Shown here in pieces: positions 1-64,000 of a stretch of 64,000 nucleotides of DNA. Positions within the stretch are counted from its first letter, which is position 1; each line of letters starts with the position of its first letter. The translations under genes were made by a program, and so were the position numbers. Under the pieces are notes generated by a model. That model searched no databases. It was not told the origin of the DNA and saw only the letters and a program-made list of their open reading frames with translations. The stretch is taken from the NCBI GenBank assembly GCA_902774045.1, contig CACYGW010000002.1, positions 1 to 64,000 of the forward strand, read 5' to 3'. Origin of the DNA: an uncultured Bacteroidia bacterium (GTDB lineage Bacteria; Bacteroidota; Bacteroidia; Bacteroidales; UBA932).

Positions 1-193
1 GATTCCTGGTCAATGATGCGCTGGAAATCCGCATCCGTCTTGCCATAGAGGACACTGTACACCGTGGTGAAGAAGGAAGATGCGTCTGACTCAAAGGTTG
101 GCGCGAGGTCTTTGCTGTAGAGACGCAGCTCAGAGGTGTGCGTCGTAATCTTCTGGAAGCCAGAGCCGCGTTTTTCCATCAGGTCCAGCTGCT
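1..193 (-). pseudogene. C-terminal piece of an AlbA_2/HATPase-type ATP-binding protein
   Basis: Read on the minus strand, an open frame gives LDLMEKRGSGFQKI followed by about 45 residues and then leaves the window at base 1. The MEKRGSGFQKI motif is characteristic of the C-terminal ATPase-like half of AlbA_2 (Schlafen-like, formerly 'RecG-related') DNA-binding proteins. A TAA stop lies two codons upstream of LDLM, exactly where a different gene fragment begins on the other strand, so the N-terminal half is missing. This is most likely a recombination scar. Whether the C-terminal end is intact cannot be seen. Confidence 0.6.
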
Positions 194-287
194 GTTATTC
201 TTGGCATGACAGCGCCGCGTCTAAGCGCCATTCTAAGTGGCAAGGCGAATCCAACCTTTGAGCAGGCACGAATCATGAGTAAGATTC
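191..287 (+). pseudogene. Fragment of an XRE-family HTH (HigA-like) regulator
   Basis: The plus-strand frame reads VILGMTAPRLSAILSGKANP then TFEQARIMSKI. This resembles the second half of a helix-turn-helix domain in short Bacteroidetes antitoxin-type regulators. There is no start codon or first helix, because the frame runs into the neighbouring ATP-binding fragment on the left. The family-like sequence stops near 287, just before the hicB stop codon. Both ends are therefore truncated. The identification rests on a single motif-sized stretch. Confidence 0.5.
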
Positions 288-288
288 C

Positions 289-765
289 TTACACCTCCAC
301 CCAACCCAAACGACTGGCCAATTCTCTAGCAAAAACCAAATCCCTTTCTGGTATTTGAAACGTCACCACATTACCGGAGCCATAGGCAGGACCTTCCGGT
401 TCCATGAGCATCGTGGGCTCAAGACAGTGGGAATCATAACTTACAGCCTCATCCAAAGCCTTTCTTACAAAGGCATTGATGGAAATGCCTGCTTCAGCCG
501 CCATGTTGGCAATGTTCCGGTGCGTATCGGGCGCAATGCGAACGTTGAACATGCCGGAAAAACTTTTTTGCGGTTTTAATCCGTGGTCAGTGCAGAATGC
601 AAGATAATCCTCTACAGCTTCGTGAAAGGATTTTGTGAGTTCCTGCATTGTCTTTCCTTCGTAGTTGACAAGTCCGTCTATTCCCAATATTTCACCGAAA
701 AGCAAATTGTCCTCTGCGCTGAACTCGATTGAACCAAGATACCCCTTATACTTAAGAGTTTTCAT
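289..765 (-). CDS. hicB: HicB-family antitoxin, orphan (no hicA seen)
   Basis: The protein is about 158 residues, beginning MKTLKYKGYLGSIEFS. It has an N-terminal degenerate-RNase-H-like HicB domain (residues ~1-55, LFGEILGIDGLVNYEGKT) and a ribbon-helix-helix DNA-binding segment (~75-110, FNVRIAPDTHRNIANMAAEA). A C-terminal extension follows. HicB proteins neutralise the HicA mRNA interferase and repress their own promoter. The ATG at 763-765 was chosen because it has AAGGA upstream and because the -7 box lies at 799-806, which makes the farther upstream ATG and TTG codons poor starts. An ATG at 784-786 is the alternative. No hicA-sized frame lies upstream, and the left side is broken genes, so this antitoxin seems to stand alone. 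Confidence 0.85.
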   Translation of the reverse strand: MKTLKYKGYLGSIEFSAEDNLLFGEILGIDGLVNYEGKTMQELTKSFHEAVEDYLAFCTDHGLKPQKSFSGMFNVRIAPDTHRNIANMAAEAGISINAFVRKALDEAVSYDSHCLEPTMLMEPEGPAYGSGNVVTFQIPERDLVFARELASRLGWVEV

Positions 766-798
766 TTTGTTCCTTGATTTTTCCATAGTACCCATATG

Positions 799-830
799 CA
801 AATGTAACTAATATTTAGTTACTATGCAAA
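799..830 (-). promoter_or_regulatory. hicB promoter with palindromic operator
   Basis: On the minus strand a -33 TTTG (830-827), a 20-bp spacer and a -7 TACATTTG (806-799) match the Bacteroidetes promoter form exactly. The spacer holds a perfect inverted repeat, GTAACTAA-TAT-TTAGTTAC (804-822), which touches the -7 box. Ribbon-helix-helix antitoxins bind such short palindromes, so autorepression by HicB is the natural reading. Binding itself is inferred. Confidence 0.75.
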
Positions 831-931
831 ATAAAAAGTAAAAACTATTGATCTCGTGCTCATCATATGATGAGTTTAAAAAGGATTCTAGATTAAAGGA
901 CTATAATGATACGCTATATCAATAAAATCTT

Positions 932-939
932 TATATTTG
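932..939 (+). promoter_or_regulatory. Possible -7 box for the methyltransferase leader
   Basis: TATATTTG fits TAnnTTTG. No TTG or TTTG is found 19-21 bp upstream, so only half of the promoter is visible. If used, transcription would start near 946 and run through the structured leader to the terminator at 1117-1147. Confidence 0.35.
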
Positions 940-1000
940 TAAATACAATCTCCAAACAAAGAGTTTTGTAGACATATTTAACTTAGCATTTGCTATTTAT

Positions 1001-1147
1001 TCGGTTGCCCCTGAAACCTAGGAAATTTCAATGCAACGCACCGGGTAAGTCAGTAAATGTCTGCGCTTTGGCGTGGGCTGGACTTATCTAGTGTTGCGGG
1101 CTTCCTAGGGCCTCAGGGCATGGATTGGAAAGGTCCATGCCTTTTTT
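1001..1147 (+). ncRNA. Structured leader RNA upstream of the methyltransferase gene
   Basis: This gene-free stretch has paired segments that suggest a folded RNA. GTTGC (1004-1008) can pair with GCAAC (1033-1037), enclosing TGAAA/TTTCA (1012-1016 with 1026-1030). TAAGTC (1046-1051) can pair with GACTTA (1081-1086). A second GTTGC (1093-1097) could compete for GCAAC. The self-complementary hexamer CCTAGG occurs in two predicted loops (1017-1022 and 1104-1109), which would allow a kissing contact. The element ends in an intrinsic terminator 50 bases before the gene. It could be a cis-regulatory leader or a separate small RNA. No known RNA family was recognised. Confidence 0.4.
1117..1147 (+). 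terminator. Intrinsic terminator (attenuator-like) before the methyltransferase
   Basis: A perfect 8-bp stem GGCATGGA / TCCATGCC (1117-1124, 1134-1141) is followed by six T residues. It lies inside the 5' region of the gene at 1197, so it would either end a small RNA or attenuate the downstream operon. Confidence 0.75.
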
Positions 1148-1196
1148 GTGCCCTATTGTCCGTACCGGATAAGGCAAGTGCCGTAAAGCGCAGCTT

Positions 1197-2162
1197 ATGG
1201 CCAACTCGAACAATCAGTTGCAGACGGCCAAGAAAGCCCGTGAAGATGAGTTTTATACCCAGCTCTGCGACATTGAAAACGAGCTTAGGCATTACCGCAC
1301 TCATTTCAAAGGCAAGACCGTACTGTGCAATTGTGACGACCCTCGGGTCAGCAATTTCTTTAAGTACTTCGCCCTTAATTTCGAGATTCTGGGGCTGAGA
1401 AAGCTTATTGCCACGTGCTACAAAAACAATGAGCCGGACTTATTCTCGATGAACACCTGCGAGCAGGCGGTCTATATCATCTATGAGGGTGATAAGAATG
1501 GCAACCGCATTCCTGACCCTTCCGAGATGGAGGTGCTCTCTCTTCAGGGTGACGGTGATTTTCGTAGTGCAGAATGCATCGAACTATTGAAGCAGGCCGA
1601 CATTGTTTGTACCAACCCGCCGTTTAGCCTGTTCCGGGAATATGTAGCGCAGCTTATCAAGTATGAGAAGAAATTCTTGATTATCGGGAACCAGAATGCC
1701 ATCAAGTATAAAGAGATATTCCCTCTCGTGATGCAGGATAAGATTTGGATAGGCTATGGCTTCAAACGAAACTGTGCACACTTTATCACCAAGTATGAGG
1801 ATACGGCTTCTGATGCCGACCACCGGGAAGGCATGATACGAGTCCCGAGCGTTACCTGGTATACAAATCTGGAGATTCCTCGTAGGCATGAGCAAATCAT
1901 TCTGTATAAACAGTATAATCCGATAGATTATCCCAAGTATGACAATTTCGATGCAATCAATGTGGATAAGACAACCGATATCCCTTGTGATTATAATGGC
2001 GTAATGGGTGTTCCTATTACCTTCATGTACAAGTATTGTCCTGAACAGTTTGAGATTGTCGGCGTATTCAATCACGGTTGCGACAATGAATATGACTTGG
2101 CAAAACCGATTCTTAATGGTAAAGAGCTTTATACCAGAATAGCAATACGAAAGAAGCAATAG
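1197..2162 (+). CDS. Adenine-specific DNA methyltransferase, EcoRI family
   Basis: This 321-residue protein is a probable SAM-dependent N6-adenine DNA methyltransferase. The N-terminus (ANSNNQLQTAKKAREDEFYT) and the block TVLCNCDDPRVSNFFKYF (~41-58) are typical of the EcoRI-methylase family. The catalytic motif NPPF is at residues 140-143, after a cysteine-containing strand (ADIVCTNPPF). The ATG at 1197 gives the family N-terminus. Its stop is one base before the start of the DUF262-HNH gene, so the two are almost certainly co-transcribed and translationally coupled. Base usage is AT-richer than in the core genes beyond 8.4 kb. No classical EcoRI-like endonuclease is present. Confidence 0.88.
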   Translation: MANSNNQLQTAKKAREDEFYTQLCDIENELRHYRTHFKGKTVLCNCDDPRVSNFFKYFALNFEILGLRKLIATCYKNNEPDLFSMNTCEQAVYIIYEGDKNGNRIPDPSEMEVLSLQGDGDFRSAECIELLKQADIVCTNPPFSLFREYVAQLIKYEKKFLIIGNQNAIKYKEIFPLVMQDKIWIGYGFKRNCAHFITKYEDTASDADHREGMIRVPSVTWYTNLEIPRRHEQIILYKQYNPIDYPKYDNFDAINVDKTTDIPCDYNGVMGVPITFMYKYCPEQFEIVGVFNHGCDNEYDLAKPILNGKELYTRIAIRKKQ

Positions 2163-2163
2163 T

Positions 2164-3264
2164 ATGATTATCAAACTTCACGAAATCACTATCCGAAACC
2201 TATTTGACGGGTATCTGGACTCCCAGGAGGAAGGCGTGGTGGCCTATGGCGGCCGCCTGGACGTTCGGCCTAAATATCAGCGTGAGTTTGTCTATACAGG
2301 CAAGCAACGCGAAGAAGTCGTCAACACGGTTCGGCACGGCTTTCCCCTGAATATCATGTACTGGGTGAAGAAGGATGATGGGAGCTTTGAGGTCCTGGAC
2401 GGCCAGCAGCGGACCATTTCCATCTGCCAGTATCTGAACAATGACTTTTCCATCGACGAGAAGTATTTCCACACTCTCACGGACGACCAGCAGGCGAAGA
2501 TTCTGGACTATAAACTGATGGTGTATTTCTGCGAGGGGACAGATTCGGAGAAGCTGGATTGGTTCAAGATTGTAAATATTGCCGGGGAGAAACTATCTGA
2601 CCAGGAACTCCGCAACGCTGTTTACACCGGCGCCTGGCTGACGGATGCCAAGCGGCATTTCTCTAAGAGCAACTGTGCCGGCATCGGCCTGGGTGACAAA
2701 TATGTGCGCTGCGAGGTGAATCGGCAGGGGCTATTGGAATTGGTACTGAAGTGGATTTCCGACGGACACATCGAACAGTACATGGCCGACCATCAGCACG
2801 ACCCTAATTGCAATGAATTGTGGTTGTACTACTGCAATGTCATCAACTGGGTGAAAACCATCTTCCCCACTTACCGTAAGGAGATGAAAGGCTTACCATG
2901 GGGCGAACTGTTCAACGAGTTCGGCACAAAGCCGCTGAACACGGCTGCTCTAGAGAAGAAGGTGGCGGAACTAATGCAAGATCCAGAGGTGCAGAAAAAG
3001 TCCGGCATCTACCAGTACGTGCTCACTGGTAACGAGAAGTACCTGAATCTTAGAAACTTCGACGATGCGGTGAAGCGCGAAGTCTATGAGCGCCAGGGAG
3101 GAATCTGCCCTCACTGCGTAAAGGAGCATCGCGAGAAAACACACTGGGAAATTGATGAGATGGAGGCCGACAATATAACTCCCTGGGTAGAAGGAGGAAA
3201 GACCGTGGCCGAAAACTGCCAGCTACTGTGCGTGGAGCACAATCGGCGTAAATCAAGCAAATAG
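2164..3264 (+). CDS. DUF262 (ParB/Srx-fold) protein with C-terminal HNH domain
   Basis: The protein has 366 residues. The N-terminal DUF262 domain carries the hallmark DGQQR (residues 79-83), used for nucleotide binding or hydrolysis in GmrSD-type enzymes. The C-terminus is an HNH-like zinc module with C315xxC318 and, near the end, C356xxH359, with NRRK after it. The segment where related proteins normally have the first HNH histidine (E-A-D-H-I-T-P-W) reads EADNITPW here, with Asn at 337. Zinc binding may persist because Cys/His ligands remain, but cleavage may be weakened or lost. The start follows the methyltransferase stop by one base, which suggests a modification-linked defence pair. 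Alternatives are a regulatory or decayed nuclease. Confidence 0.85.
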   Translation: MIIKLHEITIRNLFDGYLDSQEEGVVAYGGRLDVRPKYQREFVYTGKQREEVVNTVRHGFPLNIMYWVKKDDGSFEVLDGQQRTISICQYLNNDFSIDEKYFHTLTDDQQAKILDYKLMVYFCEGTDSEKLDWFKIVNIAGEKLSDQELRNAVYTGAWLTDAKRHFSKSNCAGIGLGDKYVRCEVNRQGLLELVLKWISDGHIEQYMADHQHDPNCNELWLYYCNVINWVKTIFPTYRKEMKGLPWGELFNEFGTKPLNTAALEKKVAELMQDPEVQKKSGIYQYVLTGNEKYLNLRNFDDAVKREVYERQGGICPHCVKEHREKTHWEIDEMEADNITPWVEGGKTVAENCQLLCVEHNRRKSSK

Positions 3265-3409
3265 ACCGCTCAAACCAGCATTGCCGCAATCGAATAGTTT
3301 CAGTGTATCAGTAGACGGCAGGAAAGGTCTGATAGAGATGCTCCTCGGTCAAAAGGCCAGCACTTCTTGAGTCTTTCATAAGCATTGCAAAATTATACGA
3401 TTATAGTTT

Positions 3410-3500
3410 TTGAGGTTTTATTTAATGTGACCAGTAGGTTTTTGGGGGCATTTACCCGGCTAGGGTCGCGCAAGCGACAGCCCCCGAAAACCTACTGGTC
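3410..3500. repeat. Palindromic repeat, copy 1 (91 bp)
   Basis: A 21-bp arm (3429-3449, GACCAGTAGG then TTTTTGGGGGC) pairs with 3480-3500 with a single G-T type mismatch. Between the arms is a small hairpin, GTCGC-GCAA-GCGAC. The full 91 bp, including a 19-bp non-palindromic left flank, match copy 3 (8265-8355) at all but one base. Outer arms and both flanks match the short copy 2. It sits between the DUF262-HNH gene and the next lipoprotein gene. No other gene is evident in 3265-3639. Confidence 0.9.
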
Positions 3501-3573
3501 ATATTTTTCCATCAAGATTTGTCCATCAAGCCCTACTCGATTTCTTCCGGAGAAGGAAAGGAGTTTCTTAACT

Positions 3574-3614
3574 CGTCAGCATCTTGCTGACGAATTCCAA
3601 ATTTCGTACTTTTG
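3574..3614 (+). promoter_or_regulatory. Promoter and inverted repeat upstream of the DUF6624 lipoprotein
   Basis: -33 TTG (3584-3586), a 20-bp spacer and -7 TACTTTTG (3607-3614) form a good Bacteroidetes promoter. A perfect 8-bp inverted repeat CGTCAGCA-TCT-TGCTGACG (3574-3592) is centred on the -33 element, placed as a repressor or activator operator would be. Confidence 0.65.
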
Positions 3615-3639
3615 TACGTATATTAAGAACACTAAAGCA

Positions 3640-4440
3640 ATGAAGATTTTGAAGACCATGATTTGCGCAGCGGTGCTGGTTGCAGGACTGACTACAGTTT
3701 CATGCAATAAGAAAGCTCCCGGGAAATCTTTTCAAGAGCAGGTTGAAAACAGCTATAGGCTTATAGAAGAAAAAGATTATGATGGTATCCGTCAAAGCCT
3801 ATCCTCCCTATATGAAACATACATTGCAGAAAATGATCCTCTTGACTCTATATCACGGGAGCTACGAATACTGAGGAAACAAGACCAAGGTATCCGGCTT
3901 ATTTATATGGACGCAACATCACGGTATTCTAGGGATGATTCCAGACTAGCCGCAGTTAGGTCAGTAATGGATTCAATCGATAGGGAAAACGAGAAAAGAG
4001 CCATATTAATTATTCAAAAATATGGCTGGCTAACCCGTGAAGATGTAGGCGAGGATGCAGCAGAAGCACTGTTTCTGATTGTACAACACTGCGCTGATAC
4101 TAAGTTACAACAAGATTGTCTCCCTAAACTGAAGGCAGCAGTGGAGAAAGATCCCTCTATTGCGTGGCAATATGCCTTTCTGGTGGACCGAACGGCTATG
4201 AATCTCGGGAAGGAGCAGACATATGGAACGCAGAAGATTATTGTCGATGGAATTCCCTACCCTGCTCCCATTAAGGATGTAGACCAACTTGATGCCCGCA
4301 GAGCAGAGATGGGGCTGGACGCTATTTGGGAAGAGTTGAATGATGAGTACGGCTCTGATTGGAGCCTGACGAAGTATAAAGAGAATATAGAGAGGATTAA
4401 TGAAGTGTATCGGAATTACCTCCAGAAACGTATAAACTAG
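3640..4440 (+). CDS. DUF6624-like lipoprotein
   Basis: The ATG at 3640 starts a lipoprotein signal peptide (MKILKTMICAAVLVAGLTTV, then SC with the lipidated Cys at 22). The mature protein is about 245 residues and largely helical. The C-terminal half (KLQQDCLPKLKAAVEKD ... LVDRTAMNLGKEQTYGTQ) matches the pattern of DUF6624, a domain of unknown function whose members carry a conserved 'DR...G..Q.YGTQ' segment. The frame is open upstream to 3385 but that part overlaps the palindromic repeat and the promoter, so the later start is preferred. It has its own promoter and terminator. Function unknown. Confidence 0.8.
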   Translation: MKILKTMICAAVLVAGLTTVSCNKKAPGKSFQEQVENSYRLIEEKDYDGIRQSLSSLYETYIAENDPLDSISRELRILRKQDQGIRLIYMDATSRYSRDDSRLAAVRSVMDSIDRENEKRAILIIQKYGWLTREDVGEDAAEALFLIVQHCADTKLQQDCLPKLKAAVEKDPSIAWQYAFLVDRTAMNLGKEQTYGTQKIIVDGIPYPAPIKDVDQLDARRAEMGLDAIWEELNDEYGSDWSLTKYKENIERINEVYRNYLQKRIN

Positions 4441-4470
4441 GCCAGGAATCCAAACGACTGGCCTCTTGTT
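4439..4470 (+). terminator. Terminator of the DUF6624 lipoprotein gene
   Basis: AGGCCAG and CTGGCCT (4439-4445, 4458-4464) form a 7-bp stem that begins inside the stop codon and is followed by the T-rich tract TCTTGTTTTA. Confidence 0.6.
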
Positions 4471-4520
4471 TTATTTAATGTGACCAGTAGGTTTAGGCCT
4501 ACTGGTCATATTTTGCCATC
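4468..4520. repeat. Palindromic repeat, copy 2 (internally deleted)
   Basis: The left flank TTTTATTTAATGTGACCAG and the 10-bp arms GACCAGTAGG (4482-4491) and CCTACTGGTC (4498-4507) match copy 1, and so does most of the right flank (CATATTTT, CCATCA). The inner G/C-rich stem and small hairpin are absent and the loop is only six bases. It lies between convergent genes. Confidence 0.85.
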
Positions 4521-4547
4521 ATGCTTTATGATAACATATTATTGCGA

Positions 4548-5177
4548 TTAGAATCGCCAGCCGCAAAAAAACATAATATTATAGAAATAAACACTCCCAC
4601 TTATGTTGTATTCCGAATACTGACGAAGCATGTTTCGAAGGCCGATGTAGGCTTCTAATCCCCACTGCCAGTGTTTCCCAGTTTGGAAGACAATTTTCGG
4701 CTGCAACCCGATATCCCACTGTTTAAACTTCTCCTTTCCGTTCCGTTGGTCGTCAGGGTCAGCATCGATGTAGTATGTGTCGGGGGAAACCATATAAGAG
4801 ATTTGAGGTCCAAGGCCTATGACAACCCTTGTATTTGCCGAAACAAAGTGGTAACGTGCCTGGCAGAAAAAATCTGCCATATCCATTATATCCGGGTCTC
4901 CACCGACCCAACGAAAGTGATTAATCTCTCCAATTTGAGTACGAATGCCGGCACCCGGCATCAGAGACCATTTATCACTCAATTTCACGTCAAGACCATA
5001 GGATAATCTAAGCACAGCTCCGGGAAAAATATCACTGGCATTGTTACCTCTCTCTCCAAACAGACCGGCTCCTATCATTATATGATTTTCAAGTCTTCCG
5101 GGCGATGGTTGCACGACCTGCGACCAAGCGGGAATTACCGCAAATATAGAAAAAACAATTATGAGAATTCGTTTCAT
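4548..5177 (-). CDS. Small outer-membrane beta-barrel protein
   Basis: The protein has 209 residues with a Sec signal peptide (MKRILIIVFSIFAVIPAWSQ). It is rich in alternating aromatic/hydrophobic strands (LRLSYGLDVKLSDKWSLMPG, FFCQARYHFVSANTRVVIG) and ends in FFCGWRF, a C-terminal aromatic as expected of outer-membrane barrels. Its ATG overlaps the serpin TGA by the ATGA arrangement, so it is the last gene of the ECF-sigma operon. The specific role is unknown. Surface partner or signal sensor for the operon is an inference. Confidence 0.75.
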   Translation of the reverse strand: MKRILIIVFSIFAVIPAWSQVVQPSPGRLENHIMIGAGLFGERGNNASDIFPGAVLRLSYGLDVKLSDKWSLMPGAGIRTQIGEINHFRWVGGDPDIMDMADFFCQARYHFVSANTRVVIGLGPQISYMVSPDTYYIDADPDDQRNGKEKFKQWDIGLQPKIVFQTGKHWQWGLEAYIGLRNMLRQYSEYNISGSVYFYNIMFFCGWRF

Positions 5178-6409
5178 TGTCCGCTATATTTGCCAGCAAA
5201 GAGAATGGCTCCCGAACTGGACTCAGTAATCAAGTAAAGGAAAGGATTGTCTGCGTGAAAGACAATATGGTATCCTGGGCCAACAATCGCGTCAGTTAAA
5301 CCTGCGCTGGAGACTACGGCAGCCTCGGATCCTTCCTCGTCAACTTTGATAACAGCGTCTTGCTGCACAAAACTAAGCTGCAAGTCTTTTCTGTTTGACA
5401 TCGCCGCAAAGTTGGCCATCTCGTTGAAGGCGGAGGGCATACCCATAGCAGAAAGGATATCATTTAGACCGATATGGAACTTAGTCTCGAACCTGGGGAG
5501 CCATAGGTCTACGTCGCAAGAGACCATTTTTGACACAAATTCATCCCACTCCTCTCCATCTAAATAACTAGTTACATCAACGATTGTCTTACCATCGGCA
5601 GGGAGAATAACCGTCATGGAATAGACTCCATTCCCATAAGGAAGGCTCACGGCACGCATAACCTCGTTTTCCTGATAGAGGAAATCCTCATCTATTTTCA
5701 TCATCGGAACGCTTGTTTTTGTCCCATCCTCAGCGGTAAAAATCTCAGTGACGGTTTTTTTCTTGGAGAATTTATGCTTCCACTCGCTCTTAAAATACAT
5801 AGCGTTCACCAAGATCGCGCGTAAATTTAGTCCAACATTTTTAATGACCTCCGTAACCATACCATTCGTGTGAGCCGAGCACCACTTATTAATCGCATAA
5901 ACGGTTCCGTCTTTGTCTCCGAAATCCATATTGGCCACTTCGGCATCAAAGTATTTACCTAAAGTCTCCTTGTAACTGTCCAGAAAGGGATATTCCTGGT
6001 CTAAGAAAATGGCGTTGGCAATAGAAAGTTTGGTTTTCTTGTCCAAATTTGGAAGCTGCCGAAGCATTGACTGACAGTATTCGTTGACAGCCTCCACCTC
6101 ACCGGCTCCATAACCCAGCACGCTGCAAATTTCATCGGCCGTATGTCCCTGGGCACCATCCAGGATCATTCCCAAAAGAAACTGCATACTAAGCGGCGAA
6201 ATGATATAATCTCCGGACGTCGCGTCATTTACGCGGTCAATAAAATTGAAAGCAAAATCGTTGCCCATCCGGGCGAACTCGGCCGATTTTGTACTTAATT
6301 CCAATTTCTTATATGGATTATTCTTGGGGTCATCGTACCCGGATTTTTCGCAGGAAAAGCTTCCAAAGAGCATGGCCACCATAGCCATAAAAACAGTAAA
6401 GTGTTTCAT
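5174..6409 (-). CDS. Serpin-family protease inhibitor lipoprotein
   Basis: The protein has 411 residues, with a lipoprotein signal (MKHFTVFMAMVAMLFGSFSC, Cys20). The serpin fold is clear from DYIISPLSMQFLLGMILDGA, NAMYFKSEWKHKF and the C-terminal NPFLYLITESSSGAILFAGK. The hinge of the reactive loop, EEGSEAAVVSSAG (from residue 358), has the small residues needed for loop insertion, so it should be inhibitory. Counting from P17 places P1 near Ala374 and P1' near Ile375, compatible with elastase-like targets. Tannerella miropin is a known lipoprotein serpin of this phylum. The ATG at 6407-6409 was preferred over an upstream TTG. It lies third in the sigma-factor operon. Confidence 0.93.
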   Translation of the reverse strand: MKHFTVFMAMVAMLFGSFSCEKSGYDDPKNNPYKKLELSTKSAEFARMGNDFAFNFIDRVNDATSGDYIISPLSMQFLLGMILDGAQGHTADEICSVLGYGAGEVEAVNEYCQSMLRQLPNLDKKTKLSIANAIFLDQEYPFLDSYKETLGKYFDAEVANMDFGDKDGTVYAINKWCSAHTNGMVTEVIKNVGLNLRAILVNAMYFKSEWKHKFSKKKTVTEIFTAEDGTKTSVPMMKIDEDFLYQENEVMRAVSLPYGNGVYSMTVILPADGKTIVDVTSYLDGEEWDEFVSKMVSCDVDLWLPRFETKFHIGLNDILSAMGMPSAFNEMANFAAMSNRKDLQLSFVQQDAVIKVDEEGSEAAVVSSAGLTDAIVGPGYHIVFHADNPFLYLITESSSGAILFAGKYSGQ

Positions 6410-6429
6410 AATCAAGCAGTTTATATCTA

Positions 6430-7554
6430 TTATTTACCAAGGTTGATTCGCAGTCCGGTTGATACCGAGAACATAAACGGACGTTCGCTTCTGTATGTCT
6501 CCAATACGTGGCCCCCTGACGGAACAGTCCAACTCAATCCAGGTTCCACATAAAGACCGATTCGCTTAAAGATATTGAATTGAAGGCCACCTACGCCAAT
6601 CACAGAAAAACTGAAGCCATCACGTTTGAGTTTTTCTCCCGCAAGCGTAGCACTTATGCAATAATCACCCTTTATGCCGCCGCCTACATATACATCGAAC
6701 CTACCGCTGTTTACCAATGACCAATCTAACCTGACAGGAACTCCAAGATATTGTACAAGTTGCTTCTTTTCTCCGGATAGCGGATGTGTAAAATCGGATT
6801 GATACCTACTGTATTCCAGACCTGTTGTAATCTTCCATCTCTCTGCAAGAGGAAGTCCAACTGATACCCCACCCTTGAAAGGGAAGTAATGTGTATCGCT
6901 ACTCGTGAGCTCGTGAGGAGAATCGCCAGGAATCGCACTATAGTCTTTTGAAGCACCGAAACCTGATACCTGTGAGATAATTGCCGCCAAAAGGCCACTG
7001 CCTGCGATAACGCCGCCAGCCACGGGAACTACCTTTATTTTTACAGGCTTGCCACTGACATTATCCAAGATATGCGGAGAAGTGTCAGTAACTACCGGTT
7101 CGTCAGCTTTCTTCTCTACTTCGGTTTCTGATGCCTGAGCCCTCTCTGGCGCAGCAGGTTTGTTCTCTTCCTGTGAGAGGTCTATTTTCTCTTCATGCCC
7201 AGATTCCTCTGTTATTACCGGCTGCTGCGAGACTACCCGGGCGATACGCGTCTGTTCCCGAGTGGGCTCAACGACTTCTGTGGAATCATTGATGAGAGCA
7301 ACAGGATTCGCCGGTTTCTGTACAATCCTTAGCACCTCGTTCTCCGAAGTTGAAGGTTTATGAAGAATAAAGAGGAAGGCGGCCAGTCCGGCAGCAACGG
7401 CCGGTACAAGTGCCCAAATCGGAAGGAACCGCCTCTGGGGAGAATCAGGGGCCGCGCCATTGCGGATAGCACAGAATTCTGCAAAGAAACTTTCCGGCAG
7501 AGTCACATCTAACTCTTCCATCCTGTCTTTTACTATGTCTTCCCACTTTCTCAT
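6430..7554 (-). CDS. Anti-sigma-like membrane protein with C-terminal beta-barrel domain
   Basis: The protein has 374 residues. Residues 1-42 are a short cytoplasmic segment suited to sigma-factor binding (MRKWEDIVKDRMEELDVTLP). One transmembrane helix follows at ~43-65, then a Pro/Glu/Lys-rich periplasmic linker (~66-170). A second hydrophobic, glycine-rich patch lies at ~176-195, and a porin-like barrel at ~225-374 (GVSVGLPLAERWKITTGLEY ... ending RINLGK). This cytoplasm-to-outer-membrane layout recurs in Bacteroidetes ECF loci. Its start overlaps the sigma-factor stop by ATGA. Sigma binding is inferred from position and topology, since no named anti-sigma motif is visible. Confidence 0.75.
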   Translation of the reverse strand: MRKWEDIVKDRMEELDVTLPESFFAEFCAIRNGAAPDSPQRRFLPIWALVPAVAAGLAAFLFILHKPSTSENEVLRIVQKPANPVALINDSTEVVEPTREQTRIARVVSQQPVITEESGHEEKIDLSQEENKPAAPERAQASETEVEKKADEPVVTDTSPHILDNVSGKPVKIKVVPVAGGVIAGSGLLAAIISQVSGFGASKDYSAIPGDSPHELTSSDTHYFPFKGGVSVGLPLAERWKITTGLEYSRYQSDFTHPLSGEKKQLVQYLGVPVRLDWSLVNSGRFDVYVGGGIKGDYCISATLAGEKLKRDGFSFSVIGVGGLQFNIFKRIGLYVEPGLSWTVPSGGHVLETYRSERPFMFSVSTGLRINLGK

Positions 7555-8108
7555 CGGTCTTGTTCCTTCAAATAGCGCTTTATCTTGTCTTTTAGTTGTT
7601 TCCTTGCTTTAGCCAGTATGCTTGTAGAACCCGTCTCGGTGATTCCCAGCATCTTAGCAATCTCCTGATGAGAGTAGCCATCGATACAATACATATTGAA
7701 AACAGCCCTTCTCATTTCTGTTAAACCGGCTATCCATTCCCTTAGCTTCTCCTTAGGGATCTGCTCCATTTCATCCTCGGTCGGTTCCGGAATATTGTCC
7801 CACACCCATAAATCCAAAGGTACAGTCCGCCATCGTCGCCGTCTAATCTGGTCAATAGCCTTGTTTATAGCAATCCTGCTAATCCATCCATACAAAGAAC
7901 CCTTTCCCGTGTATATATAGGTATCTATTTTATCAAGTGCCTGGTTGAGCGTTTCCAACATGATATCCTTGGCTTCTTCATCTCCCAAGTATCTTCTGCA
8001 GAGCGCATACACCCTTACTGCATATCTTCTATACAGTTCGTCCTCCGCCTTTCTATCTCTCTGCGAACAGGTTCTGGCCAGTGCCTGCTCGTCCAACTCT
8101 TTATACAC
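7551..8108 (-). CDS. ECF-type RNA polymerase sigma factor
   Basis: The protein has 185 residues. Region 2 covers ~22-95 (YLGDEEAKDIMLETLNQALD, then SLYGWISRIAINKAIDQIRR), which recognises the -10 region and core polymerase. Region 4 covers ~120-175 with the HTH GYSHQEIAKMLGITETGSTS. It is the first gene of a tightly overlapping four-gene operon (sigma, anti-sigma/barrel, serpin, barrel), the usual arrangement for envelope-signal control. The operon itself has an ordinary housekeeping-type promoter upstream. Confidence 0.93.
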   Translation of the reverse strand: MYKELDEQALARTCSQRDRKAEDELYRRYAVRVYALCRRYLGDEEAKDIMLETLNQALDKIDTYIYTGKGSLYGWISRIAINKAIDQIRRRRWRTVPLDLWVWDNIPEPTEDEMEQIPKEKLREWIAGLTEMRRAVFNMYCIDGYSHQEIAKMLGITETGSTSILAKARKQLKDKIKRYLKEQDR

Positions 8109-8192
8109 TTTCGTCTTTGTCTGACATCTTTTCTTTCACCATATAAACGCAGTCTTTTCTGAAATGCGTCACCTTAATACATAGAAACGCCA

Positions 8193-8223
8193 CAAATATA
8201 ATCACGGGCAGACATCCCCGCAA
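8193..8223 (-). promoter_or_regulatory. Promoter of the ECF sigma-serpin operon
   Basis: On the minus strand, -33 TTG (8223-8221), exactly 20 bp, then -7 TATATTTG (8200-8193). This would give a leader of about 75 bases before the sigma-factor ATG at 8108. Confidence 0.7.
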
Positions 8224-8264
8224 GGCCAGGCAATGCAGGTTATCGAATTTTTAATTAAAAACTA

Positions 8265-8355
8265 TTGAGGTTTTATTTAATGTGACCAGTAGGTTTTTGG
8301 GGGCATTTACCCGGCTAGGGTCGCGCAAGCGACAGCCCCCAAAAACCTACTGGTC
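8265..8355. repeat. Palindromic repeat, copy 3 (91 bp)
   Basis: The 21-bp arms at 8284-8304 and 8335-8355 are perfectly complementary, enclosing the GTCGC-GCAA-GCGAC hairpin. It differs from copy 1 at one base (8341). It lies immediately 3' of cstA and upstream of the sigma-factor operon, at the apparent boundary between the AT-rich island and the core genes. Confidence 0.9.
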
Positions 8356-8383
8356 CATTTATTTATGAACTAGCTGATATGCA

Positions 8384-9823
8384 CTACTTCGCCCGGCGGC
8401 GCAGAATGAAGTAAAGGAGCACGCCAAGAAGTCCGGCTGCAAGGCCGAACCAGGTGGCATAAGCGGCCGGAATGAGCGGAATCTTTACACAGAACAGATA
8501 GGAAGAGCAGACCGCAGTCATAAAGGCAGCGGGGATTAGGGTGATAAGAAAGTAAAGCCCGCGTTTTTCCTTGGTAAAATATGCGGTTATGGCCCAGAGC
8601 GTAAACACTGCAAGGGTCTGGTTAGCCCACCCGAAGTAGCCCCAGATATTCTCGAACCCGTTCTTATCAGAAATATTAAACCACAGAAGCAGAGCCACTA
8701 TCACAAACAGCGGAATGCTTATGAAAAGACGGTTGCGTATGGGCTTCTGGTCAAAATGCAGGGCATCGGAAATAATAAGGCGGGTGCTGCGAAGAGCAGT
8801 ATCCCCGCTGGTAATAGGAGCAGCAACCACTCCAAGAATAGCCAGAATTCCGCCAATCACTCCCAGCCAATTTCTGGACACCAACTCTACAATCTGAGGA
8901 GCGGAAGCCTGAGGAGCAGCAAGACCCGAATCCGCGTAACCATCGGCATAAAAGAAATATGAAGACACGGCCGCCCAAACCAGGGCCACCAGGCCCTCGG
9001 TAATCATCGACCCATAAAATACCGGTCTGCCAAGTTTCTCGTTCTTGAGGCATCGGGCCATAAGGGGACTCTGGGTTGCGTGAAATCCGCTGATGGCGCC
9101 ACAGGCTATGGTAATGAACAGGCAGGGGAAGATGGGTGTTGCAGGGGATGTCCTGTTACCAAGACCGTCCCAAATCTCCGGGATAGAAGGCCATTTGGCA
9201 AAAAGGCCAACCATAAGGCCTGCCGCCATAAACAACAGCGCAATAGCAAAAACAGGGTATATCTTTCCTATAATCTTGTCTATAGGAAGCATAGTGGCTA
9301 TGATGTAATAGACAAAGATAACGCCCGCCCAAATCATGAATGAAGAATTGGAACCATCGCCCGCAAGAGTCTTAAGGATTTCTGCCGGGGAATAAACGAA
9401 CACCGCCCCCACAAGGAGAAGCAGCAGCACCGTGAAGCCCAGCATAACAGATTTAGTACCCTTGCCAAGATATTTGCCTATGATTTCCGGAAGACCGGCC
9501 CCGCCGCTGCGCAGCGACAGCATTCCGGAGAGATAATCGTGAACGGCCCCGGCAAAAATACAGCCCAGGACTATCCACAGATAGGAAGACGGGCCAAATT
9601 TAGCACCCATTATAGCGCCAAAGATAGGCCCGGTACCTGCAATGTTAAGGAACTGAATCATAAACACCTTCCAGGTAGGAAGGGCTATGAAGTCCACGCC
9701 GTCGGCCTTGGTAACAGCAGGTGTGGGGCGGGACGCATCGGACCCGAAGACCCTGTCTACAAAGCGGCCATAAATAAAGTAACCCAGGACAAGGGCTATA
9801 ATGCCTAAAATAAACGAAACCAT
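8384..9823 (-). CDS. cstA: Carbon starvation protein A family peptide/pyruvate transporter
   Basis: This 479-residue polytopic inner-membrane protein belongs to the CstA family, whose members take up peptides or pyruvate when carbon is scarce. Family landmarks include the N-terminal LGYFIYGRFVDRVFG, the conserved block FLNIAGTGPIFGAIMGAKFG (~59-78) and HATQSPLMARCLKNEKLGRP in mid-protein. The length fits the short CstA form found in Bacteroidetes. It starts eight bases after the rsmD stop and is the last gene of a four-gene leftward operon. The substrate here is not determined by sequence. Confidence 0.92.
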   Translation of the reverse strand: MVSFILGIIALVLGYFIYGRFVDRVFGSDASRPTPAVTKADGVDFIALPTWKVFMIQFLNIAGTGPIFGAIMGAKFGPSSYLWIVLGCIFAGAVHDYLSGMLSLRSGGAGLPEIIGKYLGKGTKSVMLGFTVLLLLLVGAVFVYSPAEILKTLAGDGSNSSFMIWAGVIFVYYIIATMLPIDKIIGKIYPVFAIALLFMAAGLMVGLFAKWPSIPEIWDGLGNRTSPATPIFPCLFITIACGAISGFHATQSPLMARCLKNEKLGRPVFYGSMITEGLVALVWAAVSSYFFYADGYADSGLAAPQASAPQIVELVSRNWLGVIGGILAILGVVAAPITSGDTALRSTRLIISDALHFDQKPIRNRLFISIPLFVIVALLLWFNISDKNGFENIWGYFGWANQTLAVFTLWAITAYFTKEKRGLYFLITLIPAAFMTAVCSSYLFCVKIPLIPAAYATWFGLAAGLLGVLLYFILRRRAK

Positions 9824-9831
9824 AATTCCCC

Positions 9832-10365
9832 CTATTCAAAGAAACTAAAATGAACCCGTCCGTAAACTTTCTCCTTTACAAAACGAGGATGAGCGGTAAA
9901 AGAATGCTCTGAGCCGTGCTCAAGTATAAAGTACCGCTCCGGATGAAGAATATTCCCGCCAAGAACAAGGTTCGGAAGGGTCTCAAGGCCCTCAAGGGCA
10001 TAAGGCGGGTCTGCAAAAACAATATCGAACTTCTCACGGCAGAGAGGAAGGAACTCAAAGACATTGTGCCTTACCACCGTAAGAGAAGGAGCTATCCCCA
10101 GCTCGCGGGCCGTATTGGAAATAAAAGCAGCGTTGCGGGGAGCCATCTCTACGCACCATACGTGACCAGCCCCGCGGGATAAAAACTCAAAAGAAATGGC
10201 GCCCGTACCCGCAAACAGGTCAAGCACCTTAAGATCGTCGAACTCGTACTCGTTAGACAGAATATCAAAAAGAGCCTCCCGGGCAAAGTCCGTGGTTGGC
10301 CTGGCCTTGTAGGCAGAAGGCGGAGTTATCACCTTCCCCTTAAGTTTTCCCGCAATAATCCTCAT
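9832..10365 (-). CDS. rsmD: 16S rRNA (guanine(966)-N2)-methyltransferase
   Basis: The protein has 177 residues and the full RsmD layout: N-terminal MRIIAGKLKGK, RPTTDFAREALFDIL, the SAM-binding motif LDLFAGTGAISFEFLSRGA (~48-66) and the catalytic DPPY at 119-122. It methylates G966 of 16S rRNA during small-subunit assembly. Its start overlaps the stop of the DUF3822 gene (ATGA), an order common in Bacteroidales. Confidence 0.95.
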   Translation of the reverse strand: MRIIAGKLKGKVITPPSAYKARPTTDFAREALFDILSNEYEFDDLKVLDLFAGTGAISFEFLSRGAGHVWCVEMAPRNAAFISNTARELGIAPSLTVVRHNVFEFLPLCREKFDIVFADPPYALEGLETLPNLVLGGNILHPERYFILEHGSEHSFTAHPRFVKEKVYGRVHFSFFE

Positions 10366-10913
10366 ACAGAAAGGAACTCAACGGCCTTGAAATACCGGTA
10401 AAGAGACATCTCCTGTTCCTGATCAAGAGGAGTCCTAAAGCAAATGGAGGACTGCTCCGGATTTAGCTGGAGTTTCTTTACAACCATATAGATATAGTAC
10501 TGAGCCGTGGTAAAGTCCGCCGCACGGAAAACATTGGCAAGCAGAAGACCGCACCCCCTGGCAACAGCAATATTAAGCCAGCCTTCACGCCAGGAACAAA
10601 GAATCTTGTTATAGTCTCCGCAGGAAGAAAGCTCACTTAGTACATGCCAAAGCTCCGGAAGAACCTTGCCGGCATCCCCCTCCGGCTTACCGGCGGGAAG
10701 AGCATACACCATAACAGCCCCGTACTCCGGAACAGGCTCAAAGGCCACCCTGTCATCCGGCAGCAGCGCAGCCACATCCTCCAGGGCCGCGCGCGCCTGC
10801 GATTCCTTAAAGAACTGCTTGGGAACCAGCGTTACCTTAGGGGTGAACAAAGAATATCCACTCAAGGATTCTTGAATGGATATTCCTATATCTGTTTTTG
10901 CCGATTTGTCCAT
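10362..10913 (-). CDS. DUF3822 family protein
   Basis: The protein is about 183 residues from ATG 10911-10913 (MDKSAKTDIGISIQESLSGY); an upstream ATG at 10925 is possible. The C-terminal half (YIYMVVKKLQLNPEQSSICF ... YRYFKAVEF) matches DUF3822, a Bacteroidetes-restricted family related in fold to actin-like ATPases, with unknown function and usual linkage to rsmD. It overlaps rsmD by four bases and follows the 10931-11623 gene by a short gap, so all are likely one transcript. Confidence 0.85.
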   Translation of the reverse strand: MDKSAKTDIGISIQESLSGYSLFTPKVTLVPKQFFKESQARAALEDVAALLPDDRVAFEPVPEYGAVMVYALPAGKPEGDAGKVLPELWHVLSELSSCGDYNKILCSWREGWLNIAVARGCGLLLANVFRAADFTTAQYYIYMVVKKLQLNPEQSSICFRTPLDQEQEMSLYRYFKAVEFLSV

Positions 10914-10930
10914 AACAGGCGGCAAAACTA

Positions 10931-11623
10931 TTACTCCCAGTTACCGGCGTTGTTGTTAGGAGCGGTAATGCTACCTACCATAAGGCCTTCGTACTGATTG
11001 CTCTGCTTACGCTGATCGTCAAGATTAATTCTGAGCTGATTGTCAAGACCCTTGAGGAGGGCTTTGTAAGGCATACGGGCCTCGAACAAAGGAACGTCTA
11101 CACCGGATACCTTTCTTACCTCAGACTCCATCTCTACTTCCTGACCACCGGAGAAAGGAATGTATTTGAGGGAATCTACAACAAAATTTGTACGGCTCTT
11201 GAACAGAGTGTCCTTTACGTTAACCTTCTGAGTAATGGAAGCAATCACATTCTCTCCCTTAAGATAGAGATTGTAAAGATCCTCCTGGGTAATCTTCTTG
11301 TTTGCTTTCTTAAGACGCTCTGTATTTACAACTGCAAGAGAGTCATCCTTTGAACCAACCTGGAGAATGATTTCCATCTCTCCGGTGTTGTAGAAGAGAA
11401 TGAGTGAATCAATGGTTGAAGCAAACTTTCCGTTAACGGACTTGTAGGCAACCTGAAGGGAGCGGATATCCTTCAAACGCTGGATAGCGACCTCTGAACG
11501 GGCATCTTTTACCTCATTGAACTTAACAGGCTTCTGAATGCCATTTACACAAGCCAAAATAAGAACCACTATCAGAAGTGGCAAAACGCAGTACGAAAGT
11601 ACTTTTTGAAGTTTCTCGTTCAT
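10931..11623 (-). CDS. Conserved membrane-anchored protein, function unknown
   Basis: The protein has 230 residues with one N-terminal transmembrane helix (~10-28, YCVLPLLIVVLILACV) and then a soluble, probably periplasmic domain. Its beginning (VAIQRLKDIRSLQVAYKSVN then GKFASTIDSL) has the look of a pseudopilin-like N-terminal helix followed by a small globular domain. No named family was recognised beyond a general Bacteroidales conserved type. It is the first gene of the operon with DUF3822, rsmD and cstA and has a clear promoter. Confidence 0.7.
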   Translation of the reverse strand: MNEKLQKVLSYCVLPLLIVVLILACVNGIQKPVKFNEVKDARSEVAIQRLKDIRSLQVAYKSVNGKFASTIDSLILFYNTGEMEIILQVGSKDDSLAVVNTERLKKANKKITQEDLYNLYLKGENVIASITQKVNVKDTLFKSRTNFVVDSLKYIPFSGGQEVEMESEVRKVSGVDVPLFEARMPYKALLKGLDNQLRINLDDQRKQSNQYEGLMVGSITAPNNNAGNWE

Positions 11624-11666
11624 TATAGATTATTTTTATTTATTCAAAATTTGAACAATCGTCGGA

Positions 11667-11697
11667 CAAAGTTATAAAAATGATTTATCAAATGCAA
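11667..11697 (-). promoter_or_regulatory. Promoter for the 11623-8384 leftward operon
   Basis: Minus-strand -33 TTG (11697-11695), 20 bp, -7 TAACTTTG (11674-11667). It lies back to back with the rightward -7 box at 11707. Confidence 0.65.
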
Positions 11698-11706
11698 TAT
11701 AATTTG

Positions 11707-11714
11707 TATTTTTG
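11707..11714 (+). promoter_or_regulatory. -7 box for the nrnA operon
   Basis: TATTTTTG fits TAnnTTTG, 18 bases before the nrnA ATG. No convincing -33 TTG is seen at the usual distance. Confidence 0.4.
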
Positions 11715-11731
11715 CATCGGCAATTTGTAAA

Positions 11732-12754
11732 ATGACTGAGGATTACTCATATCACGGACAGGTTTTAGGGTCGATAGTTTCCCAGGCCACACGGGTTGCG
11801 ACCATAGCCCACGTGCACCCCGACGGGGATGCAGTAGGCAGCAGCATAGCCGTAGCCTCCTGGCTGGAAAGCCTTGGCAAGGATGTAAGAAGCCTATTCC
11901 CGGACCCCCTGCCGGAATCCATCGGCTTTGCCGTAAGTCCCCGGAGAAAAGAAAAAATCCTTGTTTACACGGACAGCCCATCGGAGTGCGAAGATTGGAT
12001 AAAGGCCTGCGACCTTATTATTATCCTGGATATGAATTGTTTTTCCAGGGCCGATGGTTTAGAAACCTCGCTGGAAGAAAGCAAGGCCAATAAAGTACTC
12101 ATCGACCATCACCTCTATCCTGATTTGGAAAAGTTCGGACACGCCATATCCTTCCCGGAAGCATCGTCCACTGCAGAGATAGTCTATTACCTGCTAAAAG
12201 AGCTGGGAGGTCCCACCCCGGAGGCCGCCACCGCCCTTATGACCGGTATGACCACCGATACCAACAACTTCTCCAACTCCACCAGGCCAGAGACCCTGAA
12301 GATGGCCTCTGAACTTCTGGCCCTTGGGGTAGACCGGGACTCCATTGTAGAAAACATCAACCAAAAATACAGAGAAAACCGCCTGCGTGCCCTGGGAATG
12401 TTGCTCTACACCAGGATGAGAACAACCCAAAGCGGCGCAGCCTGGAACATTCTCTACAAGGAAGACCTTCAGAAATTCGACCTATGGGAGGGCGACACGG
12501 AGGGCTTCGTAAACATCCCCCTTGCAATCGGGGACGTACGCCTGAGCATACTCCTAAAAGAGGAAGACGGGCTCTTCAGAGTGTCCATACGCTCTAAGAA
12601 GGGCACATCGGCAGAGGTTATGGCAAGGAAGTACTTCCACGGCGGCGGCCACGAGAACGCAGCCGGCGGCAGGGTATTCATCCCCCAGGACATACCCACC
12701 CCCGCCCATGCAGAGGAATACATAGAAAAATTGGTAAAAGAATATTTAGGATGA
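11732..12754 (+). CDS. nrnA: DHH-family phosphoesterase, nanoRNase/pAp phosphatase type
   Basis: The protein has 340 residues. The DHH domain shows HPDGDAVGS (29-37), LDMNCFSRADGLE (~99-111), the name-giving IDHH (124-127) and TGMTTDTNNF. The C-terminal DHHA1 domain carries the GGGHENAAGG RNA-binding motif (~307-316). These metal-dependent enzymes degrade 2-5 nt RNAs and dephosphorylate pAp. The stop overlaps the start of the first FKBP lipoprotein (ATGA). A DHH gene beside FKBP lipoproteins recalls the gldI neighbourhood of gliding Bacteroidetes. Confidence 0.9.
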   Translation: MTEDYSYHGQVLGSIVSQATRVATIAHVHPDGDAVGSSIAVASWLESLGKDVRSLFPDPLPESIGFAVSPRRKEKILVYTDSPSECEDWIKACDLIIILDMNCFSRADGLETSLEESKANKVLIDHHLYPDLEKFGHAISFPEASSTAEIVYYLLKELGGPTPEAATALMTGMTTDTNNFSNSTRPETLKMASELLALGVDRDSIVENINQKYRENRLRALGMLLYTRMRTTQSGAAWNILYKEDLQKFDLWEGDTEGFVNIPLAIGDVRLSILLKEEDGLFRVSIRSKKGTSAEVMARKYFHGGGHENAAGGRVFIPQDIPTPAHAEEYIEKLVKEYLG

Positions 12755-13305
12755 TAAGAAAAAGTCTCATAGCACTGGCTGCGGCCACCCTTATACTTTC
12801 TGCGTCCTGCAACAAAGAAAGCATCAAGAGTATGTACGCCTCTCAGGAGACCATGATAGAAACCATACTGAACAACCTGCTAAGTGCAGACGAGGAAGGC
12901 ACGATGTACGTAGTCGGCAATGGCGGGAGCCAGAGGCTTGTAGTTGTAGAAGGTGAAGGAGAGCCCCTCACCGCCTCGGGAACAGTGAGCTTCATGTACG
13001 AGGCCTATACTATCCCCTCTACATCAATATCGGCCTCCAACCTGTTTGCAACAAATGTTTTCGAGACGGCAAAATCGGCCGGGCGCGACACTACGGACCT
13101 TAGCGTCTTTGAGCCCGTGACAGAGAAGTTGTCGGACAAAAACCTTGTCAAAGGCCTGCACAACGGCATTATAGGAGTTAAAGCCGGAGAAGAATGTTTT
13201 ATACTGTTTTCCGGAAAATACGGCTTTGGCGGCAGCGGCATGGGAACGGTTCCCTCGCACGCCGCTTTGGCATATCATTTGAAGATTACGGACGTCTCGC
13301 AATAA
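12751..13305 (+). CDS. FKBP-like lipoprotein
   Basis: The protein has 184 residues and a lipobox at LSASC (Cys20). The second half fits an FKBP-type peptidyl-prolyl isomerase fold: GTVSFMYEAYT, LVKGLHNGIIGVKAGEECFI, and YGFGGSGMGTVPSHAALAY close to the end. In active FKBPs these positions line the proline pocket. Several aromatic positions differ here, so activity is uncertain. It is probably tethered in the periplasm. It overlaps nrnA by four bases and is followed 7 bp later by a larger paralogue. Confidence 0.8.
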   Translation: MIRKSLIALAAATLILSASCNKESIKSMYASQETMIETILNNLLSADEEGTMYVVGNGGSQRLVVVEGEGEPLTASGTVSFMYEAYTIPSTSISASNLFATNVFETAKSAGRDTTDLSVFEPVTEKLSDKNLVKGLHNGIIGVKAGEECFILFSGKYGFGGSGMGTVPSHAALAYHLKITDVSQ

Positions 13306-13312
13306 GTAGAAT

Positions 13313-14314
13313 ATGAAAAGAGCTTATACCTACCTTATTATCGCTGCGGCAGCATTCGTTTTTGCCGCTTCCTGTGCAAAAGAAGTTACAACAGATTCAA
13401 AAGAAGAATTAAGGGATTATTTCCTTGCCTGGATGGCAGCCAATCATCCAGGAGTGGAGCCGGAATCTAACGGAATCTATCTGCTGGAGGAAACAACCGG
13501 AGCAGGACTCCCCTACACAGGAGAAGAATATTACTATGCAGAAATAACCGTTGCAGACGTAAAGGGCAACATTTCCTCTACCTACAGCGAGGACCTGTCA
13601 AAGCAGTTGGGCACCTACCAGAAGGCCTATTACTACGGCCCCAAGATGGCCCACTCCAGTTCCATGAACGCCGGCCTCTACAACATTCTCTACGGAATGC
13701 AGAGAGGTGGAGTGCGCAAGGCAATCATTCCCTTCTGGATGGCCACATACGACCGCTACGACACTCAGGAAGAATACTTCAAGAACGCCAGCGCCACTTC
13801 TTCCAACGCAATGTACACCGTAAAACTGGTAGATTACGCCACAGATGTAAACAAATGGGAGATTGACTCTCTGGAGTATTATTTCTTCAAAAATTATCAC
13901 TACGTTCCCGACTCTCTGTCTTACGGCCTGTACTATTTCCAGCTTACACCTCCCGCAGACAACGAGGAGTTCCCCAGCGACACAATCATCTACATAAACT
14001 ACACCGGACGCCTTCTTAACGGCCAGGTATTCGATACCACCATAGAGGACACCGCCAAGGTGCACAACATCTACAGCTCCGGCAAGACCTACTCTCCCAA
14101 GAAAGTAGACTGGAGCAATGAGGCCTCCTCCATCACCCTGGAAAATAGTACCGTGATTTCCGGATTCTACAACACTCTGTTCAATATGAAGAAGTACGAG
14201 AAAGGCCTGTGCTATTTCATATCCAAGAACGGTTATTCATCGTCGGGAAGCGGGAACAACATTCCCCCTTACAGCCCTCTCTGCTTTGAGATAGAGATAG
14301 TTGACAAACCCTAA
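13313..14314 (+). CDS. Lipoprotein with two FKBP-like domains
   Basis: The protein has 333 residues and a lipobox AASC (Cys21). Two related FKBP-like halves are visible: ~50-180 (YYYAEITVADVKGN ... NILYGMQRGGVRKAIIPFWM ... NAMYTVKLVDY) and ~205-332 (IIYINYTGRLLNGQVFDTT ... NTLFNMKKYEKGLCYFISKN ... IPPYSPLCFEIEIVD). The second half keeps more of the PPIase signature. A likely periplasmic folding factor, co-transcribed with nrnA and the smaller FKBP lipoprotein. Confidence 0.82.
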   Translation: MKRAYTYLIIAAAAFVFAASCAKEVTTDSKEELRDYFLAWMAANHPGVEPESNGIYLLEETTGAGLPYTGEEYYYAEITVADVKGNISSTYSEDLSKQLGTYQKAYYYGPKMAHSSSMNAGLYNILYGMQRGGVRKAIIPFWMATYDRYDTQEEYFKNASATSSNAMYTVKLVDYATDVNKWEIDSLEYYFFKNYHYVPDSLSYGLYYFQLTPPADNEEFPSDTIIYINYTGRLLNGQVFDTTIEDTAKVHNIYSSGKTYSPKKVDWSNEASSITLENSTVISGFYNTLFNMKKYEKGLCYFISKNGYSSSGSGNNIPPYSPLCFEIEIVDKP

Positions 14315-14319
14315 GTATA

Positions 14320-15723
14320 ATGCCGATGGCGACATCGACCCACGTCCCCACCGAACTGGGAACTAAAAAGGTCAGCAAGTTACTAATGGAGTATGCGGTC
14401 CCCGCTATAATAGCGATGACTGCATCTTCTTTGTACAATATGGTTGACAGCATCTACATAGGACACATAAAGGATTTTGGGTCCTATGCCATTTCCGGCC
14501 TGGCCGTGACCTTCCCGCTGATGAACCTTTCGGTAGCCATGGGTACCCTTGTGGGAGTAGGAGCCTCTACAATGATTTCCGTCTTCCTTGGGCAGAAGAA
14601 CTATGAGGCGGCAGGCAAGGTACTTACCAACGAAGTAACGCTTAACACCATATTCGGAGTTTTGTTTGCCGTGGTGGCCTTTGCTTTTCTTGGGCCGATA
14701 CTTACGTTTTTCGGCGCAGACCAGAGCACCCTTCCCTTCGCCTCCGATTACATGTCTGTCATCCTGGCAGGCAACGTGATAACCCACCTTTACTTTGGAC
14801 TTAACAATGTTATAAGGGCATCCGGCAACCCCAAACTTGCAATGGGACTGACGCTTTTTACCGTTATTTCCAACAGCATACTGGACCCCATCTTCATCTT
14901 TGTACTGGATATGGGCATACAGGGTGCAGCCATTGCAACCGTGCTCTGCCAGACGATGGCCCTGGGCTATGCAATGTGGTATTTTCTGGACAGCAAAAAA
15001 TTTCTTCACCTGCCCAAAAGAATATTCGGTCTGGACTGGAGAATTGCAAAGCAGTCCCTGGCCATAGGAATGGGCCCCTTCCTTATGAACGCCGCCAGCT
15101 GCATAGTGGCTCTTTTCATCAACCAGCAACTAAGGAAATTCGGAGGCTCTCTCTCCATAGGAGCCTACGGCATAGTGAACAGAATCACCTTCCTTTTTGT
15201 GATGATAGTGATGGGCTTCAACCAGGGGATGCAGCCAATTGCCGGCTACAACTTTGGGGCAAGGCAGTATTCCAGGGTTAAGGATGTATTCTTCCTAACC
15301 GCAAAATACGCCACTGGAGTAACCACCTTTGGGTTTATAATCTCCGTCTTCCTGCCCAATATAGCCACCGGAGCCTTTACGTCAGACCCCACGCTGCGGG
15401 ATATGGCCGCGCACGGCCTTAAGGTAATGAACATCATCTTTCCCATAGTAGGCTTCCAGATGGTGGCGACCAACCTCTTCCAATGTCTTGGAATGGTTAA
15501 CAAATCAATTATCCTTTCCCTTTCCAGACAGCTTCTCTTCCTTGTGCCCTGCATCTACCTGCTGCCGGGTTTCTATGACGTAGACGGAGTATGGTTCAGT
15601 TTCCCTATCTCCGACTTCCTTGCCTGTATTCTAACCATTATATTCCTTTCATCCCTGGTTAAGAAACTCTCCCGTCTTAAGGACGGGGACGACCCTGTAA
15701 CCCTTGGAAGCAAAATAAAATAA
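14320..15723 (+). CDS. MATE-family multidrug/sodium antiporter
   Basis: The protein has 467 residues and twelve predicted membrane helices in two homologous halves. Typical MATE stretches include LLMEYAVPAIIAMTASSLYNMVDSIYIG at the N-terminus (given here in part: MEYAVPAIIAMTASSLYN), GNVITHLYFGLNNVIRASGN and GFNQGMQPIAGYNFGARQY. Members export cationic drugs or metabolites against Na+ or H+. The ATG at 14320 follows the FKBP stop by five bases. The substrate is not inferable. Confidence 0.9.
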   Translation: MPMATSTHVPTELGTKKVSKLLMEYAVPAIIAMTASSLYNMVDSIYIGHIKDFGSYAISGLAVTFPLMNLSVAMGTLVGVGASTMISVFLGQKNYEAAGKVLTNEVTLNTIFGVLFAVVAFAFLGPILTFFGADQSTLPFASDYMSVILAGNVITHLYFGLNNVIRASGNPKLAMGLTLFTVISNSILDPIFIFVLDMGIQGAAIATVLCQTMALGYAMWYFLDSKKFLHLPKRIFGLDWRIAKQSLAIGMGPFLMNAASCIVALFINQQLRKFGGSLSIGAYGIVNRITFLFVMIVMGFNQGMQPIAGYNFGARQYSRVKDVFFLTAKYATGVTTFGFIISVFLPNIATGAFTSDPTLRDMAAHGLKVMNIIFPIVGFQMVATNLFQCLGMVNKSIILSLSRQLLFLVPCIYLLPGFYDVDGVWFSFPISDFLACILTIIFLSSLVKKLSRLKDGDDPVTLGSKIK

Positions 15724-15725
15724 CC

Positions 15726-16334
15726 ATGAAGCGTAAACCCAACATAATAAACATTGGCCGCCAGTTCGGTAGCGGCGGGCTTGGTGTAGCAAACGAACTG
15801 GGAAGGATGCTCGGGATTCCCGTCTATAACAATCAGCTCATATCAAAGGCTGCAGAAGAAAGCGGATTCAGCGAGCAGTTCTTTGCCAGCAAGGACGAGA
15901 AAAGAAGTCTCTTCAACATAGCCTCTTTCTTCTCTGCCGGCAGATATACTATGTCCGACAATTACCTTAGCGAAAACGAGCTCTTCAGGATTCAGGGCGA
16001 GGTGATTACAAAACTGGCCTCCGAGGGGCCGGCCATCTTCGTTGGACGCTGTTCTGACTACATCCTTAGGGAAAGGGAGGATACGCTGGACGTGTTTGTC
16101 TGCGCCCCGCTTCAGGACAGGATAGACAGGGTTAGCGAGCGCGAGGGCATTAGCCCTCAGGAAGCCGCAGACATTATACGCCGCAGCGACCGCACCCGCG
16201 AGACCTACTACAACTACTTTACCTTCGGTAATTGGGGAGTTGCCTCCAACTACGACCTTTGCATAGACTCCTCCATACTTGGAATTGAAGGCACGGCCGC
16301 ATTTTTATCGGATTATATCCGGAGGATGGCCTGA
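15726..16334 (+). CDS. Cytidylate kinase-like protein
   Basis: The protein has 202 residues. It opens with NIINIGRQFGSGGLGVANEL, the atypical P-loop (GRQFGSGG, 11-18) of the cytidylate-kinase-like family (Cytidylate_kin_like). FVGRCSDYILRE and RIDRVSEREGISPQEA are further family blocks. These proteins are separate from canonical Cmk, and their nucleotide substrate is unproven. It starts two bases after the MATE stop and overlaps the following hydrolase gene (TGATG). Confidence 0.85.
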   Translation: MKRKPNIINIGRQFGSGGLGVANELGRMLGIPVYNNQLISKAAEESGFSEQFFASKDEKRSLFNIASFFSAGRYTMSDNYLSENELFRIQGEVITKLASEGPAIFVGRCSDYILREREDTLDVFVCAPLQDRIDRVSEREGISPQEAADIIRRSDRTRETYYNYFTFGNWGVASNYDLCIDSSILGIEGTAAFLSDYIRRMA

Positions 16335-17620
16335 TGAAACACCCCTGCCTAAACCTGACCTTGATTCTATGCGCCATTCTGTGCTCTTGCGCAGGAAACT
16401 ACGTAAAGCAAGGAATTCAGTATCCCCCGGTTAACCTTAACGCCACGCTCACAAACCAGATGTCAGATACCTCTGTCCTCTACCCTATGGAAAAGAGGAT
16501 AGAAGGCTATATGAAGCACTGGCACCTTAAAGGGGCCCAGCTGGCTATTATGAGAAGGGACTCCCTGCTCTATGCCAAGGGGTTCGGGTGGGCCGATGAA
16601 GAAGGCAAGGAGGCAATGACCCCGACACATAAAATGAGACTGGCCTCTATCTCAAAACTGGTAACGGCCACTGGAATAATGAAGCTGGAACAGGACGGAC
16701 TGCTGTCTTTGGAAGACAAGGTATTCGGGCCCCGGGGCATACTCAACGACCCGTTCTACTGCAAAAGCATCACGGACACAAACTACTACAACATAACGGT
16801 AGAGGACCTTCTGCGCCACAAAGGCGGGTTTACAAGAAGGGCGGGAGACCCACTGTTCTCCTGCAAGGACATAATGGCAAGGCATCACCTTAGCTCGCCC
16901 CCCACAGCAGAAGAAACCCTTAGGATTCAGCTAAAAAGAAGACTGTATTTCCAGCCCGGAACAGACCAGGAGTACTCTAACCTTGGATATCTCATCCTGT
17001 CCATGATTATAGAGAAAGTCTCCGGCATGCCGTACCAGGATTTCATTCAGGAAGAGATACTTATTCCCGCCGGCTGCCTGGGCTTCCAGATAGCGGGCAA
17101 CTATCTTAAGGACAGGAAAAAAGGAGAGGTCTGCTACTACGACCCTCCACGCACGCCCCTGGCCCCGGAATACAACAACAGCGGCCGCAAGGTCAAGCGC
17201 TGCTACGGAGGAAACGACATTACCGCACTGAGCGGCGCAGGAGCATGGATAGCATCGGCCCCGGAGATTGCCCTGTTCGTGGCCTCCATCGACGGACGCC
17301 AAGAAATAAGGGACGTGATTAACCCGGACAGCGTAGCAGAAATGACAAGGTACATAGACAGGCACACCTACAGCCTGGGCTGGAACGATACCAACCCTGA
17401 TAACGGCTGGGTACGCACCGGTACGCTTTCCGGCACCACTGCAATGATAAAATATTTTCCGGACGGAGAATGCTGGATTTTCCTTGCAAACACCAGCACC
17501 TGGCGAGGACCGGAGCAGGCGCGCCACACCGCCGACTTATTCGACGAATTGCGACACGCCTGCAGCAATAGTCTTCCCGAAAGGGATTTATTTCACGAAC
17601 ATTACAGCCTGAGCGATTGA
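16334..17620 (+). CDS. Class C beta-lactamase-like serine hydrolase, lipoprotein
   Basis: The protein has 428 residues with a lipobox LCSC (Cys19). The penicillin-binding/class C fold is shown by the nucleophile motif SISK (Ser105, Lys108), YSN at 214-216, and a C-terminal GWVRTGTLSGTTAM in the place of the KTG/HTG strand. Members include D-aminopeptidases, esterases and lactamases, and the substrate is not predictable. Its last 33 bases overlap the convergent ptb gene. It is the final gene of the nrnA operon. Confidence 0.87.
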   Translation: MKHPCLNLTLILCAILCSCAGNYVKQGIQYPPVNLNATLTNQMSDTSVLYPMEKRIEGYMKHWHLKGAQLAIMRRDSLLYAKGFGWADEEGKEAMTPTHKMRLASISKLVTATGIMKLEQDGLLSLEDKVFGPRGILNDPFYCKSITDTNYYNITVEDLLRHKGGFTRRAGDPLFSCKDIMARHHLSSPPTAEETLRIQLKRRLYFQPGTDQEYSNLGYLILSMIIEKVSGMPYQDFIQEEILIPAGCLGFQIAGNYLKDRKKGEVCYYDPPRTPLAPEYNNSGRKVKRCYGGNDITALSGAGAWIASAPEIALFVASIDGRQEIRDVINPDSVAEMTRYIDRHTYSLGWNDTNPDNGWVRTGTLSGTTAMIKYFPDGECWIFLANTSTWRGPEQARHTADLFDELRHACSNSLPERDLFHEHYSLSD

Positions 17621-18496
17621 GTTCAGTTTTGTATCTGCGCTGTCCGCACGGCTTGCAAGAATACAAGGAGCCGTTGTACCCACGAGCATACCGGCCTGCT
17701 TTACATTGTTGCAAAGCTTGGAGTTAGCCTTCCAGAATACATTTGCAGACTCTATGTTAGGGAATACAAGGCAGTCTGCGTCGCCGGCAACGGAGCTCTC
17801 CAGTTTCTTGATTTCCACGGCCTCCTGATCAATGGCAACATCAAGTGCCAGAGGGCCGTCACCAATAACGCTCTTGATCTGGCCACGGTCGCACATCTTG
17901 GCAAGCATTGCGGCCTCTATGCAGGCAGGCATTGAATCCAGCATCTGCTCGGAGGCGGCTATGAAGGCAACCTTGGGTTTGGCAATGCCGAACGACTTGG
18001 CAACATCGGTAACATAACCTGTAATCTTTACCTTCTGGCGGAAGTCCGGCTGAGGGATAACTGCCATATCGGCAAGGAACATAAGCTTATGATAATTAGG
18101 ATTCTCTATGATACCCACGTGGCTTAGCACACCCTTAGGCGGCAGAAGGCCGGTCTCTTTGTTAAGGATGGCACGGAGGAACTTGTCTGTAGAGCAAAGG
18201 CCCTTCATAAGAATATCTCCCTGGCCGTCGTGTACCATCTGCACAGCCTTGGACACAGCCTTGAGTTCTACGCTCTCATGTACAATCTCAAATTTACCGG
18301 CGTCAATGCCGTGCTCTGCGCAAACCTGCTTAATCTGAGCCTCGTCTCCCACCAGAGTGGCGGTTATAATTCCAAGATCTACAGCAGCTGAAGCAGCTTC
18401 GATGGTGTGAGAATCAACAGCCCAGGCGGCTATCATTTTTTTGCATTTGCCCTGAGCCTTAAGCTCTGCAAATACGTCTGAAAATTTGGTTATCAT
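17588..18496 (-). CDS. ptb: Phosphate butyryl/acetyltransferase (PTA_PTB family)
   Basis: This 302-residue single-domain phosphotransacylase transfers an acyl group between CoA and phosphate. Length and sequence (MITKFSDVFAELKAQGKCKK ... DILMKGLCSTDKFLRAILNK ... DGPLALDVAIDQEA) fit phosphate butyryltransferase rather than long Pta. It lies three bases downstream of ackA, so acyl-CoA to acyl-phosphate to acid plus ATP is the likely route. The preferred acyl chain cannot be told from sequence. A butyryl role gains some support from the acyl-CoA dehydrogenase/Etf cluster about 10 kb away. The gene overlaps the facing hydrolase gene. Confidence 0.85.
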   Translation of the reverse strand: MITKFSDVFAELKAQGKCKKMIAAWAVDSHTIEAASAAVDLGIITATLVGDEAQIKQVCAEHGIDAGKFEIVHESVELKAVSKAVQMVHDGQGDILMKGLCSTDKFLRAILNKETGLLPPKGVLSHVGIIENPNYHKLMFLADMAVIPQPDFRQKVKITGYVTDVAKSFGIAKPKVAFIAASEQMLDSMPACIEAAMLAKMCDRGQIKSVIGDGPLALDVAIDQEAVEIKKLESSVAGDADCLVFPNIESANVFWKANSKLCNNVKQAGMLVGTTAPCILASRADSADTKLNSIAQAVMFVK

Positions 18497-18499
18497 ATC

Positions 18500-19717
18500 T
18501 TAATCTTCTAATGAATTTACAATGTGCATTGTATCGCGTGCTATAACAAGTTCCTCGTCGGTAGCGATGGTGGCAATCTTAACCTTGGAATCCGGCAGGG
18601 AGATTATTGCGTCGTCCCCGAACGATGCGACATTGGCATCATAATCGAAGGTAGCTCCCAGATAGGTAAGATTCTCGCACACACGGCGGCGCAGGCGGCT
18701 GTTGTGCTCCCCTATTCCTCCGGTGAATACTATAAGGTCTACTCCGTTCATCTCTGCCACGTACATACCTATGTTCTTGATAAGGTCGAAGGTGAGCTTC
18801 TTTAGCACAAGTTTGGCGCGGCGGTCGCCCGCAACGGCCAGTTCATCCATCTCGCGGGCGTCCGAAGTCTTGCCGCTAAGGCCTAGGAAACCACTTTTCT
18901 TGTTGATGAGTTCCGTGGTCTGGTCGGGGGTAAGATTCTCCTTCTTCATGATGTAAGGAATAACGTTGGCATCGATATTACCAACCCTGGTTCCCATAAT
19001 CATACCCTCAAGAGGGGTGAAGCCCATGGAAGTATCCACCACCTTTCCATCTACGATGGCGGTAACAGATGAGCCGTTGCCAATGTGGCAGGTTATAATC
19101 TTGGAATTGTTAATATCCACCCCGCAAAGTTTGGCGGCTTTATTGGCTACGAACTGATGGCTTGTGCCGTGGGCTCCGTAGCGGCGGACGCGATATTTCT
19201 CGTAGTACTCGTAAGGCAGGGCGTACATATAGGCATACTCCGGCATAGTCTGATGATAGGCGGTATCGAAGGTAACCACCTGGGGTACAGTGGGAAGAAC
19301 CTGCTGTACGGCCCTGATACCCAGAAGATGGGCGGGATTGTGAAGAGGTGCAAAGTCGCAGCAGATCTCTATCTTCTTAAGAACGTCGTCGTTAACCAGG
19401 GCGCTACCGGAGAAATACTCTCCGCCGTGCACGATACGATGGCCCACAGCTTCTATGTCCTCTATTGAAGAGAGAACTCCGCGCTCCTTGTCCGTAAGGG
19501 CATCAAGCACCAACTTCATTCCTACCTTGTGATCCGGAACTGGAAGATCCCTTACCAGTTTGTCTCCGCCGGCAGGAGCATATTGGAAGATACCCATGGG
19601 GAGGCCTATCTTCTCTACTATGCCCTTGGCAATGAGCGAATAAACATCATCGCTCTTCATATCCAGCAACTGATACTTGATAGAAGAACTTCCGCAGTTA
19701 ATTACAAGTACTATCAT
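18500..19717 (-). CDS. ackA: Acetate kinase
   Basis: The protein has 405 residues, the usual AckA length (butyrate kinases are shorter). Landmarks are NCGSSSIKYQ (7-16), VGHRIVHGGEYF, VTFDTAYHQTMPE with the catalytic Asp, HIGNGSSV and FTGGIGEHNSRLRRRV. It makes ATP from acetyl phosphate in fermentation. It is first in a two-gene operon with the ptb-type gene, driven by the promoter at 19758-19788. Confidence 0.95.
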   Translation of the reverse strand: MIVLVINCGSSSIKYQLLDMKSDDVYSLIAKGIVEKIGLPMGIFQYAPAGGDKLVRDLPVPDHKVGMKLVLDALTDKERGVLSSIEDIEAVGHRIVHGGEYFSGSALVNDDVLKKIEICCDFAPLHNPAHLLGIRAVQQVLPTVPQVVTFDTAYHQTMPEYAYMYALPYEYYEKYRVRRYGAHGTSHQFVANKAAKLCGVDINNSKIITCHIGNGSSVTAIVDGKVVDTSMGFTPLEGMIMGTRVGNIDANVIPYIMKKENLTPDQTTELINKKSGFLGLSGKTSDAREMDELAVAGDRRAKLVLKKLTFDLIKNIGMYVAEMNGVDLIVFTGGIGEHNSRLRRRVCENLTYLGATFDYDANVASFGDDAIISLPDSKVKIATIATDEELVIARDTMHIVNSLED

Positions 19718-19757
19718 TGTAGATTACTAGGTTAAGTTTTTTTAACATTTAAACGTT

Positions 19758-19788
19758 CAAAGTTAAGGAATAATAGCTAATTTAGCAA
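19758..19788 (-). promoter_or_regulatory. ackA promoter
   Basis: Minus-strand -33 TTG (19788-19786), 20 bp, -7 TAACTTTG (19765-19758), about 40 bases before the ackA start codon. Confidence 0.65.
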
Positions 19789-19798
19789 GCAAAACGGA

Positions 19799-20881
19799 GT
19801 GATGATGAAAGAGGAGAAAGATATGATGTGCCTGTCACTGCCTTTTGCCGCAGCAGTGGCCGTGGGCGTAAGTCTGTCGCCCTCTTATGCACTCGCCGGC
19901 CTGATTCATTTTGCACTAGTCCTTTGTCTGGGGATTGCAACGTTTCGCCTTGTTCCAAGGCGTTTGGGTTTTTATGTCGGGCTGATGGTGCTATGCGGTC
20001 TTTTCTGTGGATTTACAGGTGGATTGCAAGGCCTTACTTTTGCCGATAGTACCGGGGCGTTTTCCAATATTCGCTCTGCACTTGCCGGTGCCGTAGACTC
20101 TCTGGACTTCCCGTCTCCGGATACCGGAGCCCTTGTAAAGGCGCTGGCCCTGGGAGACCGCTCTTCCCTTAGCCCGGAGCTAAGAGAAGCTTTCAGGGCC
20201 TCCGGGGCCTCGCACATCCTGGCCCTCTCCGGCCTGCACCTTGGAGTATTCTACATTTGCCTTAGCTACCTTCTGGCCCCTCTGGGTAAGGCTCCCGTGA
20301 TTAAAAAGTTCAAGAGTGCCACAATTATTATACTTACGGCGGGCTACGTGCTGCTTTCCGGCTGCTCCCCCTCAATAGTGCGGGCAGGCCTTTTCATCCT
20401 TCTGCGGGAAAGTGCCGGCCTTCTTCACAGAAAAATCTCTCTGCTGCGCAGCGTACTTGCCGCCCTTATGATTCAACTGATACTAAGCCCCGTTCAGATA
20501 ACCTCTGCCGGCTTCCAGCTCTCTTACCTTGCCGTAGCCGGAATTGCCGTTCTTTATCCAATTTTAAGGGACCTGTGGCCATCTGAAGGCCCTGCACAAG
20601 ACAGGTTTGACATCCCCCAGAAAATCTGGAGGCTCTGCTGCCTTAGCATATCTTGCCAGGTCTTCACCGCCCCGGTAGCCTATATCCGCTTTGGCAGCCT
20701 GCCCAAATACTTTCTTCTTGCCAACCTTATGGCCCTTCCCGTGGCCGGGCTGGCAACGGGCCTATCCATGCTGACGGTAACAGGAAGCGGAGCCGGATGG
20801 TGCCCGGCCCCGCTTATACAACTTTTAGATTCAGTATTATCCGCTCTTGTTTGGATACTGAAAACTATTTCTACAATGTAG
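19799..20881 (+). CDS. comEC: ComEC/Rec2-type competence membrane protein, core domain only
   Basis: The protein has 360 residues and many membrane helices. The competence-domain signature GDRSSLSPELREAFRASG (119-136) and SHILALSGLHLG (138-149) identify the ComEC channel that carries single-stranded DNA across the inner membrane. Long ComEC proteins also have an N-terminal OB domain and a C-terminal metallo-beta-lactamase domain. Here the N-terminal part is very short and the C-terminal nuclease-like domain is absent. Short forms are common in this phylum. It ends four bases before the convergent TPM gene. Confidence 0.85.
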   Translation: MMMKEEKDMMCLSLPFAAAVAVGVSLSPSYALAGLIHFALVLCLGIATFRLVPRRLGFYVGLMVLCGLFCGFTGGLQGLTFADSTGAFSNIRSALAGAVDSLDFPSPDTGALVKALALGDRSSLSPELREAFRASGASHILALSGLHLGVFYICLSYLLAPLGKAPVIKKFKSATIIILTAGYVLLSGCSPSIVRAGLFILLRESAGLLHRKISLLRSVLAALMIQLILSPVQITSAGFQLSYLAVAGIAVLYPILRDLWPSEGPAQDRFDIPQKIWRLCCLSISCQVFTAPVAYIRFGSLPKYFLLANLMALPVAGLATGLSMLTVTGSGAGWCPAPLIQLLDSVLSALVWILKTISTM

Positions 20882-20885
20882 CGGC

Positions 20886-21641
20886 CTACCAGCTTCCGGA
20901 GGCTCCGCCTCCGCCAAAGCTTCCGCCGCCAAAACCGCCGAAGCCACCTCCGTATCCGCCTCCTGACGAGCGGCCGCCGTAATAACCGCCATAGTAGCCT
21001 CCGCTGCTGTAGGTAGAGCCACCGCCGCCCCTGTTCTTTCTGGACAGGATAAGAAGGGCGCTGCCTCCAAGAACGTAAACCCACCAGGGCAGGCTGTCGT
21101 CAAGATCGTTCATATCATCCTCTGAAATCTCTCCGGCTGCAAGACCGGCAAGATATTCACAGGCCATGGCCACTCCGTCAAAATACGCATCTTCCTTAAA
21201 TGCAGGGATGAGGATGGTATTTATAATCCTGTTGGCGTAAGCATCCGGGATAGCACCCTCGAGGCCGTAACCAACCTGAATGGCAACGTCGCCCCGGCCG
21301 TTTTCTGTCTTGGGCTTTACAAGAAGCACTATACCGTTGTTATGGTCGCTGCCTCCCACTCCCCAGGAGCGTCCAATCTCAAAGGCATAAGAAGCAGCAT
21401 CGTAACCCTCCAGATCGGCAACGGTGACAACCGCAATCTGATTGGAGGTTGTATCGCTGAAAGTCTCCAGGTAGTTTTCCAGGAGATTGATTTCTTCCTG
21501 GGTAAACAGGCCTGCGAAGTCATTTACAAGACGAGGGGGTTCCGGTTTGGAAGGAATGCCCGCGAACAAGGCCGCAGTCCCGCACAGGACCAGGGCCAAA
21601 GGCAGCAGAGCGCGCCTTAGAGCAGAAAAACTATTTCTCAT
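20886..21641 (-). CDS. TPM-domain membrane protein (YgcG type) with glycine-rich tail
   Basis: The protein has 251 residues: signal peptide ~1-28, TPM domain ~39-165 (VNDFAGLFTQEEINLLENYL ... YDAASYAFEIGRSWGVGG ... VQVGYGLEG-type core), one membrane helix ~188-200, then a Gly/Ser/Tyr-rich C-terminal tail (GGGGSTYSSGGYYGGYYGG and onward). Such tails are usual for this family. The TPM domain has been linked to phosphatase activity and to photosystem or respiratory-complex repair. It overlaps the second TPM gene and belongs to a lemA cluster. Confidence 0.85.
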   Translation of the reverse strand: MRNSFSALRRALLPLALVLCGTAALFAGIPSKPEPPRLVNDFAGLFTQEEINLLENYLETFSDTTSNQIAVVTVADLEGYDAASYAFEIGRSWGVGGSDHNNGIVLLVKPKTENGRGDVAIQVGYGLEGAIPDAYANRIINTILIPAFKEDAYFDGVAMACEYLAGLAAGEISEDDMNDLDDSLPWWVYVLGGSALLILSRKNRGGGGSTYSSGGYYGGYYGGRSSGGGYGGGFGGFGGGSFGGGGASGSW

Positions 21642-22074
21642 CTTCGAATGATATTTCGTCAGACAACTCGTTTACATCGTCGCTCTGGTAAGGGAAGTAG
21701 GCCTTGAGTTTCTCTCCTACCATCTCCAGCCCCTTGCAAAGCCCTGCGCAGAAGTTACCTGCGGCAAACTCTCCCTTGATAGCAGCGATTACATCTTCCC
21801 AGAAGCCCTGAGGCACAACGTCGTTAATACCCTTGTCTCCAAGAATAGCCAGTTTATGAGACTCTACGGCAACGTAGATAAGAACGCCGTTGCGGGCCTC
21901 GGTAGCAGTCATCCCCAACTTATGAAAAGCTTTGAGCGCCGGTTCCTTAGGGTCTCCGGAGCACTTCTTTTCTATATGTATGCGGATTTCTCCGGAAGTA
22001 GCTTTTTCTGCACTCTGAATGGCGTTAACCACCTGTTGTTGCTCTTCCTTTGTAAGAAAATCGCGGGCTTTCAT
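21631..22074 (-). CDS. Soluble TPM-domain protein
   Basis: The protein has 147 residues with no signal peptide. It consists almost entirely of a TPM domain (EIRIHIEKKCSGDPKEPALK, MTATEARNGVLIYVAVESHK, LAILGDKGINDVVPQGFWED). It is the middle gene of the lemA-TPM-TPM trio, overlapping the downstream TPM gene by 11 bases and touching lemA. The trio recurs across bacteria, but its function is not established. The products probably act together at the envelope. Confidence 0.85.
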   Translation of the reverse strand: MKARDFLTKEEQQQVVNAIQSAEKATSGEIRIHIEKKCSGDPKEPALKAFHKLGMTATEARNGVLIYVAVESHKLAILGDKGINDVVPQGFWEDVIAAIKGEFAAGNFCAGLCKGLEMVGEKLKAYFPYQSDDVNELSDEISFEDEK

Positions 22075-22661
22075 CAGAACTCTACCTTAGGTGCCTCTTC
22101 TGCTCCTTCGGCTGCAGCGAAGTATGCCCTCTTTTCAAAGCCAAAAAGTGAAGCCAGAATGCTTGAAGGGAACTTGCGTATAGAAGTGTTATACGCCTTA
22201 ACCGCATTATTAAAGTCCATACGGGCTACGTTGATTCTGTTCTCTGTGCCCTCAAGCTGAGCCTGAAGATCAAGGAAGTTCTGGTTTGCCTTAAGATCGG
22301 GATAAGCCTCGCTTACTGCGATGAGCCTTCCGAGAGCCTTTCCAAGCTCGTCCTGAGCGCCCTGGAACTTAGCCAGCTGTGCGTCGGTAAGATTGTCGGC
22401 ATCGATATGGAGACCCATAGCCTTTGACCTGGCTTCTACTACAGATTCAAGTGTAGAAGACTCGTGGGCTGCATATCCTTTAACGGTAGATACAAGATTG
22501 GGAATAAGGTCTGCCCTGCGCTGGTAGTTGGTCTCTACCTGGCCCCAGGCATTGTCAATGCTCTCCTGTTTGGACACAAGGGAGTTATAAGAAGTAATGC
22601 AGAATAAAACGGCGATTGCGATAGCGGCAATCACGATAATTCGCTTAACGTTTTTGCTCAT
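22074..22661 (-). CDS. lemA: LemA family protein
   Basis: The protein has 195 residues: one N-terminal membrane helix (~7-25) and a long helical bundle with the LemA signature (NSLVSKQESIDNAWGQVETN, YQRRADLIPNLVSTVKGYAA, AYPDLKANQNFLDLQAQLEG TENRI). It is first of three overlapping genes with the two TPM proteins. Confidence 0.92.
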   Translation of the reverse strand: MSKNVKRIIVIAAIAIAVLFCITSYNSLVSKQESIDNAWGQVETNYQRRADLIPNLVSTVKGYAAHESSTLESVVEARSKAMGLHIDADNLTDAQLAKFQGAQDELGKALGRLIAVSEAYPDLKANQNFLDLQAQLEGTENRINVARMDFNNAVKAYNTSIRKFPSSILASLFGFEKRAYFAAAEGAEEAPKVEF

Positions 22662-22689
22662 GATATATGTTTTTTATTGGGTTGTAAAA

Positions 22690-23697
22690 TTATTCGGCAT
22701 TTCTGACGCAGCGTACCGGAGCAATGAAAAAGGTCTTGCTACCCTCGCCAAGGCTGACATCCGGCAGTTCTTCGTAAATATACCTGTAATAAGCCTTGTC
22801 TTCTCCTGACTCCTCTGCGGTCCAAAGCACGCAGTACTTCCCAAATCCATCGTAAATTATCTCTCCGTCATCGTCCATAACTCCGTACCCATAGGGCAGA
22901 AGGTTCATCTTGCTTTCTCCGGTAATCTTTACAGCCGGGATAAAATCCCACAGTTTTACGTCATTGAAATACCCGTTTGTCATAAGCTTGCCGGCAAGTC
23001 CCTTGAAGATGTCGTGAACGCCACCTTCAGACTCAAGGGCAGCAGAAAGAGAAGCCCAGTCATTCTGGTCAGGGAGCCTCCAGCCATCGGGGCAGGAAGC
23101 CATAGCCTCTTCCCAGGTGTACATGCAGCCGAACGCCCCCTGAAGAACCTCGTATCCCAGGAACGGGCGTGAACCGTAAGAAAGATTTTCCGCCATCCAG
23201 TCCAGACCGCCTATGGTTACGTATCTGTAGGATTTACCGTCCCTTTCGTCTACGAACATAGGGTCCTCGTCGCTAAGGCTGGGAATGGAAAGGGAAGAAT
23301 CGTCCACCACAGCAATTGTATTGGCTGCGCTCTTATTGTAAAAACCTTCTGCAAAAGCCACGCAGTAAACCGTGAGTCTTCCGGTAAAGTCTTCAGGAAC
23401 CACAAAGTCAAAGTTGCCTGTTACAGAAACCGGGTCTTTCTCGAAGCGGGTTGTATCCTTGGCCGTATCTTCAGAGGTGTACCAGTAGTAACCTACGGTT
23501 CCGCCGGAAGTCGTGGTAACCTCTCCCTCCGGGATAAGGGTAAGCTCGTCTCCGGGAGACAGATATGTGGGGATAGAAAACGTAAGCGTACCGGAAAGAT
23601 ACTCTGTGTCATCATCGTCACTGTCTTTATGGCAGGAAACTACGGCTGTTGCTAAAAACGCGCAACACAAAATAGCCAGGAATTTATTAATCTTCAT
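22690..23697 (-). CDS. FISUMP-domain lipoprotein
   Basis: The protein is about 335 residues from ATG 23695-23697, giving lipoprotein signal MKINKFLAILCCAFLATAVV-SC (Cys22). An acidic stretch, DSDDDD, follows. The N-terminal half looks Ig/PKD-like (GTLTFSIPTYLSPGDELTLI). The C-terminal half is a FISUMP domain (YVTIGGLDWMAENLSYG ... CPDGWRLPDQNDWASL), named for Fibrobacter surface proteins and common in Bacteroidetes cell-surface proteins. Precise role unknown. It is upstream of lemA on the same strand with only 28 bases between. Confidence 0.82.
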   Translation of the reverse strand: MKINKFLAILCCAFLATAVVSCHKDSDDDDTEYLSGTLTFSIPTYLSPGDELTLIPEGEVTTTSGGTVGYYWYTSEDTAKDTTRFEKDPVSVTGNFDFVVPEDFTGRLTVYCVAFAEGFYNKSAANTIAVVDDSSLSIPSLSDEDPMFVDERDGKSYRYVTIGGLDWMAENLSYGSRPFLGYEVLQGAFGCMYTWEEAMASCPDGWRLPDQNDWASLSAALESEGGVHDIFKGLAGKLMTNGYFNDVKLWDFIPAVKITGESKMNLLPYGYGVMDDDGEIIYDGFGKYCVLWTAEESGEDKAYYRYIYEELPDVSLGEGSKTFFIAPVRCVRNAE

Positions 23698-23741
23698 CTG
23701 CAAATAAAATTTCAAACGGGTACAAATTCTTACAAATATCG

Positions 23742-23749
23742 TACTTTTG
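23742..23749 (+). promoter_or_regulatory. -7 box for apbE
   Basis: TACTTTTG fits TAnnTTTG, 39 bases before the apbE ATG. No -33 TTG was seen at the expected spacing. Confidence 0.4.
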
Positions 23750-23788
23750 AGCGAAAATCCATTAAATTTGTGTCAAATAATTGAACCA

Positions 23789-24799
23789 ATGAGAGTATTA
23801 TCTGCATTTTCCCTGATTTTCTACTGCTTATGCGCCATTTCCTGCACCGGAAATCACTACGTAGAGGTAAGCGGTTACGCCCAGGGAGGCACTTATTCTG
23901 TAAAATTCAATACCAGGGGAATGACAGTATCGGCCCAAACGGCCGCAAACTCCATAGATTCCATACTTACTTTGGTCGATACCACCCTGTCCGGGTACAA
24001 CAAGGGTTCCATGATAAGCCGTTACAACAGAGAGGAGACCATAGTTCCAAACGAAATGTTCCGGGATATATTCGCTCTATCCAAGGAGCTTTACTCACTG
24101 AGCGACAGTACGGTAGATGTTACGGCCGCCCCGCTTTTCGACCTTTGGGGCTTTGGGTTTACGGACGATGACGCCGCCCGTCCGGCCCGGGATGTCATAG
24201 ACGGGGTGCTTTCCAGATGCGGAATGCAGAATTTCAGCGGGCGCCTGGAGCAGGCCGCCCCTGGGCAGAAACTGAACTACAACGCCATAGCCCAGGGTTA
24301 TACCTGCGACCTTGTGGCCAGATACCTTTATTCCAAGGGAGTAAAGGATATGCTGGTAGATATAGGAGAGATTTTCTGCGACGGACTTTCCCCTTCCGGC
24401 AAGGGCTGGAGGATATCCATCGATACTCCCCTGGACGGGAACAATACCCCTGGAGAGTCTTCAAGCGGAATCTGGCAGTCTGACGGGGGCCCTCACGGCA
24501 TTGTGACATCCGGCAATTACCGCAAGTTCTTTGTGGTGGACGGGCAGAAGTATTCCCACACCATAGACCCAAGGACCGGCTACCCGGTAAGCCATAATCT
24601 TCTTAGCGCAACCATTATAGCAAAAGACGCGGCCACTGCGGATGCAATGGCCACGGCCTGTATGGTTATGGGGCTGGAAAGTGCCAGCGAATTTGTCTCT
24701 AAAAAGGGCTATGGAGCCATACTCATCTACGATGAGGCCGGGAGCCTAAAGACCAGGCAGATAGGAGCGGAGGGCTTTACTCTTCCCTTAAGTCAGTAA
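23789..24799 (+). CDS. apbE: FAD:protein FMN transferase, lipoprotein
   Basis: The protein is about 336 residues from the ATG at 23789, which gives a lipobox CAISC (Cys19). ApbE motifs are present: SGYNKGSMISRYNR, KLNYNAIAQGYTCDLVARYL, MLVDIGEIFCDG and the flavin-site HTIDPRTGYPVSHN. It attaches FMN to Thr in periplasmic proteins such as the NqrB/C or RnfD/G subunits, none of which lie in this window. Its 3' end overlaps the convergent LolA-like gene by 23 bases. Confidence 0.92.
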   Translation: MRVLSAFSLIFYCLCAISCTGNHYVEVSGYAQGGTYSVKFNTRGMTVSAQTAANSIDSILTLVDTTLSGYNKGSMISRYNREETIVPNEMFRDIFALSKELYSLSDSTVDVTAAPLFDLWGFGFTDDDAARPARDVIDGVLSRCGMQNFSGRLEQAAPGQKLNYNAIAQGYTCDLVARYLYSKGVKDMLVDIGEIFCDGLSPSGKGWRISIDTPLDGNNTPGESSSGIWQSDGGPHGIVTSGNYRKFFVVDGQKYSHTIDPRTGYPVSHNLLSATIIAKDAATADAMATACMVMGLESASEFVSKKGYGAILIYDEAGSLKTRQIGAEGFTLPLSQ

Positions 24800-25319
24800 T
24801 GTTAGGATAGGCCTCCAGTTCTTCCTTGGTAAAGGTCCAGACTTTCTTTTCCGGGGTGTATCTGAAGTTGGTGATTGTAAAGTCTACCTCCGAGCCGTCC
24901 TGCATCTTAAGATTAGCCTTGGCCGGGGAGCCATCGGAGGGAATATCCTCTATCTTGAAGTTTCCGTAAAGGTCTCCCAAAAGTAGGGCGGGATTGGAGA
25001 GGAAGTCCAGGACCTCGCCCTCTGCTGTTTCTATTACCATTTCTCCTGCTTCGGGGTCTGCAGTCCAGCGGGAGGCTCCGTCGCAGCGGATGTCCAGGCC
25101 GTTGCCTTCTATCCTGTAGCTTGCCCCGCTTACCAGGGCTATGCCGCTGCCGGTAAAAGGAGTGGACGAGCCCTTGGTCTGGAAGGTATAGTCAAAGGCT
25201 ACGGTGCCGCTCTTGATCATATCCGAGAGCGAACCTTCCTGGGCGCGTGCCCCGGGGGCAGACAGGGAAACTATCAGCCCGAAGGAAAAAACAAATAATA
25301 AATTCTTAATGCGCAGCAT
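24777..25319 (-). CDS. LolA-like outer-membrane lipoprotein carrier
   Basis: The protein has 180 residues with a signal peptide ending PGARAQ. The chain fits the LolA-like beta-sheet carrier family (AFDYTFQTKGSSTPFTGSGI, GLDIRCDGASRWTADPEAGE, then NPALLLGDL). Periplasmic LolA shuttles lipoproteins to the outer membrane. Bacteroidetes often have such a gene next to ftsK, as here (the ftsK ATG lies upstream on the same strand). Assigned by context plus weak motifs. Confidence 0.75.
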   Translation of the reverse strand: MLRIKNLLFVFSFGLIVSLSAPGARAQEGSLSDMIKSGTVAFDYTFQTKGSSTPFTGSGIALVSGASYRIEGNGLDIRCDGASRWTADPEAGEMVIETAEGEVLDFLSNPALLLGDLYGNFKIEDIPSDGSPAKANLKMQDGSEVDFTITNFRYTPEKKVWTFTKEELEAYPNITDLREE

Positions 25320-25348
25320 ACCTATTTTCCTTTAAAACCATCCTGACT

Positions 25349-27772
25349 CTAGGTCTGATTCTTGAAGGCCTGGATAATGTCGTCCAGCTCTGAAAAATCA
25401 GATACAAGGACCTGTCTTGGCTTGGAACCCTCCTGAGGGCCGACGATTCCTGCGGCTTCCAGCTGGTCCATTACCTTACCGGAACGTGCATAACCCATGC
25501 CAAGACGTCTCTGAAGGTCTGATGTTGAGCCTCTTTGGGAAGTAACCACCATACGGGCGGCTTCCTCGAAGCGGGGATCGAGGTTCTTCATATCCACGGC
25601 CGAGCCGCTCATATAGTCGTCTCCGCTGCCGTCTTCCTTGACTTCAGGAAGGTAGTAAGGAGTATTGTATGACTTCTTGTAACCCTGCTGTTCGGAGATG
25701 AAGCGGCTAAGGCTTACAATCTCGCTGCCGCTGATATAGGCGCACTGCACACGCTCTACGTCCGCTCCGGAAAGGTAAATCATATCTCCGTTACCAATGA
25801 GCTGCTCTGCTCCGGGAGAATCAAGAATAGTTCTGGAATCTATGTTGGAGAACACCCTGAAGGCTATTCGGGTAGGGAAATTGGCCTTAATAAGGCCGGT
25901 AATGACATCTACCGAAGGCCTCTGGGTTGCCAGAACCACGTGAATTCCGGCGGCTCGTCCCTTCTGAGCCAGGCGCACGATAGAAGTTGATATGTTCTTT
26001 GCCGTTGCCCTGGTATCGCCGGAAGCGCCCACGGTCATTGTAAGGTCTGCGTACTCATCTACCACAACCACTATGTAAGGCAGGTATCTGTGGCCATCAG
26101 TGGGCAGGAGATGACGCTCCTTGTATTTCTCGTTGTAAAGAGTGACCTTGTTCACAAGGGCCTTGTTCATGAGAGTGTACCTCTCGTCCATCTCTATGCA
26201 AAGGGACTGGAGCACTTTTTCTGCATCCTTGGGGCTCTTTGCAATGGCGTGGTCTTTCTCTTCCTGCTCGCTTGCGGCATCAGGCATAACAGCCAAGTAG
26301 TGATGCAGAAGACCGCCGTAGGCAGAGAATTCCACCATCTTGGGGTCTATGAACACAAACTTGAGTTCCGACGGATGCTTGGAGTAAAGCAGCGAAGCAA
26401 TAAGCACGTTAAGGCCCACCGACTTACCCTGCTTGGTGGCACCGGCAACAAGGAGGTGTGGTGCCTCTGCAAGGTCGAACACCTTAACCTTCTGGGTGAT
26501 GGTGCAGCCTATCGCTACGGGAAGTTCCGCCTTGCTGTTACGGAAGGCCTCGTCATTTAGCATAGCCTTCAGCGGTACAAGCGAAGCAGTATCGTTGGCC
26601 ACCTCTACGCCCACGGAGTCCTCAAGGGTAACGACACGCACACCCTTGGCCTTAAGGGCCATACCTATATCTTCCTGGCGGCCTTTAATGGAAGCAATCT
26701 TTACTCCGGGAGCCGGGAATACCTTGTAGAGGGTAACCGTAGGCCCGACCAGAGCCTTCACGTTCTCCACCTCTATCTTATAATTCTTAAGAGTTGCGCG
26801 AATCTTGTAATTATTGCGCATAAGCTCCTCCTGCGACACTGTCTGGCGCTTGTCCTCGTAGTCTCCCAGCAATTCCAGAGAAGGGAACCTGTAGTTTTCC
26901 AGCTCTGACCTTACGTCCAGACGGGGCAGGGGCTCCGTAGCATCGGTAGAAAGCTGCACACCCTCTACGATGTCGATATTTTCATCTTTCTGAGTATCTT
27001 TTGTGTCGATGGTTTCCGGTTTATTTTCCGGTTTGTCCCGGGGGATATCCTGTGGCTTGTCCAGAGTCTTGTCCTCTGCTAGGATATCATCAGCCTCAAC
27101 GTCTGCCAAGTCTGTTTCTTCCTCCTTGGGAGGAGTTTCATTATCCACGGCTTTCTTTAGCCAGGAGAAGGTCTTGCGCTCCTTGGGAGCAGCGACCACG
27201 GCCTCCGGAGCAGGGCTGGCTGCAATCTTGTCGGAGAACTTGCGGCTGGCGAAAAGGAGCCATAGCACAACCATAATTGCCAGAATACAGAAAGACAGAG
27301 TGCTTCCTACAAGATTATCCATATTTACGGCAAACTCATTGCCGCATCCGCCTCCAAGACCGTTCCCGAAGACACTGTCAAGGGAGGCCATTTTGGAGAT
27401 AAAGCCAAAAATGAAGGACGTTACCAGGGCTCCTGTAACAGAGAGGGCCAGAACCCTTATTATGGAATAGTCCCTCTTTCCAAAAAGAAGCCTTATGGAA
27501 ACCACGACCAGAGTAACTACAAGGGCAAAGGCACCTATTCCCAGCCATCTGCTCACGAGCAGGCCGGCCCACTTGAACCCAAGCTTGCCGGCGGCGTTGG
27601 AAACGGGGACATCTATGTCCATAATCTTATCGTAGCCCTGAAGGCTCTGGTCTTCCTTCCAGGTAAAGATGAAGGAGACAATGGCTATAAGGGTGAATAC
27701 GGCGAAAGCAGCCATGACAAGGCCGGCTATCACCGATAGTTTACGTCTGGTTGCCTGTTCTATCTTCTTCAT
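25349..27772 (-). CDS. ftsK: FtsK/SpoIIIE DNA translocase
   Basis: The protein has 807 residues. Four membrane helices (~11-36, 75-95, 105-125, 155-176) anchor it at the division site. An acidic and proline-rich linker covers ~185-285 and includes short DKPQDIPRDKPENKPE repeats. The motor domain has Walker A GATKQGKS (444-451), a Walker B region FVFIDPKMVEFS-type strand and the RecA-like ATQRPSVDVITGLIKANFP. The C-terminal winged-helix gamma domain (~740-800, SQRGSTSDLQRRLGMGYARS) reads KOPS-like polarity sequences. It resolves chromosome dimers with XerCD. Confidence 0.95.
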   Translation of the reverse strand: MKKIEQATRRKLSVIAGLVMAAFAVFTLIAIVSFIFTWKEDQSLQGYDKIMDIDVPVSNAAGKLGFKWAGLLVSRWLGIGAFALVVTLVVVSIRLLFGKRDYSIIRVLALSVTGALVTSFIFGFISKMASLDSVFGNGLGGGCGNEFAVNMDNLVGSTLSFCILAIMVVLWLLFASRKFSDKIAASPAPEAVVAAPKERKTFSWLKKAVDNETPPKEEETDLADVEADDILAEDKTLDKPQDIPRDKPENKPETIDTKDTQKDENIDIVEGVQLSTDATEPLPRLDVRSELENYRFPSLELLGDYEDKRQTVSQEELMRNNYKIRATLKNYKIEVENVKALVGPTVTLYKVFPAPGVKIASIKGRQEDIGMALKAKGVRVVTLEDSVGVEVANDTASLVPLKAMLNDEAFRNSKAELPVAIGCTITQKVKVFDLAEAPHLLVAGATKQGKSVGLNVLIASLLYSKHPSELKFVFIDPKMVEFSAYGGLLHHYLAVMPDAASEQEEKDHAIAKSPKDAEKVLQSLCIEMDERYTLMNKALVNKVTLYNEKYKERHLLPTDGHRYLPYIVVVVDEYADLTMTVGASGDTRATAKNISTSIVRLAQKGRAAGIHVVLATQRPSVDVITGLIKANFPTRIAFRVFSNIDSRTILDSPGAEQLIGNGDMIYLSGADVERVQCAYISGSEIVSLSRFISEQQGYKKSYNTPYYLPEVKEDGSGDDYMSGSAVDMKNLDPRFEEAARMVVTSQRGSTSDLQRRLGMGYARSGKVMDQLEAAGIVGPQEGSKPRQVLVSDFSELDDIIQAFKNQT

Positions 27773-27779
27773 TTACAGC

Positions 27780-28433
27780 CTAATGTTTCTTGTTTTTGCC
27801 GCGGAAATTGTTCTTTCTGAAGTTCTTCTTGCCGCCGAAGTCCCCAATATTCATTCCCGGCTTTGCGTAATTGCCGTCCTGAGGCAGACGGGATATGCCA
27901 AGACCCTCGGGTATGCGGATACGGCCTCCGGAAAGGAGCTCTATGTCGTGAAAGATAGTTGCGTCTTCTACGCTGTCTTTATTCCAGATAAGGTACTGCT
28001 GCCTCATATAGTAGGCCAGGCGGCGGAGCATAGTGTTTTTCTGCTCGCCTTCCGGCTCTGCAGATATCAGGTCTATTATGCTCTCTATATTGCGGCCGTA
28101 GTGGGTAGCCCTGATAGGCTTGGTTTTTAGCGGAATGGTCATCGGAGGCACCTGCCTGTCTTCCGGCGACGGTACAGGGTAGGGAGAGTCTATGTCAAGG
28201 TCGTAGCCTGCTATGGCGTACATATGGTCCCAGAGTTTGTGCTCCCAGTCTTCCTGACTATGAACCTGAGGATTAAGGATTTCCATAACTCTTACCACAG
28301 CCTTGGCCTGGGTGCTTCTTTTTGTCCTGTCTTCTATGAGTTTAAGGCTTTCCACCATCTTTAGTACGTTGCGTCCGTACTCCGGCATAGCCATATTCTT
28401 TCTCTCCGTATTGTATTCCGGTCTAGCTTCCAT
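27780..28433 (-). CDS. DUF4290 family protein
   Basis: The protein has 217 residues and is largely helical (YGRNVLKMVESLKLIEDRTK ... HSQEDWEHKLWDHMYAIAGY ... ATHYGRNIESIIDLI). It has a basic Gly/Asn/Lys-rich tail (GGKKNFRKNNFRGKNKKH). The family is found in Bacteroidetes with unknown function, and the tail may bind nucleic acid. It lies seven bases before ftsK on the same strand. Confidence 0.85.
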   Translation of the reverse strand: MEARPEYNTERKNMAMPEYGRNVLKMVESLKLIEDRTKRSTQAKAVVRVMEILNPQVHSQEDWEHKLWDHMYAIAGYDLDIDSPYPVPSPEDRQVPPMTIPLKTKPIRATHYGRNIESIIDLISAEPEGEQKNTMLRRLAYYMRQQYLIWNKDSVEDATIFHDIELLSGGRIRIPEGLGISRLPQDGNYAKPGMNIGDFGGKKNFRKNNFRGKNKKH

Positions 28434-28511
28434 AATATCTTTTAAATTCGTTTATCCGCAAAGAGCTTCTTCGCAGTTTACAAAAATAAAAATAATATCA
28501 AACTTCAACAA

Positions 28512-28548
28512 AAAAATAACTTCACAGTCGCGCCGTGAAGTTATTTTT
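28512..28548 (-). terminator. Terminator downstream of acyl-CoA dehydrogenase
   Basis: A 14-bp stem AAAAATAACTTCAC / GTGAAGTTATTTTT (28512-28525, 28535-28548) with a GC-rich loop gives a U-tract in either direction. It closes the leftward glyA-etf-acd operon just before DUF4290. Confidence 0.8.
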
Positions 28549-28568
28549 CCAGTATTCTATGAATGATA

Positions 28569-30293
28569 TTACTCTGCACGGAAAGAAGCCAGAGTATCGG
28601 CAGTGGCGGCATCTGCCACAAAGGCGTCGATATACTGCTTGTGTGCAGCAGAATCAGCTTCTGACATACGTACGAATACGTTTGCGCTTCGGCTGAACAT
28701 CTCAGGTGCCTTGGAAGCATCCTGGATAAGAAGCAGGGAGAATACTATTCCGGCTGTCATCTCGTAGAGACGGCGGGCAAGGAAATCGGTAACCTCCTGA
28801 CTGCCGCAATTCTTAACCTTTTCAAGAGCGTCCTCGTACCTTTCTATGAGTTTGAGAACACGGTCCCTGAGGGGTTTCATCTCCTCTGAAACCTGGTTCT
28901 GAAGCATCTCGTTGATAATACTAAGATAAGTTCCGTTGGTAATGTACCTGATGGCGGCCACTACCTGGAGCTGTGTCGTACCCTCGTATATAGAGAAGAT
29001 ACGGGCATCGCGCATGAGCCTCTGGCACTTGTACTCCATGATGAAGCCTGAACCACCGTGAACAGAAACGGCATCGTATGCATTCTGGTTGGCGTATTCA
29101 GAGGCCATACCCTTGCACAAAGGAGTGAAAGCATCGGCCATACGGCTATACTTCTTAAGTTCTGCCTTCTCCTCAGGGGTAAGCTTGCGCTCGCGCTCAA
29201 TATCCTCAAGTGCCTTGTAAATATCGACATAGGCTGCTGTCTCGTAAAGCATTGTGCGGGAAGCGTCCAGCTTTGCCTTCATACGGGAAAGCATATCGTA
29301 AACAGCGGGGAAGTTCTTGATCTTCTGGCCAAACTGCTCGCGGTCGTTTGCGTATTTCACGGCCTCGTTGTAAGCCTCCTGGCTAAGACCGGTACTCTGT
29401 GCACCAATGCCCAGGCGGGCGCCGTTCATAAGGGACATAACGTACTTGATAAGTCCAAGACGAGTGCTTCCGCAAAGTTCTGCCTTGGCATTCTTGTAGG
29501 TAAGCTCGCAGGTAGGAGAACCGTGGATACCAAGTTTATGCTCTATATGACGCACGTTAACGCCGCCCTGGCGCTTGTCGTAAATGAACATGGAAAGACC
29601 TCGGCCGTCCTTGGTACCTTCCTCGCTTCTTGCAAGCACAAGGTGGATGTTGGAGTCTCCGTTAGTGATAAAGCGCTTTACGCCGTTAAGCAGCCAGCAA
29701 TTGTCTTTCTCTGACCAGGTAGCCTTAAGCATAACCCTCTGAAGGTCAGAACCGGCATCGGGCTCCGTAAGGTCCATTGACATTGTCTCTCCTGCACATA
29801 CGCGTGGGATGAAACGCTGGCGCTGGTCGTCGTTTCCAAACTCGTAGAGAGTCTCTGCACAGCTCTGAAGGCTCCAGATATTCTGGAAGGAAGCATCGGC
29901 GGCGGAGATAACCTCGCTGGCCATGCTGAATATAACCTCCGGGCAGTTAAGGCCGTCGTAACGGCGGGGCATAGTAAGTCCCCAGAGACCCGCCTTTGTG
30001 GCAGCGTCCATATTCTCTACTGTCTTGGAAGCGTATATCATACGTCCGTTCTCAAGATGCGGACCTTCAAGGTCTACGCTCTCCGAGTTGGGTTCTATGA
30101 CGTTTGCGGCTACATCGCCTACAATCTCAAGCAGACGCTTGTAATTCTCGATGCAGTCTTCGAAATCTACCGGAGCCTCGGGATAAAGATCCTTCTGGGT
30201 GTAATCGCGTTCCTTAAGCTCGGCTATCCTCTTCATAAGGGGTTTGCCAAGGTGGAAGCCTATTTCCGGATGGTCTGTATAATAATTTGCCAT
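28569..30293 (-). CDS. Acyl-CoA dehydrogenase, large form
   Basis: The protein has 574 residues. An N-terminal extension precedes the standard fold: SMDLTEPDAGSDLQ (flavin/substrate block), LNGVKRFITNG, YANDREQFGQKIKNFPA and the catalytic Glu437 in IFSIYEGTTQLQ. A C-terminal extension of ~110 residues makes it longer than short-chain butyryl-CoA dehydrogenases (~380). It is the last gene after glyA-etfB-etfA, so its electrons should pass to the neighbouring Etf. Butyryl- or another short-chain acyl-CoA is plausible but not shown. Confidence 0.92.
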   Translation of the reverse strand: MANYYTDHPEIGFHLGKPLMKRIAELKERDYTQKDLYPEAPVDFEDCIENYKRLLEIVGDVAANVIEPNSESVDLEGPHLENGRMIYASKTVENMDAATKAGLWGLTMPRRYDGLNCPEVIFSMASEVISAADASFQNIWSLQSCAETLYEFGNDDQRQRFIPRVCAGETMSMDLTEPDAGSDLQRVMLKATWSEKDNCWLLNGVKRFITNGDSNIHLVLARSEEGTKDGRGLSMFIYDKRQGGVNVRHIEHKLGIHGSPTCELTYKNAKAELCGSTRLGLIKYVMSLMNGARLGIGAQSTGLSQEAYNEAVKYANDREQFGQKIKNFPAVYDMLSRMKAKLDASRTMLYETAAYVDIYKALEDIERERKLTPEEKAELKKYSRMADAFTPLCKGMASEYANQNAYDAVSVHGGSGFIMEYKCQRLMRDARIFSIYEGTTQLQVVAAIRYITNGTYLSIINEMLQNQVSEEMKPLRDRVLKLIERYEDALEKVKNCGSQEVTDFLARRLYEMTAGIVFSLLLIQDASKAPEMFSRSANVFVRMSEADSAAHKQYIDAFVADAATADTLASFRAE

Positions 30294-30302
30294 AGTCGTC
30301 TT

Positions 30303-31325
30303 TTATTTGCTGTTCTGCTTGTAATACTTGATAAGCTTGGGGATCACTTCTTCTACGGTACCTACTATAACATAATCTGCGATTTTGTTGATAGGTGCAT
30401 CGGGATCTGAGTTTACGCTTATGATAATCTTACTGTCCTGCATACCGGCAAGATGCTGAATCTGGCCGCTGATACCGCAGGCGATATAAACCTTGGGATG
30501 TACAGTTACTCCGGTCTGGCCAATCTGGCGGTCAGAGTCGCAGAAACCAGCATCTACGGCGGCGCGGGATGCGCCCACCTCTGCGTGAAGAACCTTGGCA
30601 AGGTCAAAGAGCATATCAAAGCCGTCTCGGCTGCCCATTCCGTAACCTCCGGCCACTACTATGGATGCGCCTTTGAGGTTGTGCTTGGCAGCCTCTACGT
30701 GATGGTCCAGAACCTTAACTACGTAAGACTCGGGAGCCACGTATTTGGCAACATCGGCATAAACAACCTCGCCCTTGGCCTTTCCGTCATAGATAGCCTT
30801 CTGCATAACGCCGGAGCGTACGGTTGCCATCTGCGGACGATGCTCGGGGTTGACGATGGTTGCAACGATATTGCCTCCGAAGGCAGGACGGATCTGATAG
30901 AGAAGGTTGTCGTAATGAGCCTGGGTCTTTACGTCGTCGTAAGGGCCAATTTCAAGCTCGGTGCAGTCTGCGGTAAGACCGCTGGTAAGAGAGGATGAAA
31001 CACGGGGACCAAGGTCGCGGCCAATTACAGTTGCGCCCATAAGGCAAATCTGGGGCTTCTCCTCCTTGAAAAGATTTACAAGTATGTCTGTATGAGGGGC
31101 CGATGTGTAAGGGAAGAGATCCTTTCCGTCAAAGACAAAGAGTTTGTCAACTCCGTAAGGAAGAATCTGATCTTCTACATTACCCTTTATTCCTGTACCG
31201 GCTACTACGGCGTGGAGCTCTACTCCAAGACGATTTGCAAGCTTGCGGCCCTTGGTAAGAAGTTCCTGGGAGACCTCGGCAACGGTTGTGCCCTCTATCT
31301 CGCAATATACAAATACGTTATTCAT
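30303..31325 (-). CDS. etfA: Electron transfer flavoprotein subunit alpha
   Basis: The protein has 340 residues. The FAD-binding C-terminal half carries AEVGASRAAVDAGFCDSDRQ, QIGQTGVTVHPKVYIACG and GISGQIQHLAGMQDSKIIIS. It pairs with EtfB, encoded three bases upstream, to accept electrons from the acyl-CoA dehydrogenase encoded ten bases downstream. Whether this Etf bifurcates electrons cannot be judged from the visible motifs alone. Confidence 0.95.
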   Translation of the reverse strand: MNNVFVYCEIEGTTVAEVSQELLTKGRKLANRLGVELHAVVAGTGIKGNVEDQILPYGVDKLFVFDGKDLFPYTSAPHTDILVNLFKEEKPQICLMGATVIGRDLGPRVSSSLTSGLTADCTELEIGPYDDVKTQAHYDNLLYQIRPAFGGNIVATIVNPEHRPQMATVRSGVMQKAIYDGKAKGEVVYADVAKYVAPESYVVKVLDHHVEAAKHNLKGASIVVAGGYGMGSRDGFDMLFDLAKVLHAEVGASRAAVDAGFCDSDRQIGQTGVTVHPKVYIACGISGQIQHLAGMQDSKIIISVNSDPDAPINKIADYVIVGTVEEVIPKLIKYYKQNSK

Positions 31326-31328
31326 AGA

Positions 31329-32198
31329 CTAGCCGATAATTTTTTCTTTCAACAATTCTTTTACTATACCGTCGATGTCTGCATCGGACGATGTAAGGGT
31401 CTTGCTCTCCTTGGCCTGGAAGACAATATTCATTACAGTCTTGACCTTGGTGGGAGAACCTGCCAGACCGCACTGTCCGGGGTCTCCGTCTACGTCTGCA
31501 ACGCTCCACTGATTAAGAGTGAGGTAAGGACGCTCCTTGTAAAGGTCTTCGCGGGGGTCTCCCTCCGGACGCTCCATAGGGCAGGAAGCGTATTTGTACT
31601 TCATTACAAGTTTGGCGTTCTGGGGACGGCAGGGTGCAGCGCTTCCGTTAACGGTAATTACTGCGGGAAGGGGGACCTGAACGGTTTCCTGTCCGCCGTC
31701 TATGCGACGGCGCACTGTAACTACGCCGTCCTTTATACCAAGAATTTCTTCTGCGTAGGTTACCTGGTTAAGACCAAGCTTCTGAGCCACCTGAGGTCCA
31801 ACCTGGGCGGTATCGCCATCAATGGCCTGGCGGCCGCCAAGCACTAAATCTACATCTCCTATTTTCTTTATTGCAGTTGCAAGAGCGTACGATGTCGCAA
31901 GGGTATCTGCTCCGGCAAAGAGGCGGTCTGTAAGCAGCCAGCCGGTATCGGCTCCGCGATAAAGACCTTGGCGAATAATTTCTCCTGCACGTGGAGGACC
32001 CATTGTAAGAACACCCACGGTAGAACCGGGATTCTGCTCCTTGATACGGAGAGCCTGCTCCAGGGCATTAAGATCATCGGGATTGAAGATAGCGGGAAGG
32101 GCGGCGCGGTTAACGGTACCCTCGGGAGTCATTGCATCTTTCCCGACATTTCTTGTATCCGGCACTTGTTTGGCCAGAACAACGATTTTTAAACTCAT
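31329..32198 (-). CDS. etfB: Electron transfer flavoprotein subunit beta
   Basis: The protein has 289 residues, beginning MSLKIVVLAKQVPDTRN. AMP/FAD-binding blocks include LGGRQAIDGDTAQVGPQVAQ and GGQETVQVPLPAVITV. It forms a heterodimer with EtfA. It starts 12 bases after the glyA stop, an unusual coupling of one-carbon and flavin electron-transfer genes. Confidence 0.95.
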   Translation of the reverse strand: MSLKIVVLAKQVPDTRNVGKDAMTPEGTVNRAALPAIFNPDDLNALEQALRIKEQNPGSTVGVLTMGPPRAGEIIRQGLYRGADTGWLLTDRLFAGADTLATSYALATAIKKIGDVDLVLGGRQAIDGDTAQVGPQVAQKLGLNQVTYAEEILGIKDGVVTVRRRIDGGQETVQVPLPAVITVNGSAAPCRPQNAKLVMKYKYASCPMERPEGDPREDLYKERPYLTLNQWSVADVDGDPGQCGLAGSPTKVKTVMNIVFQAKESKTLTSSDADIDGIVKELLKEKIIG

Positions 32199-32210
32199 AT
32201 TTTTAGGTTT

Positions 32211-33521
32211 TTACACATTTAATACATTCAGGGGACGTCCGGACGTGAGCATGTGCACTCTACGTGTAACGTCTTCCAGTACAGCCTCGTGCTCCGGGGA
32301 GTCCACAGGATTGGTGGCTGCGCTGGTGAGCACCTCGTCAAGAAGAGTTACGATCTCTACCATATCCTTCTCTACAAAACCACGGGAAGTAACGGCAGGG
32401 GTTCCCACCCTGAGACCGGAAGTCTGGAAGGCGCTGCGGCTGTCGAAGGGAACCATATTCTTGTTAACGGTGATGTCTGCGCGTACAAGTTCTTTCTCTG
32501 CCACCTTGCCGGTGAGTTCCGGGAACTTGGTGCGGAGGTCTATGAGCATAAGGTGATTGTCAGTACCGCCTGAAATAATCTTGTAACCGCGGCGGATAAA
32601 CTCCTCGCACATAGCTTTGGCATTGGCTATTACCTGCTTCTGATAATCTACGTACTCCGGCTGCATAGCCTCGTAGAAAGCAACGCTCTTAGCAGCAATG
32701 ACGTGCTCCAGAGGGCCTCCCTGGATACCGGGGAATACGCTGGAATTAAGTATTGCGCTCATCTTCTTTACCTCTCCCTTGGGAGTAGTAAGGCCCCAGG
32801 GATTATCGAAGTCCTTACCCATGAGGATTATACCTCCACGAGGGCCTCGGAGGGTCTTGTGGGTTGTAGAAGTAACGATATGGGCGTATTTTACAGGATT
32901 CTTCAGAAGGCCTGCGGCGATGAGTCCTGCGGTATGAGCCATATCTATCCAGAGCAAGGCGCCAACCTCGTCTGCAATGGCGCGCATTCTCTCGTAGTCC
33001 CACTCCCTTGAGTAGGCCGATGCGCCTCCAATAATAAGACGGGGACGGCATTCGCGGGCCTTGCGCTCCATTTCGTCGTAATCTACCAGCCCTGTTTCTT
33101 GATTAAGACCGTAGGGAACGGGGTTGTAAAGAAGACCGGAGGCATTTACGGGTGAGCCGTGAGTAAGATGACCGCCCATACTAAGGTCCAGGCCCATGAA
33201 GGTATCGCCCGGCTTAAGGCAGGCCATTGTAACGGCCATATTAGCCTGTGCGCCCGAATGGGGCTGCACGTTTGCATATTCTGCATCGAAAATCTGACAA
33301 ATACGATCTATGGCAAGCTGCTCTATCTTGTCTACTACCTCACAGCCGCCATAATAGCGCTTTCCGGGATATCCCTCTGCATACTTGTTAGTACATACAG
33401 AGCCCATTGCTTCCAAAACCTGGTCGGAGACATAATTCTCGGAGGCAATAAGTTCCAGTCCGGAAGACTGCCTTTCTCTTTCTTTCCTGATAAGGTCGAA
33501 AGTCTGTAAATCTTGCTTCAT
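32211..33521 (-). CDS. glyA: Serine hydroxymethyltransferase
   Basis: The protein has 436 residues. It converts serine and tetrahydrofolate to glycine and methylene-THF. Typical motifs: [48 protein letters not shown] and the PLP lysine K222 in [13 protein letters not shown]. First gene of the glyA-etfB-etfA-acd transcript. Confidence 0.97.
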
Positions 33522-33575
33522 AACTATGTAATCAACAATTATTTTGTATCTATTTTAATATATTAAAACAGCCTG

Positions 33576-33583
33576 CAAATATA
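33576..33583 (-). promoter_or_regulatory. -7 box of the glyA-etf operon
   Basis: Minus-strand TATATTTG (33583-33576), 55 bases before the glyA start. No clear -33 TTG at 19-21 bp. Confidence 0.45.
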
Positions 33584-33600
33584 CTAATTTTTACCCATTT

Positions 33601-34515
33601 CTAAGAAAACGCGGCAATTTTTTGAAGCCAAAGAGAGTCAACTTCGTCAAAATAAGAGATATCCTTACTGTCTATGTCCAGTACGGCCGTAACACAGCCT
33701 TCCTTAATGACAGGAACCACGATTTCCGACTTGGAAAGCGCGCTGCAGGCAATGTGTCCGGGAAATTCCTCTACGTCCGGCACAACGATGGTACGGCCTT
33801 CCTTCCAGGCAGTGCCGCATACTCCCCTGCCGTAACCAATCCTTATGCAGGCAGCCGGCCCGGCAAAAGGTCCAAGCACAAGTTCCTCCCCGCGGTCACC
33901 GCCAAGTACGCGATAGAATCCAACCCAGAAGAAACGGAGCCTCTCCTGAAGCAGGGAGACTATCTCTGCCATACGGGCCACAGAATCGGGCTCGTCCCCC
34001 AGCAAATTCCTTATATCCTGCCAGGCCTTGAGGTAAACAAAGGTCTTGAGAGGAAGATGGCAGTATCCGCCCGGATTAGCCACAAGATAATCCTGATGAC
34101 GCTCCTCCGCCCGGTAGAAGTTTCTCAGAGGCTCAAGTTCCACTGCAAGAGGGGCCCCGGCCCTGGCGGCCTCACGGGCAAAAACAGCCTCCAGCACGGA
34201 AGACTCGGCGGCATCGGTATAATAAACCCCGGTACGGTAGCGGGTTCCCTCGTCGTGACCTTGTTTATTAAGGCTCAGAGGGTCGATGATGCAGAAAAAC
34301 AGGTCCGTGAGCGCCTCAAGCGAGATACGCTCCGGATTGTAAGTTACCTTCACTGTCTCTGCGAACCCGGTGGTATCGGTATAGACCTGTTCGTACGATG
34401 GGGATTCTATGTTGCCGTTGGCATAGCCGCAGAGTGTTTCGCTAACGCCTTCTACACCGCTGAAGAAGTGCTGTACGCCCCAGAAACACCCGCCGGCAAA
34501 ATATATTTCTTTCAT
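33601..34515 (-). CDS. Fusion of peptide-methionine-S-sulfoxide reductase (MsrA) with free-Met-R-sulfoxide reductase (fRMsr)
   Basis: The protein has 304 residues with two enzymes in one chain. Residues 1-~155 are MsrA: FAGGCFWG with catalytic Cys10, DPLSLNKQGHDEGTRYRTGV, and a Cys in NPGGYCHLPL. Residues ~170-304 are a GAF-fold free-methionine-(R)-sulfoxide reductase with IRIGYGRGVCGTAWKEGRT, VPDVEEFPGHIACS and SEIVVPV. Its three cysteines, 223, 233 and 257, have the same spacing (10 and 24) as E. coli fRMsr Cys84, 94 and 118. The protein should repair both S-epimers in proteins and free R-sulfoxide. It lies 10 bases downstream of trmH after the bat operon. Confidence 0.88.
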   Translation of the reverse strand: MKEIYFAGGCFWGVQHFFSGVEGVSETLCGYANGNIESPSYEQVYTDTTGFAETVKVTYNPERISLEALTDLFFCIIDPLSLNKQGHDEGTRYRTGVYYTDAAESSVLEAVFAREAARAGAPLAVELEPLRNFYRAEERHQDYLVANPGGYCHLPLKTFVYLKAWQDIRNLLGDEPDSVARMAEIVSLLQERLRFFWVGFYRVLGGDRGEELVLGPFAGPAACIRIGYGRGVCGTAWKEGRTIVVPDVEEFPGHIACSALSKSEIVVPVIKEGCVTAVLDIDSKDISYFDEVDSLWLQKIAAFS

Positions 34516-34525
34516 TTTTAATTAG

Positions 34526-35062
34526 TTAGCAAAGTTGGAAATGCAGTTGCCAAAGAATAATACCTATGGAAACAGACACGTTAAGAGAATGCTTTGTGCC
34601 GTACTGCGGAATCTCCAGGGAAAAATCAGAGGCGTCCACCACCTCCTGGCTTACGCCGTCCACCTCATTTCCAAACACCACGGCATATTTGCAGCCCGGC
34701 CGGGGAGTAAACTTATCCAGTTTCACGGACTCCGTAGTCTGTTCTGCGCTCACTATTGTGTATCCATCGGCCCTCAGCGCCCGGATGGCCTCCATTGTAT
34801 CGGCAGCCCAATGCCAGGGTACGCTGTCCTCCGCTCCCAGGGCAGATTTATGGATTTCGGCCGATGGTGGCGTGGCGCAGATTCCGCAAAGCCAGATCTG
34901 GTCTGCCTTGAAGCAGTCTGCACTCCGGAAGGCAGAGCCCACGTTGTGGGCGCTGCGCACATTGTCCAGCACGACGGCTATACCGCTGCCAGGGCGCTCC
35001 TTATACTGCCTGGCGTCCAGGCGGTCCATTTCTATGCAAAGCAGTTTTCGATTAAAAGACAT
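34526..35062 (-). CDS. TrmH/SpoU-family RNA 2'-O-methyltransferase
   Basis: This 178-residue minimal SPOUT methylase without an N-terminal RNA-binding domain has motifs VVLDNVRSAHNVGSAFRSAD, VFGNEVDGVSQEVVD and the knot-forming SLNVSVSIGIILW. The target RNA is unknown (tRNA is likely). It begins 15 bases after the batD-batE stop on the same strand. Confidence 0.9.
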   Translation of the reverse strand: MSFNRKLLCIEMDRLDARQYKERPGSGIAVVLDNVRSAHNVGSAFRSADCFKADQIWLCGICATPPSAEIHKSALGAEDSVPWHWAADTMEAIRALRADGYTIVSAEQTTESVKLDKFTPRPGCKYAVVFGNEVDGVSQEVVDASDFSLEIPQYGTKHSLNVSVSIGIILWQLHFQLC

Positions 35063-35077
35063 AGTGTTGCAAAGTCT

Positions 35078-37696
35078 CTAAATCACTTCTATATCTGAAG
35101 ACAGAATCCAGCCCTGACGGCCGTCAGAAAGCTCTATGTTGCTGTACTGCCCCACGGAATCCAGCACCTTTACCTTTACACCCTCGTGAAGCACAAAAAG
35201 GTCGCGGGACGCTGTTCCGCCCGTAGGGGTATTCTTCACGGAAGAAACCGGTTTCATTACAATTGCGCTGTCTTCCTTAAGGGAGTCGTTCTTCTGCCAG
35301 AGGGCAAAGCTAAGGGTAACTGCAAATAGCAGCACGGCGGCAATGCCTCCGTAGAAGTTGCCCCTTCTGGACGAGCCGCCCAGAGCAAACCTTATGGCAA
35401 AGAAGCAGGCCAGGGCAAAGAGAAGCAGCGACAGCACGGCCCAGGTGTTGGACGAAAGCGTGTAGCAGACGCCTCTGGCCCAGGATTTTAACAGGAATTC
35501 CGGCACTGCGTCTATCCTGTCCTGGATAAGCGACGAGGCATATTCCAGATTGTTGCGGGCATCGGTAAAGGAAGGATCGGCCTTAAGGGCTCGCTCGTAA
35601 TTAAGAATGGCCCTTGCCATATCGCCGGCCTTGAAAGCGGCGTTGCCAATGTTGTAACTAAGGACAGGAGAATGGTAACCATCGGCCTCTATCGCATTCC
35701 ATTGTACAAGGGCGTCGTCCCAAAGCCCATCGGAATAAGCCTGTACTCCCTTTGTCCAGAGAGAATCGGCCCGTGAAGACGGGGAGGCCAGGGCTCCGGG
35801 AACCATCAGCCCAAATAAAATTACAACGGAAAGCGCCTTGGCTGCCTTGGAAGAAGACGAACTCTTCATAGATGAATCAATTGCAGAAATTAGTCTTACG
35901 GCAGAGTCGTAATGGCCCTGTAGGGCTTCAGCTCCGCTTCCGGGAGCGTAACGGGCAAATTCGCAGGCATCAACCAGCGAGAGGAATTCGCCGGAAACCT
36001 CTTCTTTGACTCCTGCCTCTGCAAGGCGAGTAGAAATATTGTCGTGATCCAGTTCTTCCTGAGGCATGTTGAACTTGTCCGAGATATAACCCTGCAAGGC
36101 TTTGTGGAGTTCTTCGTAGAAGGCCCCGCCAATGTTCCTGTCCAGATAGCCCTTGGCGGCGGAAAGTCGCTTAAGAGCCATTCTGGTAGCCCTGCGCACG
36201 CGGGAACCGGCAACATCTGCCCTGCGGATGGCAGAGCGTCTGCGTATCAGCAAAAAGGCCACTGTAAAGAGTCCCATCAGCCCTATCAGCACGGGATATA
36301 CGGCCCTTCCAACCAGCATTGAGGTCTTTCCGGAAAGAGAGGGAACCGAGGTGCGTATAAAACGGATGTCCTCTGAAAGATTCCTGACTCCGGAGCGCTC
36401 GGGAAGCCTTAGCCCCTGCGAGCCATCGGATACCGGCGCGGAGCCGTCTCCGGAAACGGGGATTGACATCTCCCGGGTAGAAAGGGTTACCCATTTGCGG
36501 GAGTTAATGTCGTAGTAGGACCACTGCACCGGCTCCAGCACAAAGTCTCCCCTGCTTCTTGGGATGAAGGGATACTCGAAGGTCTTGCTGCCGGAGGTGC
36601 CGCCCTGAGTTGTCTTCTCTGAGGATTTAACGTCGTAGGCCTCAAAGTCAGGAGGGAAATTAACCTTGGGAGCTTCCAGCAGGGATACGTTTCCGTTACC
36701 GGTTATGGTAATGGTGAGCGATGCAGCCTCGTGCGCTGCCAGAGAGTCGCGGCTAAGAGAGGCTTTCATCGAGAAGGAGCCCACTCCGCCGTTAAAAGAT
36801 TCAGGTGCGCCGGCAGGGAGTTTGCTGACCGGAAGTTTTACGGGTTTTGTGTAGACTCTCTTGCGGATGGTTCTGTAACCATCGTCAAAAAATGAGTCGA
36901 ATACACTCTGGTTGCGCCTTGAAACCCTTATGTTTACTAGGCAGGTTATTTCCGATGCGTCTATCGTGAGGTCGCCGGCCTGCTGAGGAACCAGAATCCA
37001 ACTGCGCAGAAGGGCGCTGTTGTATATCTTGTCTCCGAGGACCTCCCTTTGGAACTCTATGTTTGTGGGAGATTCAAGAGGCTGGCTCCAGAACCCGGTG
37101 AACGAGGGGAAGCGGACATCCTCGAACCCGGCTATATCTACTTTCTGATAGAGCTTGAGTTCTGCCTTTACAGGCTCTCCTATCACTGCGCTGGAGCGGC
37201 TGAGATTAAGCCTTATGAAGAGATCGTCGTCGGAAATGGTTCCAGTCTGGGAGGCAGAGGGTTTGTCGCCGCTCTGGGACTGGCCGGCCTGGCTGCCGGA
37301 CGAGGAAGAAGAGCTCTTGACCACCTCTACCTGAAAAGATTCCGAACTTATCTGCCTGCCGTTCATTGTGGCAGTGGCCGGAGCAAGACTGAACTTACCC
37401 TCCTTGCGGGCAATCAGTATATAGGAATAAGAGTATTGGGACGATGTTGTAGTTTTTCCGCCACGGATTACCGTACTGGTAGAGGTTCCCGTCTGGGGGC
37501 CCCATACCACCTGGAAATCGTCGCCGGGTTTCCACTTAAAGTCTGAAGGACGGGACGATTGATCCGTGTCTATAACAAAGGAAAGGCTGAACTGCTCGCC
37601 CAGCGATACAATCTTCTGTCCTTGAACCTTGATGCTCTGAGCCCAGGCGAAGGCCGGAATCAGAACAAGAAACAATACTGAAAATAGTTTCCTCAT
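35078..37696 (-). CDS. batD: BatD-BatE fusion protein of the aerotolerance operon
   Basis: The protein is about 872 residues from ATG 37694-37696. Residues 1-~610 are BatD: signal peptide (MRKLFSVLFLVLIPAFAWAQ), Ig-like oxygen-tolerance domains, one membrane helix (~455-477) and a cytoplasmic helical domain. Then comes a second signal-peptide-like segment (~620-637, LSVVILFGLMVPGALA). It is followed by BatE features: TPR repeats (~645-715), two membrane helices (~752-772, 781-801) and an SH3-like domain (~825-872, VLHEGVKVKVLDSVGQYSNI). The internal signal-like segment is good evidence that two genes were joined. It starts four bases after batC. Confidence 0.88.
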   Translation of the reverse strand: MRKLFSVLFLVLIPAFAWAQSIKVQGQKIVSLGEQFSLSFVIDTDQSSRPSDFKWKPGDDFQVVWGPQTGTSTSTVIRGGKTTTSSQYSYSYILIARKEGKFSLAPATATMNGRQISSESFQVEVVKSSSSSSGSQAGQSQSGDKPSASQTGTISDDDLFIRLNLSRSSAVIGEPVKAELKLYQKVDIAGFEDVRFPSFTGFWSQPLESPTNIEFQREVLGDKIYNSALLRSWILVPQQAGDLTIDASEITCLVNIRVSRRNQSVFDSFFDDGYRTIRKRVYTKPVKLPVSKLPAGAPESFNGGVGSFSMKASLSRDSLAAHEAASLTITITGNGNVSLLEAPKVNFPPDFEAYDVKSSEKTTQGGTSGSKTFEYPFIPRSRGDFVLEPVQWSYYDINSRKWVTLSTREMSIPVSGDGSAPVSDGSQGLRLPERSGVRNLSEDIRFIRTSVPSLSGKTSMLVGRAVYPVLIGLMGLFTVAFLLIRRRSAIRRADVAGSRVRRATRMALKRLSAAKGYLDRNIGGAFYEELHKALQGYISDKFNMPQEELDHDNISTRLAEAGVKEEVSGEFLSLVDACEFARYAPGSGAEALQGHYDSAVRLISAIDSSMKSSSSSKAAKALSVVILFGLMVPGALASPSSRADSLWTKGVQAYSDGLWDDALVQWNAIEADGYHSPVLSYNIGNAAFKAGDMARAILNYERALKADPSFTDARNNLEYASSLIQDRIDAVPEFLLKSWARGVCYTLSSNTWAVLSLLLFALACFFAIRFALGGSSRRGNFYGGIAAVLLFAVTLSFALWQKNDSLKEDSAIVMKPVSSVKNTPTGGTASRDLFVLHEGVKVKVLDSVGQYSNIELSDGRQGWILSSDIEVI

Positions 37697-37700
37697 ATCG

Positions 37701-38387
37701 TTACCAATTCTTATCATTTTGTTTAACTCCAACGGCAGCCTTGGACTTCTCTACCTTCTCCTGAGTCTTTCTCTCCTTGTCCTGCATGGCCTGAAGCATT
37801 TGGCGGGCCTGCTCTGGAGAAACATTCACCTGAGCGGCCTGTGGCTGCTGATTCTGGTTTTGATCCTGGTTTTGGTTATTGTCCTGGTTATCCTGATTCT
37901 GGTCTTGATTATCCTGGCTGTCCTGATTCTGATTCTGGTTCTGCTGGCTTTGGTCCTGATTCTCAAGATGCTTCTTGGCGAAGATATAGTTCTCTTTTGC
38001 CTCCAGATTTCCCGGGTCTGCGATAAGACACTGCTTAAAGGCATCCACCGCTTCCTGCCACTGCTTGCGGGCTATGGCGGCGTCGCCAAGATTAAAGTAG
38101 TAGTCCGAGCAGTGCCCGCTCTCCGGAGCAAAGTCCTTTATGTGGCCAAGGGCCTCCGTGGCAGACTCGTAATCTCCCAGCCTGTAGTGCACGCTGGCCA
38201 GATTATAATTGGCCGCGAAGGAGGTAGAATCCTTGTCCAGAGCCCTCATGTATTCTACCGCAGCGTCGCGGAAGTTACCTTTTGCGAACTTGCGGTTTCC
38301 GGAGCGCACCTCCGCCCTGTCTATCTGGGCGAAAGCCTGCACCAGGCAGACTGCCAGAAGCAAAAATATCATCAAACCACGTCTCAT
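37701..38387 (-). CDS. batC: BatC-like TPR protein with Q/N-rich segment
   Basis: The protein has 228 residues: signal peptide 1-20, TPR repeats ~22-140 (AANYNLASVHYRLGDYESAT, DYYFNLGDAAIARKQWQEAV), then an almost pure Gln/Asn/Asp tract (143-183), and a C-terminal VSPEQARQMLQAMQDKERKT motif typical of BatC. It is thought to form a periplasmic complex with BatB. The start overlaps batB's stop (ATGA). Confidence 0.9.
   Translation of the reverse strand: MRRGLMIFLLLAVCLVQAFAQIDRAEVRSGNRKFAKGNFRDAAVEYMRALDKDSTSFAANYNLASVHYRLGDYESATEALGHIKDFAPESGHCSDYYFNLGDAAIARKQWQEAVDAFKQCLIADPGNLEAKENYIFAKKHLENQDQSQQNQNQNQDSQDNQDQNQDNQDNNQNQDQNQNQQPQAAQVNVSPEQARQMLQAMQDKERKTQEKVEKSKAAVGVKQNDKNW
37839..37961 (-). 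repeat. Q/N/D-rich low-complexity coding tract in batC
   Basis: About 41 codons drawn almost only from Gln, Asn and Asp with a few Ser, made of repeated CAG/AAC/GAC-type triplets. Short repeated units of this kind may vary in length between strains. Confidence 0.8.
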
Positions 38388-39388
38388 ACAAACAACTTTT
38401 TACGGGATTTGCGGCGGCCCAGCATAAAATCAATGGAGAACAGCACAAAGGCAAAGGCAAAGAAATACATGTACTGCTCGTCGTACTCTTCAAAGACCAC
38501 GGAGTTAAACTCCTCTTCTTCCATAGCCTTAATGTCGTCCACTATGGGATTGAGGCCGAACTCGTCCATTCCGGCGTGTATATAGGCTCCGCCTCCTGCA
38601 TTGGCCACATCCTTGAGGGCCTGCTCGTTAAGTTTGGTCACGACTATCTGTCCCTCGGAGTCCTTGAGCAGTCCTCCCTTAACCGGTATGGGCTGGCCCT
38701 TGGCGGAACCCACTCCTATGGTGTATACGGTTATTCCAGCCTCGCGGGCCTGGGCGGCTGCCGCCGTGGCATCGTCCTCGTGATTTTCTCCGTCGGATAT
38801 GATAATGATGGCCCGGCTTTTCTCGCTTTCAAGGCTGAAGCTGCGCATTGCGGTAAGTATGGCATCCCCTATCGCAGTACCCTGAACGGGAACCGACTCC
38901 GTGGATATGTTGCTTAGGAACATCTTGGCGGATACGTAGTCTGCCGTTATGGGGAGCTGCACAAAAGAGGAACCCGCAAAAATAATAAGGCCTATGCGGT
39001 CTTCCTTAAGGCGGTCCGTTATTCTGGAAATAGCCAGTTTTGCCCTGTCCAGACGGTTGGGGGTATAGTCCTGGGCCAGCATCGAGTTGGAAACGTCCAG
39101 GGCAATCATAACCTCTGCCCCGCGGCTCTTGCGCTCGCTTAACTTGGCCCCTATCTGAGGACGGCACAGACCTATCACAAAGAAGAAAAAGCCTATCGTG
39201 AAAAGTATCACCCTGGCCCAGTCCTTGGCTCCAGATACGGAAGGCATCAGCTCGCCCACCAGAACCTCGTCGCCCAAACGGCGGATACGGCGGCGTCTGA
39301 GACGGCGCATCACGGCAAAGGTTATGGGGATGACGGGTACCAGCAGAAGGAAGTACAGCCATCTGGCATCTGCAAGATAATATATCAT
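38384..39388 (-). CDS. batB: BatB, von Willebrand A-domain membrane protein
   Basis: The protein has 334 residues: two N-terminal membrane helices (~10-28, 58-78), VWA domain ~92-290 with an intact MIDAS start DVSNS (98-102), and a C-terminal helix (~308-325, FFAFAFVLFSIDFML). The metal-dependent adhesion fold sits in the periplasm. It overlaps batA and batC by four bases on each side. Confidence 0.93.
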   Translation of the reverse strand: MIYYLADARWLYFLLLVPVIPITFAVMRRLRRRRIRRLGDEVLVGELMPSVSGAKDWARVILFTIGFFFFVIGLCRPQIGAKLSERKSRGAEVMIALDVSNSMLAQDYTPNRLDRAKLAISRITDRLKEDRIGLIIFAGSSFVQLPITADYVSAKMFLSNISTESVPVQGTAIGDAILTAMRSFSLESEKSRAIIIISDGENHEDDATAAAAQAREAGITVYTIGVGSAKGQPIPVKGGLLKDSEGQIVVTKLNEQALKDVANAGGGAYIHAGMDEFGLNPIVDDIKAMEEEEFNSVVFEEYDEQYMYFFAFAFVLFSIDFMLGRRKSRKKLFV

Positions 39389-40368
39389 GGCAACCTCCTC
39401 ATTATCAGTTTTACAAAAAGTTCCAGCAGAAGCAGCAGCAGCGCCGCAATGGCATACCGCGGGAAGAGCTCCTTGTACACGGGGAAACTGTCTATTGTGG
39501 TGCGAACCTTCTCCATCTGGTTAATCTCTCCGAAAATCTCCTGGAGCTTGGTATTGTCGGTTGCCCTGAAATATCGCCCCCCGGTAGTTGTGGCTATGCT
39601 TCGCAGAAGGGGCTCGTCCAGCTCTACCTTCACCTGCTGCATCTGCATCCCGAAGGGAGTCATGACAGGATAAGGGGCGGTTCCGTTGTCGCCTACGCCT
39701 ATGGTGTAAACCCTTACCCCATAGGTCTTGGCAATCTCGGCTGCGGTCTCGGGAGGAATCTCTCCCATGTTATTGACACCATCGGTCAGTAAAATGACAA
39801 CCCGGCTCTTGGCCTCGGAATCCTTGATTCTGGCTACCGCGGTGGCCAATCCGTTGCCTATGGCCGTTCCGTCGTCTATAAGGCCGGTCTGAATCTCCTT
39901 CATCATGTTGATGAGGGTGGCCCTGTCGGTGGTAAGAGGGCATTGGGTATAACTTTCGCCCGCAAAGACCACGATTCCCATCCTGTCCGACGGCCTCTGA
40001 CCCACGAACTCTATAGCTATGTCCTTGGAGGCGCTTATCCTGTCAGGGGTGAAATCCCTGGCCAGCATACTTGTAGATACGTCCATCGCAAAGACGATGT
40101 CTATACCCTCGGTGTCTATTTTTTCCAGTTCCGATGATGACCTGGGCCTGGCCAGGCAGATCACCAGAAGACAAAGCGCAAGGGTCCTCAGCACTGCGGG
40201 CACGTGCACCAGCACGCTCCAGAGGCTGAAGCCTCCCTTGCTCCAGGGCTCCAGGGTAGATACCCTAAGATGGGGTTCCCTGCGGAAGACCTGCCTGTAG
40301 ATGTACAGGGCGGCCAGCAGCAGGGGCACGGCCAGGAGCCAAAGTATATTAGGATGCTCAAAGAACAT
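39385..40368 (-). CDS. batA: BatA, von Willebrand A-domain membrane protein
   Basis: The protein has 327 residues: N-terminal helices ~8-25 and ~55-75, VWA domain with MIDAS DVSTS (96-100) and a later LLTDGVNNMGEIPP loop, and a C-terminal helix. It is paralogous to batB next door. The family is associated with oxygen tolerance in Bacteroides, acting with MoxR and DUF58 partners encoded upstream. The start overlaps the BatD-like gene by 11 bases. Confidence 0.93.
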   Translation of the reverse strand: MFFEHPNILWLLAVPLLLAALYIYRQVFRREPHLRVSTLEPWSKGGFSLWSVLVHVPAVLRTLALCLLVICLARPRSSSELEKIDTEGIDIVFAMDVSTSMLARDFTPDRISASKDIAIEFVGQRPSDRMGIVVFAGESYTQCPLTTDRATLINMMKEIQTGLIDDGTAIGNGLATAVARIKDSEAKSRVVILLTDGVNNMGEIPPETAAEIAKTYGVRVYTIGVGDNGTAPYPVMTPFGMQMQQVKVELDEPLLRSIATTTGGRYFRATDNTKLQEIFGEINQMEKVRTTIDSFPVYKELFPRYAIAALLLLLLELFVKLIMRRLP

Positions 40369-41299
40369 TGTTTTCTATCTCCTCCTGATAAGTATCGGTA
40401 ACAAATCTCACTGCCAGAGGCAGGGCCTTGGCATTGTAATCATCGTCCACTGTCATCTTTGCAAACTTCACGAAATCCGATGTCTCAAAGAGTTCCTTCA
40501 GCGGTTCTTTATATTCCTGGGGGAATTCCGTTTCCTTGATGGCCTTGAAAATCTCTGCCGTGGTCATCTCCATAGCCCCGAACTGGTAACGGGAAGCAAT
40601 GTATTCGCGTAGGGTATCGGTAATTCCGGAATAATAGGCCTTCTGCTTTTCCGGGACCCAGTACTTGTTGCCGCGAAGTTTGTCCAGCTTGCGGAGGGCA
40701 ACTATATGGGCAGGTTCCGGGGCAACGGGAACGCCGTTCTTCTTGTTCCTGAAGTACCTGATTCCGTAATAGGTTCCCAGGGCCATGAGCACCAGGGCCA
40801 GCACTGCAAGCAGGTAGGGCAGAATCTCGGCAAAAGTAAGGGGATATCCTATCTGGCCGCGGATGTCGTGCACCTGGAAGGTGGCGGTATCCACAGGCAT
40901 TGTCTTTACGCTTAGCTTACTGCCCTTGAATACAAGGGTGTCCGTATCGCCCCCGGGGAGAAGCCGGGCTATGCGGATATCGGGAAGAAGGTATTCTCCT
41001 TCGTCGAAGGATGTTATGGTGATGGCGGCCTCCATCTCCAGGTTGCCGGCCTTATTTTTAAGGGTGTCGATGGTCCAGGCCGATACTGACTCTACCCCCT
41101 GCATAAGAACGTTGTCCTTGTACTCCGGCAGGGCGACTACAGTGCCTTCCGGTGCGGCAAAAGCCGCCCCGTAGGAAAGCTGGTCTGCAATTAGCACCGA
41201 ATCTCTCTTCTGAAGCTGCCTCAGGAAGGTCTCCTCTCCCTGGGCGAAGGCAGGAAGAGCCACCAGGAAAGCCAGCGCCGATATGATTGTTTTTCTCAT
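40358..41299 (-). CDS. BatD-like membrane protein of the moxR/bat operon
   Basis: The protein has 313 residues: signal peptide 1-~21, a periplasmic beta-rich domain (~22-155), one membrane helix (~158-178, PYLLAVLALVLMALGTYYGI), then a cytoplasmic helical domain with KQKAYYSGITDTLREYIASR and AMEMTTAEIFKAI, resembling the C-terminal region of BatD/DUF4381 proteins. It lies one base after the DUF58 gene. Probably an assembly partner of BatA/B. No enzymatic motif seen. Confidence 0.78.
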   Translation of the reverse strand: MRKTIISALAFLVALPAFAQGEETFLRQLQKRDSVLIADQLSYGAAFAAPEGTVVALPEYKDNVLMQGVESVSAWTIDTLKNKAGNLEMEAAITITSFDEGEYLLPDIRIARLLPGGDTDTLVFKGSKLSVKTMPVDTATFQVHDIRGQIGYPLTFAEILPYLLAVLALVLMALGTYYGIRYFRNKKNGVPVAPEPAHIVALRKLDKLRGNKYWVPEKQKAYYSGITDTLREYIASRYQFGAMEMTTAEIFKAIKETEFPQEYKEPLKELFETSDFVKFAKMTVDDDYNAKALPLAVRFVTDTYQEEIENNVL

Positions 41300-41300
41300 A

Positions 41301-42194
41301 CTACCTGCTCCTGAATAATGAAATTAGGGCCTTCACATAGTCCTGGTCCGTGGCCACGTCCACGCAGTCTATCTTGTGCTTAAGCATTAGCTGGTCTGCC
41401 GCGCGCACGGAGGCGTGCCACCATTTGGAATACTCCCGGCGGACCCTGGAGCTGGACGTGTTGATGATGGCCGTATGCCCGGTCTCTGCATCCTTGGCAT
41501 TTACTATGCCCACGGAGGGGATGGTCCTCTCCCTGGGGTCGTAAATCCTTATTACGGAAAGGTCGTGCCTACCGGCCGCAACTTTCATTGCATCCGTGTA
41601 CCTTGGGCTGCCGTCCGGGGCGGCATCTACCATATCGGAAAGCAAAAAGGCCGTACAGCGTTTCTTGAGCGCGCCTGTAGCAAAGCGCAGGGCCTCGCCA
41701 ATATTGGTACCGTCGCTCCGGGGTTCCCATTCAAGAACCTCGCGTATAATATGAAGAAGGTGGCTGCGGCCCTTTGCCGGAGGTATGAATTTCTCTACCT
41801 TGTCGCTAAAAAGCAGGGCTCCCACCTTATCGTTGTTTATTATGGCGCTGAAGGCCAGCACGGCGGCGATTTCCGCCGTCATATCCCTCTTTGTACGGGT
41901 GGTGGTGCCAAACAGGCCGGAGCGGCTTATGTCTATGAGCAGCATCACCGTAAGTTCCCTTTCCTCCTCGAAAATCTTAACGTACGGAGCACTCATACGG
42001 GCGGTGACATTCCAGTCCATACTACGGACATCATCGCCCCACTGGTACTCCCTAACCTCGCTGAAGGCCATACCTCTGCCCTTGAAGGCCGAATGATACT
42101 CTCCCGCAAAAATCTGGTGCGAGAGGGCCTTGGTCCTGATCTCAAGCTTGCGGACCTTCTTAAGCAGCTGGGTTGTAGTGGTTTTCTCCATCAA
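41301..42194 (-). CDS. DUF58 domain protein of the MoxR/Bat system
   Basis: The protein has 297 residues, cytoplasmic. DUF58 hallmark GMAFSEVREYQWGDDVRSMD, then WNVTARMSAPYVKIFEEERE, and a VWA-like DISRSGLFG metal site (~90). Members bind MoxR ATPases and VWA proteins. The gene lies nine bases after moxR. Confidence 0.92.
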   Translation of the reverse strand: MMEKTTTTQLLKKVRKLEIRTKALSHQIFAGEYHSAFKGRGMAFSEVREYQWGDDVRSMDWNVTARMSAPYVKIFEEERELTVMLLIDISRSGLFGTTTRTKRDMTAEIAAVLAFSAIINNDKVGALLFSDKVEKFIPPAKGRSHLLHIIREVLEWEPRSDGTNIGEALRFATGALKKRCTAFLLSDMVDAAPDGSPRYTDAMKVAAGRHDLSVIRIYDPRERTIPSVGIVNAKDAETGHTAIINTSSSRVRREYSKWWHASVRAADQLMLKHKIDCVDVATDQDYVKALISLFRSR

Positions 42195-42203
42195 AACCTT
42201 CCG

Positions 42204-43193
42204 TTAAGGAACAAGTACTGCGTTAAGCACCTCGGAAATGATGTTTTCCGTAGTAACGTTCTCTGCCTCGGCCTCGTAGGTAAGACCTATACGGTGCCTT
42301 AGAACTTCTGCAGAAACGGCTCTTACGTCCTCCGGGATAACGTAGCCTCTTCTCTTTATGAAGGCATAGGCCTTGGCGGCGAGAGAAAGCGATATGCTTG
42401 CACGGGGAGACGCACCGTACGAGATGAGGTCCTTGATCTGCGAGAGATTGTAGTCTCCCGGGGTACGGGTTGCGTAAACTATGTCAACGATGTATTTTTC
42501 TATCTTCTCGTCCATGTAGACGTCGCGTACGACGCTCTGGGCGCGGATGATGTCCTGGGGCTTCACTACCGGATTGGCGTGAGGGAATTCCCCGCTGTTG
42601 TTCATCCTTATAATCTGACGCTCCTCTTCTTTCTTGGGGTAGCCCACAATTACCTTAAGCATGAAACGGTCTACCTGGGCCTCGGGAAGAGGATAGGTTC
42701 CCTCCTGCTCTATAGGGTTCTGGGTGGCCATTACAAGGAAGGGCTTGGGAAGGGCGAAGGTCTGGTCGCCTATGGTTACCTGCTTTTCCTGCATTGCCTC
42801 AAGAAGGGCGCTCTGGACCTTTGCAGGGCTACGGTTAACCTCGTCTGCCAGAACGAAATTGGCAAAGATGGGGCCCTTGTGAACCTCGAAGTTTTCTTTC
42901 TTCTGGGAGTAAATCATTGTACCGGAAAGGTCTGCCGGCAAGAGGTCCGGGGTGAACTGGATTCTGCTGAACTTGGCATCCACGGCCTGGGCCAGAGTGT
43001 TTATTGCCAAAGTCTTTGCCAGACCGGGCACACCTTCAAGCAGAATGTGACCGCCGGACAGCAGGCCTATAAGAAGGTTTTCTACCAGGGATTTCTGGCC
43101 TACGATTACTTTTCCCATTTCTAACGACAGCATATCCACGAAGGAACTTTCTTGCTGAATACGCTCGTTCAATTCTTTGATGTTGACATCCAT
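42204..43193 (-). CDS. MoxR-type AAA+ ATPase
   Basis: The protein has 329 residues. Walker A GVPGLAKT (54-61), Walker B LADEVNRSPAKVQSALLEAM and sensor MATQNPIEQEGTYPLPEAQV are typical MoxR. These ATPases act as chaperones that insert metals or mature complexes with VWA partners. First gene of the leftward bat operon, and divergent from truA with only 33 bases between starts. Confidence 0.95.
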   Translation of the reverse strand: MDVNIKELNERIQQESSFVDMLSLEMGKVIVGQKSLVENLLIGLLSGGHILLEGVPGLAKTLAINTLAQAVDAKFSRIQFTPDLLPADLSGTMIYSQKKENFEVHKGPIFANFVLADEVNRSPAKVQSALLEAMQEKQVTIGDQTFALPKPFLVMATQNPIEQEGTYPLPEAQVDRFMLKVIVGYPKKEEERQIIRMNNSGEFPHANPVVKPQDIIRAQSVVRDVYMDEKIEKYIVDIVYATRTPGDYNLSQIKDLISYGASPRASISLSLAAKAYAFIKRRGYVIPEDVRAVSAEVLRHRIGLTYEAEAENVTTENIISEVLNAVLVP

Positions 43194-43209
43194 TTTATTT
43201 TGTTTTTTC

Positions 43210-43217
43210 TATCTTTG
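43210..43217 (+). promoter_or_regulatory. -7 box for truA
   Basis: TATCTTTG fits TAnnTTTG and lies only nine bases before the truA ATG, so the transcript would have almost no leader. The nearest upstream TTG (43183-43185) is 24 bp away, slightly long. Confidence 0.4.
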
Positions 43218-43226
43218 CAATCACTT

Positions 43227-44000
43227 ATGCGTTATTCTGTCACTCTATCCTACGATGGCTCTTCTTACAGCGGCTGGCAAATGCAGCCCAACGCTGTTTC
43301 TGTTCAGGAAGTTCTTCAAAAGGCCATCTCATTAGTCCTCAGGGAGGAAATCCCGGTAACCGGTGCTGGTAGAACCGATACCGGGGTGAACGCCATAGGT
43401 TATGTGGCTCACTTTATTACTTACGCCCCTCTTTGTGAAGAGGAACTTCGCTACAAATTAAATGCCATTTTACCCGCATCCATAAGGATTCACGAGGTAA
43501 AAAAAGTAAGTGAGGATTTCCACGCCAGGTTCGACGCCAGCCTCAGGCGCTATAACTATTTTATACACAGGACAAAAGACCCGTTTATAAAGCATTATTC
43601 CTATCTCTGCACCTATCCCCTGGATGTAGAGGCCATGAACAAGGCCTGTCAGTATCTCCTTGGCACGCATGACTTCTCCTGTTTTGAAAAGACCGGCGGG
43701 AACAGCAAGACCCCCATCTGCACAGTTTACCGGGCCGAGTGGCAGACCTATACCCCCGACCACGTTAGAATTATGGATTATCCCGGGGCCGATGGTGACT
43801 ATCTTGTATTTACAATATCTGCCAACCGCTTCCTGCGCAATATGGTCCGAGCCATCGTGGGAACCCTTCTGGACATTGGAAGGGGCCGTTATCCGGCAGG
43901 ACATATGGAGGAGGTGCTTGGAAGCGGCAGCCGTTCTTCTGCCGGAGAATCTGTTCCTGGCCACGCTCTTTTCCTTTCCAAAGTAGAATACCCAGGCTAA
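43227..44000 (+). CDS. truA: tRNA pseudouridine(38-40) synthase
   Basis: The protein is about 257 residues from ATG 43227 (MRYSVTLSYDGSSYSGWQMQ). An in-frame upstream extension would overlap moxR and is not family-like. Catalytic Asp51 is in GAGRTDTGVNA. Other TruA blocks are FHARFDASLRRYNYFIH, DFSCFEKTGG and ANRFLRNMVRAIVGTLLDIG. It modifies U38-40 in the anticodon arm. Confidence 0.95.
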   Translation: MRYSVTLSYDGSSYSGWQMQPNAVSVQEVLQKAISLVLREEIPVTGAGRTDTGVNAIGYVAHFITYAPLCEEELRYKLNAILPASIRIHEVKKVSEDFHARFDASLRRYNYFIHRTKDPFIKHYSYLCTYPLDVEAMNKACQYLLGTHDFSCFEKTGGNSKTPICTVYRAEWQTYTPDHVRIMDYPGADGDYLVFTISANRFLRNMVRAIVGTLLDIGRGRYPAGHMEEVLGSGSRSSAGESVPGHALFLSKVEYPG

Positions 44001-44026
44001 AAAACGTAAAATTCGGGGAATTTGAT

Positions 44027-44034
44027 TATCTTTG
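44027..44034 (+). promoter_or_regulatory. -7 box for the exbB operon
   Basis: TATCTTTG fits TAnnTTTG, 35 bases before the exbB ATG. No -33 TTG is visible at the usual distance. Confidence 0.4.
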
Positions 44035-44069
44035 CAAGTTATTATGTTTTTGACTAAAAATTTGCAAAA

Positions 44070-44753
44070 ATGATATCAATTCTTCTCACCCAGACTACCG
44101 CAGCAGACGTGGCGGTTAGCGAACAGAGCTACAATCTTTTCAGTATGGCCGCAAAAGGCGGTTTCCTTATGCTTGTTCTTCTGGCACTATCGATACTGGC
44201 CATCTACATATTCGGTCAGAAATGGTGGTTGATCCGCAATGCCGGCAAGATAGACAGCAACTTTATGAAGGACATCCGCGTGCTCATTCACGAGGGTAAG
44301 ATTAAATCGGCACTGAATCTTTGCGACAAATACGACTCCCCCGTAGCCAGAATGGTAAGGAAGGGCATAGAAAGAATCGGCCGTCCCATAAACGACATAC
44401 ATACCTCCGTAGAGAACGTGGGTAATGCAGAGGTGGCCCGCCTGGAGAAGGGGCTTCCCATACTTGCAACCATCTCCGGAGGCGCTCCCATGATTGGATT
44501 CCTTGGTACGGTTCTTGGAATGATCAAGGCCTTTTTCAATATGGCCCAGGCCAGCAACAACGTTGATATTTCCCTGCTCAGCAGCGGTATCTACACAGCT
44601 ATGGTAACTACGGTGGGCGGTCTTGTGCTGGGTATTCTGGCACACTTCGGATACAACTACCTTACTTCCAAGATATCAGACCTGGTATTCAAAATGGAAA
44701 GCGCTACCATAGATTTTATGGATGTACTTAACGAGCCCGTATCGGAGGACTAG
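44070..44753 (+). CDS. exbB: MotA/TolQ/ExbB proton channel protein
   Basis: The protein has 227 residues and three membrane helices (~29-50, ~130-155, ~170-195). ExbB-family signature: LPILATISGGAPMIGFLGTV, LGMIKAFFNM, and the glycine-rich TAMVTTVGGLVLGILAHFGY. It forms the proton-conducting motor with the ExbD-like protein encoded next and energises a TonB protein. The operon gives the three expected parts in order. Confidence 0.93.
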   Translation: MISILLTQTTAADVAVSEQSYNLFSMAAKGGFLMLVLLALSILAIYIFGQKWWLIRNAGKIDSNFMKDIRVLIHEGKIKSALNLCDKYDSPVARMVRKGIERIGRPINDIHTSVENVGNAEVARLEKGLPILATISGGAPMIGFLGTVLGMIKAFFNMAQASNNVDISLLSSGIYTAMVTTVGGLVLGILAHFGYNYLTSKISDLVFKMESATIDFMDVLNEPVSED

Positions 44754-44756
44754 ACA

Positions 44757-45170
44757 ATGGCACTCAAGCGTAACACAAAGGTCATCTCGCAAACCGGTAT
44801 GTCTTCAATGACAGACCTGGTTTTCCTGCTGTTGATCTTTTTCCTGCTTACGTCTACCCTGGTAAATCCCAACGCCCTTAAGCTTTTGCTCCCCAAGAGC
44901 ACGGGACAGATTTCTTCCAAGGCTACGGTAAGCGTGTCCATTATGGACCACCATAAGGACAACATGTACACCTACCATCTTAACGGCAATCCTACGGCAA
45001 CTCCCATTGCGCAGCTGGAGGACGAGCTGGTACTCCTGCTCCAGAGCGAGGAAGACCCTACTTTCTCTATCTACTCTGACGAGACCGTACCGGTGAGCGA
45101 GATTGTTAAGATGATGAACATTGCAAAGCGCAATCAGTATAAAGTAATTCTGGCAACTACGCCGGAATAA
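44757..45170 (+). CDS. exbD: ExbD/TolR biopolymer transport protein
   Basis: The protein has 137 residues with one N-terminal membrane helix containing the conserved Asp (SSMTDLVFLLLIFFLLTST). A periplasmic domain follows, with VSEIVKMMNIAKRNQYKVIL at the end. It is the partner of ExbB, three bases downstream of it. Confidence 0.93.
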   Translation: MALKRNTKVISQTGMSSMTDLVFLLLIFFLLTSTLVNPNALKLLLPKSTGQISSKATVSVSIMDHHKDNMYTYHLNGNPTATPIAQLEDELVLLLQSEEDPTFSIYSDETVPVSEIVKMMNIAKRNQYKVILATTPE

Positions 45171-45197
45171 AGGCATCGGACTCTTAGCGCCCTTATT

Positions 45198-45977
45198 ATG
45201 TACAGCGACAGGCAGGATAAGCGACAGGGTGTTGCAAGCGGAGTGATACTTGCAACGGGCGTGCACGCGCTTATGGCCGTGTTCCTGCTTACGTCGGGCC
45301 TTGATTATCTGGACCCGCCGCCACCCGAAGAGAGTTTTGTGATTGACTTCTCCCAGGAAGAGGAAGTAGTTAAGCCAAAGCCGCAGAAGGCCGCCACCTC
45401 TACCCCCAGGGTTAGCAACCCGGACCGCACAAGGGATCACGAACTGGTACAAGCCTCACAGGCACCAAATAAAGGCACCAGGCAGAACCAGGCCGCCGAA
45501 AGCACCGTTGGCCCGGACGGGGACGTAGAGATTAACGAGCCTCCAAGAGAGGAGCCTATAGATAACAGGAGCCTCTTTCCTACCGCCAGCAATTCCAACA
45601 AGGATACGCTGGCGCCGCAGACGGCCTCTAAGGTAGAGGACAAGCTTAAGCCGGGGCATCCGGAAGGCAATACGGTCTACGGCAAGGTAGAAGGAATTGC
45701 CAACGGAGTAAAGGGGCGTTCCATAGCAAACGGCAACCTGGCCAGACCCAACTACCCCGTGCAGGAAGAGGGAACGGTGGTTGTAAGAGTAAAAGTAAAC
45801 CAATACGGGAAGGTTACCGAGGCTGTGCCCGGAGCCCCCGGAACAACAACGATGAATACCCAACTGCATAATGCAGCCAGAAAGGCGGCAATGAAGACAG
45901 TATTTAACGCTTCTGCCGACGCTCCGGTTTCTCAGGAAGGTACCATCACATATATTTTTAAATTAAAAGCAAACTAA
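45198..45977 (+). CDS. TonB-like energy transducer
   Basis: The protein has 259 residues with one membrane helix (~13-33), a Pro/Glu-rich periplasmic spacer, and a C-terminal TonB-type domain (RPNYPVQEEGTVVVRVKVNQ, YGKVTEAVPGAPGT, GTITYIFKLKAN). It transmits proton-motive energy to outer-membrane transporters. It follows exbB-exbD, completing a TonB motor set. Confidence 0.87.
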   Translation: MYSDRQDKRQGVASGVILATGVHALMAVFLLTSGLDYLDPPPPEESFVIDFSQEEEVVKPKPQKAATSTPRVSNPDRTRDHELVQASQAPNKGTRQNQAAESTVGPDGDVEINEPPREEPIDNRSLFPTASNSNKDTLAPQTASKVEDKLKPGHPEGNTVYGKVEGIANGVKGRSIANGNLARPNYPVQEEGTVVVRVKVNQYGKVTEAVPGAPGTTTMNTQLHNAARKAAMKTVFNASADAPVSQEGTITYIFKLKAN

Positions 45978-45980
45978 AAA

Positions 45981-47246
45981 ATGCCCGTGAGGGCCTTTAA
46001 AATGGAAGATTTTAAGAAAAACAACACAGAAAGGGGCCGCAGAGCTTCCTTCGGAGAAAGAAAGAGTTATGGAAGCCACAGTAGTGGAGAGCGCCGCAGC
46101 TACGGCGAGCGCAAGCCTTACGGTGAGCGCAAGACTTATGGCGAACGCCGCACAGACGGCGAAGGCCGCAGCAACTATGGCGAGCGCAGAAGCTACGGTG
46201 AGCGCAAGCCTTACGGCGAGCGCCGCACAGACGGTGAAAACAGAAACTTCGGTGAGCGCCGCAGTTACGGAGACCGCAAGCCTTACGGCGAGCGCCGCAC
46301 AGATGGTGAAAACAGAAACTTCGGCGAGCGCCGCAGTTACGGAGACCGCAAGCCTTACGGCGAGCGCCGTGGTTACGGCGACCGCAGCCAGGGCGGCGGA
46401 AGACCCTACGGCCGTAAGCCCTTTGCCAAGAAGAAAGCGCAGCTTAGCGGCATAGACCGAATGGTAAACCGCAAACCTTTGATTTCCAACATAACAGAAA
46501 AAGTAGAGGCTGTGCCCTCTGTTATTAAGGAAGAGATGCGCCTTAATAAATTTATTGCCAACTCCGGCGTTTGCTCCCGCAGGGAGGCCGACGTTATGAT
46601 TCAGGCAGGCGTAGTTTCCGTTAACGGAGAGGTTGTAACCGAGCTTGGCACAAAAGTTAACGTTTACAAGGACGAGATTAGGTTCAACGGAGAACTTCTT
46701 CGCGGAGAAGAAAAGGTCTACATAGTAATGAATAAGCCCAAGGGATTTGTTACCACTACAAGCGACGCTCACGCAGAGAAGACCGTAATGGACCTTCTTA
46801 AGAACTGCCCCAACAGGGTATTCCCCGTTGGCCGCCTGGACAAGAACACCACAGGCGTGCTTATGTTCACCAATGACGGAGAAATTGCAGAAAGGCTTAC
46901 CCACCCTTCGTACGACAAGAAGAAAATCTATCAGGTAACCCTTGACAGAAATCTGGAAGAAGAAGATTTCAAGAAGATCCTTGAAGGAGTATCACTTACG
47001 GACGGCCTGGTACAGGCAGACGAGCTGGAATACGTAGACGCAGAGAACCACAGAAAACTTGGCATAGAGATTCATTCCGGCAAGAACCGCATCGTGCGCA
47101 GGATATTCGAAAGCCTGGGCTACGACGTAAAGGGACTTGACAGAGTTTACTTCGCCGGCCTTACCAAGAAGGGCCTCAAGCGCGGAGAATGGAGGTTCCT
47201 CACAGAGAACGAGTCCAACATACTTAAAATGGGAGCATACATATAG
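45981..47246 (+). CDS. rluB: RluB-family 23S rRNA pseudouridine synthase with repetitive basic N-terminus
   Basis: The protein has 421 residues. A basic, Gly/Tyr/Arg/Glu-rich repetitive tail (~20-150, SYGERK/SYGDRKPYGERR units) precedes an S4 RNA-binding domain (~187-235, RLNKFIANSGVCSRREADVM) and the synthase domain with catalytic Asp287 in GRLDKNTTGVLMF. The family isomerises U2605-type sites in 23S rRNA. Such tails occur in Bacteroidetes homologues and may aid RNA binding. A second ATG at 46002 (MEDFKKNN) is a fair alternative start. Four bases from the TonB gene. Confidence 0.9.
   Translation: MPVRAFKMEDFKKNNTERGRRASFGERKSYGSHSSGERRSYGERKPYGERKTYGERRTDGEGRSNYGERRSYGERKPYGERRTDGENRNFGERRSYGDRKPYGERRTDGENRNFGERRSYGDRKPYGERRGYGDRSQGGGRPYGRKPFAKKKAQLSGIDRMVNRKPLISNITEKVEAVPSVIKEEMRLNKFIANSGVCSRREADVMIQAGVVSVNGEVVTELGTKVNVYKDEIRFNGELLRGEEKVYIVMNKPKGFVTTTSDAHAEKTVMDLLKNCPNRVFPVGRLDKNTTGVLMFTNDGEIAERLTHPSYDKKKIYQVTLDRNLEEEDFKKILEGVSLTDGLVQADELEYVDAENHRKLGIEIHSGKNRIVRRIFESLGYDVKGLDRVYFAGLTKKGLKRGEWRFLTENESNILKMGAYI
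46191..46373 (+). repeat. 72-bp tandem coding repeat in rluB
   Basis: A 24-codon unit (SYG[E/D]RKPYGERR then TDGENRNFGERR) is repeated from residue 71, with two full units and a third partial. Shorter SYGERK-type units precede it. Confidence 0.85.
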
Positions 47247-47252
47247 ACCAAG

Positions 47253-48143
47253 ATGGACAACAAGCAGCACAAAGCCGGATTCGTAAACATAATAGGCAAT
47301 CCGAACGTAGGAAAATCTACGCTTATGAATGCTCTGGTGGGCGAAAAACTGTCTATCGTGACAGCGAAGGCCCAGACCACCCGCCACCGCATCATGGGTA
47401 TAGTGAACACCGAGGACTGCCAAATCGTTTATTCCGATACTCCGGGTATTTTGCGGCCAAAGTACCGGCTTCAGCAGAATATGATGAATTTTGTCGATAC
47501 TGCCATTGGCGATGCAGACCTTATCCTCTACGTTACCGACGTAGTAGAAAAGGCCGACAAGAATGCAGAATACATAGCCAAGCTGCAACGTCTGGAGTGC
47601 CCGGTAATACTGGTAATTAACAAGATAGACATCAGCGACCAGGAGACAGTATCCGGCCTTATGCAGTGGTGGAAAGAGCAGTTGCCCAAGGCAATCATCT
47701 TCCCCGTGTCGGCAAAGGAGAAGTTCAACCTGGAAAACGTCTATGACAGTATCGTGGAGCATCTTCCGGTTAGTCCGCCCTGGTACGACAAAGACACCTT
47801 CACGGACAGGAACCTGCGGTTTTTTGCCTCTGAAATTATAAGGGAGAAACTTCTCCTGCTCTACGACAAAGAGATTCCTTACAGCTGCGAGGTTGTAGTG
47901 GAGCAGTTCCTGGAAGGTGCAGAGCGCTACGACATAAGCGCAGTAATATATGTAATGAGAGACTCCCAGAAGGGCATTCTCATAGGAAAGAAGGGGGAGG
48001 CAATGAAGAGGCTGGGCACGGCGGCCCGTCTGGATATGGAAGACTTCTTCCAGAAAAAGGTATTTTTGAGTTTGTTTGTCAAGGTCGATACCGACTGGAG
48101 GACAAGCCGCAAAGAATTAAGAAGATTCGGATACGAAGATTAA
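47253..48143 (+). CDS. era: Era GTPase
   Basis: The protein has 296 residues. The GTPase domain has G1 GNPNVGKST (15-23), the switch AQTTRHRIMGI, G3 DTPG, G4 NKID and G5 SAKEK. The C-terminal KH domain includes IVYVMRDSQKG-type IGKKGEAMKRLG. It assists 30S assembly by binding the 16S 3' end. Six bases separate it from rluB. Confidence 0.97.
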   Translation: MDNKQHKAGFVNIIGNPNVGKSTLMNALVGEKLSIVTAKAQTTRHRIMGIVNTEDCQIVYSDTPGILRPKYRLQQNMMNFVDTAIGDADLILYVTDVVEKADKNAEYIAKLQRLECPVILVINKIDISDQETVSGLMQWWKEQLPKAIIFPVSAKEKFNLENVYDSIVEHLPVSPPWYDKDTFTDRNLRFFASEIIREKLLLLYDKEIPYSCEVVVEQFLEGAERYDISAVIYVMRDSQKGILIGKKGEAMKRLGTAARLDMEDFFQKKVFLSLFVKVDTDWRTSRKELRRFGYED

Positions 48144-48152
48144 GGAGGATTT

Positions 48153-50942
48153 ATGAGCGAAGAATGGGACGACATTAAAGAGACCGGAGCGCAGGACGAT
48201 TTTGATTCCGACGAGCTGCTGGACGATTCGGCGGCGCCCACGGGGCGGTTCAACCGCCTGCTTGGGGACGACAGTGCAAAGTTCAAGCTGTCCGGAATGT
48301 TCAAGGACTGGTTCCTGGACTACTCTTCCTATGTAATTCTTGCCAGGGCCGTTCCGCACATCGTGGACGGACTTAAGCCGGTTCAGCGCCGCGTACTTCA
48401 CGCAATGTTTATGATGGATGACGGCCGTTATACCAAGGTGGCCAACATCGTGGGACAGGCAATGCAGTATCATCCTCACGGAGACTCTTCCATACTTGGA
48501 GCCTTGGTCCAGCTGGGACAAAAGGGTTTCACCGTGGATTGCCAGGGAAACTGGGGTAACATTTTGACAGGCGACAGCAATGCCGCTCCCCGTTACATAG
48601 AGGCCCGCCTTAGCGCTTTTGCAAAGGAAGTTGTCTTTGACAGGAAAATTACCAAGTGGATGACTTCCTACGACGGAAGAAACCAGGAGCCTACAGAGCT
48701 TCCCGTAAGATTCCCCCTGCTTCTGGCCCAAGGCACGGAAGGCATCGCCGTGGGTATGCAGTCAAAGATACTTCCCCACAACTTTAACGAGCTCATAGAC
48801 GCCTCCATCGCCATACTAAAAGGCGAGCCCTACGAGATTTATCCTGACTTCCCCACCGGCGGCTTTGCAGAGTGTTCCAAATATATGCAGGGCAGGCGCG
48901 GCGGAATGGTAAGGGTGCGCGCAAGAATAGAGAAGATAGATAAGAACACCATCGCCATAACCGAAATACCCTTTGGCAAGACCACTCAGGTTGTAATAGA
49001 CACCATACTCAAGGCAAAGGACAAGGGTAAGATAAAAATCAAGAAGATAGACGATATGACAACGGACAAGGTGGAAATCATAATCCATCTGCCCAATGAC
49101 GTATCGCCGGACAAGACGATAGACGCCCTCTATGCCTTTACCGATTGTGAAACGAAGATTGCTCCCAACGCCTGCGTAATCGTAGACAACAAGCCACAGT
49201 TCCTGAGCGTGAACGACGTGCTGGAATACAGTACCAATCACACCAAGGACCTGCTTGGAAGACAGCTCCAGATTAAGCTGGACGAACTGCAGAACGACTG
49301 GCATTACAACTCGCTGGAGAAGATTTTCTTCGAGAACCGCATCTACAAAGTGCTGGAGCAGGACCAGAAGACCTGGGAGATTCAGCTTAAGGAGGTATTC
49401 GATGCAATGAAGCAGTACCAGAACCTTCTTAAGAGAGAGATAGTGATGGACGACATCCTTAAGCTGGTAGAAAAGCCTGTGCGCAAGATTTCCAAGTTTG
49501 ACGTAAAGGCTGTAGAAGAGAAGATTAAGGGTATAGAGGAGCAGATTGCCGATGTTTCCGACAAACTTGCAAACCTTACCCGCTTTACCATAGACTGGTT
49601 CAAGTCCCTGAAGAAAAAATACGGAGACCTGTTCCCCCGCAGGACAGAAATCACCAACTTCGAGACAATTGCCGCAACCAAGGTTGTAAATAACAATATG
49701 AAACTCTATGCCAATATGGCAGAGGGCTTCGTAGGCTATGGATTAAAGAAGGACGATGGCGGCGAGTATATCTGCGACTGCTCTGACCTTTCAGAAATCA
49801 TCACCATCTGCAAAGACGGAACCTATCAGGTTACCAAGATATCAGACAAGACCTTCATTGCCAAGGATTTACTCTATGTGGGAGTATTCAACAGGGGTGA
49901 CGACAGAACCATCTACAATGTAATCTACCGGGACGGAAAGTCTTCTGTATATTACGCCAAGAGATTCAACATCATTTCCATTACAAGGGACAAGGGCTAC
50001 GACATTACCCAGGGCACACCGGGCTCGCAGGTACTTTGGCTCACTGCAAACCACAACGGAGAAGCAGAGAGCGTAAGGGTTATCTTCAGACCAAAGCCCA
50101 AACTTAAGAAGAGTTCCATAGAGTACGATTTCTCCACCCTGGCCATAAAGGGGCGCAGCAGCAGGGGTAACCTGGTTACCAAGAACGCCATTCAGAGAAT
50201 CTACCTTAAGAATAAGGGAGTATCTACCATAAGCGGCAAGAACATTTGGTACGATACTGATGTTCAGCGCCTTAACGAGGACGAGCGCGGTATACTTCTG
50301 GGGCAGTTCGAGGGCGAGGACAAGATTCTGGCCGTATTCCGCAACGGAACCTTCTATACCACATCGTTCGACCTTAGCAACCGCTATCAGGGAGATATAC
50401 TTACCATTGAGAAGTACGACCCCGAAAAGACCTTCACCGCCCTATACTGGGATGGAGAGGCCAAGGCCTATTACGTCAAGCGGTTCAGCTTCCCCGTAAG
50501 CGACAATAATCCGCTTAGCTTTATTTCCGAGGGCAAGGGCAGTTTCTTTGTGGCCCTTAGCTCTGACGAGCGTCCCGTAATAAACCTCACCTTTGGAGGC
50601 AAGTCTTCCAAGAGACAGCCGGAAGATATCGACGCAGAAGAGTTTATAGGCAAGAAGGGTTACTCTGCAAAGGGTAAGAAGTGTACCTCTTACGAGGTGG
50701 CCACAATTGCCTTTGGAGAGCCGCTGGAGCCCCGCTCTCTGCCGGAGGAGGATGTTCCGGGAAACGAGGCGGACCAGCCCGATGAACCTATCGACATTAC
50801 AGATATTCCGGAAGAGGTAGAGACCACCGTAGAGGAAGAAAAACCTGCCAAAAAAGGCAAGGAGTTCTCTGCCGGAGAAGTTATAGATCTTAGCCTTGAC
50901 GATATCAACTTTGGGGATGAACCCAATCTCTTTAATATGTAA
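48153..50942 (+). CDS. parC: Type II topoisomerase subunit A (ParC/GyrA-like)
   Basis: The protein has 929 residues. The breakage-reunion domain has GLKPVQRRVLHAMFMMDDGR, QYHPHGDSS and the catalytic Tyr148 in AAPRYIEARL. A C-terminal beta-propeller (~520-820) is followed by an acidic tail (~830-929). It has a somewhat long N-terminal acidic extension. The shape fits the topoisomerase IV A-like subunits of Bacteroidetes better than gyrase A, because no canonical GyrA-box was recognised. No ParE/GyrB gene is adjacent, so partner assignment is open. Confidence 0.88.
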   Translation: MSEEWDDIKETGAQDDFDSDELLDDSAAPTGRFNRLLGDDSAKFKLSGMFKDWFLDYSSYVILARAVPHIVDGLKPVQRRVLHAMFMMDDGRYTKVANIVGQAMQYHPHGDSSILGALVQLGQKGFTVDCQGNWGNILTGDSNAAPRYIEARLSAFAKEVVFDRKITKWMTSYDGRNQEPTELPVRFPLLLAQGTEGIAVGMQSKILPHNFNELIDASIAILKGEPYEIYPDFPTGGFAECSKYMQGRRGGMVRVRARIEKIDKNTIAITEIPFGKTTQVVIDTILKAKDKGKIKIKKIDDMTTDKVEIIIHLPNDVSPDKTIDALYAFTDCETKIAPNACVIVDNKPQFLSVNDVLEYSTNHTKDLLGRQLQIKLDELQNDWHYNSLEKIFFENRIYKVLEQDQKTWEIQLKEVFDAMKQYQNLLKREIVMDDILKLVEKPVRKISKFDVKAVEEKIKGIEEQIADVSDKLANLTRFTIDWFKSLKKKYGDLFPRRTEITNFETIAATKVVNNNMKLYANMAEGFVGYGLKKDDGGEYICDCSDLSEIITICKDGTYQVTKISDKTFIAKDLLYVGVFNRGDDRTIYNVIYRDGKSSVYYAKRFNIISITRDKGYDITQGTPGSQVLWLTANHNGEAESVRVIFRPKPKLKKSSIEYDFSTLAIKGRSSRGNLVTKNAIQRIYLKNKGVSTISGKNIWYDTDVQRLNEDERGILLGQFEGEDKILAVFRNGTFYTTSFDLSNRYQGDILTIEKYDPEKTFTALYWDGEAKAYYVKRFSFPVSDNNPLSFISEGKGSFFVALSSDERPVINLTFGGKSSKRQPEDIDAEEFIGKKGYSAKGKKCTSYEVATIAFGEPLEPRSLPEEDVPGNEADQPDEPIDITDIPEEVETTVEEEKPAKKGKEFSAGEVIDLSLDDINFGDEPNLFNM

Positions 50943-50945
50943 AAG

Positions 50946-51557
50946 GTGACGGAGATAAGGCCCATAATTTCCCTTACCGGAATGCCGGGATGCGGGAAAA
51001 GCCTTGTAGGAGAGGAGCTGTCCAGGCTCCTTTCCTGCTCTTGGGCAGACCTCGACAGGGCCGTAGAGGCTGCCGCCGGAAAGACAATCCCGCAAATCTT
51101 CCGGGATGGCGGCGAGCCCGCCTTCCGCGCCCTTGAGGCCACGGTGCTGGAGTCCGTAATTTCGACCGACCTCAAGTCTGTCATTTCGACCGACCTCAAG
51201 TCTGTCATTTCGACCGAGCGAAGCGAGTGGAGAAATCTCCCCAGTTCCCTAATCCTCTCCTTAGGAGGAGGAACCATCCTTAGCCCCGGAAACCAGGCCT
51301 TAATCCTGGAACACACCACCTGCATCTACCTTTGCGCCACCCCTGCCGAGCTTCTGGACAACATAAAGGCCCAGAGCAGCGTACAGCGCCCCCTGCTTGG
51401 CGCCCCCACGGAGGAATCCCTGGCCGCCCTGCTGCAGCAGCGCGCACCTGCCTACAGCAAAGCCCACCTGAGCGTAGAAACGGCCTGGCGCACCCCCTTG
51501 GAAATTGCTAAGGAAATAGTGGCTAAATTACGTCTTCCCGCTCCCGGATGTCTTTAA
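50946..51557 (+). CDS. aroK: Shikimate kinase with an in-frame repeat insertion
   Basis: The protein has 203 residues from GTG 50946, three bases after the topoisomerase stop. P-loop GMPGCGKS (12-19), the shikimate-binding DLDRAVEAAAG and FRDGGEPAFRALE, and GGGT after it mark shikimate kinase. Residues ~71-98 (VISTDLKS twice, then VISTERSEWRNL) have no counterpart in the family and come from a palindromic repeat. Without them the length is about 175, normal for AroK. The insert falls between a helix and the strand leading to GGGT, a loop position likely tolerated. The 3' end overlaps recJ by 35 bases. Confidence 0.9.
   Translation: MTEIRPIISLTGMPGCGKSLVGEELSRLLSCSWADLDRAVEAAAGKTIPQIFRDGGEPAFRALEATVLESVISTDLKSVISTDLKSVISTERSEWRNLPSSLILSLGGGTILSPGNQALILEHTTCIYLCATPAELLDNIKAQSSVQRPLLGAPTEESLAALLQQRAPAYSKAHLSVETAWRTPLEIAKEIVAKLRLPAPGCL
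51156..51238 (+). repeat. In-frame palindromic-type repeat inside aroK
   Basis: Two 24-bp units (GTNATTTCGACCGACCTCAAGTCT pattern, 51156-51179 and 51180-51203) are followed by GTCATTTCGACCGAGCGAAG and CGAGTGGAGAAATCT (51204-51238). The last part is nearly the same as the end of the repeat in the trmH gene at 55121-55328 and is translated in the same frame (VIS-ERSE-RNL). Confidence 0.9.
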
Positions 51558-53262
51558 GACGGAGCTGGATAGTGGAACTTCCGCGATAGTAATTCTCTAC
51601 GATAGAATAACAGATATCAAAAGGATTGCCAGCTTTTATATGGTCGAAATACTCCGACATATTAAAGCCTATGGCGCTAATCTGGTGATAAGGCTGCGAC
51701 TCCTGGATAAGGTCCAGCTTAAGATGCTGGGCAGCGGGACCCACCTTGCGCCCGTTACCGTCGTCGTAAACATTCTCCGTAAGGAAGACAGGAGCGCTGT
51801 TTCCGGGGCCGAAGGGCTGGAACTGCTTCAGAATCCTGAAGAACTTGGGAGTAATATGGGAGAAATCCAGGACAGAATCAACCTCAACCACGGGGGTTGA
51901 CATCTCCTTGTTCATATTGGCCGCCACGTACTCCTCTATCCGCCTTGCAAACTCCGCCAGATTCTCTTCCTTCATAGTAAGGCCGGCGGCGTAAATATGC
52001 CCTCCGAAGTTCTCTAAAAGGTCTGCCTGCTTGTCTATGCTGTCGTACAGGTCAAAGCCCCTTACGCTTCTGGCAGAGCCGGTTATAAAGCCGTTAGACT
52101 TGGTGAGCACGAACGTAGGCTTGTAGAAGGCCTCTACAAGACGGGAGGCCACGATTCCCACCACGCCCTTGTTCCAGGAAGGATTGTAAACTATGGTGGC
52201 GTATTCAGATGCAATACAGTTCCCGCTCATTACCATATCTATGGCCTCGCGGGTTATCTCCCGGTCTATGCTCTTGCGCTCGTTGTTATTGTCGTTTATC
52301 TTGGAGGCAATCAGGGCGGCATCGGCATCCTCCGTGGCGGTAAGAAGCTCTACGGCCAGGCGGCCGGTCTCCATTCTGCCTGCGGCATTTATCCTGGGGC
52401 CTATTTTGAATACGATATCGTCGATGGTTACGTGGCTTGTCTCCAGGTTAGACAGGTTGATGATAGCCTGGAGGCCCTTGCGCGGCTGCTCGTTAAGCCT
52501 CCTTAGACCAAAATGGGCCAGCACCCTGTTTTCTCCCCTTACGGACACAAGGTCAGAAGCGATACTTACGGCCAGCAGGTCCAGAAGAGGAATAAGCTGC
52601 TCGAAGTCAACACCTTCTGTCTGGGCGTAGGCCTGAACCAGCTTGAAGCCCACTCCGCAACCGCAGAGGTCGTCGAACGGATACTGGCAGTCTTCCCTCT
52701 TGGGGTCCAGAACTGCAACGGCGGCGGGGAGTTCGTCTTCCGGAAGGTGATGGTCGCAGACAATTACGTCTATGCCCTTGGAGGCGGCGTAGGCCACCTT
52801 TTCTATTGCCTTGATTCCGCAGTCCAGGGTGATTATGAGTTTGAATCCGTTGTCGGCGGCCCACTCAATGCCCTTGCGGGATACTCCGTAACCCTCGTCG
52901 TACCTGTCCGGAATATAAAAATCTATCCGGGCGGTAAGGCGCCTAAGGAAAGAAAAGACCAGGGCAACGGCCGTGGTACCATCGACATCATAATCCCCGT
53001 AAACCAAAATCTTTTCTCCGGAGTTTACCGCCTTGCGAAGCCTGGCCACCGCCTTGTCCATATCCTTCATAAGGAAGGGGTCGTGCAGGGAGGACAGGTC
53101 CGGGCGGAAGAAGGCGCGGGCCTCCTCGAAGGTAGTGACACCCCGCTGGACAAGCAGCGAAGAAAGAACCGGGTCTATGCCAAGCTCTGCCGAGAGGCGG
53201 CTTACCGTCTCTTCCTGACCGGAATTCTGCTTAACAATCCACTTTCTTTCTACAGGTGTCAT
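51523..53262 (-). CDS. recJ: Single-stranded-DNA exonuclease RecJ
   Basis: The protein has 579 residues. DHH nuclease motifs: YGDYDVDGTTAVAL (88-101), ITLDCGIKAIE, VCDHH (168-172) and GPRINAAGRMETG. A C-terminal OB domain follows. It is a 5'-3' exonuclease used in recombination and mismatch repair. Convergent overlap with aroK. Its promoter interleaves with that of lysS. Confidence 0.95.
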   Translation of the reverse strand: MTPVERKWIVKQNSGQEETVSRLSAELGIDPVLSSLLVQRGVTTFEEARAFFRPDLSSLHDPFLMKDMDKAVARLRKAVNSGEKILVYGDYDVDGTTAVALVFSFLRRLTARIDFYIPDRYDEGYGVSRKGIEWAADNGFKLIITLDCGIKAIEKVAYAASKGIDVIVCDHHLPEDELPAAVAVLDPKREDCQYPFDDLCGCGVGFKLVQAYAQTEGVDFEQLIPLLDLLAVSIASDLVSVRGENRVLAHFGLRRLNEQPRKGLQAIINLSNLETSHVTIDDIVFKIGPRINAAGRMETGRLAVELLTATEDADAALIASKINDNNNERKSIDREITREAIDMVMSGNCIASEYATIVYNPSWNKGVVGIVASRLVEAFYKPTFVLTKSNGFITGSARSVRGFDLYDSIDKQADLLENFGGHIYAAGLTMKEENLAEFARRIEEYVAANMNKEMSTPVVEVDSVLDFSHITPKFFRILKQFQPFGPGNSAPVFLTENVYDDGNGRKVGPAAQHLKLDLIQESQPYHQISAIGFNMSEYFDHIKAGNPFDICYSIVENYYRGSSTIQLRLKDIREREDVI

Positions 53263-53282
53263 ATTCGAAGGAAAAGATTTTC

Positions 53283-53313
53283 CAAATATAGCCGATTTTT
53301 TCTATATTTGCAA
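53283..53313. promoter_or_regulatory. Interleaved divergent promoters of recJ and lysS
   Basis: Leftward: -33 TTG (53313-53311), 20 bp, -7 TATATTTG (53290-53283). Rightward: -7 TATATTTG (53303-53310), with a weak TTT at -33. The two -7 boxes form a perfect 8-bp inverted repeat separated by 12 bp, and each lies in the spacer of the other promoter. Confidence 0.6.
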
Positions 53314-53334
53314 TTCTAATAAAATGGAACTAAA

Positions 53335-54882
53335 ATGGCAACTCAACAGCTCAGTGAACAGGAGATTCTTAGAAGAGAATCAATGACAAAGCTTAGGGAA
53401 CTTGGCATAGAGCCGTACCCCGCACCTCTTTATCCGGTCAATGCTACCGCTCAGCAGATAGAAAAAGAGTACAAACCGGAGGAAGGGAATCTCCAGGATG
53501 TCTGCATCGCAGGAAGGATTATGTCGCGCAGGATCATGGGCGCCGCTTCCTTTATGGAATTGCAGGACGAGACCGGAAGGATTCAGATTTACGTCAAGAG
53601 AGACGAGATCTGCCCCGGAGAAGACAAGACAATGTACAACACCGTCTTCAAGAAACTTCTGGACATTGGCGATATCGTGGGTATCAAGGGCTTTGCCTTC
53701 ATTACCCAGACCGGCCAGCTTTCCATCCACGCCAAGGAACTTACGGTGCTTAGCAAATCCCTTAAGGTGCTGCCCATCGTAAAGGAGGCCGACGGCAAGG
53801 TTCATGATGCCTTTACAGACCCCGAGCTCCGCTACCGACAGAGGTACGTGGATCTTATTGTGAATCCACAGGTTAAGGATGTGTTTGTAAAGAGGGCCAA
53901 GATAGTGCAGACTATGCGCGAGTATTTTAACGAGGCCGGCTGCCTTGAGGTGGAAACCCCTATCCTTCAGGCAATTCCCGGCGGCGCAACAGCCCGTCCC
54001 TTCATTACCCATCACAACGCCCTGGATATTCCTCTGTACATGAGAATTGCCAACGAGCTTTACCTGAAGAGACTCATCGTAGGCGGCTTCCCGGGAGTGT
54101 ACGAGTTTGCCAAGGACTTCCGCAACGAGGGTATGGACAAGACTCACAATCCGGAGTTCACCTGTATGGAAATCTACGTTGCCTACAAGGATTATATCTG
54201 GATGATGGAGTTTGTAGAGAAGATGCTGGAGAAGGTATCTACTGCCGTTAACGGTACCACCAAGGTTGTGATTGCCGGAAACGAGGTTGATTTCAAGGCT
54301 CCCTACCGCAGGATTGGCATCCTGGACGCCATTAAGGAGTATGCCGGTGTTGATGTTGCCGGAATGGGCGTAGACGAGCTCAGGGCCGTATGCAAGAAGC
54401 TTAACGTAGAGGTTACTCCTTCCATGGGCGTTGGCAAGCTGATTGACGCCATCTTTGGAGAGTACTGCGAGAAGAACTTCGTTCAGCCTACCTTCGTGAT
54501 TGATTATCCCGTAGAGATGTCTCCCCTTACAAAGAGGCACCGCACCAATCCTTCGCTAACGGAGAGGTTCGAACTCTTCGTCTGCGGCAAGGAGCTGGCA
54601 AATGCCTACTCTGAGCTTAACGACCCCGTGGACCAGCTGGAGAGATTCGAGGACCAGGCCCGCCTTAAGGCTGGCGGCGACGACGAGGCTATGTTCATAG
54701 ACTACGACTTTGTACGCGCCCTGGAATACGGTATGCCTCCTACCTCGGGACTTGGAATGGGTATCGACCGTCTTACTATGTTTATGACCGGGCAGACTAC
54801 CATTCAAGATGTTCTTTTCTTCCCTCAGATGAGGCCGGAAAAGCAGCCTGATAAGCAGTCCGAGAAGCAGCAGGAAAAATAG
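53335..54882 (+). CDS. lysS: Lysyl-tRNA synthetase, class II
   Basis: The protein has 515 residues: N-terminal OB anticodon-binding domain (~55-150, [20 protein letters not shown]), class II motif 1 region [14 protein letters not shown], motif 2 [19 protein letters not shown] and motif 3 [16 protein letters not shown] short Lys/Gln-rich tail ([14 protein letters not shown]) is added at the end. The ATG at 53335 gives the expected start. Confidence 0.97.
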
Positions 54883-54899
54883 ACCTGTCCTGTTCTACG

Positions 54900-55898
54900 A
54901 TGGAGGTTATTAGTTCTGCGCAGAATCCTAAGATTAAGGAGCTCCTGGCGTTGCAGCAAAAGTCTAAGTTGCGCCGCAGCGAGGGGCTCTTTGTAGTCGA
55001 GGGCCGGCGGGAACTTGAGCATTGTCTAGAGGCCGGCTACAGCGTAAGGACTTTGTTCGTGTGCCCGGAGATTTTTTCCCCCGCAGAGGACACTCCCATT
55101 CTAAATTCTTTCCTGGATAGAGATTTCTCCATTCGGGCCTGTCGGCCCTCAGTCGAAATGACAAAAGGGGCTTCTCTCGAAATTACAAAAGGGGCTTCTC
55201 TCGAAATGATAAAAGGAGCTTCTCTTGAAATGATAAAAGGGGCTTCTCTCGAAATGACAAAAGGAGCTTCCATCGAAATGACAAATAATGATGTCATTTC
55301 GAGCGAGCGAAGCGAGTCGAGAAATCTTTTTCAGGTTACCCCGGAGGTGTACTCAAAGGTGGCCTACCGTGAAGGCACGGAAGGCATAATGGCAGAAGTA
55401 TACTCCAAGCCTCAGGACCTTGGCAACCTTAACCTCCCGGACAACCCCATAATAATAGTGCTGGAATCCGTAGAAAAGCCCGGCAACCTTGGCGCAGTGC
55501 TTCGCAGCGCCGACGCAGCCGCGGCCAGCGCAGTAATTATCTGCGACCCTCTTACGGACCTTTATAATCCCAACCTTATAAGGGCATCGGTTGGCGCGGT
55601 CTTCACCGTGCCCGTTGCCGTAGCATCGACAAAGGAAACTATCAGCTTCCTAAAGAATAAGGGCATAAAGATTCTTACCGCCCAGCTGCAGGATTCGTCG
55701 CTCTACTACTCAGAACAGATGAGCGGCCCCACGGCCATAGTTATGGGCACCGAATCTACCGGCCTTTCACAGGAGTGGCGCGCAGCCGCCGACGCCCACA
55801 TCCGCATCCCTATGCTTGGGCGGCTGGATTCCCTTAACGTATCGGTCTCTGCAGCCATACTGCTTTTCGAGGCCCTGCGCCAAAGAACAGAGAAATGA
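54900..55898 (+). CDS. TrmH/SpoU-family RNA methyltransferase with long in-frame repeat insertion
   Basis: The protein has 332 residues. N-terminal RNA-binding domain (SSAQNPKIKELLALQQKSKL, LFVVEGRRELEHCLEAG), then the SPOUT domain with LESVEKPGNLGAVLRSADAA, VMGTESTGLSQEW and SLNVSVSAAILLFEALRQ. Residues ~75-143 are a repeat-derived insert (SLEMTKGA-type units, then DVISSERSESRNLF). Removing about 69 residues returns the protein to a normal length near 263. The insert sits between the N-terminal domain and the remainder, probably as a surface loop. It overlaps aroE (ATGA). Confidence 0.9.
   Translation: MEVISSAQNPKIKELLALQQKSKLRRSEGLFVVEGRRELEHCLEAGYSVRTLFVCPEIFSPAEDTPILNSFLDRDFSIRACRPSVEMTKGASLEITKGASLEMIKGASLEMIKGASLEMTKGASIEMTNNDVISSERSESRNLFQVTPEVYSKVAYREGTEGIMAEVYSKPQDLGNLNLPDNPIIIVLESVEKPGNLGAVLRSADAAAASAVIICDPLTDLYNPNLIRASVGAVFTVPVAVASTKETISFLKNKGIKILTAQLQDSSLYYSEQMSGPTAIVMGTESTGLSQEWRAAADAHIRIPMLGRLDSLNVSVSAAILLFEALRQRTEK
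55121..55328 (+). repeat. Composite in-frame palindromic repeat inside the trmH-family gene
   Basis: It starts with AGATTTCTCCATTC (an inverted copy of the repeat end), passes through tandem 24-bp units, and ends with a forward copy, GATGTCATTTCGAGCGAGCG followed by AAGCGAGTCGAGAAATCT. Forward and inverted ends enclose the tandem array, so the whole is a large imperfect palindrome that remains open in the gene's frame. Confidence 0.9.
55153..55272 (+). repeat. 24-bp tandem array (five units) within the insertion
   Basis: Five units of the TCGAAATGACAAAAGG-GGCTTCTC type (55153-55176, 55177-55200, 55201-55224, 55225-55248, 55249-55272) with one to three changes each. A partial sixth follows. 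Each unit adds eight residues and so preserves the reading frame whatever the copy number. Confidence 0.92.
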
Positions 55899-56776
55899 AA
55901 AGGTTCGGTCTTATAGGCTCCGGCATCTCCCACTCCCAGAGCCCGGCCCTCTTTAAGGAGGCTTATGGCGACAAATGGCCCTACGACCTTCTGGACGGGG
56001 AGGAGTTTGACCCTTTGTGGGAAAAGTTTCTTACAGATTACTCCGGCGTAAACATTACCTCTCCCTTCAAGGAAAAGGCTTTTATGCAGGTTGCGGCGCT
56101 TACGGCCGATGGCCGCGGAATGCTTACAGGCCCGGCGCTCAAGGCCGGCGCCATAAACATTGCCGTAAAGCAGGAGGGGTGTATTCTCGGAGCGAACACA
56201 GATTTTGACGCGGTGGTTCTCTCTGTGGCCGAGGCTCTGTTTCCCGGCATTATAGAGGAGTTCTCCGGAACCTTTGGGAGGGACCTTACAAAGCGGGCCC
56301 ATCAGTTTGTAAAGCAGCAGTTTGACAGTGTCTATCCCGGCCAGGGGGCGCAGGCCCTTGTGATTGGCTGCGGAGGGGCCGGCCGCGCGGCGGCAGTTGC
56401 GGCGGCAGAGCTGGGGTACGATGTTATCCTTACAAACAGGACCCAGTCGCGGGCTGCGGACTTTGCCCTTAGCCTTCCGGAGTACGGCTTTGCCGTTTGC
56501 GGCATCCAGGATCTTAAGCCTGCCGTCAAGGCCTGCGACCTAATTATTCTTGCAGCATCGGCCCAAATAGAAAATCTGGAAATATCGGACTTTGAAAAAA
56601 TAGGCCCGCACAGGCCAAAAATTCTAATCGAGGCCAACTATAAAAATCCTATCTTCGCCGGAGAGAGACTTCTCACGGCCCTGAGGGCCGGGGTTATCCA
56701 CGTGGACGGGAGCCAATGGCTGGCCCGTCAGGCCCTTGCCGGCTTCCCCGTTCTAACTTCCCCGGAGTTGCCTTAA
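55895..56776 (+). CDS. aroE: Shikimate dehydrogenase
   Basis: The protein has 293 residues. Shikimate-binding SGISHSQSPALF (9-20) and the catalytic Lys59 in NITSPFKEKAF are present, with GANTDF (99-104). The NADPH-binding loop is GCGGAGRAA (158-166). Between the two domains (~111-150) there is extra sequence, and the usual 'YNP..T.L' stretch is altered to EANYKNPIFAG, so it is a divergent member. It overlaps the preceding trmH gene and works in the same pathway as aroK 5 kb upstream. Confidence 0.9.
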   Translation: MKRFGLIGSGISHSQSPALFKEAYGDKWPYDLLDGEEFDPLWEKFLTDYSGVNITSPFKEKAFMQVAALTADGRGMLTGPALKAGAINIAVKQEGCILGANTDFDAVVLSVAEALFPGIIEEFSGTFGRDLTKRAHQFVKQQFDSVYPGQGAQALVIGCGGAGRAAAVAAAELGYDVILTNRTQSRAADFALSLPEYGFAVCGIQDLKPAVKACDLIILAASAQIENLEISDFEKIGPHRPKILIEANYKNPIFAGERLLTALRAGVIHVDGSQWLARQALAGFPVLTSPELP

Positions 56777-56783
56777 TATTTTG

Positions 56784-56833
56784 TTGGTTTTTTGATTTGT
56801 AGTCATTAACTTTGGAGGTAATGACTATTTTTA
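56784..56833 (+). promoter_or_regulatory. ssb promoter within a hairpin (operator or aroE terminator)
   Basis: -33 TTG (56784-56786), 20 bp, -7 TAACTTTG (56807-56814). A perfect 9-bp inverted repeat TAGTCATTA / TAATGACTA (56800-56808, 56819-56827) spans the -7 box and is followed by TTTTTATT. It can be read as an operator for ssb, as an intrinsic terminator for aroE, or as both. Confidence 0.6.
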
Positions 56834-56847
56834 TTGACTAGAATATT

Positions 56848-57327
56848 ATGGCACTTAACAAAGTTATGCTAATCGGTAACGTTGGTCAGGATCCAACAGT
56901 ACGTTACCTTGATGGAAATTCCGCCACCGGCACCAATGCCAAGGTGGCAACCTTTACTCTTGCAACATCCGAGCGTTACCGCGACAGGGCGGGCAACGTT
57001 CAGGAGAATACAGAATGGCACAATATAGTTGCCTGGAGGGGCCTTGCAGACACTTGCGAGCGTTTTGTAAAGAAAGGCACCCAGCTTTATGTAGAAGGTC
57101 ATCTGCGCAGCCGCAACTGGACAGACCAGCAGGGCCAGAAGCGATATATAACAGAAATCGTAGCAGATAACATCCAGCTTCTTGGCCGCCGTCAGGATAA
57201 AGAAGGCGACGGCGCTTATCAGCCTCAGGGCGCTCCGGCGGGCTTCCAGGCCCACACTCCGGCCCCTGTTCCTCCCGCAGCTCCCGCAGAGCCTGCGATT
57301 CCGGAAAGTGACGATCTGCCGTTCTAA
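56848..57327 (+). CDS. ssb: Single-stranded DNA-binding protein
   Basis: The protein has 159 residues: OB fold ~1-112 (MALNKVMLIGNVGQDPTVRY, ENTEWHNIVAWRGLADTCER, QLYVEGHLRSRNW). A Pro/Ala-rich linker and the acidic partner-binding tip DDLPF follow. It acts in replication, recombination and repair. It is preceded by its own promoter. Confidence 0.97.
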   Translation: MALNKVMLIGNVGQDPTVRYLDGNSATGTNAKVATFTLATSERYRDRAGNVQENTEWHNIVAWRGLADTCERFVKKGTQLYVEGHLRSRNWTDQQGQKRYITEIVADNIQLLGRRQDKEGDGAYQPQGAPAGFQAHTPAPVPPAAPAEPAIPESDDLPF

Positions 57328-57348
57328 ACCTTTAACGACAGGTACTAT

Positions 57349-58623
57349 ATGACAAATAAGGTTGATGTTGTTCTTGGACTTCAGTGGGGGGATGAAGGTA
57401 AGGGCAAGATAGTAGATGTTCTTGCCGGAAGGTACGGCGTAGTTGCCCGCTTCCAGGGTGGCCCCAACGCGGGGCATTCGCTCCAGTTCGAGGGGCAGAA
57501 TTTTGTAGTCCGCAGCATTCCCTCCGGGATTTTCAGGGAGGGCTCCGTTAACATAATAGGTAACGGGGTTGTGCTGGACCCTATCAGTTTTCTGGACGAG
57601 TGCGACGCTCTTCAGAAACGCACCGGAATAGACCCAAGGGAGAGAATTGTCATTTCCCGCAAGGCTCACATAATTCTTCCTACACACCGTCTTCTGGACG
57701 CTGCCCGCGAGGCGGCTGCCGGCAAGGGCAAGATTGGCTCTACGCTTAGGGGAATAGGCCCCTGCTACAGCGACAAGACCGGGCGCAACGGCCTTAGGGT
57801 GGGAGACACGGAGCTGCCCTCGTTCAAGGAGAAATTCCAGAAACTATCGGCCCTGCATACAGACCTGTTGGCTCATCTTGGTTTTGATTGCGACCCTCAC
57901 TACCAGGACGCGGAGTTCTTTGAGGCAATCGGCAGGCTGAAGGAATTCAAATTTATAGATTGTGAGTTTTTTGTCGATGGTGTCCTTAAGTCGCAGCCTG
58001 TTCTGGCAGAGGGCGCCCAGGGCTCTATGCTGGACGTAGATTACGGTACCTATCCGTTCGTAACCTCGTCCAACACCACGGCCGGTGGCGTTTGCACGGG
58101 GCTGGGAGTGGCACCGGGACGCATAGGAAAGGTTTACGGTATCTTTAAGGCTTACTGCACAAGAGTGGGCAGCGGTCCCTTCCCTACCGAGCTTTTTGAC
58201 AAGACGGGAGAGGACCTGCGCCGGATTGGCCACGAGTTCGGGGCTGTTACCGGAAGGCCGCGCCGCTGCGGTTGGATAGACCTTGTGGCCCTCAGGTATG
58301 CCGTTACTCTTAGCGGAGTTACGGATCTTATTATGATGAAGGCGGACTGCCTGGATACCTTTGATACCATAAGGGCCTGCACTTCCTATCTTATAGATGG
58401 TCAGGAGACGAGTGATTATCCCTATGATATCTCCGACGGCAGGATTACCCCTGTCTATACAGATTTTCCCGGCTGGAAGACTTCTCTTGCGGATATCCGC
58501 AGCGAGGATGCTCTGCCCAAGGCCTTTATGGGCTACGTTAAGTTCGTAGAGGATTATCTTGGAGCCAGGATAAGCATTATCTCACTTGGCCCCGACAGAG
58601 AGGCTACAATTGAAAGGAAATGA
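57349..58623 (+). CDS. purA: Adenylosuccinate synthetase
   Basis: The protein has 424 residues. GTP-binding GLQWGDEGKGK (10-20), GPNAGHSLQFEG, STLRGIGPCYSDKTGRNGLR, TTAGGVCTGLGV and RPRRCGWIDLVALRYAV are standard PurA blocks. It joins IMP and aspartate in AMP synthesis. Its stop overlaps the fucosidase start (ATGA). Confidence 0.97.
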   Translation: MTNKVDVVLGLQWGDEGKGKIVDVLAGRYGVVARFQGGPNAGHSLQFEGQNFVVRSIPSGIFREGSVNIIGNGVVLDPISFLDECDALQKRTGIDPRERIVISRKAHIILPTHRLLDAAREAAAGKGKIGSTLRGIGPCYSDKTGRNGLRVGDTELPSFKEKFQKLSALHTDLLAHLGFDCDPHYQDAEFFEAIGRLKEFKFIDCEFFVDGVLKSQPVLAEGAQGSMLDVDYGTYPFVTSSNTTAGGVCTGLGVAPGRIGKVYGIFKAYCTRVGSGPFPTELFDKTGEDLRRIGHEFGAVTGRPRRCGWIDLVALRYAVTLSGVTDLIMMKADCLDTFDTIRACTSYLIDGQETSDYPYDISDGRITPVYTDFPGWKTSLADIRSEDALPKAFMGYVKFVEDYLGARISIISLGPDREATIERK

Positions 58624-59975
58624 AACGCTTGATTCCGGGCCTTGCGGCCCTGGCCCTCCTGCTCTCCTGCAGCGGAGCCACGTCACCATCGGCCCAAAAT
58701 GAAAATCCGGCCCAGATTGCCAAGATGGAATGGTTCGCCCAGGCAAAACTGGGAATCTTCATCCACTGGGGTATCTATGCCGTAGATGGGGTTAGCGAGA
58801 GCTGGTCTTTCCACAACGGCTATGTGCCCTATGAAAAGTATATGGCTCAGGCAGAGCGTTTTACAGCCTCCGGCTATAATCCCCAGGCGTGGGCAGACCT
58901 TATTGTCCGCTCCGGGGCAAAGTACACCGTCATTACTTCCAAGCATCACGACGGGGTGGCCCTCTGGGACACAAAGGCGGATGACAAGAGCCTTGCCAAG
59001 ATGTCTCCTGCCGCCCGGGATGTGCTGACGCCTTTTGTCAATGCCGTGCGCGAGCGTGGCATAAAACTGGGGCTCTATTACTCGCTTATAGACTGGTCTC
59101 ATCCGGACTATCCCAATATCTACCGCAACGGCCCGCCGCGCTACGACATCACAGAGGAGCCAGGGCGCTGGCAGAAGTTTCTTGATTTCAACGATATTCA
59201 GCTTCAGGAACTTTCGCAGGCTTATTCTCCGGATTTATGGTGGTTCGATGGTGACTGGGAGCAGAGCGCAGAGTCCTGGAAGGCAAAGGAGCTCACCGAC
59301 AGGCTAAGGGCCTGGAACCCATCGGTCATAATAAATTCCCGCATACAGGGCTACGGAGACTATGGTACTCCGGAGATTGGGGTGCCCGTTACAAAGCCCC
59401 GGGAGCGCTGGTGGGAGCTTTGCTATACCATTAACGACAGCTGGGGGTTCCAGCATAAGGATGTAAACTTCAAAAGCCCTCAGATGGTGCTGCGCAATCT
59501 TGTAGATTGTATAAGCAACGGGGGAAATCTCCTTCTTGACATCGGGCCAAGGGAGGATGGTTCCATCCCCGAAGAGGAGGTTCGCGTCCTGGAAGAACTG
59601 GGACGATGGATATCCAAGCATCAGGAGGCCGTGTATGAGACGAAGGCCGGAATCCCGGGAGAGCATGTGGCCGCTTATACCAGCCTTGGCCTGGGGTCGG
59701 ATGTGCTTTATATCTATCTTCCTTATAAGCCCATCGGGGCCGTGGAAGTAAAGGGCCTTGTGGACAATATAAAAAATATCCGTGTCGTGGGCAGCGACAT
59801 TGCCCCTTCGTGGAAGATTTACAACAAGCTGTCCTGGACAGATGTTCCCGGGCTCCTGGAGATTACCGTTCCTGAGGAGGCCCTTGACAGCGCAATTACA
59901 GTTTTAGCCATAGAAACTAACGGACCTGTGACGTTGTACAGAGGCGCGGGGCAGGTGGTCACAATGAACGATTAA
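58620..59975 (+). CDS. GH29 alpha-L-fucosidase, lipoprotein
   Basis: The protein has 451 residues with a lipobox LLLSC (Cys17). GH29 motifs: LGIFIHWGIYAVDGVSESWS (~44-63), YTVITSKHHDGVALWDTK and the nucleophile region PDLWWFDGDWEQ with Asp210 as probable nucleophile. A C-terminal beta-domain follows. It removes terminal fucose, probably from mucin or plant glycans, in the periplasm or at the surface. It is translationally coupled to purA, an odd partner. No SusCD pair or second CAZyme is adjacent. Confidence 0.9.
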   Translation: MKRLIPGLAALALLLSCSGATSPSAQNENPAQIAKMEWFAQAKLGIFIHWGIYAVDGVSESWSFHNGYVPYEKYMAQAERFTASGYNPQAWADLIVRSGAKYTVITSKHHDGVALWDTKADDKSLAKMSPAARDVLTPFVNAVRERGIKLGLYYSLIDWSHPDYPNIYRNGPPRYDITEEPGRWQKFLDFNDIQLQELSQAYSPDLWWFDGDWEQSAESWKAKELTDRLRAWNPSVIINSRIQGYGDYGTPEIGVPVTKPRERWWELCYTINDSWGFQHKDVNFKSPQMVLRNLVDCISNGGNLLLDIGPREDGSIPEEEVRVLEELGRWISKHQEAVYETKAGIPGEHVAAYTSLGLGSDVLYIYLPYKPIGAVEVKGLVDNIKNIRVVGSDIAPSWKIYNKLSWTDVPGLLEITVPEEALDSAITVLAIETNGPVTLYRGAGQVVTMND

Positions 59976-59976
59976 T

Positions 59977-60885
59977 ATGAAACAAAAACTTATCCTATGC
60001 GTGTTCCTGCTTCTTTGCGGGACCTTGAGCTATGCCCAGAAAAAAGAGTATATCAATCACTTCGAGGTTAAGAGCAATATAGCCCAGCCGGTGAGGGTTA
60101 ATACCAACCTTGGCTCTTTTACCTTTAGCCATAACTACACAATCCGGGGCAAGATAACACATCTTGAGGCCTTTGATGCCTATGGCAACCGGATAGAAAA
60201 CACCAAGCCTAAGCGCAAGAGTATCAAGAACGATGTGCACGTCCCTAACGAGTACTGGTATGTATTCAAGGACGTTTCGGTAACTCATTCCTCTCCGGCT
60301 GTGGTTCCCGTGCCGGTACCCGTGCCTGCATCCAGCCACTACGGGTCTTATTACGATCCAATGGATGAGTTGCGGTACGATGCCGCCGTGGCCGGAGCTG
60401 TAGCCATTGCCGCCGTTTATGTGGGCGGGGCTATGTCCAACTGGGACCGCGGGACCAATCGACTTGACCTTGACCTTGGTTATTGGGCCAGGGTCGATGG
60501 TTTCGGGCTGGGGCTCGCCTACCGCGCCCCGTCTGTGTTTGGAATCGCGGCCGGAATTGGCTTTGCCGCAAACTCTCACAATATCTTCAGGACCGACTCT
60601 GCCGGAAGGGACTATGCCTACAAGACAGATTCCAAGAGATGGTACGTTGCCGGCCAGCTCTGGGTGATGAACGGATGGAATTTTGAGGTTGGCCTTAGCA
60701 ACCGCTACTTTGAGGATTACGCCAAGGTAATGAACGGGCTCTCCATTTCTTCCAACGCAGAAATCCACATTGCTGGACCCGTGGCCTTCTACGGCGGCCT
60801 TGGCTGCGTTATGCCCACCGACGGCATGAACGACGTCTACTTCATCTGGAACGCCGGCATCCGCATCCGCCTGTCTAAGTTCTAA
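59977..60885 (+). CDS. Secreted/envelope protein with barrel-like C-terminus, unknown
   Basis: The protein has 302 residues and a signal peptide (MKQKLILCVFLLLCGTLSYA). The first half has beta-rich stretches and a VPVPVPVPASS linker (~109-120). An Ala/Val hydrophobic stretch (~137-150, AAVAGAVAIAAVYVGG) precedes a C-terminal half with repeated amphipathic strands (RLDLDLGYWARVDGFGLGLA ... NAGIRIRLSKF). The last part is consistent with a small outer-membrane barrel. No family recognised. It starts one base after the fucosidase stop and overlaps trkH by 11 bases at the 3' end. Confidence 0.6.
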   Translation: MKQKLILCVFLLLCGTLSYAQKKEYINHFEVKSNIAQPVRVNTNLGSFTFSHNYTIRGKITHLEAFDAYGNRIENTKPKRKSIKNDVHVPNEYWYVFKDVSVTHSSPAVVPVPVPVPASSHYGSYYDPMDELRYDAAVAGAVAIAAVYVGGAMSNWDRGTNRLDLDLGYWARVDGFGLGLAYRAPSVFGIAAGIGFAANSHNIFRTDSAGRDYAYKTDSKRWYVAGQLWVMNGWNFEVGLSNRYFEDYAKVMNGLSISSNAEIHIAGPVAFYGGLGCVMPTDGMNDVYFIWNAGIRIRLSKF

Positions 60886-62317
60886 GGCGCAGAAGGTAGA
60901 GGATAGGGAAGATTTCCAGACGGCCTATGAGCATCTCCAGCATCGAGGTTATTTTTAGGACCTCGGGGAAGGAGGCGTAGTTAGTCATTGAACCCACATC
61001 GCCAAAGCCGGGGCCTACGTTGCCCACGCAGGCTATAGATGCTGTTAGGCCGGTCGTGAAATCCTGGCCGAAGGCGCAATTGACGGCAGCAAAAAACAGA
61101 ACTATCAACATATATAGAAAAATAAAGCCCAGGGCGTCGCCAACCTGCTCGTCGGTGCGGATTCGGCCGTCGACTTTTACAAATCTTACGGCATTTGGCG
61201 TTAGCCTGATGGTTATTTTTCTATGAATATCCTTGAAGGCCAATATCGCTCTGTCAATCTTGAACCCTCCGGAGGTTGAGCCGGAACAGCCACAGGCCAG
61301 CGAGCAGATAATGAGCACTGACATACTAAGCGGCGGCCAGGAAGCAGTATCGGCAGTGGCAAACCCAGTTGTAGTAGAAATGGATGCCACCTGAAATGAA
61401 GAATCCCTAAGAGCTGTCCACAGAGAAGAATAACCTCCATGGAGGAGTAGGTCGATGGTTACGATAACTATGGCCAAGCCCACCAGAGACAGGAACGCTT
61501 TTATAGTCTCCGATTTTAGTACACAACGGAAGCCACCTTTGAAAACGGCCAGGAACAGCAGTACAAAGTTGATTGCTGCGGCAAGCATAGCTATGGTAAG
61601 AATCACTTCGGCGGCGGGATTTTCATAAAAGGCTATGCTAGTGTTTTTTGTGCAGAAACCGCAGGTGCTACAGGCAGACATGGCATTTGTTGCAGCATCG
61701 AACCAGCAGAGTCCTGTAAATTTAAGAGAAAGGAAGGTGATAAACGTCAGAACTATATAGGTGACAATCATTCTGTTTGCAAAGCTGTTACTATGCATTC
61801 CGCCCAGCGTTTCCCGAGCTATGGTAGAAATCTCTGCCTTTGAAAGCGCGCACTTAGCCGCCTTCCCAGTTATCATAGAGAATAAGGTCAAGATGCCAAT
61901 GCCCCCTACCCAGGCGGTAGAGATTCGCCAGAACTGGATACCTCGGGGAAGGGATTCTATGTCGTTAAGGACGGATGCTCCTGTGGTGGTGAAACCGGAG
62001 ACACTCTCGAAGAAGGCATTGACAAAAGTGAACTCCCCGCCATAAAAGAGGAAGGGCAGCATTCCAAAAAGACAGGCCAGAAACCAGGCTCCCACCAATA
62101 TGGTGTTCCCTTCACGGAATGTTAGAACGTGACTGGACTTCCTTACAAAAATAAAGGGATAGATTCCCACTATTCCGGTAACAAAGGAAGAGAAGAACAA
62201 AGGAAGAGAGCTTTTGTCGCCCGGGGTAAAGTAGGCCACGATTCCGGATAGCGTCATAAGGGACGCTACCAGAAGCAGAGAAATGCCTATGTACCTTGTA
62301 ATTACCTTCCAGTTCAT
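60875..62317 (-). CDS. trkH: TrkH-type potassium uptake channel subunit
   Basis: The protein has 480 residues and many helices. Selectivity-filter repeats are visible as SVSGFTTTGASVL, MSACSTCGFCTKN, SISTTTGFATADTASWP and ACVGNVGPGFGDVGS, each with the central Gly. It imports K+ with a TrkA regulator, which is not encoded next to it. Divergent from the LysR-type regulator, with a shared control region. Confidence 0.93.
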   Translation of the reverse strand: MNWKVITRYIGISLLLVASLMTLSGIVAYFTPGDKSSLPLFFSSFVTGIVGIYPFIFVRKSSHVLTFREGNTILVGAWFLACLFGMLPFLFYGGEFTFVNAFFESVSGFTTTGASVLNDIESLPRGIQFWRISTAWVGGIGILTLFSMITGKAAKCALSKAEISTIARETLGGMHSNSFANRMIVTYIVLTFITFLSLKFTGLCWFDAATNAMSACSTCGFCTKNTSIAFYENPAAEVILTIAMLAAAINFVLLFLAVFKGGFRCVLKSETIKAFLSLVGLAIVIVTIDLLLHGGYSSLWTALRDSSFQVASISTTTGFATADTASWPPLSMSVLIICSLACGCSGSTSGGFKIDRAILAFKDIHRKITIRLTPNAVRFVKVDGRIRTDEQVGDALGFIFLYMLIVLFFAAVNCAFGQDFTTGLTASIACVGNVGPGFGDVGSMTNYASFPEVLKITSMLEMLIGRLEIFPILYLLRLRT

Positions 62318-62336
62318 TTGTATTTTCTTGTTACGG

Positions 62337-62403
62337 CAAATTTATCCATCTGATTACCATTTATCAATACAAAAATTTTTATATTTGCATTGATAAAATC
62401 AAT
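62337..62403. promoter_or_regulatory. Divergent trkH/lysR control region with inverted repeat
   Basis: Leftward trkH promoter: -33 TTG (62367-62365), 20 bp, -7 TAAATTTG (62344-62337). Rightward regulator: -7 TATATTTG (62380-62387). A perfect 9-bp inverted repeat TTTATCAAT (62360-62368) / ATTGATAAA (62389-62397) overlaps the trkH -33 on one side and sits just beyond the regulator's -7 on the other. A further TCAAT at 62399-62403 makes a half-site. Confidence 0.65.
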
Positions 62404-62414
62404 TAACAAAGGCG

Positions 62415-63338
62415 ATGACCCTACAACAACTGCGATACATTGTGGCTATCGACACCTACAAACATTTTGGTAAGGCGGCCGAGGCCTGTGAACTAACTCA
62501 ATCAACTCTGAGTCTGATGGTTAAAAAATTGGAGGAGGAGTTGGATGTTCAGATATTCGACCGTGACTCGCATCCGGTGGCTGCCACGGAGGTGGGGCGC
62601 AAGGTTATAGACCAGGCAAAGGTTGTGCTTTACAATGCAGAGCAGATATCGGAAATGACTAAATCAGAGAAGGAAATGCTCGCCGGCCCGCTGCGGGTTG
62701 CACTTATTTCTACCGTAACTCCTGTGCTTGTCCCCGGGATGTTCAAGTATATCGGTACAAAATATCCTTCCATTGAACTTAACACAGAGGAGATGCTTAC
62801 AGATACCATCAAATCAAAATTAAGAAAGGCCGAGGTAGACATGGGTATTCTGGCCGGCCCTGTGGATGATGCCGATTTGATGGAAATTCCTCTTTACCAC
62901 GAGCGATTTCTAGCCTATGTATCTCCGAAGAACCCAGCCTACAAGCAGGAAAGCATTAAGAGAGATGCTATTTTTAGCCAGAAGCTATGGATTATTCGCG
63001 ATGGGTTAAGGCAATTGTCACCGATAGAAATGAGAGGTAGTCATTTTAGTTATGAACGATTTTTCGAAGGGGGCCGCGTGGGCATTCTGATTCATGTTGT
63101 AAACGATAATGGCGGACTTACCATTATCCCGGAGACCCATAGTGATCTTATCTCCTCCGTGGGGAAAAACAGCTTGCGTCCAATAACAGACCCGGTACCC
63201 AGAAGAACCATTTCCCTTGTTATACGCAAAGACTATATACACGAATTAAAGTTAAATGCCGTCATAGAAGCCATAAGGTACATTATTCCGGAGTTAATGC
63301 TAGACGGAATGATTCGTACCGGACATATTAAGATTTAA
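62415..63338 (+). CDS. OxyR-like LysR-family regulator lacking redox cysteines
   Basis: The protein has 307 residues. The N-terminal HTH (TLQQLRYIVAIDTYKHFGKA, CELTQSTLSLMVKKLEEELD) and effector domain (LRVALISTVTPVLVPGMFKY) are those of OxyR-type LysR proteins. In OxyR the peroxide-sensing cysteines lie in and after a DGHCLR-like segment. Here that segment reads LWIIRDGLRQLSP (191-203) with no Cys, and the only Cys in the protein is Cys25 in the HTH. It therefore cannot sense peroxide by the usual disulfide. The control region shared with trkH suggests potassium uptake or another signal. Confidence 0.87.
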   Translation: MTLQQLRYIVAIDTYKHFGKAAEACELTQSTLSLMVKKLEEELDVQIFDRDSHPVAATEVGRKVIDQAKVVLYNAEQISEMTKSEKEMLAGPLRVALISTVTPVLVPGMFKYIGTKYPSIELNTEEMLTDTIKSKLRKAEVDMGILAGPVDDADLMEIPLYHERFLAYVSPKNPAYKQESIKRDAIFSQKLWIIRDGLRQLSPIEMRGSHFSYERFFEGGRVGILIHVVNDNGGLTIIPETHSDLISSVGKNSLRPITDPVPRRTISLVIRKDYIHELKLNAVIEAIRYIIPELMLDGMIRTGHIKI

Positions 63339-63364
63339 AACAATCAAAAGAAAGTTTTGAGCCG

Positions 63365-64000
63365 ATGAAAAGAGTTTTTATTGTCATATTTTGCCTGGCG
63401 GCCCTTTCTGTTACGGCCCGTGCCCAGCAGAAAAGCCTTCACCAGTTGCAACAGGAGTTTGTAGACCTGCGTTTTGGAATGTTCGTGCACTTTGGCCTTC
63501 CCACGTTTCAGGAGGCGGACTGGACCGATCCTGACCTTAGCCCCAGCGTTTTTAATCCCTCACGGCTTGATACCCGTCAATGGGTAAAGGTGGCCCAAAG
63601 CGCCGGATGCAAATTTATCTGCGTGAGCGTAAAGCACCACGCGGGGTTCTGTATGTGGAATACGGCCACTACGGATTACAGCATAATGAACACCCCTCTT
63701 GGCCGTGACGTACTCAAGGAACTTACTACAGCGTTGCAGGAAGCTGGGATGCAGGTGATGTATCATTTTTCCATCCTGGACACTCATCACAGAATAAGGC
63801 CAACAATACCCTTTACTCCGGAAAAAACAGAATTCATCAAGGCGCAGTTAAGGGAACTGCTAACCGCCTACGGGCCGGTAAACGCCATTATGTTCGACGG
63901 CTGGGACGCCCCGTGGGGCCGCATTTCCTATGCCGATGTATCCTTCCCGGAGATTTACAACTTTATCAAAGACCTTCAGCCAAACTGCCTTGTAATGGAC
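63365..64000 (+). CDS. GH29 alpha-L-fucosidase, N-terminal part (cut by window end)
   Basis: The open frame of 212 codons continues past the window. It has a signal peptide (MKRVFIVIFCLAALSVTARA then Q) and GH29 features: LRFGMFVHFGLPTFQEADW, CKFICVSVKHHAGFCMWN and VNAIMFDGWDAPWG, where the Asp of MFDG is the likely nucleophile. It is only distantly similar to the fucosidase at 58620, so the two probably differ in linkage preference. It starts 26 bases after the regulator's stop. Confidence 0.85.
   Translation, partial: MKRVFIVIFCLAALSVTARAQQKSLHQLQQEFVDLRFGMFVHFGLPTFQEADWTDPDLSPSVFNPSRLDTRQWVKVAQSAGCKFICVSVKHHAGFCMWNTATTDYSIMNTPLGRDVLKELTTALQEAGMQVMYHFSILDTHHRIRPTIPFTPEKTEFIKAQLRELLTAYGPVNAIMFDGWDAPWGRISYADVSFPEIYNFIKDLQPNCLVMD

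Follow-up and report, generated by a model that had tools for sequence, protein, structure and literature searches.

A head-to-head pair of REP-like palindromes with a half-element array lies in the open frame of an RlmR-like methyltransferase gene from an uncultured Bacteroidales bacterium

Palindromic elements that lie in frame within protein genes have been described in Rickettsia and Wolbachia (Rickettsia palindromic elements, RPEs; Ogata 2000, 2002; Abergel 2006; reviewed in PMC2229807), and a guanylate kinase bearing such an element is both translated and active (PMC2229807). Across many species, intragenic GTAG/CGTC REPs form dimers or clusters that encode 20-82 aa within conserved genes (Di Nocera 2013, PMC3733652); linker tolerance was proposed for these copies, and one same-site case was reported, recB of two Xanthomonas (PMC3733652). 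The BrickBuilt MITE of Porphyromonas gingivalis consists of spacerless tandem 23-nt units whose flanks carry small inverted-repeat ends, and it is always intergenic (PMC4596501).

Here we describe a composite palindromic repeat inside a SpoU methyltransferase gene of the window, the whole 64,000-nucleotide stretch of DNA that was analysed. As with the RPEs, dispersed palindromes are tolerated in frame within conserved protein genes (PMC2229807), a likeness of working rather than of membership that is drawn from the RPE description. RPEs measure 105-146 bp, whereas the elements described here measure 34-42 bp, occur in pairs and arrays, belong to several unrelated families and hit the same loops in numerous species within one genus of gut Bacteroidales. 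Unlike the GTAG/CGTC superfamilies, the element ends carry neither tag; unlike the intragenic copies of those superfamilies, same-site recurrence here involves several families at three enzymes, and the frame filtering of array steps was tested statistically. The SpoU composite shares with BrickBuilt a Bacteroidales host and tandem short units between inverted-repeat ends, a likeness of architecture; however, BrickBuilt is strictly intergenic, and arrays here are also found in the genes for SpoU, AroK, a dehydrogenase, NadD, TsaB and others.

The composite occupies positions 55121-55328 of the window (Table 1), and the frame of the SpoU gene is open across all 332 codons, insert included. In gene order it consists of a reverse element, five 24-bp reverse units, a 10-bp spacer and a forward element. 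Two REP-like palindromes (GTCATTTCGA-hairpin-GAGAAATCT) stand head to head around the five half-element units, and the frame is open throughout. The half elements start at 55177, 55201, 55225, 55249 and 55273, some of them slightly altered, and the reading frame is kept because the array step is fixed at 24 bp. The initial annotation had placed the composite, its five units and its open frame correctly. It had read the reverse part as an inverted repeat end; a reverse part is present, but it is in itself a complete hairpin element of a different subtype (CT..ATGG), with a stem different from that of the forward copy.

Table 1. Coordinates of the composite repeat, its sister insert and the other coding sites of the element in this genome; positions without a contig prefix refer to the window.
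Feature	Location	Strand	Remarks
SpoU-family rRNA 2'-O-methyltransferase gene, RlmR / MRM3-like, 332 aa	54900..55898	+	Insert in interdomain linker
Complete REP-like element, CC/CT subtype, stem GGGCC-GACA-GGCCC	55121..55162	-	Sequence GTCATTTCGACTGAGGGCCGACAGGCCCGAATGGAGAAATCT
Array of five 24-bp units; a unit combines a half element (GTCATTTCGA or variant) with about 14 bp of spacer	55163..55282	-	
Short spacer from array to forward copy	55283..55292	none	
Complete REP-like element of the GC..GTCG subtype; translation VISSERSESRN	55293..55327	+	
aroK, shikimate kinase, 203 aa	50946..51557	+	PF01202; sister insert in loop ahead of conserved LGGG
Two 24-bp half-element units, aroK insert	51156..51203	+	
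Complete REP-like element, CC..GTGG subtype, in aroK	51204..51238	+	
UDP-glucose/GDP-mannose dehydrogenase coding site	C33:10451-10590		Element in this genome
Hypothetical ORF coding site, without Pfam match	C15:20201-20348		Element in this genome
UvrC C-terminus coding site	C9:55648		Array without full element, this genome

Pfam places the substrate-binding domain PF22435 at residues 9-62 of the SpoU protein and the catalytic domain PF00588 at residues 184-323. The insert, at about residues 74-143, is thus linker, as the first domain ends before it and the second starts after it. The enzyme retains its invariant residues. In the AlphaFold model, pLDDT falls below 50 at residues 77-138 and the remainder is mostly a confident fold, whose best solved match in Foldseek was RlmR of T. 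thermophilus (9h1k, TMt 0.89, 261 residues vs 332), a 23S rRNA methyltransferase. The model shows an insert that is predicted to be disordered in an enzyme whose predicted fold is intact. Pfam support for both enzymes, together with the retained residues and fold of SpoU, bears out the suggestion that conserved hosts tolerate a mobile-like repeat as coding sequence.

The sister insert in aroK (51156-51238) combines two 24-bp units with one complete element, every part forward, and aroK homologues align at residues 7-73 and 99-195, flanking it. The forward SpoU copy had been said to match this insert and to be read in the same frame, and the two do agree at 94%, both reading VIS(S/T)ER. The element is the same in both genes, as claimed, but the subtypes differ (CC..GTGG in aroK, GC..GTCG forward and CT..ATGG reverse in SpoU). 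That two copies lie within 4 kb, which had been taken as telling, means little when the genome has 42. Rfam returned no family match across 50900-56000.

We searched the whole 1.71-Mb genome with the pattern TCATTTCGA-N(8-38)-GAGAAATCT and, as a control, with the reversed pattern. Full copies numbered 42 against 0 in the control, so the SpoU/aroK repeat is not a chance match. About 36 copies lie outside recognisable genes and 6 inside open genes (SpoU 2, aroK 1, dehydrogenase 2, hypothetical ORF 1). Such genomes are usually 85-90% coding, the figure assumed here, and this share predicts the reverse of 36 out of 42 copies outside genes; most insertions into coding DNA have therefore probably since been lost.

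The 27 distinct versions of the element align with invariant ends, starting TCATTTCGA and finishing GAGAAATCT, around a variable middle. Across these 27 copies, 99.6% of cells in a ten-pair stem are paired, four of the ten pairs have changed on both sides, and double changes number 23 against a shuffled mean of 6.7; the covariation score is 0.217, compared with 0.075 after shuffling and at most 0.037 when slid one to three columns. The foot pair is C-G or G-C in 41 of the 42 copies, beside a nearly constant bulged T, and the pair adjacent to it shows a C-G to T-A exchange in three copies. Thermodynamic folding was rejected as proof of the hairpin in the short 35-nt element, for which nearest-neighbour folding was no better than shuffles (z 1.4 and 0.2); with these energies unremarkable, the hairpin of the short element rests on covariation. 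Elements of opposite orientation lie close together in nine clusters, SpoU among them. All 34 tandem junctions fall at the GTCAT end and 0 at the ATCT end, only the GTCAT half being repeated. The element is a dispersed, mostly intergenic hairpin repeat with covarying stems, and it has the defining properties of REP/BIME sequences, namely a structurally conserved imperfect palindrome of 20-45 bp, dispersed mainly extragenic copies and inverted pairs. Two subtypes per genome and Y1 transposase genes in the genome extend the likeness to REP/BIME-REPIN systems, which are likewise short imperfect palindromes, mostly extragenic and in inverted pairs (PMC6006769, PMC3116915).

We conclude that a REP/BIME-type pair with a BrickBuilt-like half-element array probably entered the linker of this RlmR-like enzyme, where it is predicted to be translated as a disordered linker. 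Insertions of palindromic repeats would occur widely, and those in solvent-exposed loops and of a length divisible by 3 would survive, since they do little harm. Surviving inserts would be translated as disordered linkers, with the repeat selfish or neutral and the insert peptide itself presumably without selected function. Copying may proceed in trans, possibly through the action of a Y1 transposase (RAYT/TnpA-REP) on hairpins of single-stranded DNA. Since every tandem junction lies at the GTCAT end, arrays may grow through successive duplications there.

We compared the SpoU linker across 30 loci of the window's genus and a further 55 taken from public genomes, assigning palindrome families by eye from the DNA. 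The window's own element recurs in L118 and L127. Open REP-like elements of other kinds were found in L125 and L127 (GTCATTCCGA..GGAATCT), L126 (GTCATCCTGA type) and L143 (GTCATTCCCGG..CCGGGAATCT). A longer palindrome, F5 (GGGCCCCTCCC..GGGTGG kind and near variants), is open at eleven loci, and another long palindrome, also open, lies in L117, L130 and, reversed, L132. The linkers of L178-L180, though long, held no clear palindrome. F5-kind palindromes also occupy the aroK loop in L145, L160, L162, L167, L169 and L170, a result taken from loop comparison, as the coverage filter of the insertion count drops ORFs with large inserts and so undercounts aroK. The loop of the UDP-sugar dehydrogenase carries REP-like inserts in L290, L292, L294, L296, L298, L300 and L301; in L289 it holds a different palindrome, and in other loci it is short. 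Same-site recurrence was thus seen at three of three sites tested (SpoU linker, aroK loop, dehydrogenase loop), and this comparison shows that, in related species, the same loops of three enzymes have captured palindromes of different families, whose frames are open in the aroK and dehydrogenase loops too.

F5 is dispersed in the genus, where 24 of 37 genomes carry it in up to 22 copies (0 of 24 genomes of other genera), yet it is absent from the window's own genome, so its captures are separate events. In a tree of 81 SpoU sequences with linker columns removed, there were 15 linker-state changes, and element F1 needs three separate ones. Ten F5 carriers fall in one group of eleven, at moderate tree support, which suggests that an insert may also be inherited through speciation. 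Insertions of at least 12 aa were counted in 29/82 SpoU orthologues but are rare among orthologues of neighbouring genes (0/41 for LysS, 0/25 for RecJ, 3/34 for AroE and 4/33 for SSB). As single strands, 15 of 26 long SpoU linkers folded more strongly than every sampled stretch of equal length from the catalytic domain of their own gene, compared with 1 of 41 short linkers; the linker of the window is outside these fifteen. The recurrent capture of several unrelated repeat families by the same loops appears to be new, while the underlying features were already known singly; a literature search, limited for subscription journals, found no report of recurrent same-loop capture in this bacterial group.

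Recurrence of this kind could also arise from insertion hot spots, where a resident palindrome or the local DNA attracts transposition machinery and new families settle on top of or next to those already present. L125, L127 and L141 indeed each have two adjacent families in the SpoU linker, and recurrence at all three sites is in line with such targeting. However, survivorship in permissive loops accounts for the same pattern, and we consider the hot-spot reading unlikely. A broader version is similarly speculative: loops would act as docking sites whose resident palindromes or local structure attract unrelated families, continually renewing linker sequence across the genus.

Besides the coding sites in Table 1, a search of nine related genomes gave further coding sites of the element or its arrays (CitC, M3 peptidase, HU-CCDC81 protein, NadD, TsaB, Fe-S protein, glycosyltransferase), and the host enzymes are confirmed by Pfam. 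Every array step was divisible by 3 in 12 of 12 coding arrays (steps of 21, 24, 27, 30 or 36 bp) compared with 9 of 25 intergenic arrays (Fisher 2e-4), a contrast that is partly built in, as genic arrays were identified via their open frame. Intergenic arrays of this genome that are flanked by sizeable genes lie between different, complete-looking genes and not within one broken gene. These data support the filtering of coding arrays for frame. Five of the six frames of the element are free of stops and the sixth reads TGA; coding copies use all five (VIS, SFR and HFE forward; EMT and RND reverse) and never the TGA frame. The initial annotation had proposed selection for a harmless reading frame, which would appear in a genome-wide count of genic and intergenic copies as an excess in one open frame. 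Its filtering component is upheld by the 12 coding arrays; a single preferred frame had to be rejected, coding copies being read in five frames with none favoured.

Two of these coding sites show further peculiarities. At the end of uvrC (L068, G000:C9:55648-55740), the frame continues through an array of 27-bp half-element units into the next gene, so the usual stop of UvrC appears to be missing. In the HU-CCDC81 protein of L266 (G005:C49), the linker combines peptides derived from the element with a long stretch of Pro-Glu repeat.

An adaptive peptide would offer another reason for retention, with the repeat-encoded linker favoured, for example because it tunes the methylation of rRNA or the activity of the kinase, and the frame chosen for the peptide. 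The same loops are used repeatedly, and a well-populated clade has F5 inserts in common, so inserts can persist through speciation; but different families encode unrelated peptides, one element is read in five frames and both orientations, and the insert is predicted to be disordered and is missing in relatives, which makes an adaptive role improbable. Pseudogenes or assembly artefacts are scarcely credible as an explanation, for although several element copies lie near contig ends (C3, C16, C23, C24, C33), as is typical for repeats in short-read assemblies, the frames are open, SpoU retains its invariant residues and its predicted fold, and independent genomes have open inserts at the same sites, with the same element in L118. 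The exact number of 24-bp units in the assembly could be wrong.

With regard to the machinery, a Y1/RAYT gene with a YIYNNP motif lies about 9-10 kb downstream of the SpoU gene (L054, G000:C2:64868-65833), with direct copies of another palindrome on both sides (about AGTCCTGCCCCCTTACCCTGGGGGTAGGACTTTT); both Y1 genes of this genome, the second at C19:39430-40350, have flanks other than the element. For all 31 Y1/RAYT genes that were examined, the adjacent 1.5 kb lacked the element. Thus, unlike in a RAYT REPtron, where the element flanks its Y1 transposase gene, no examined Y1 gene adjoins the element, and the neighbouring RAYT is not supported as a demonstrated mobiliser, given its different flanking repeat and the 31 Y1 genes without the element. 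The wider GTCAT..ATCT superfamily gave 2 matches in 90 kb beside Y1 genes vs 7 in 574 kb of background, an uninformative contrast. Element copy number correlates weakly with Y1 genes (rho 0.30, p 0.07), and Y1 genes are present in 10 of 10 genus members with at least three copies and in 17 of the 27 members that have fewer copies (p 0.036).

Other repeats were seen in the window and genome. Near-identical 91-nt palindromic copies (GACCAGTAGGTTTTTGGGGGC...GCCCCCAAAAACCTACTGGTC) lie 4.9 kb apart at 3410-3500 and 8265-8355, with a partial copy at 4468-4494, and are perhaps the ends of a mobile element. An 18-bp periodicity at 46068-46408 apparently encodes an arginine-rich repeat tail. A second tandem array of unrelated sequence, with a DNIEDDSY-like translation (L050, G000:C25:13100-13350), lies between two elements, in the region that separates a formiminotransferase-like gene from a urocanase-like one.

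In-frame protein repeats, best known from Rickettsia, have been regarded as a curiosity of bacteria that live inside cells. In the uncultured group of gut and rumen Bacteroidales described here, they are frequent, come from several families and return to the same enzyme loops in different species. The group therefore provides a natural experiment on loop gain in proteins, with many species in which tolerance, frame selection and insertion targeting may be tested.
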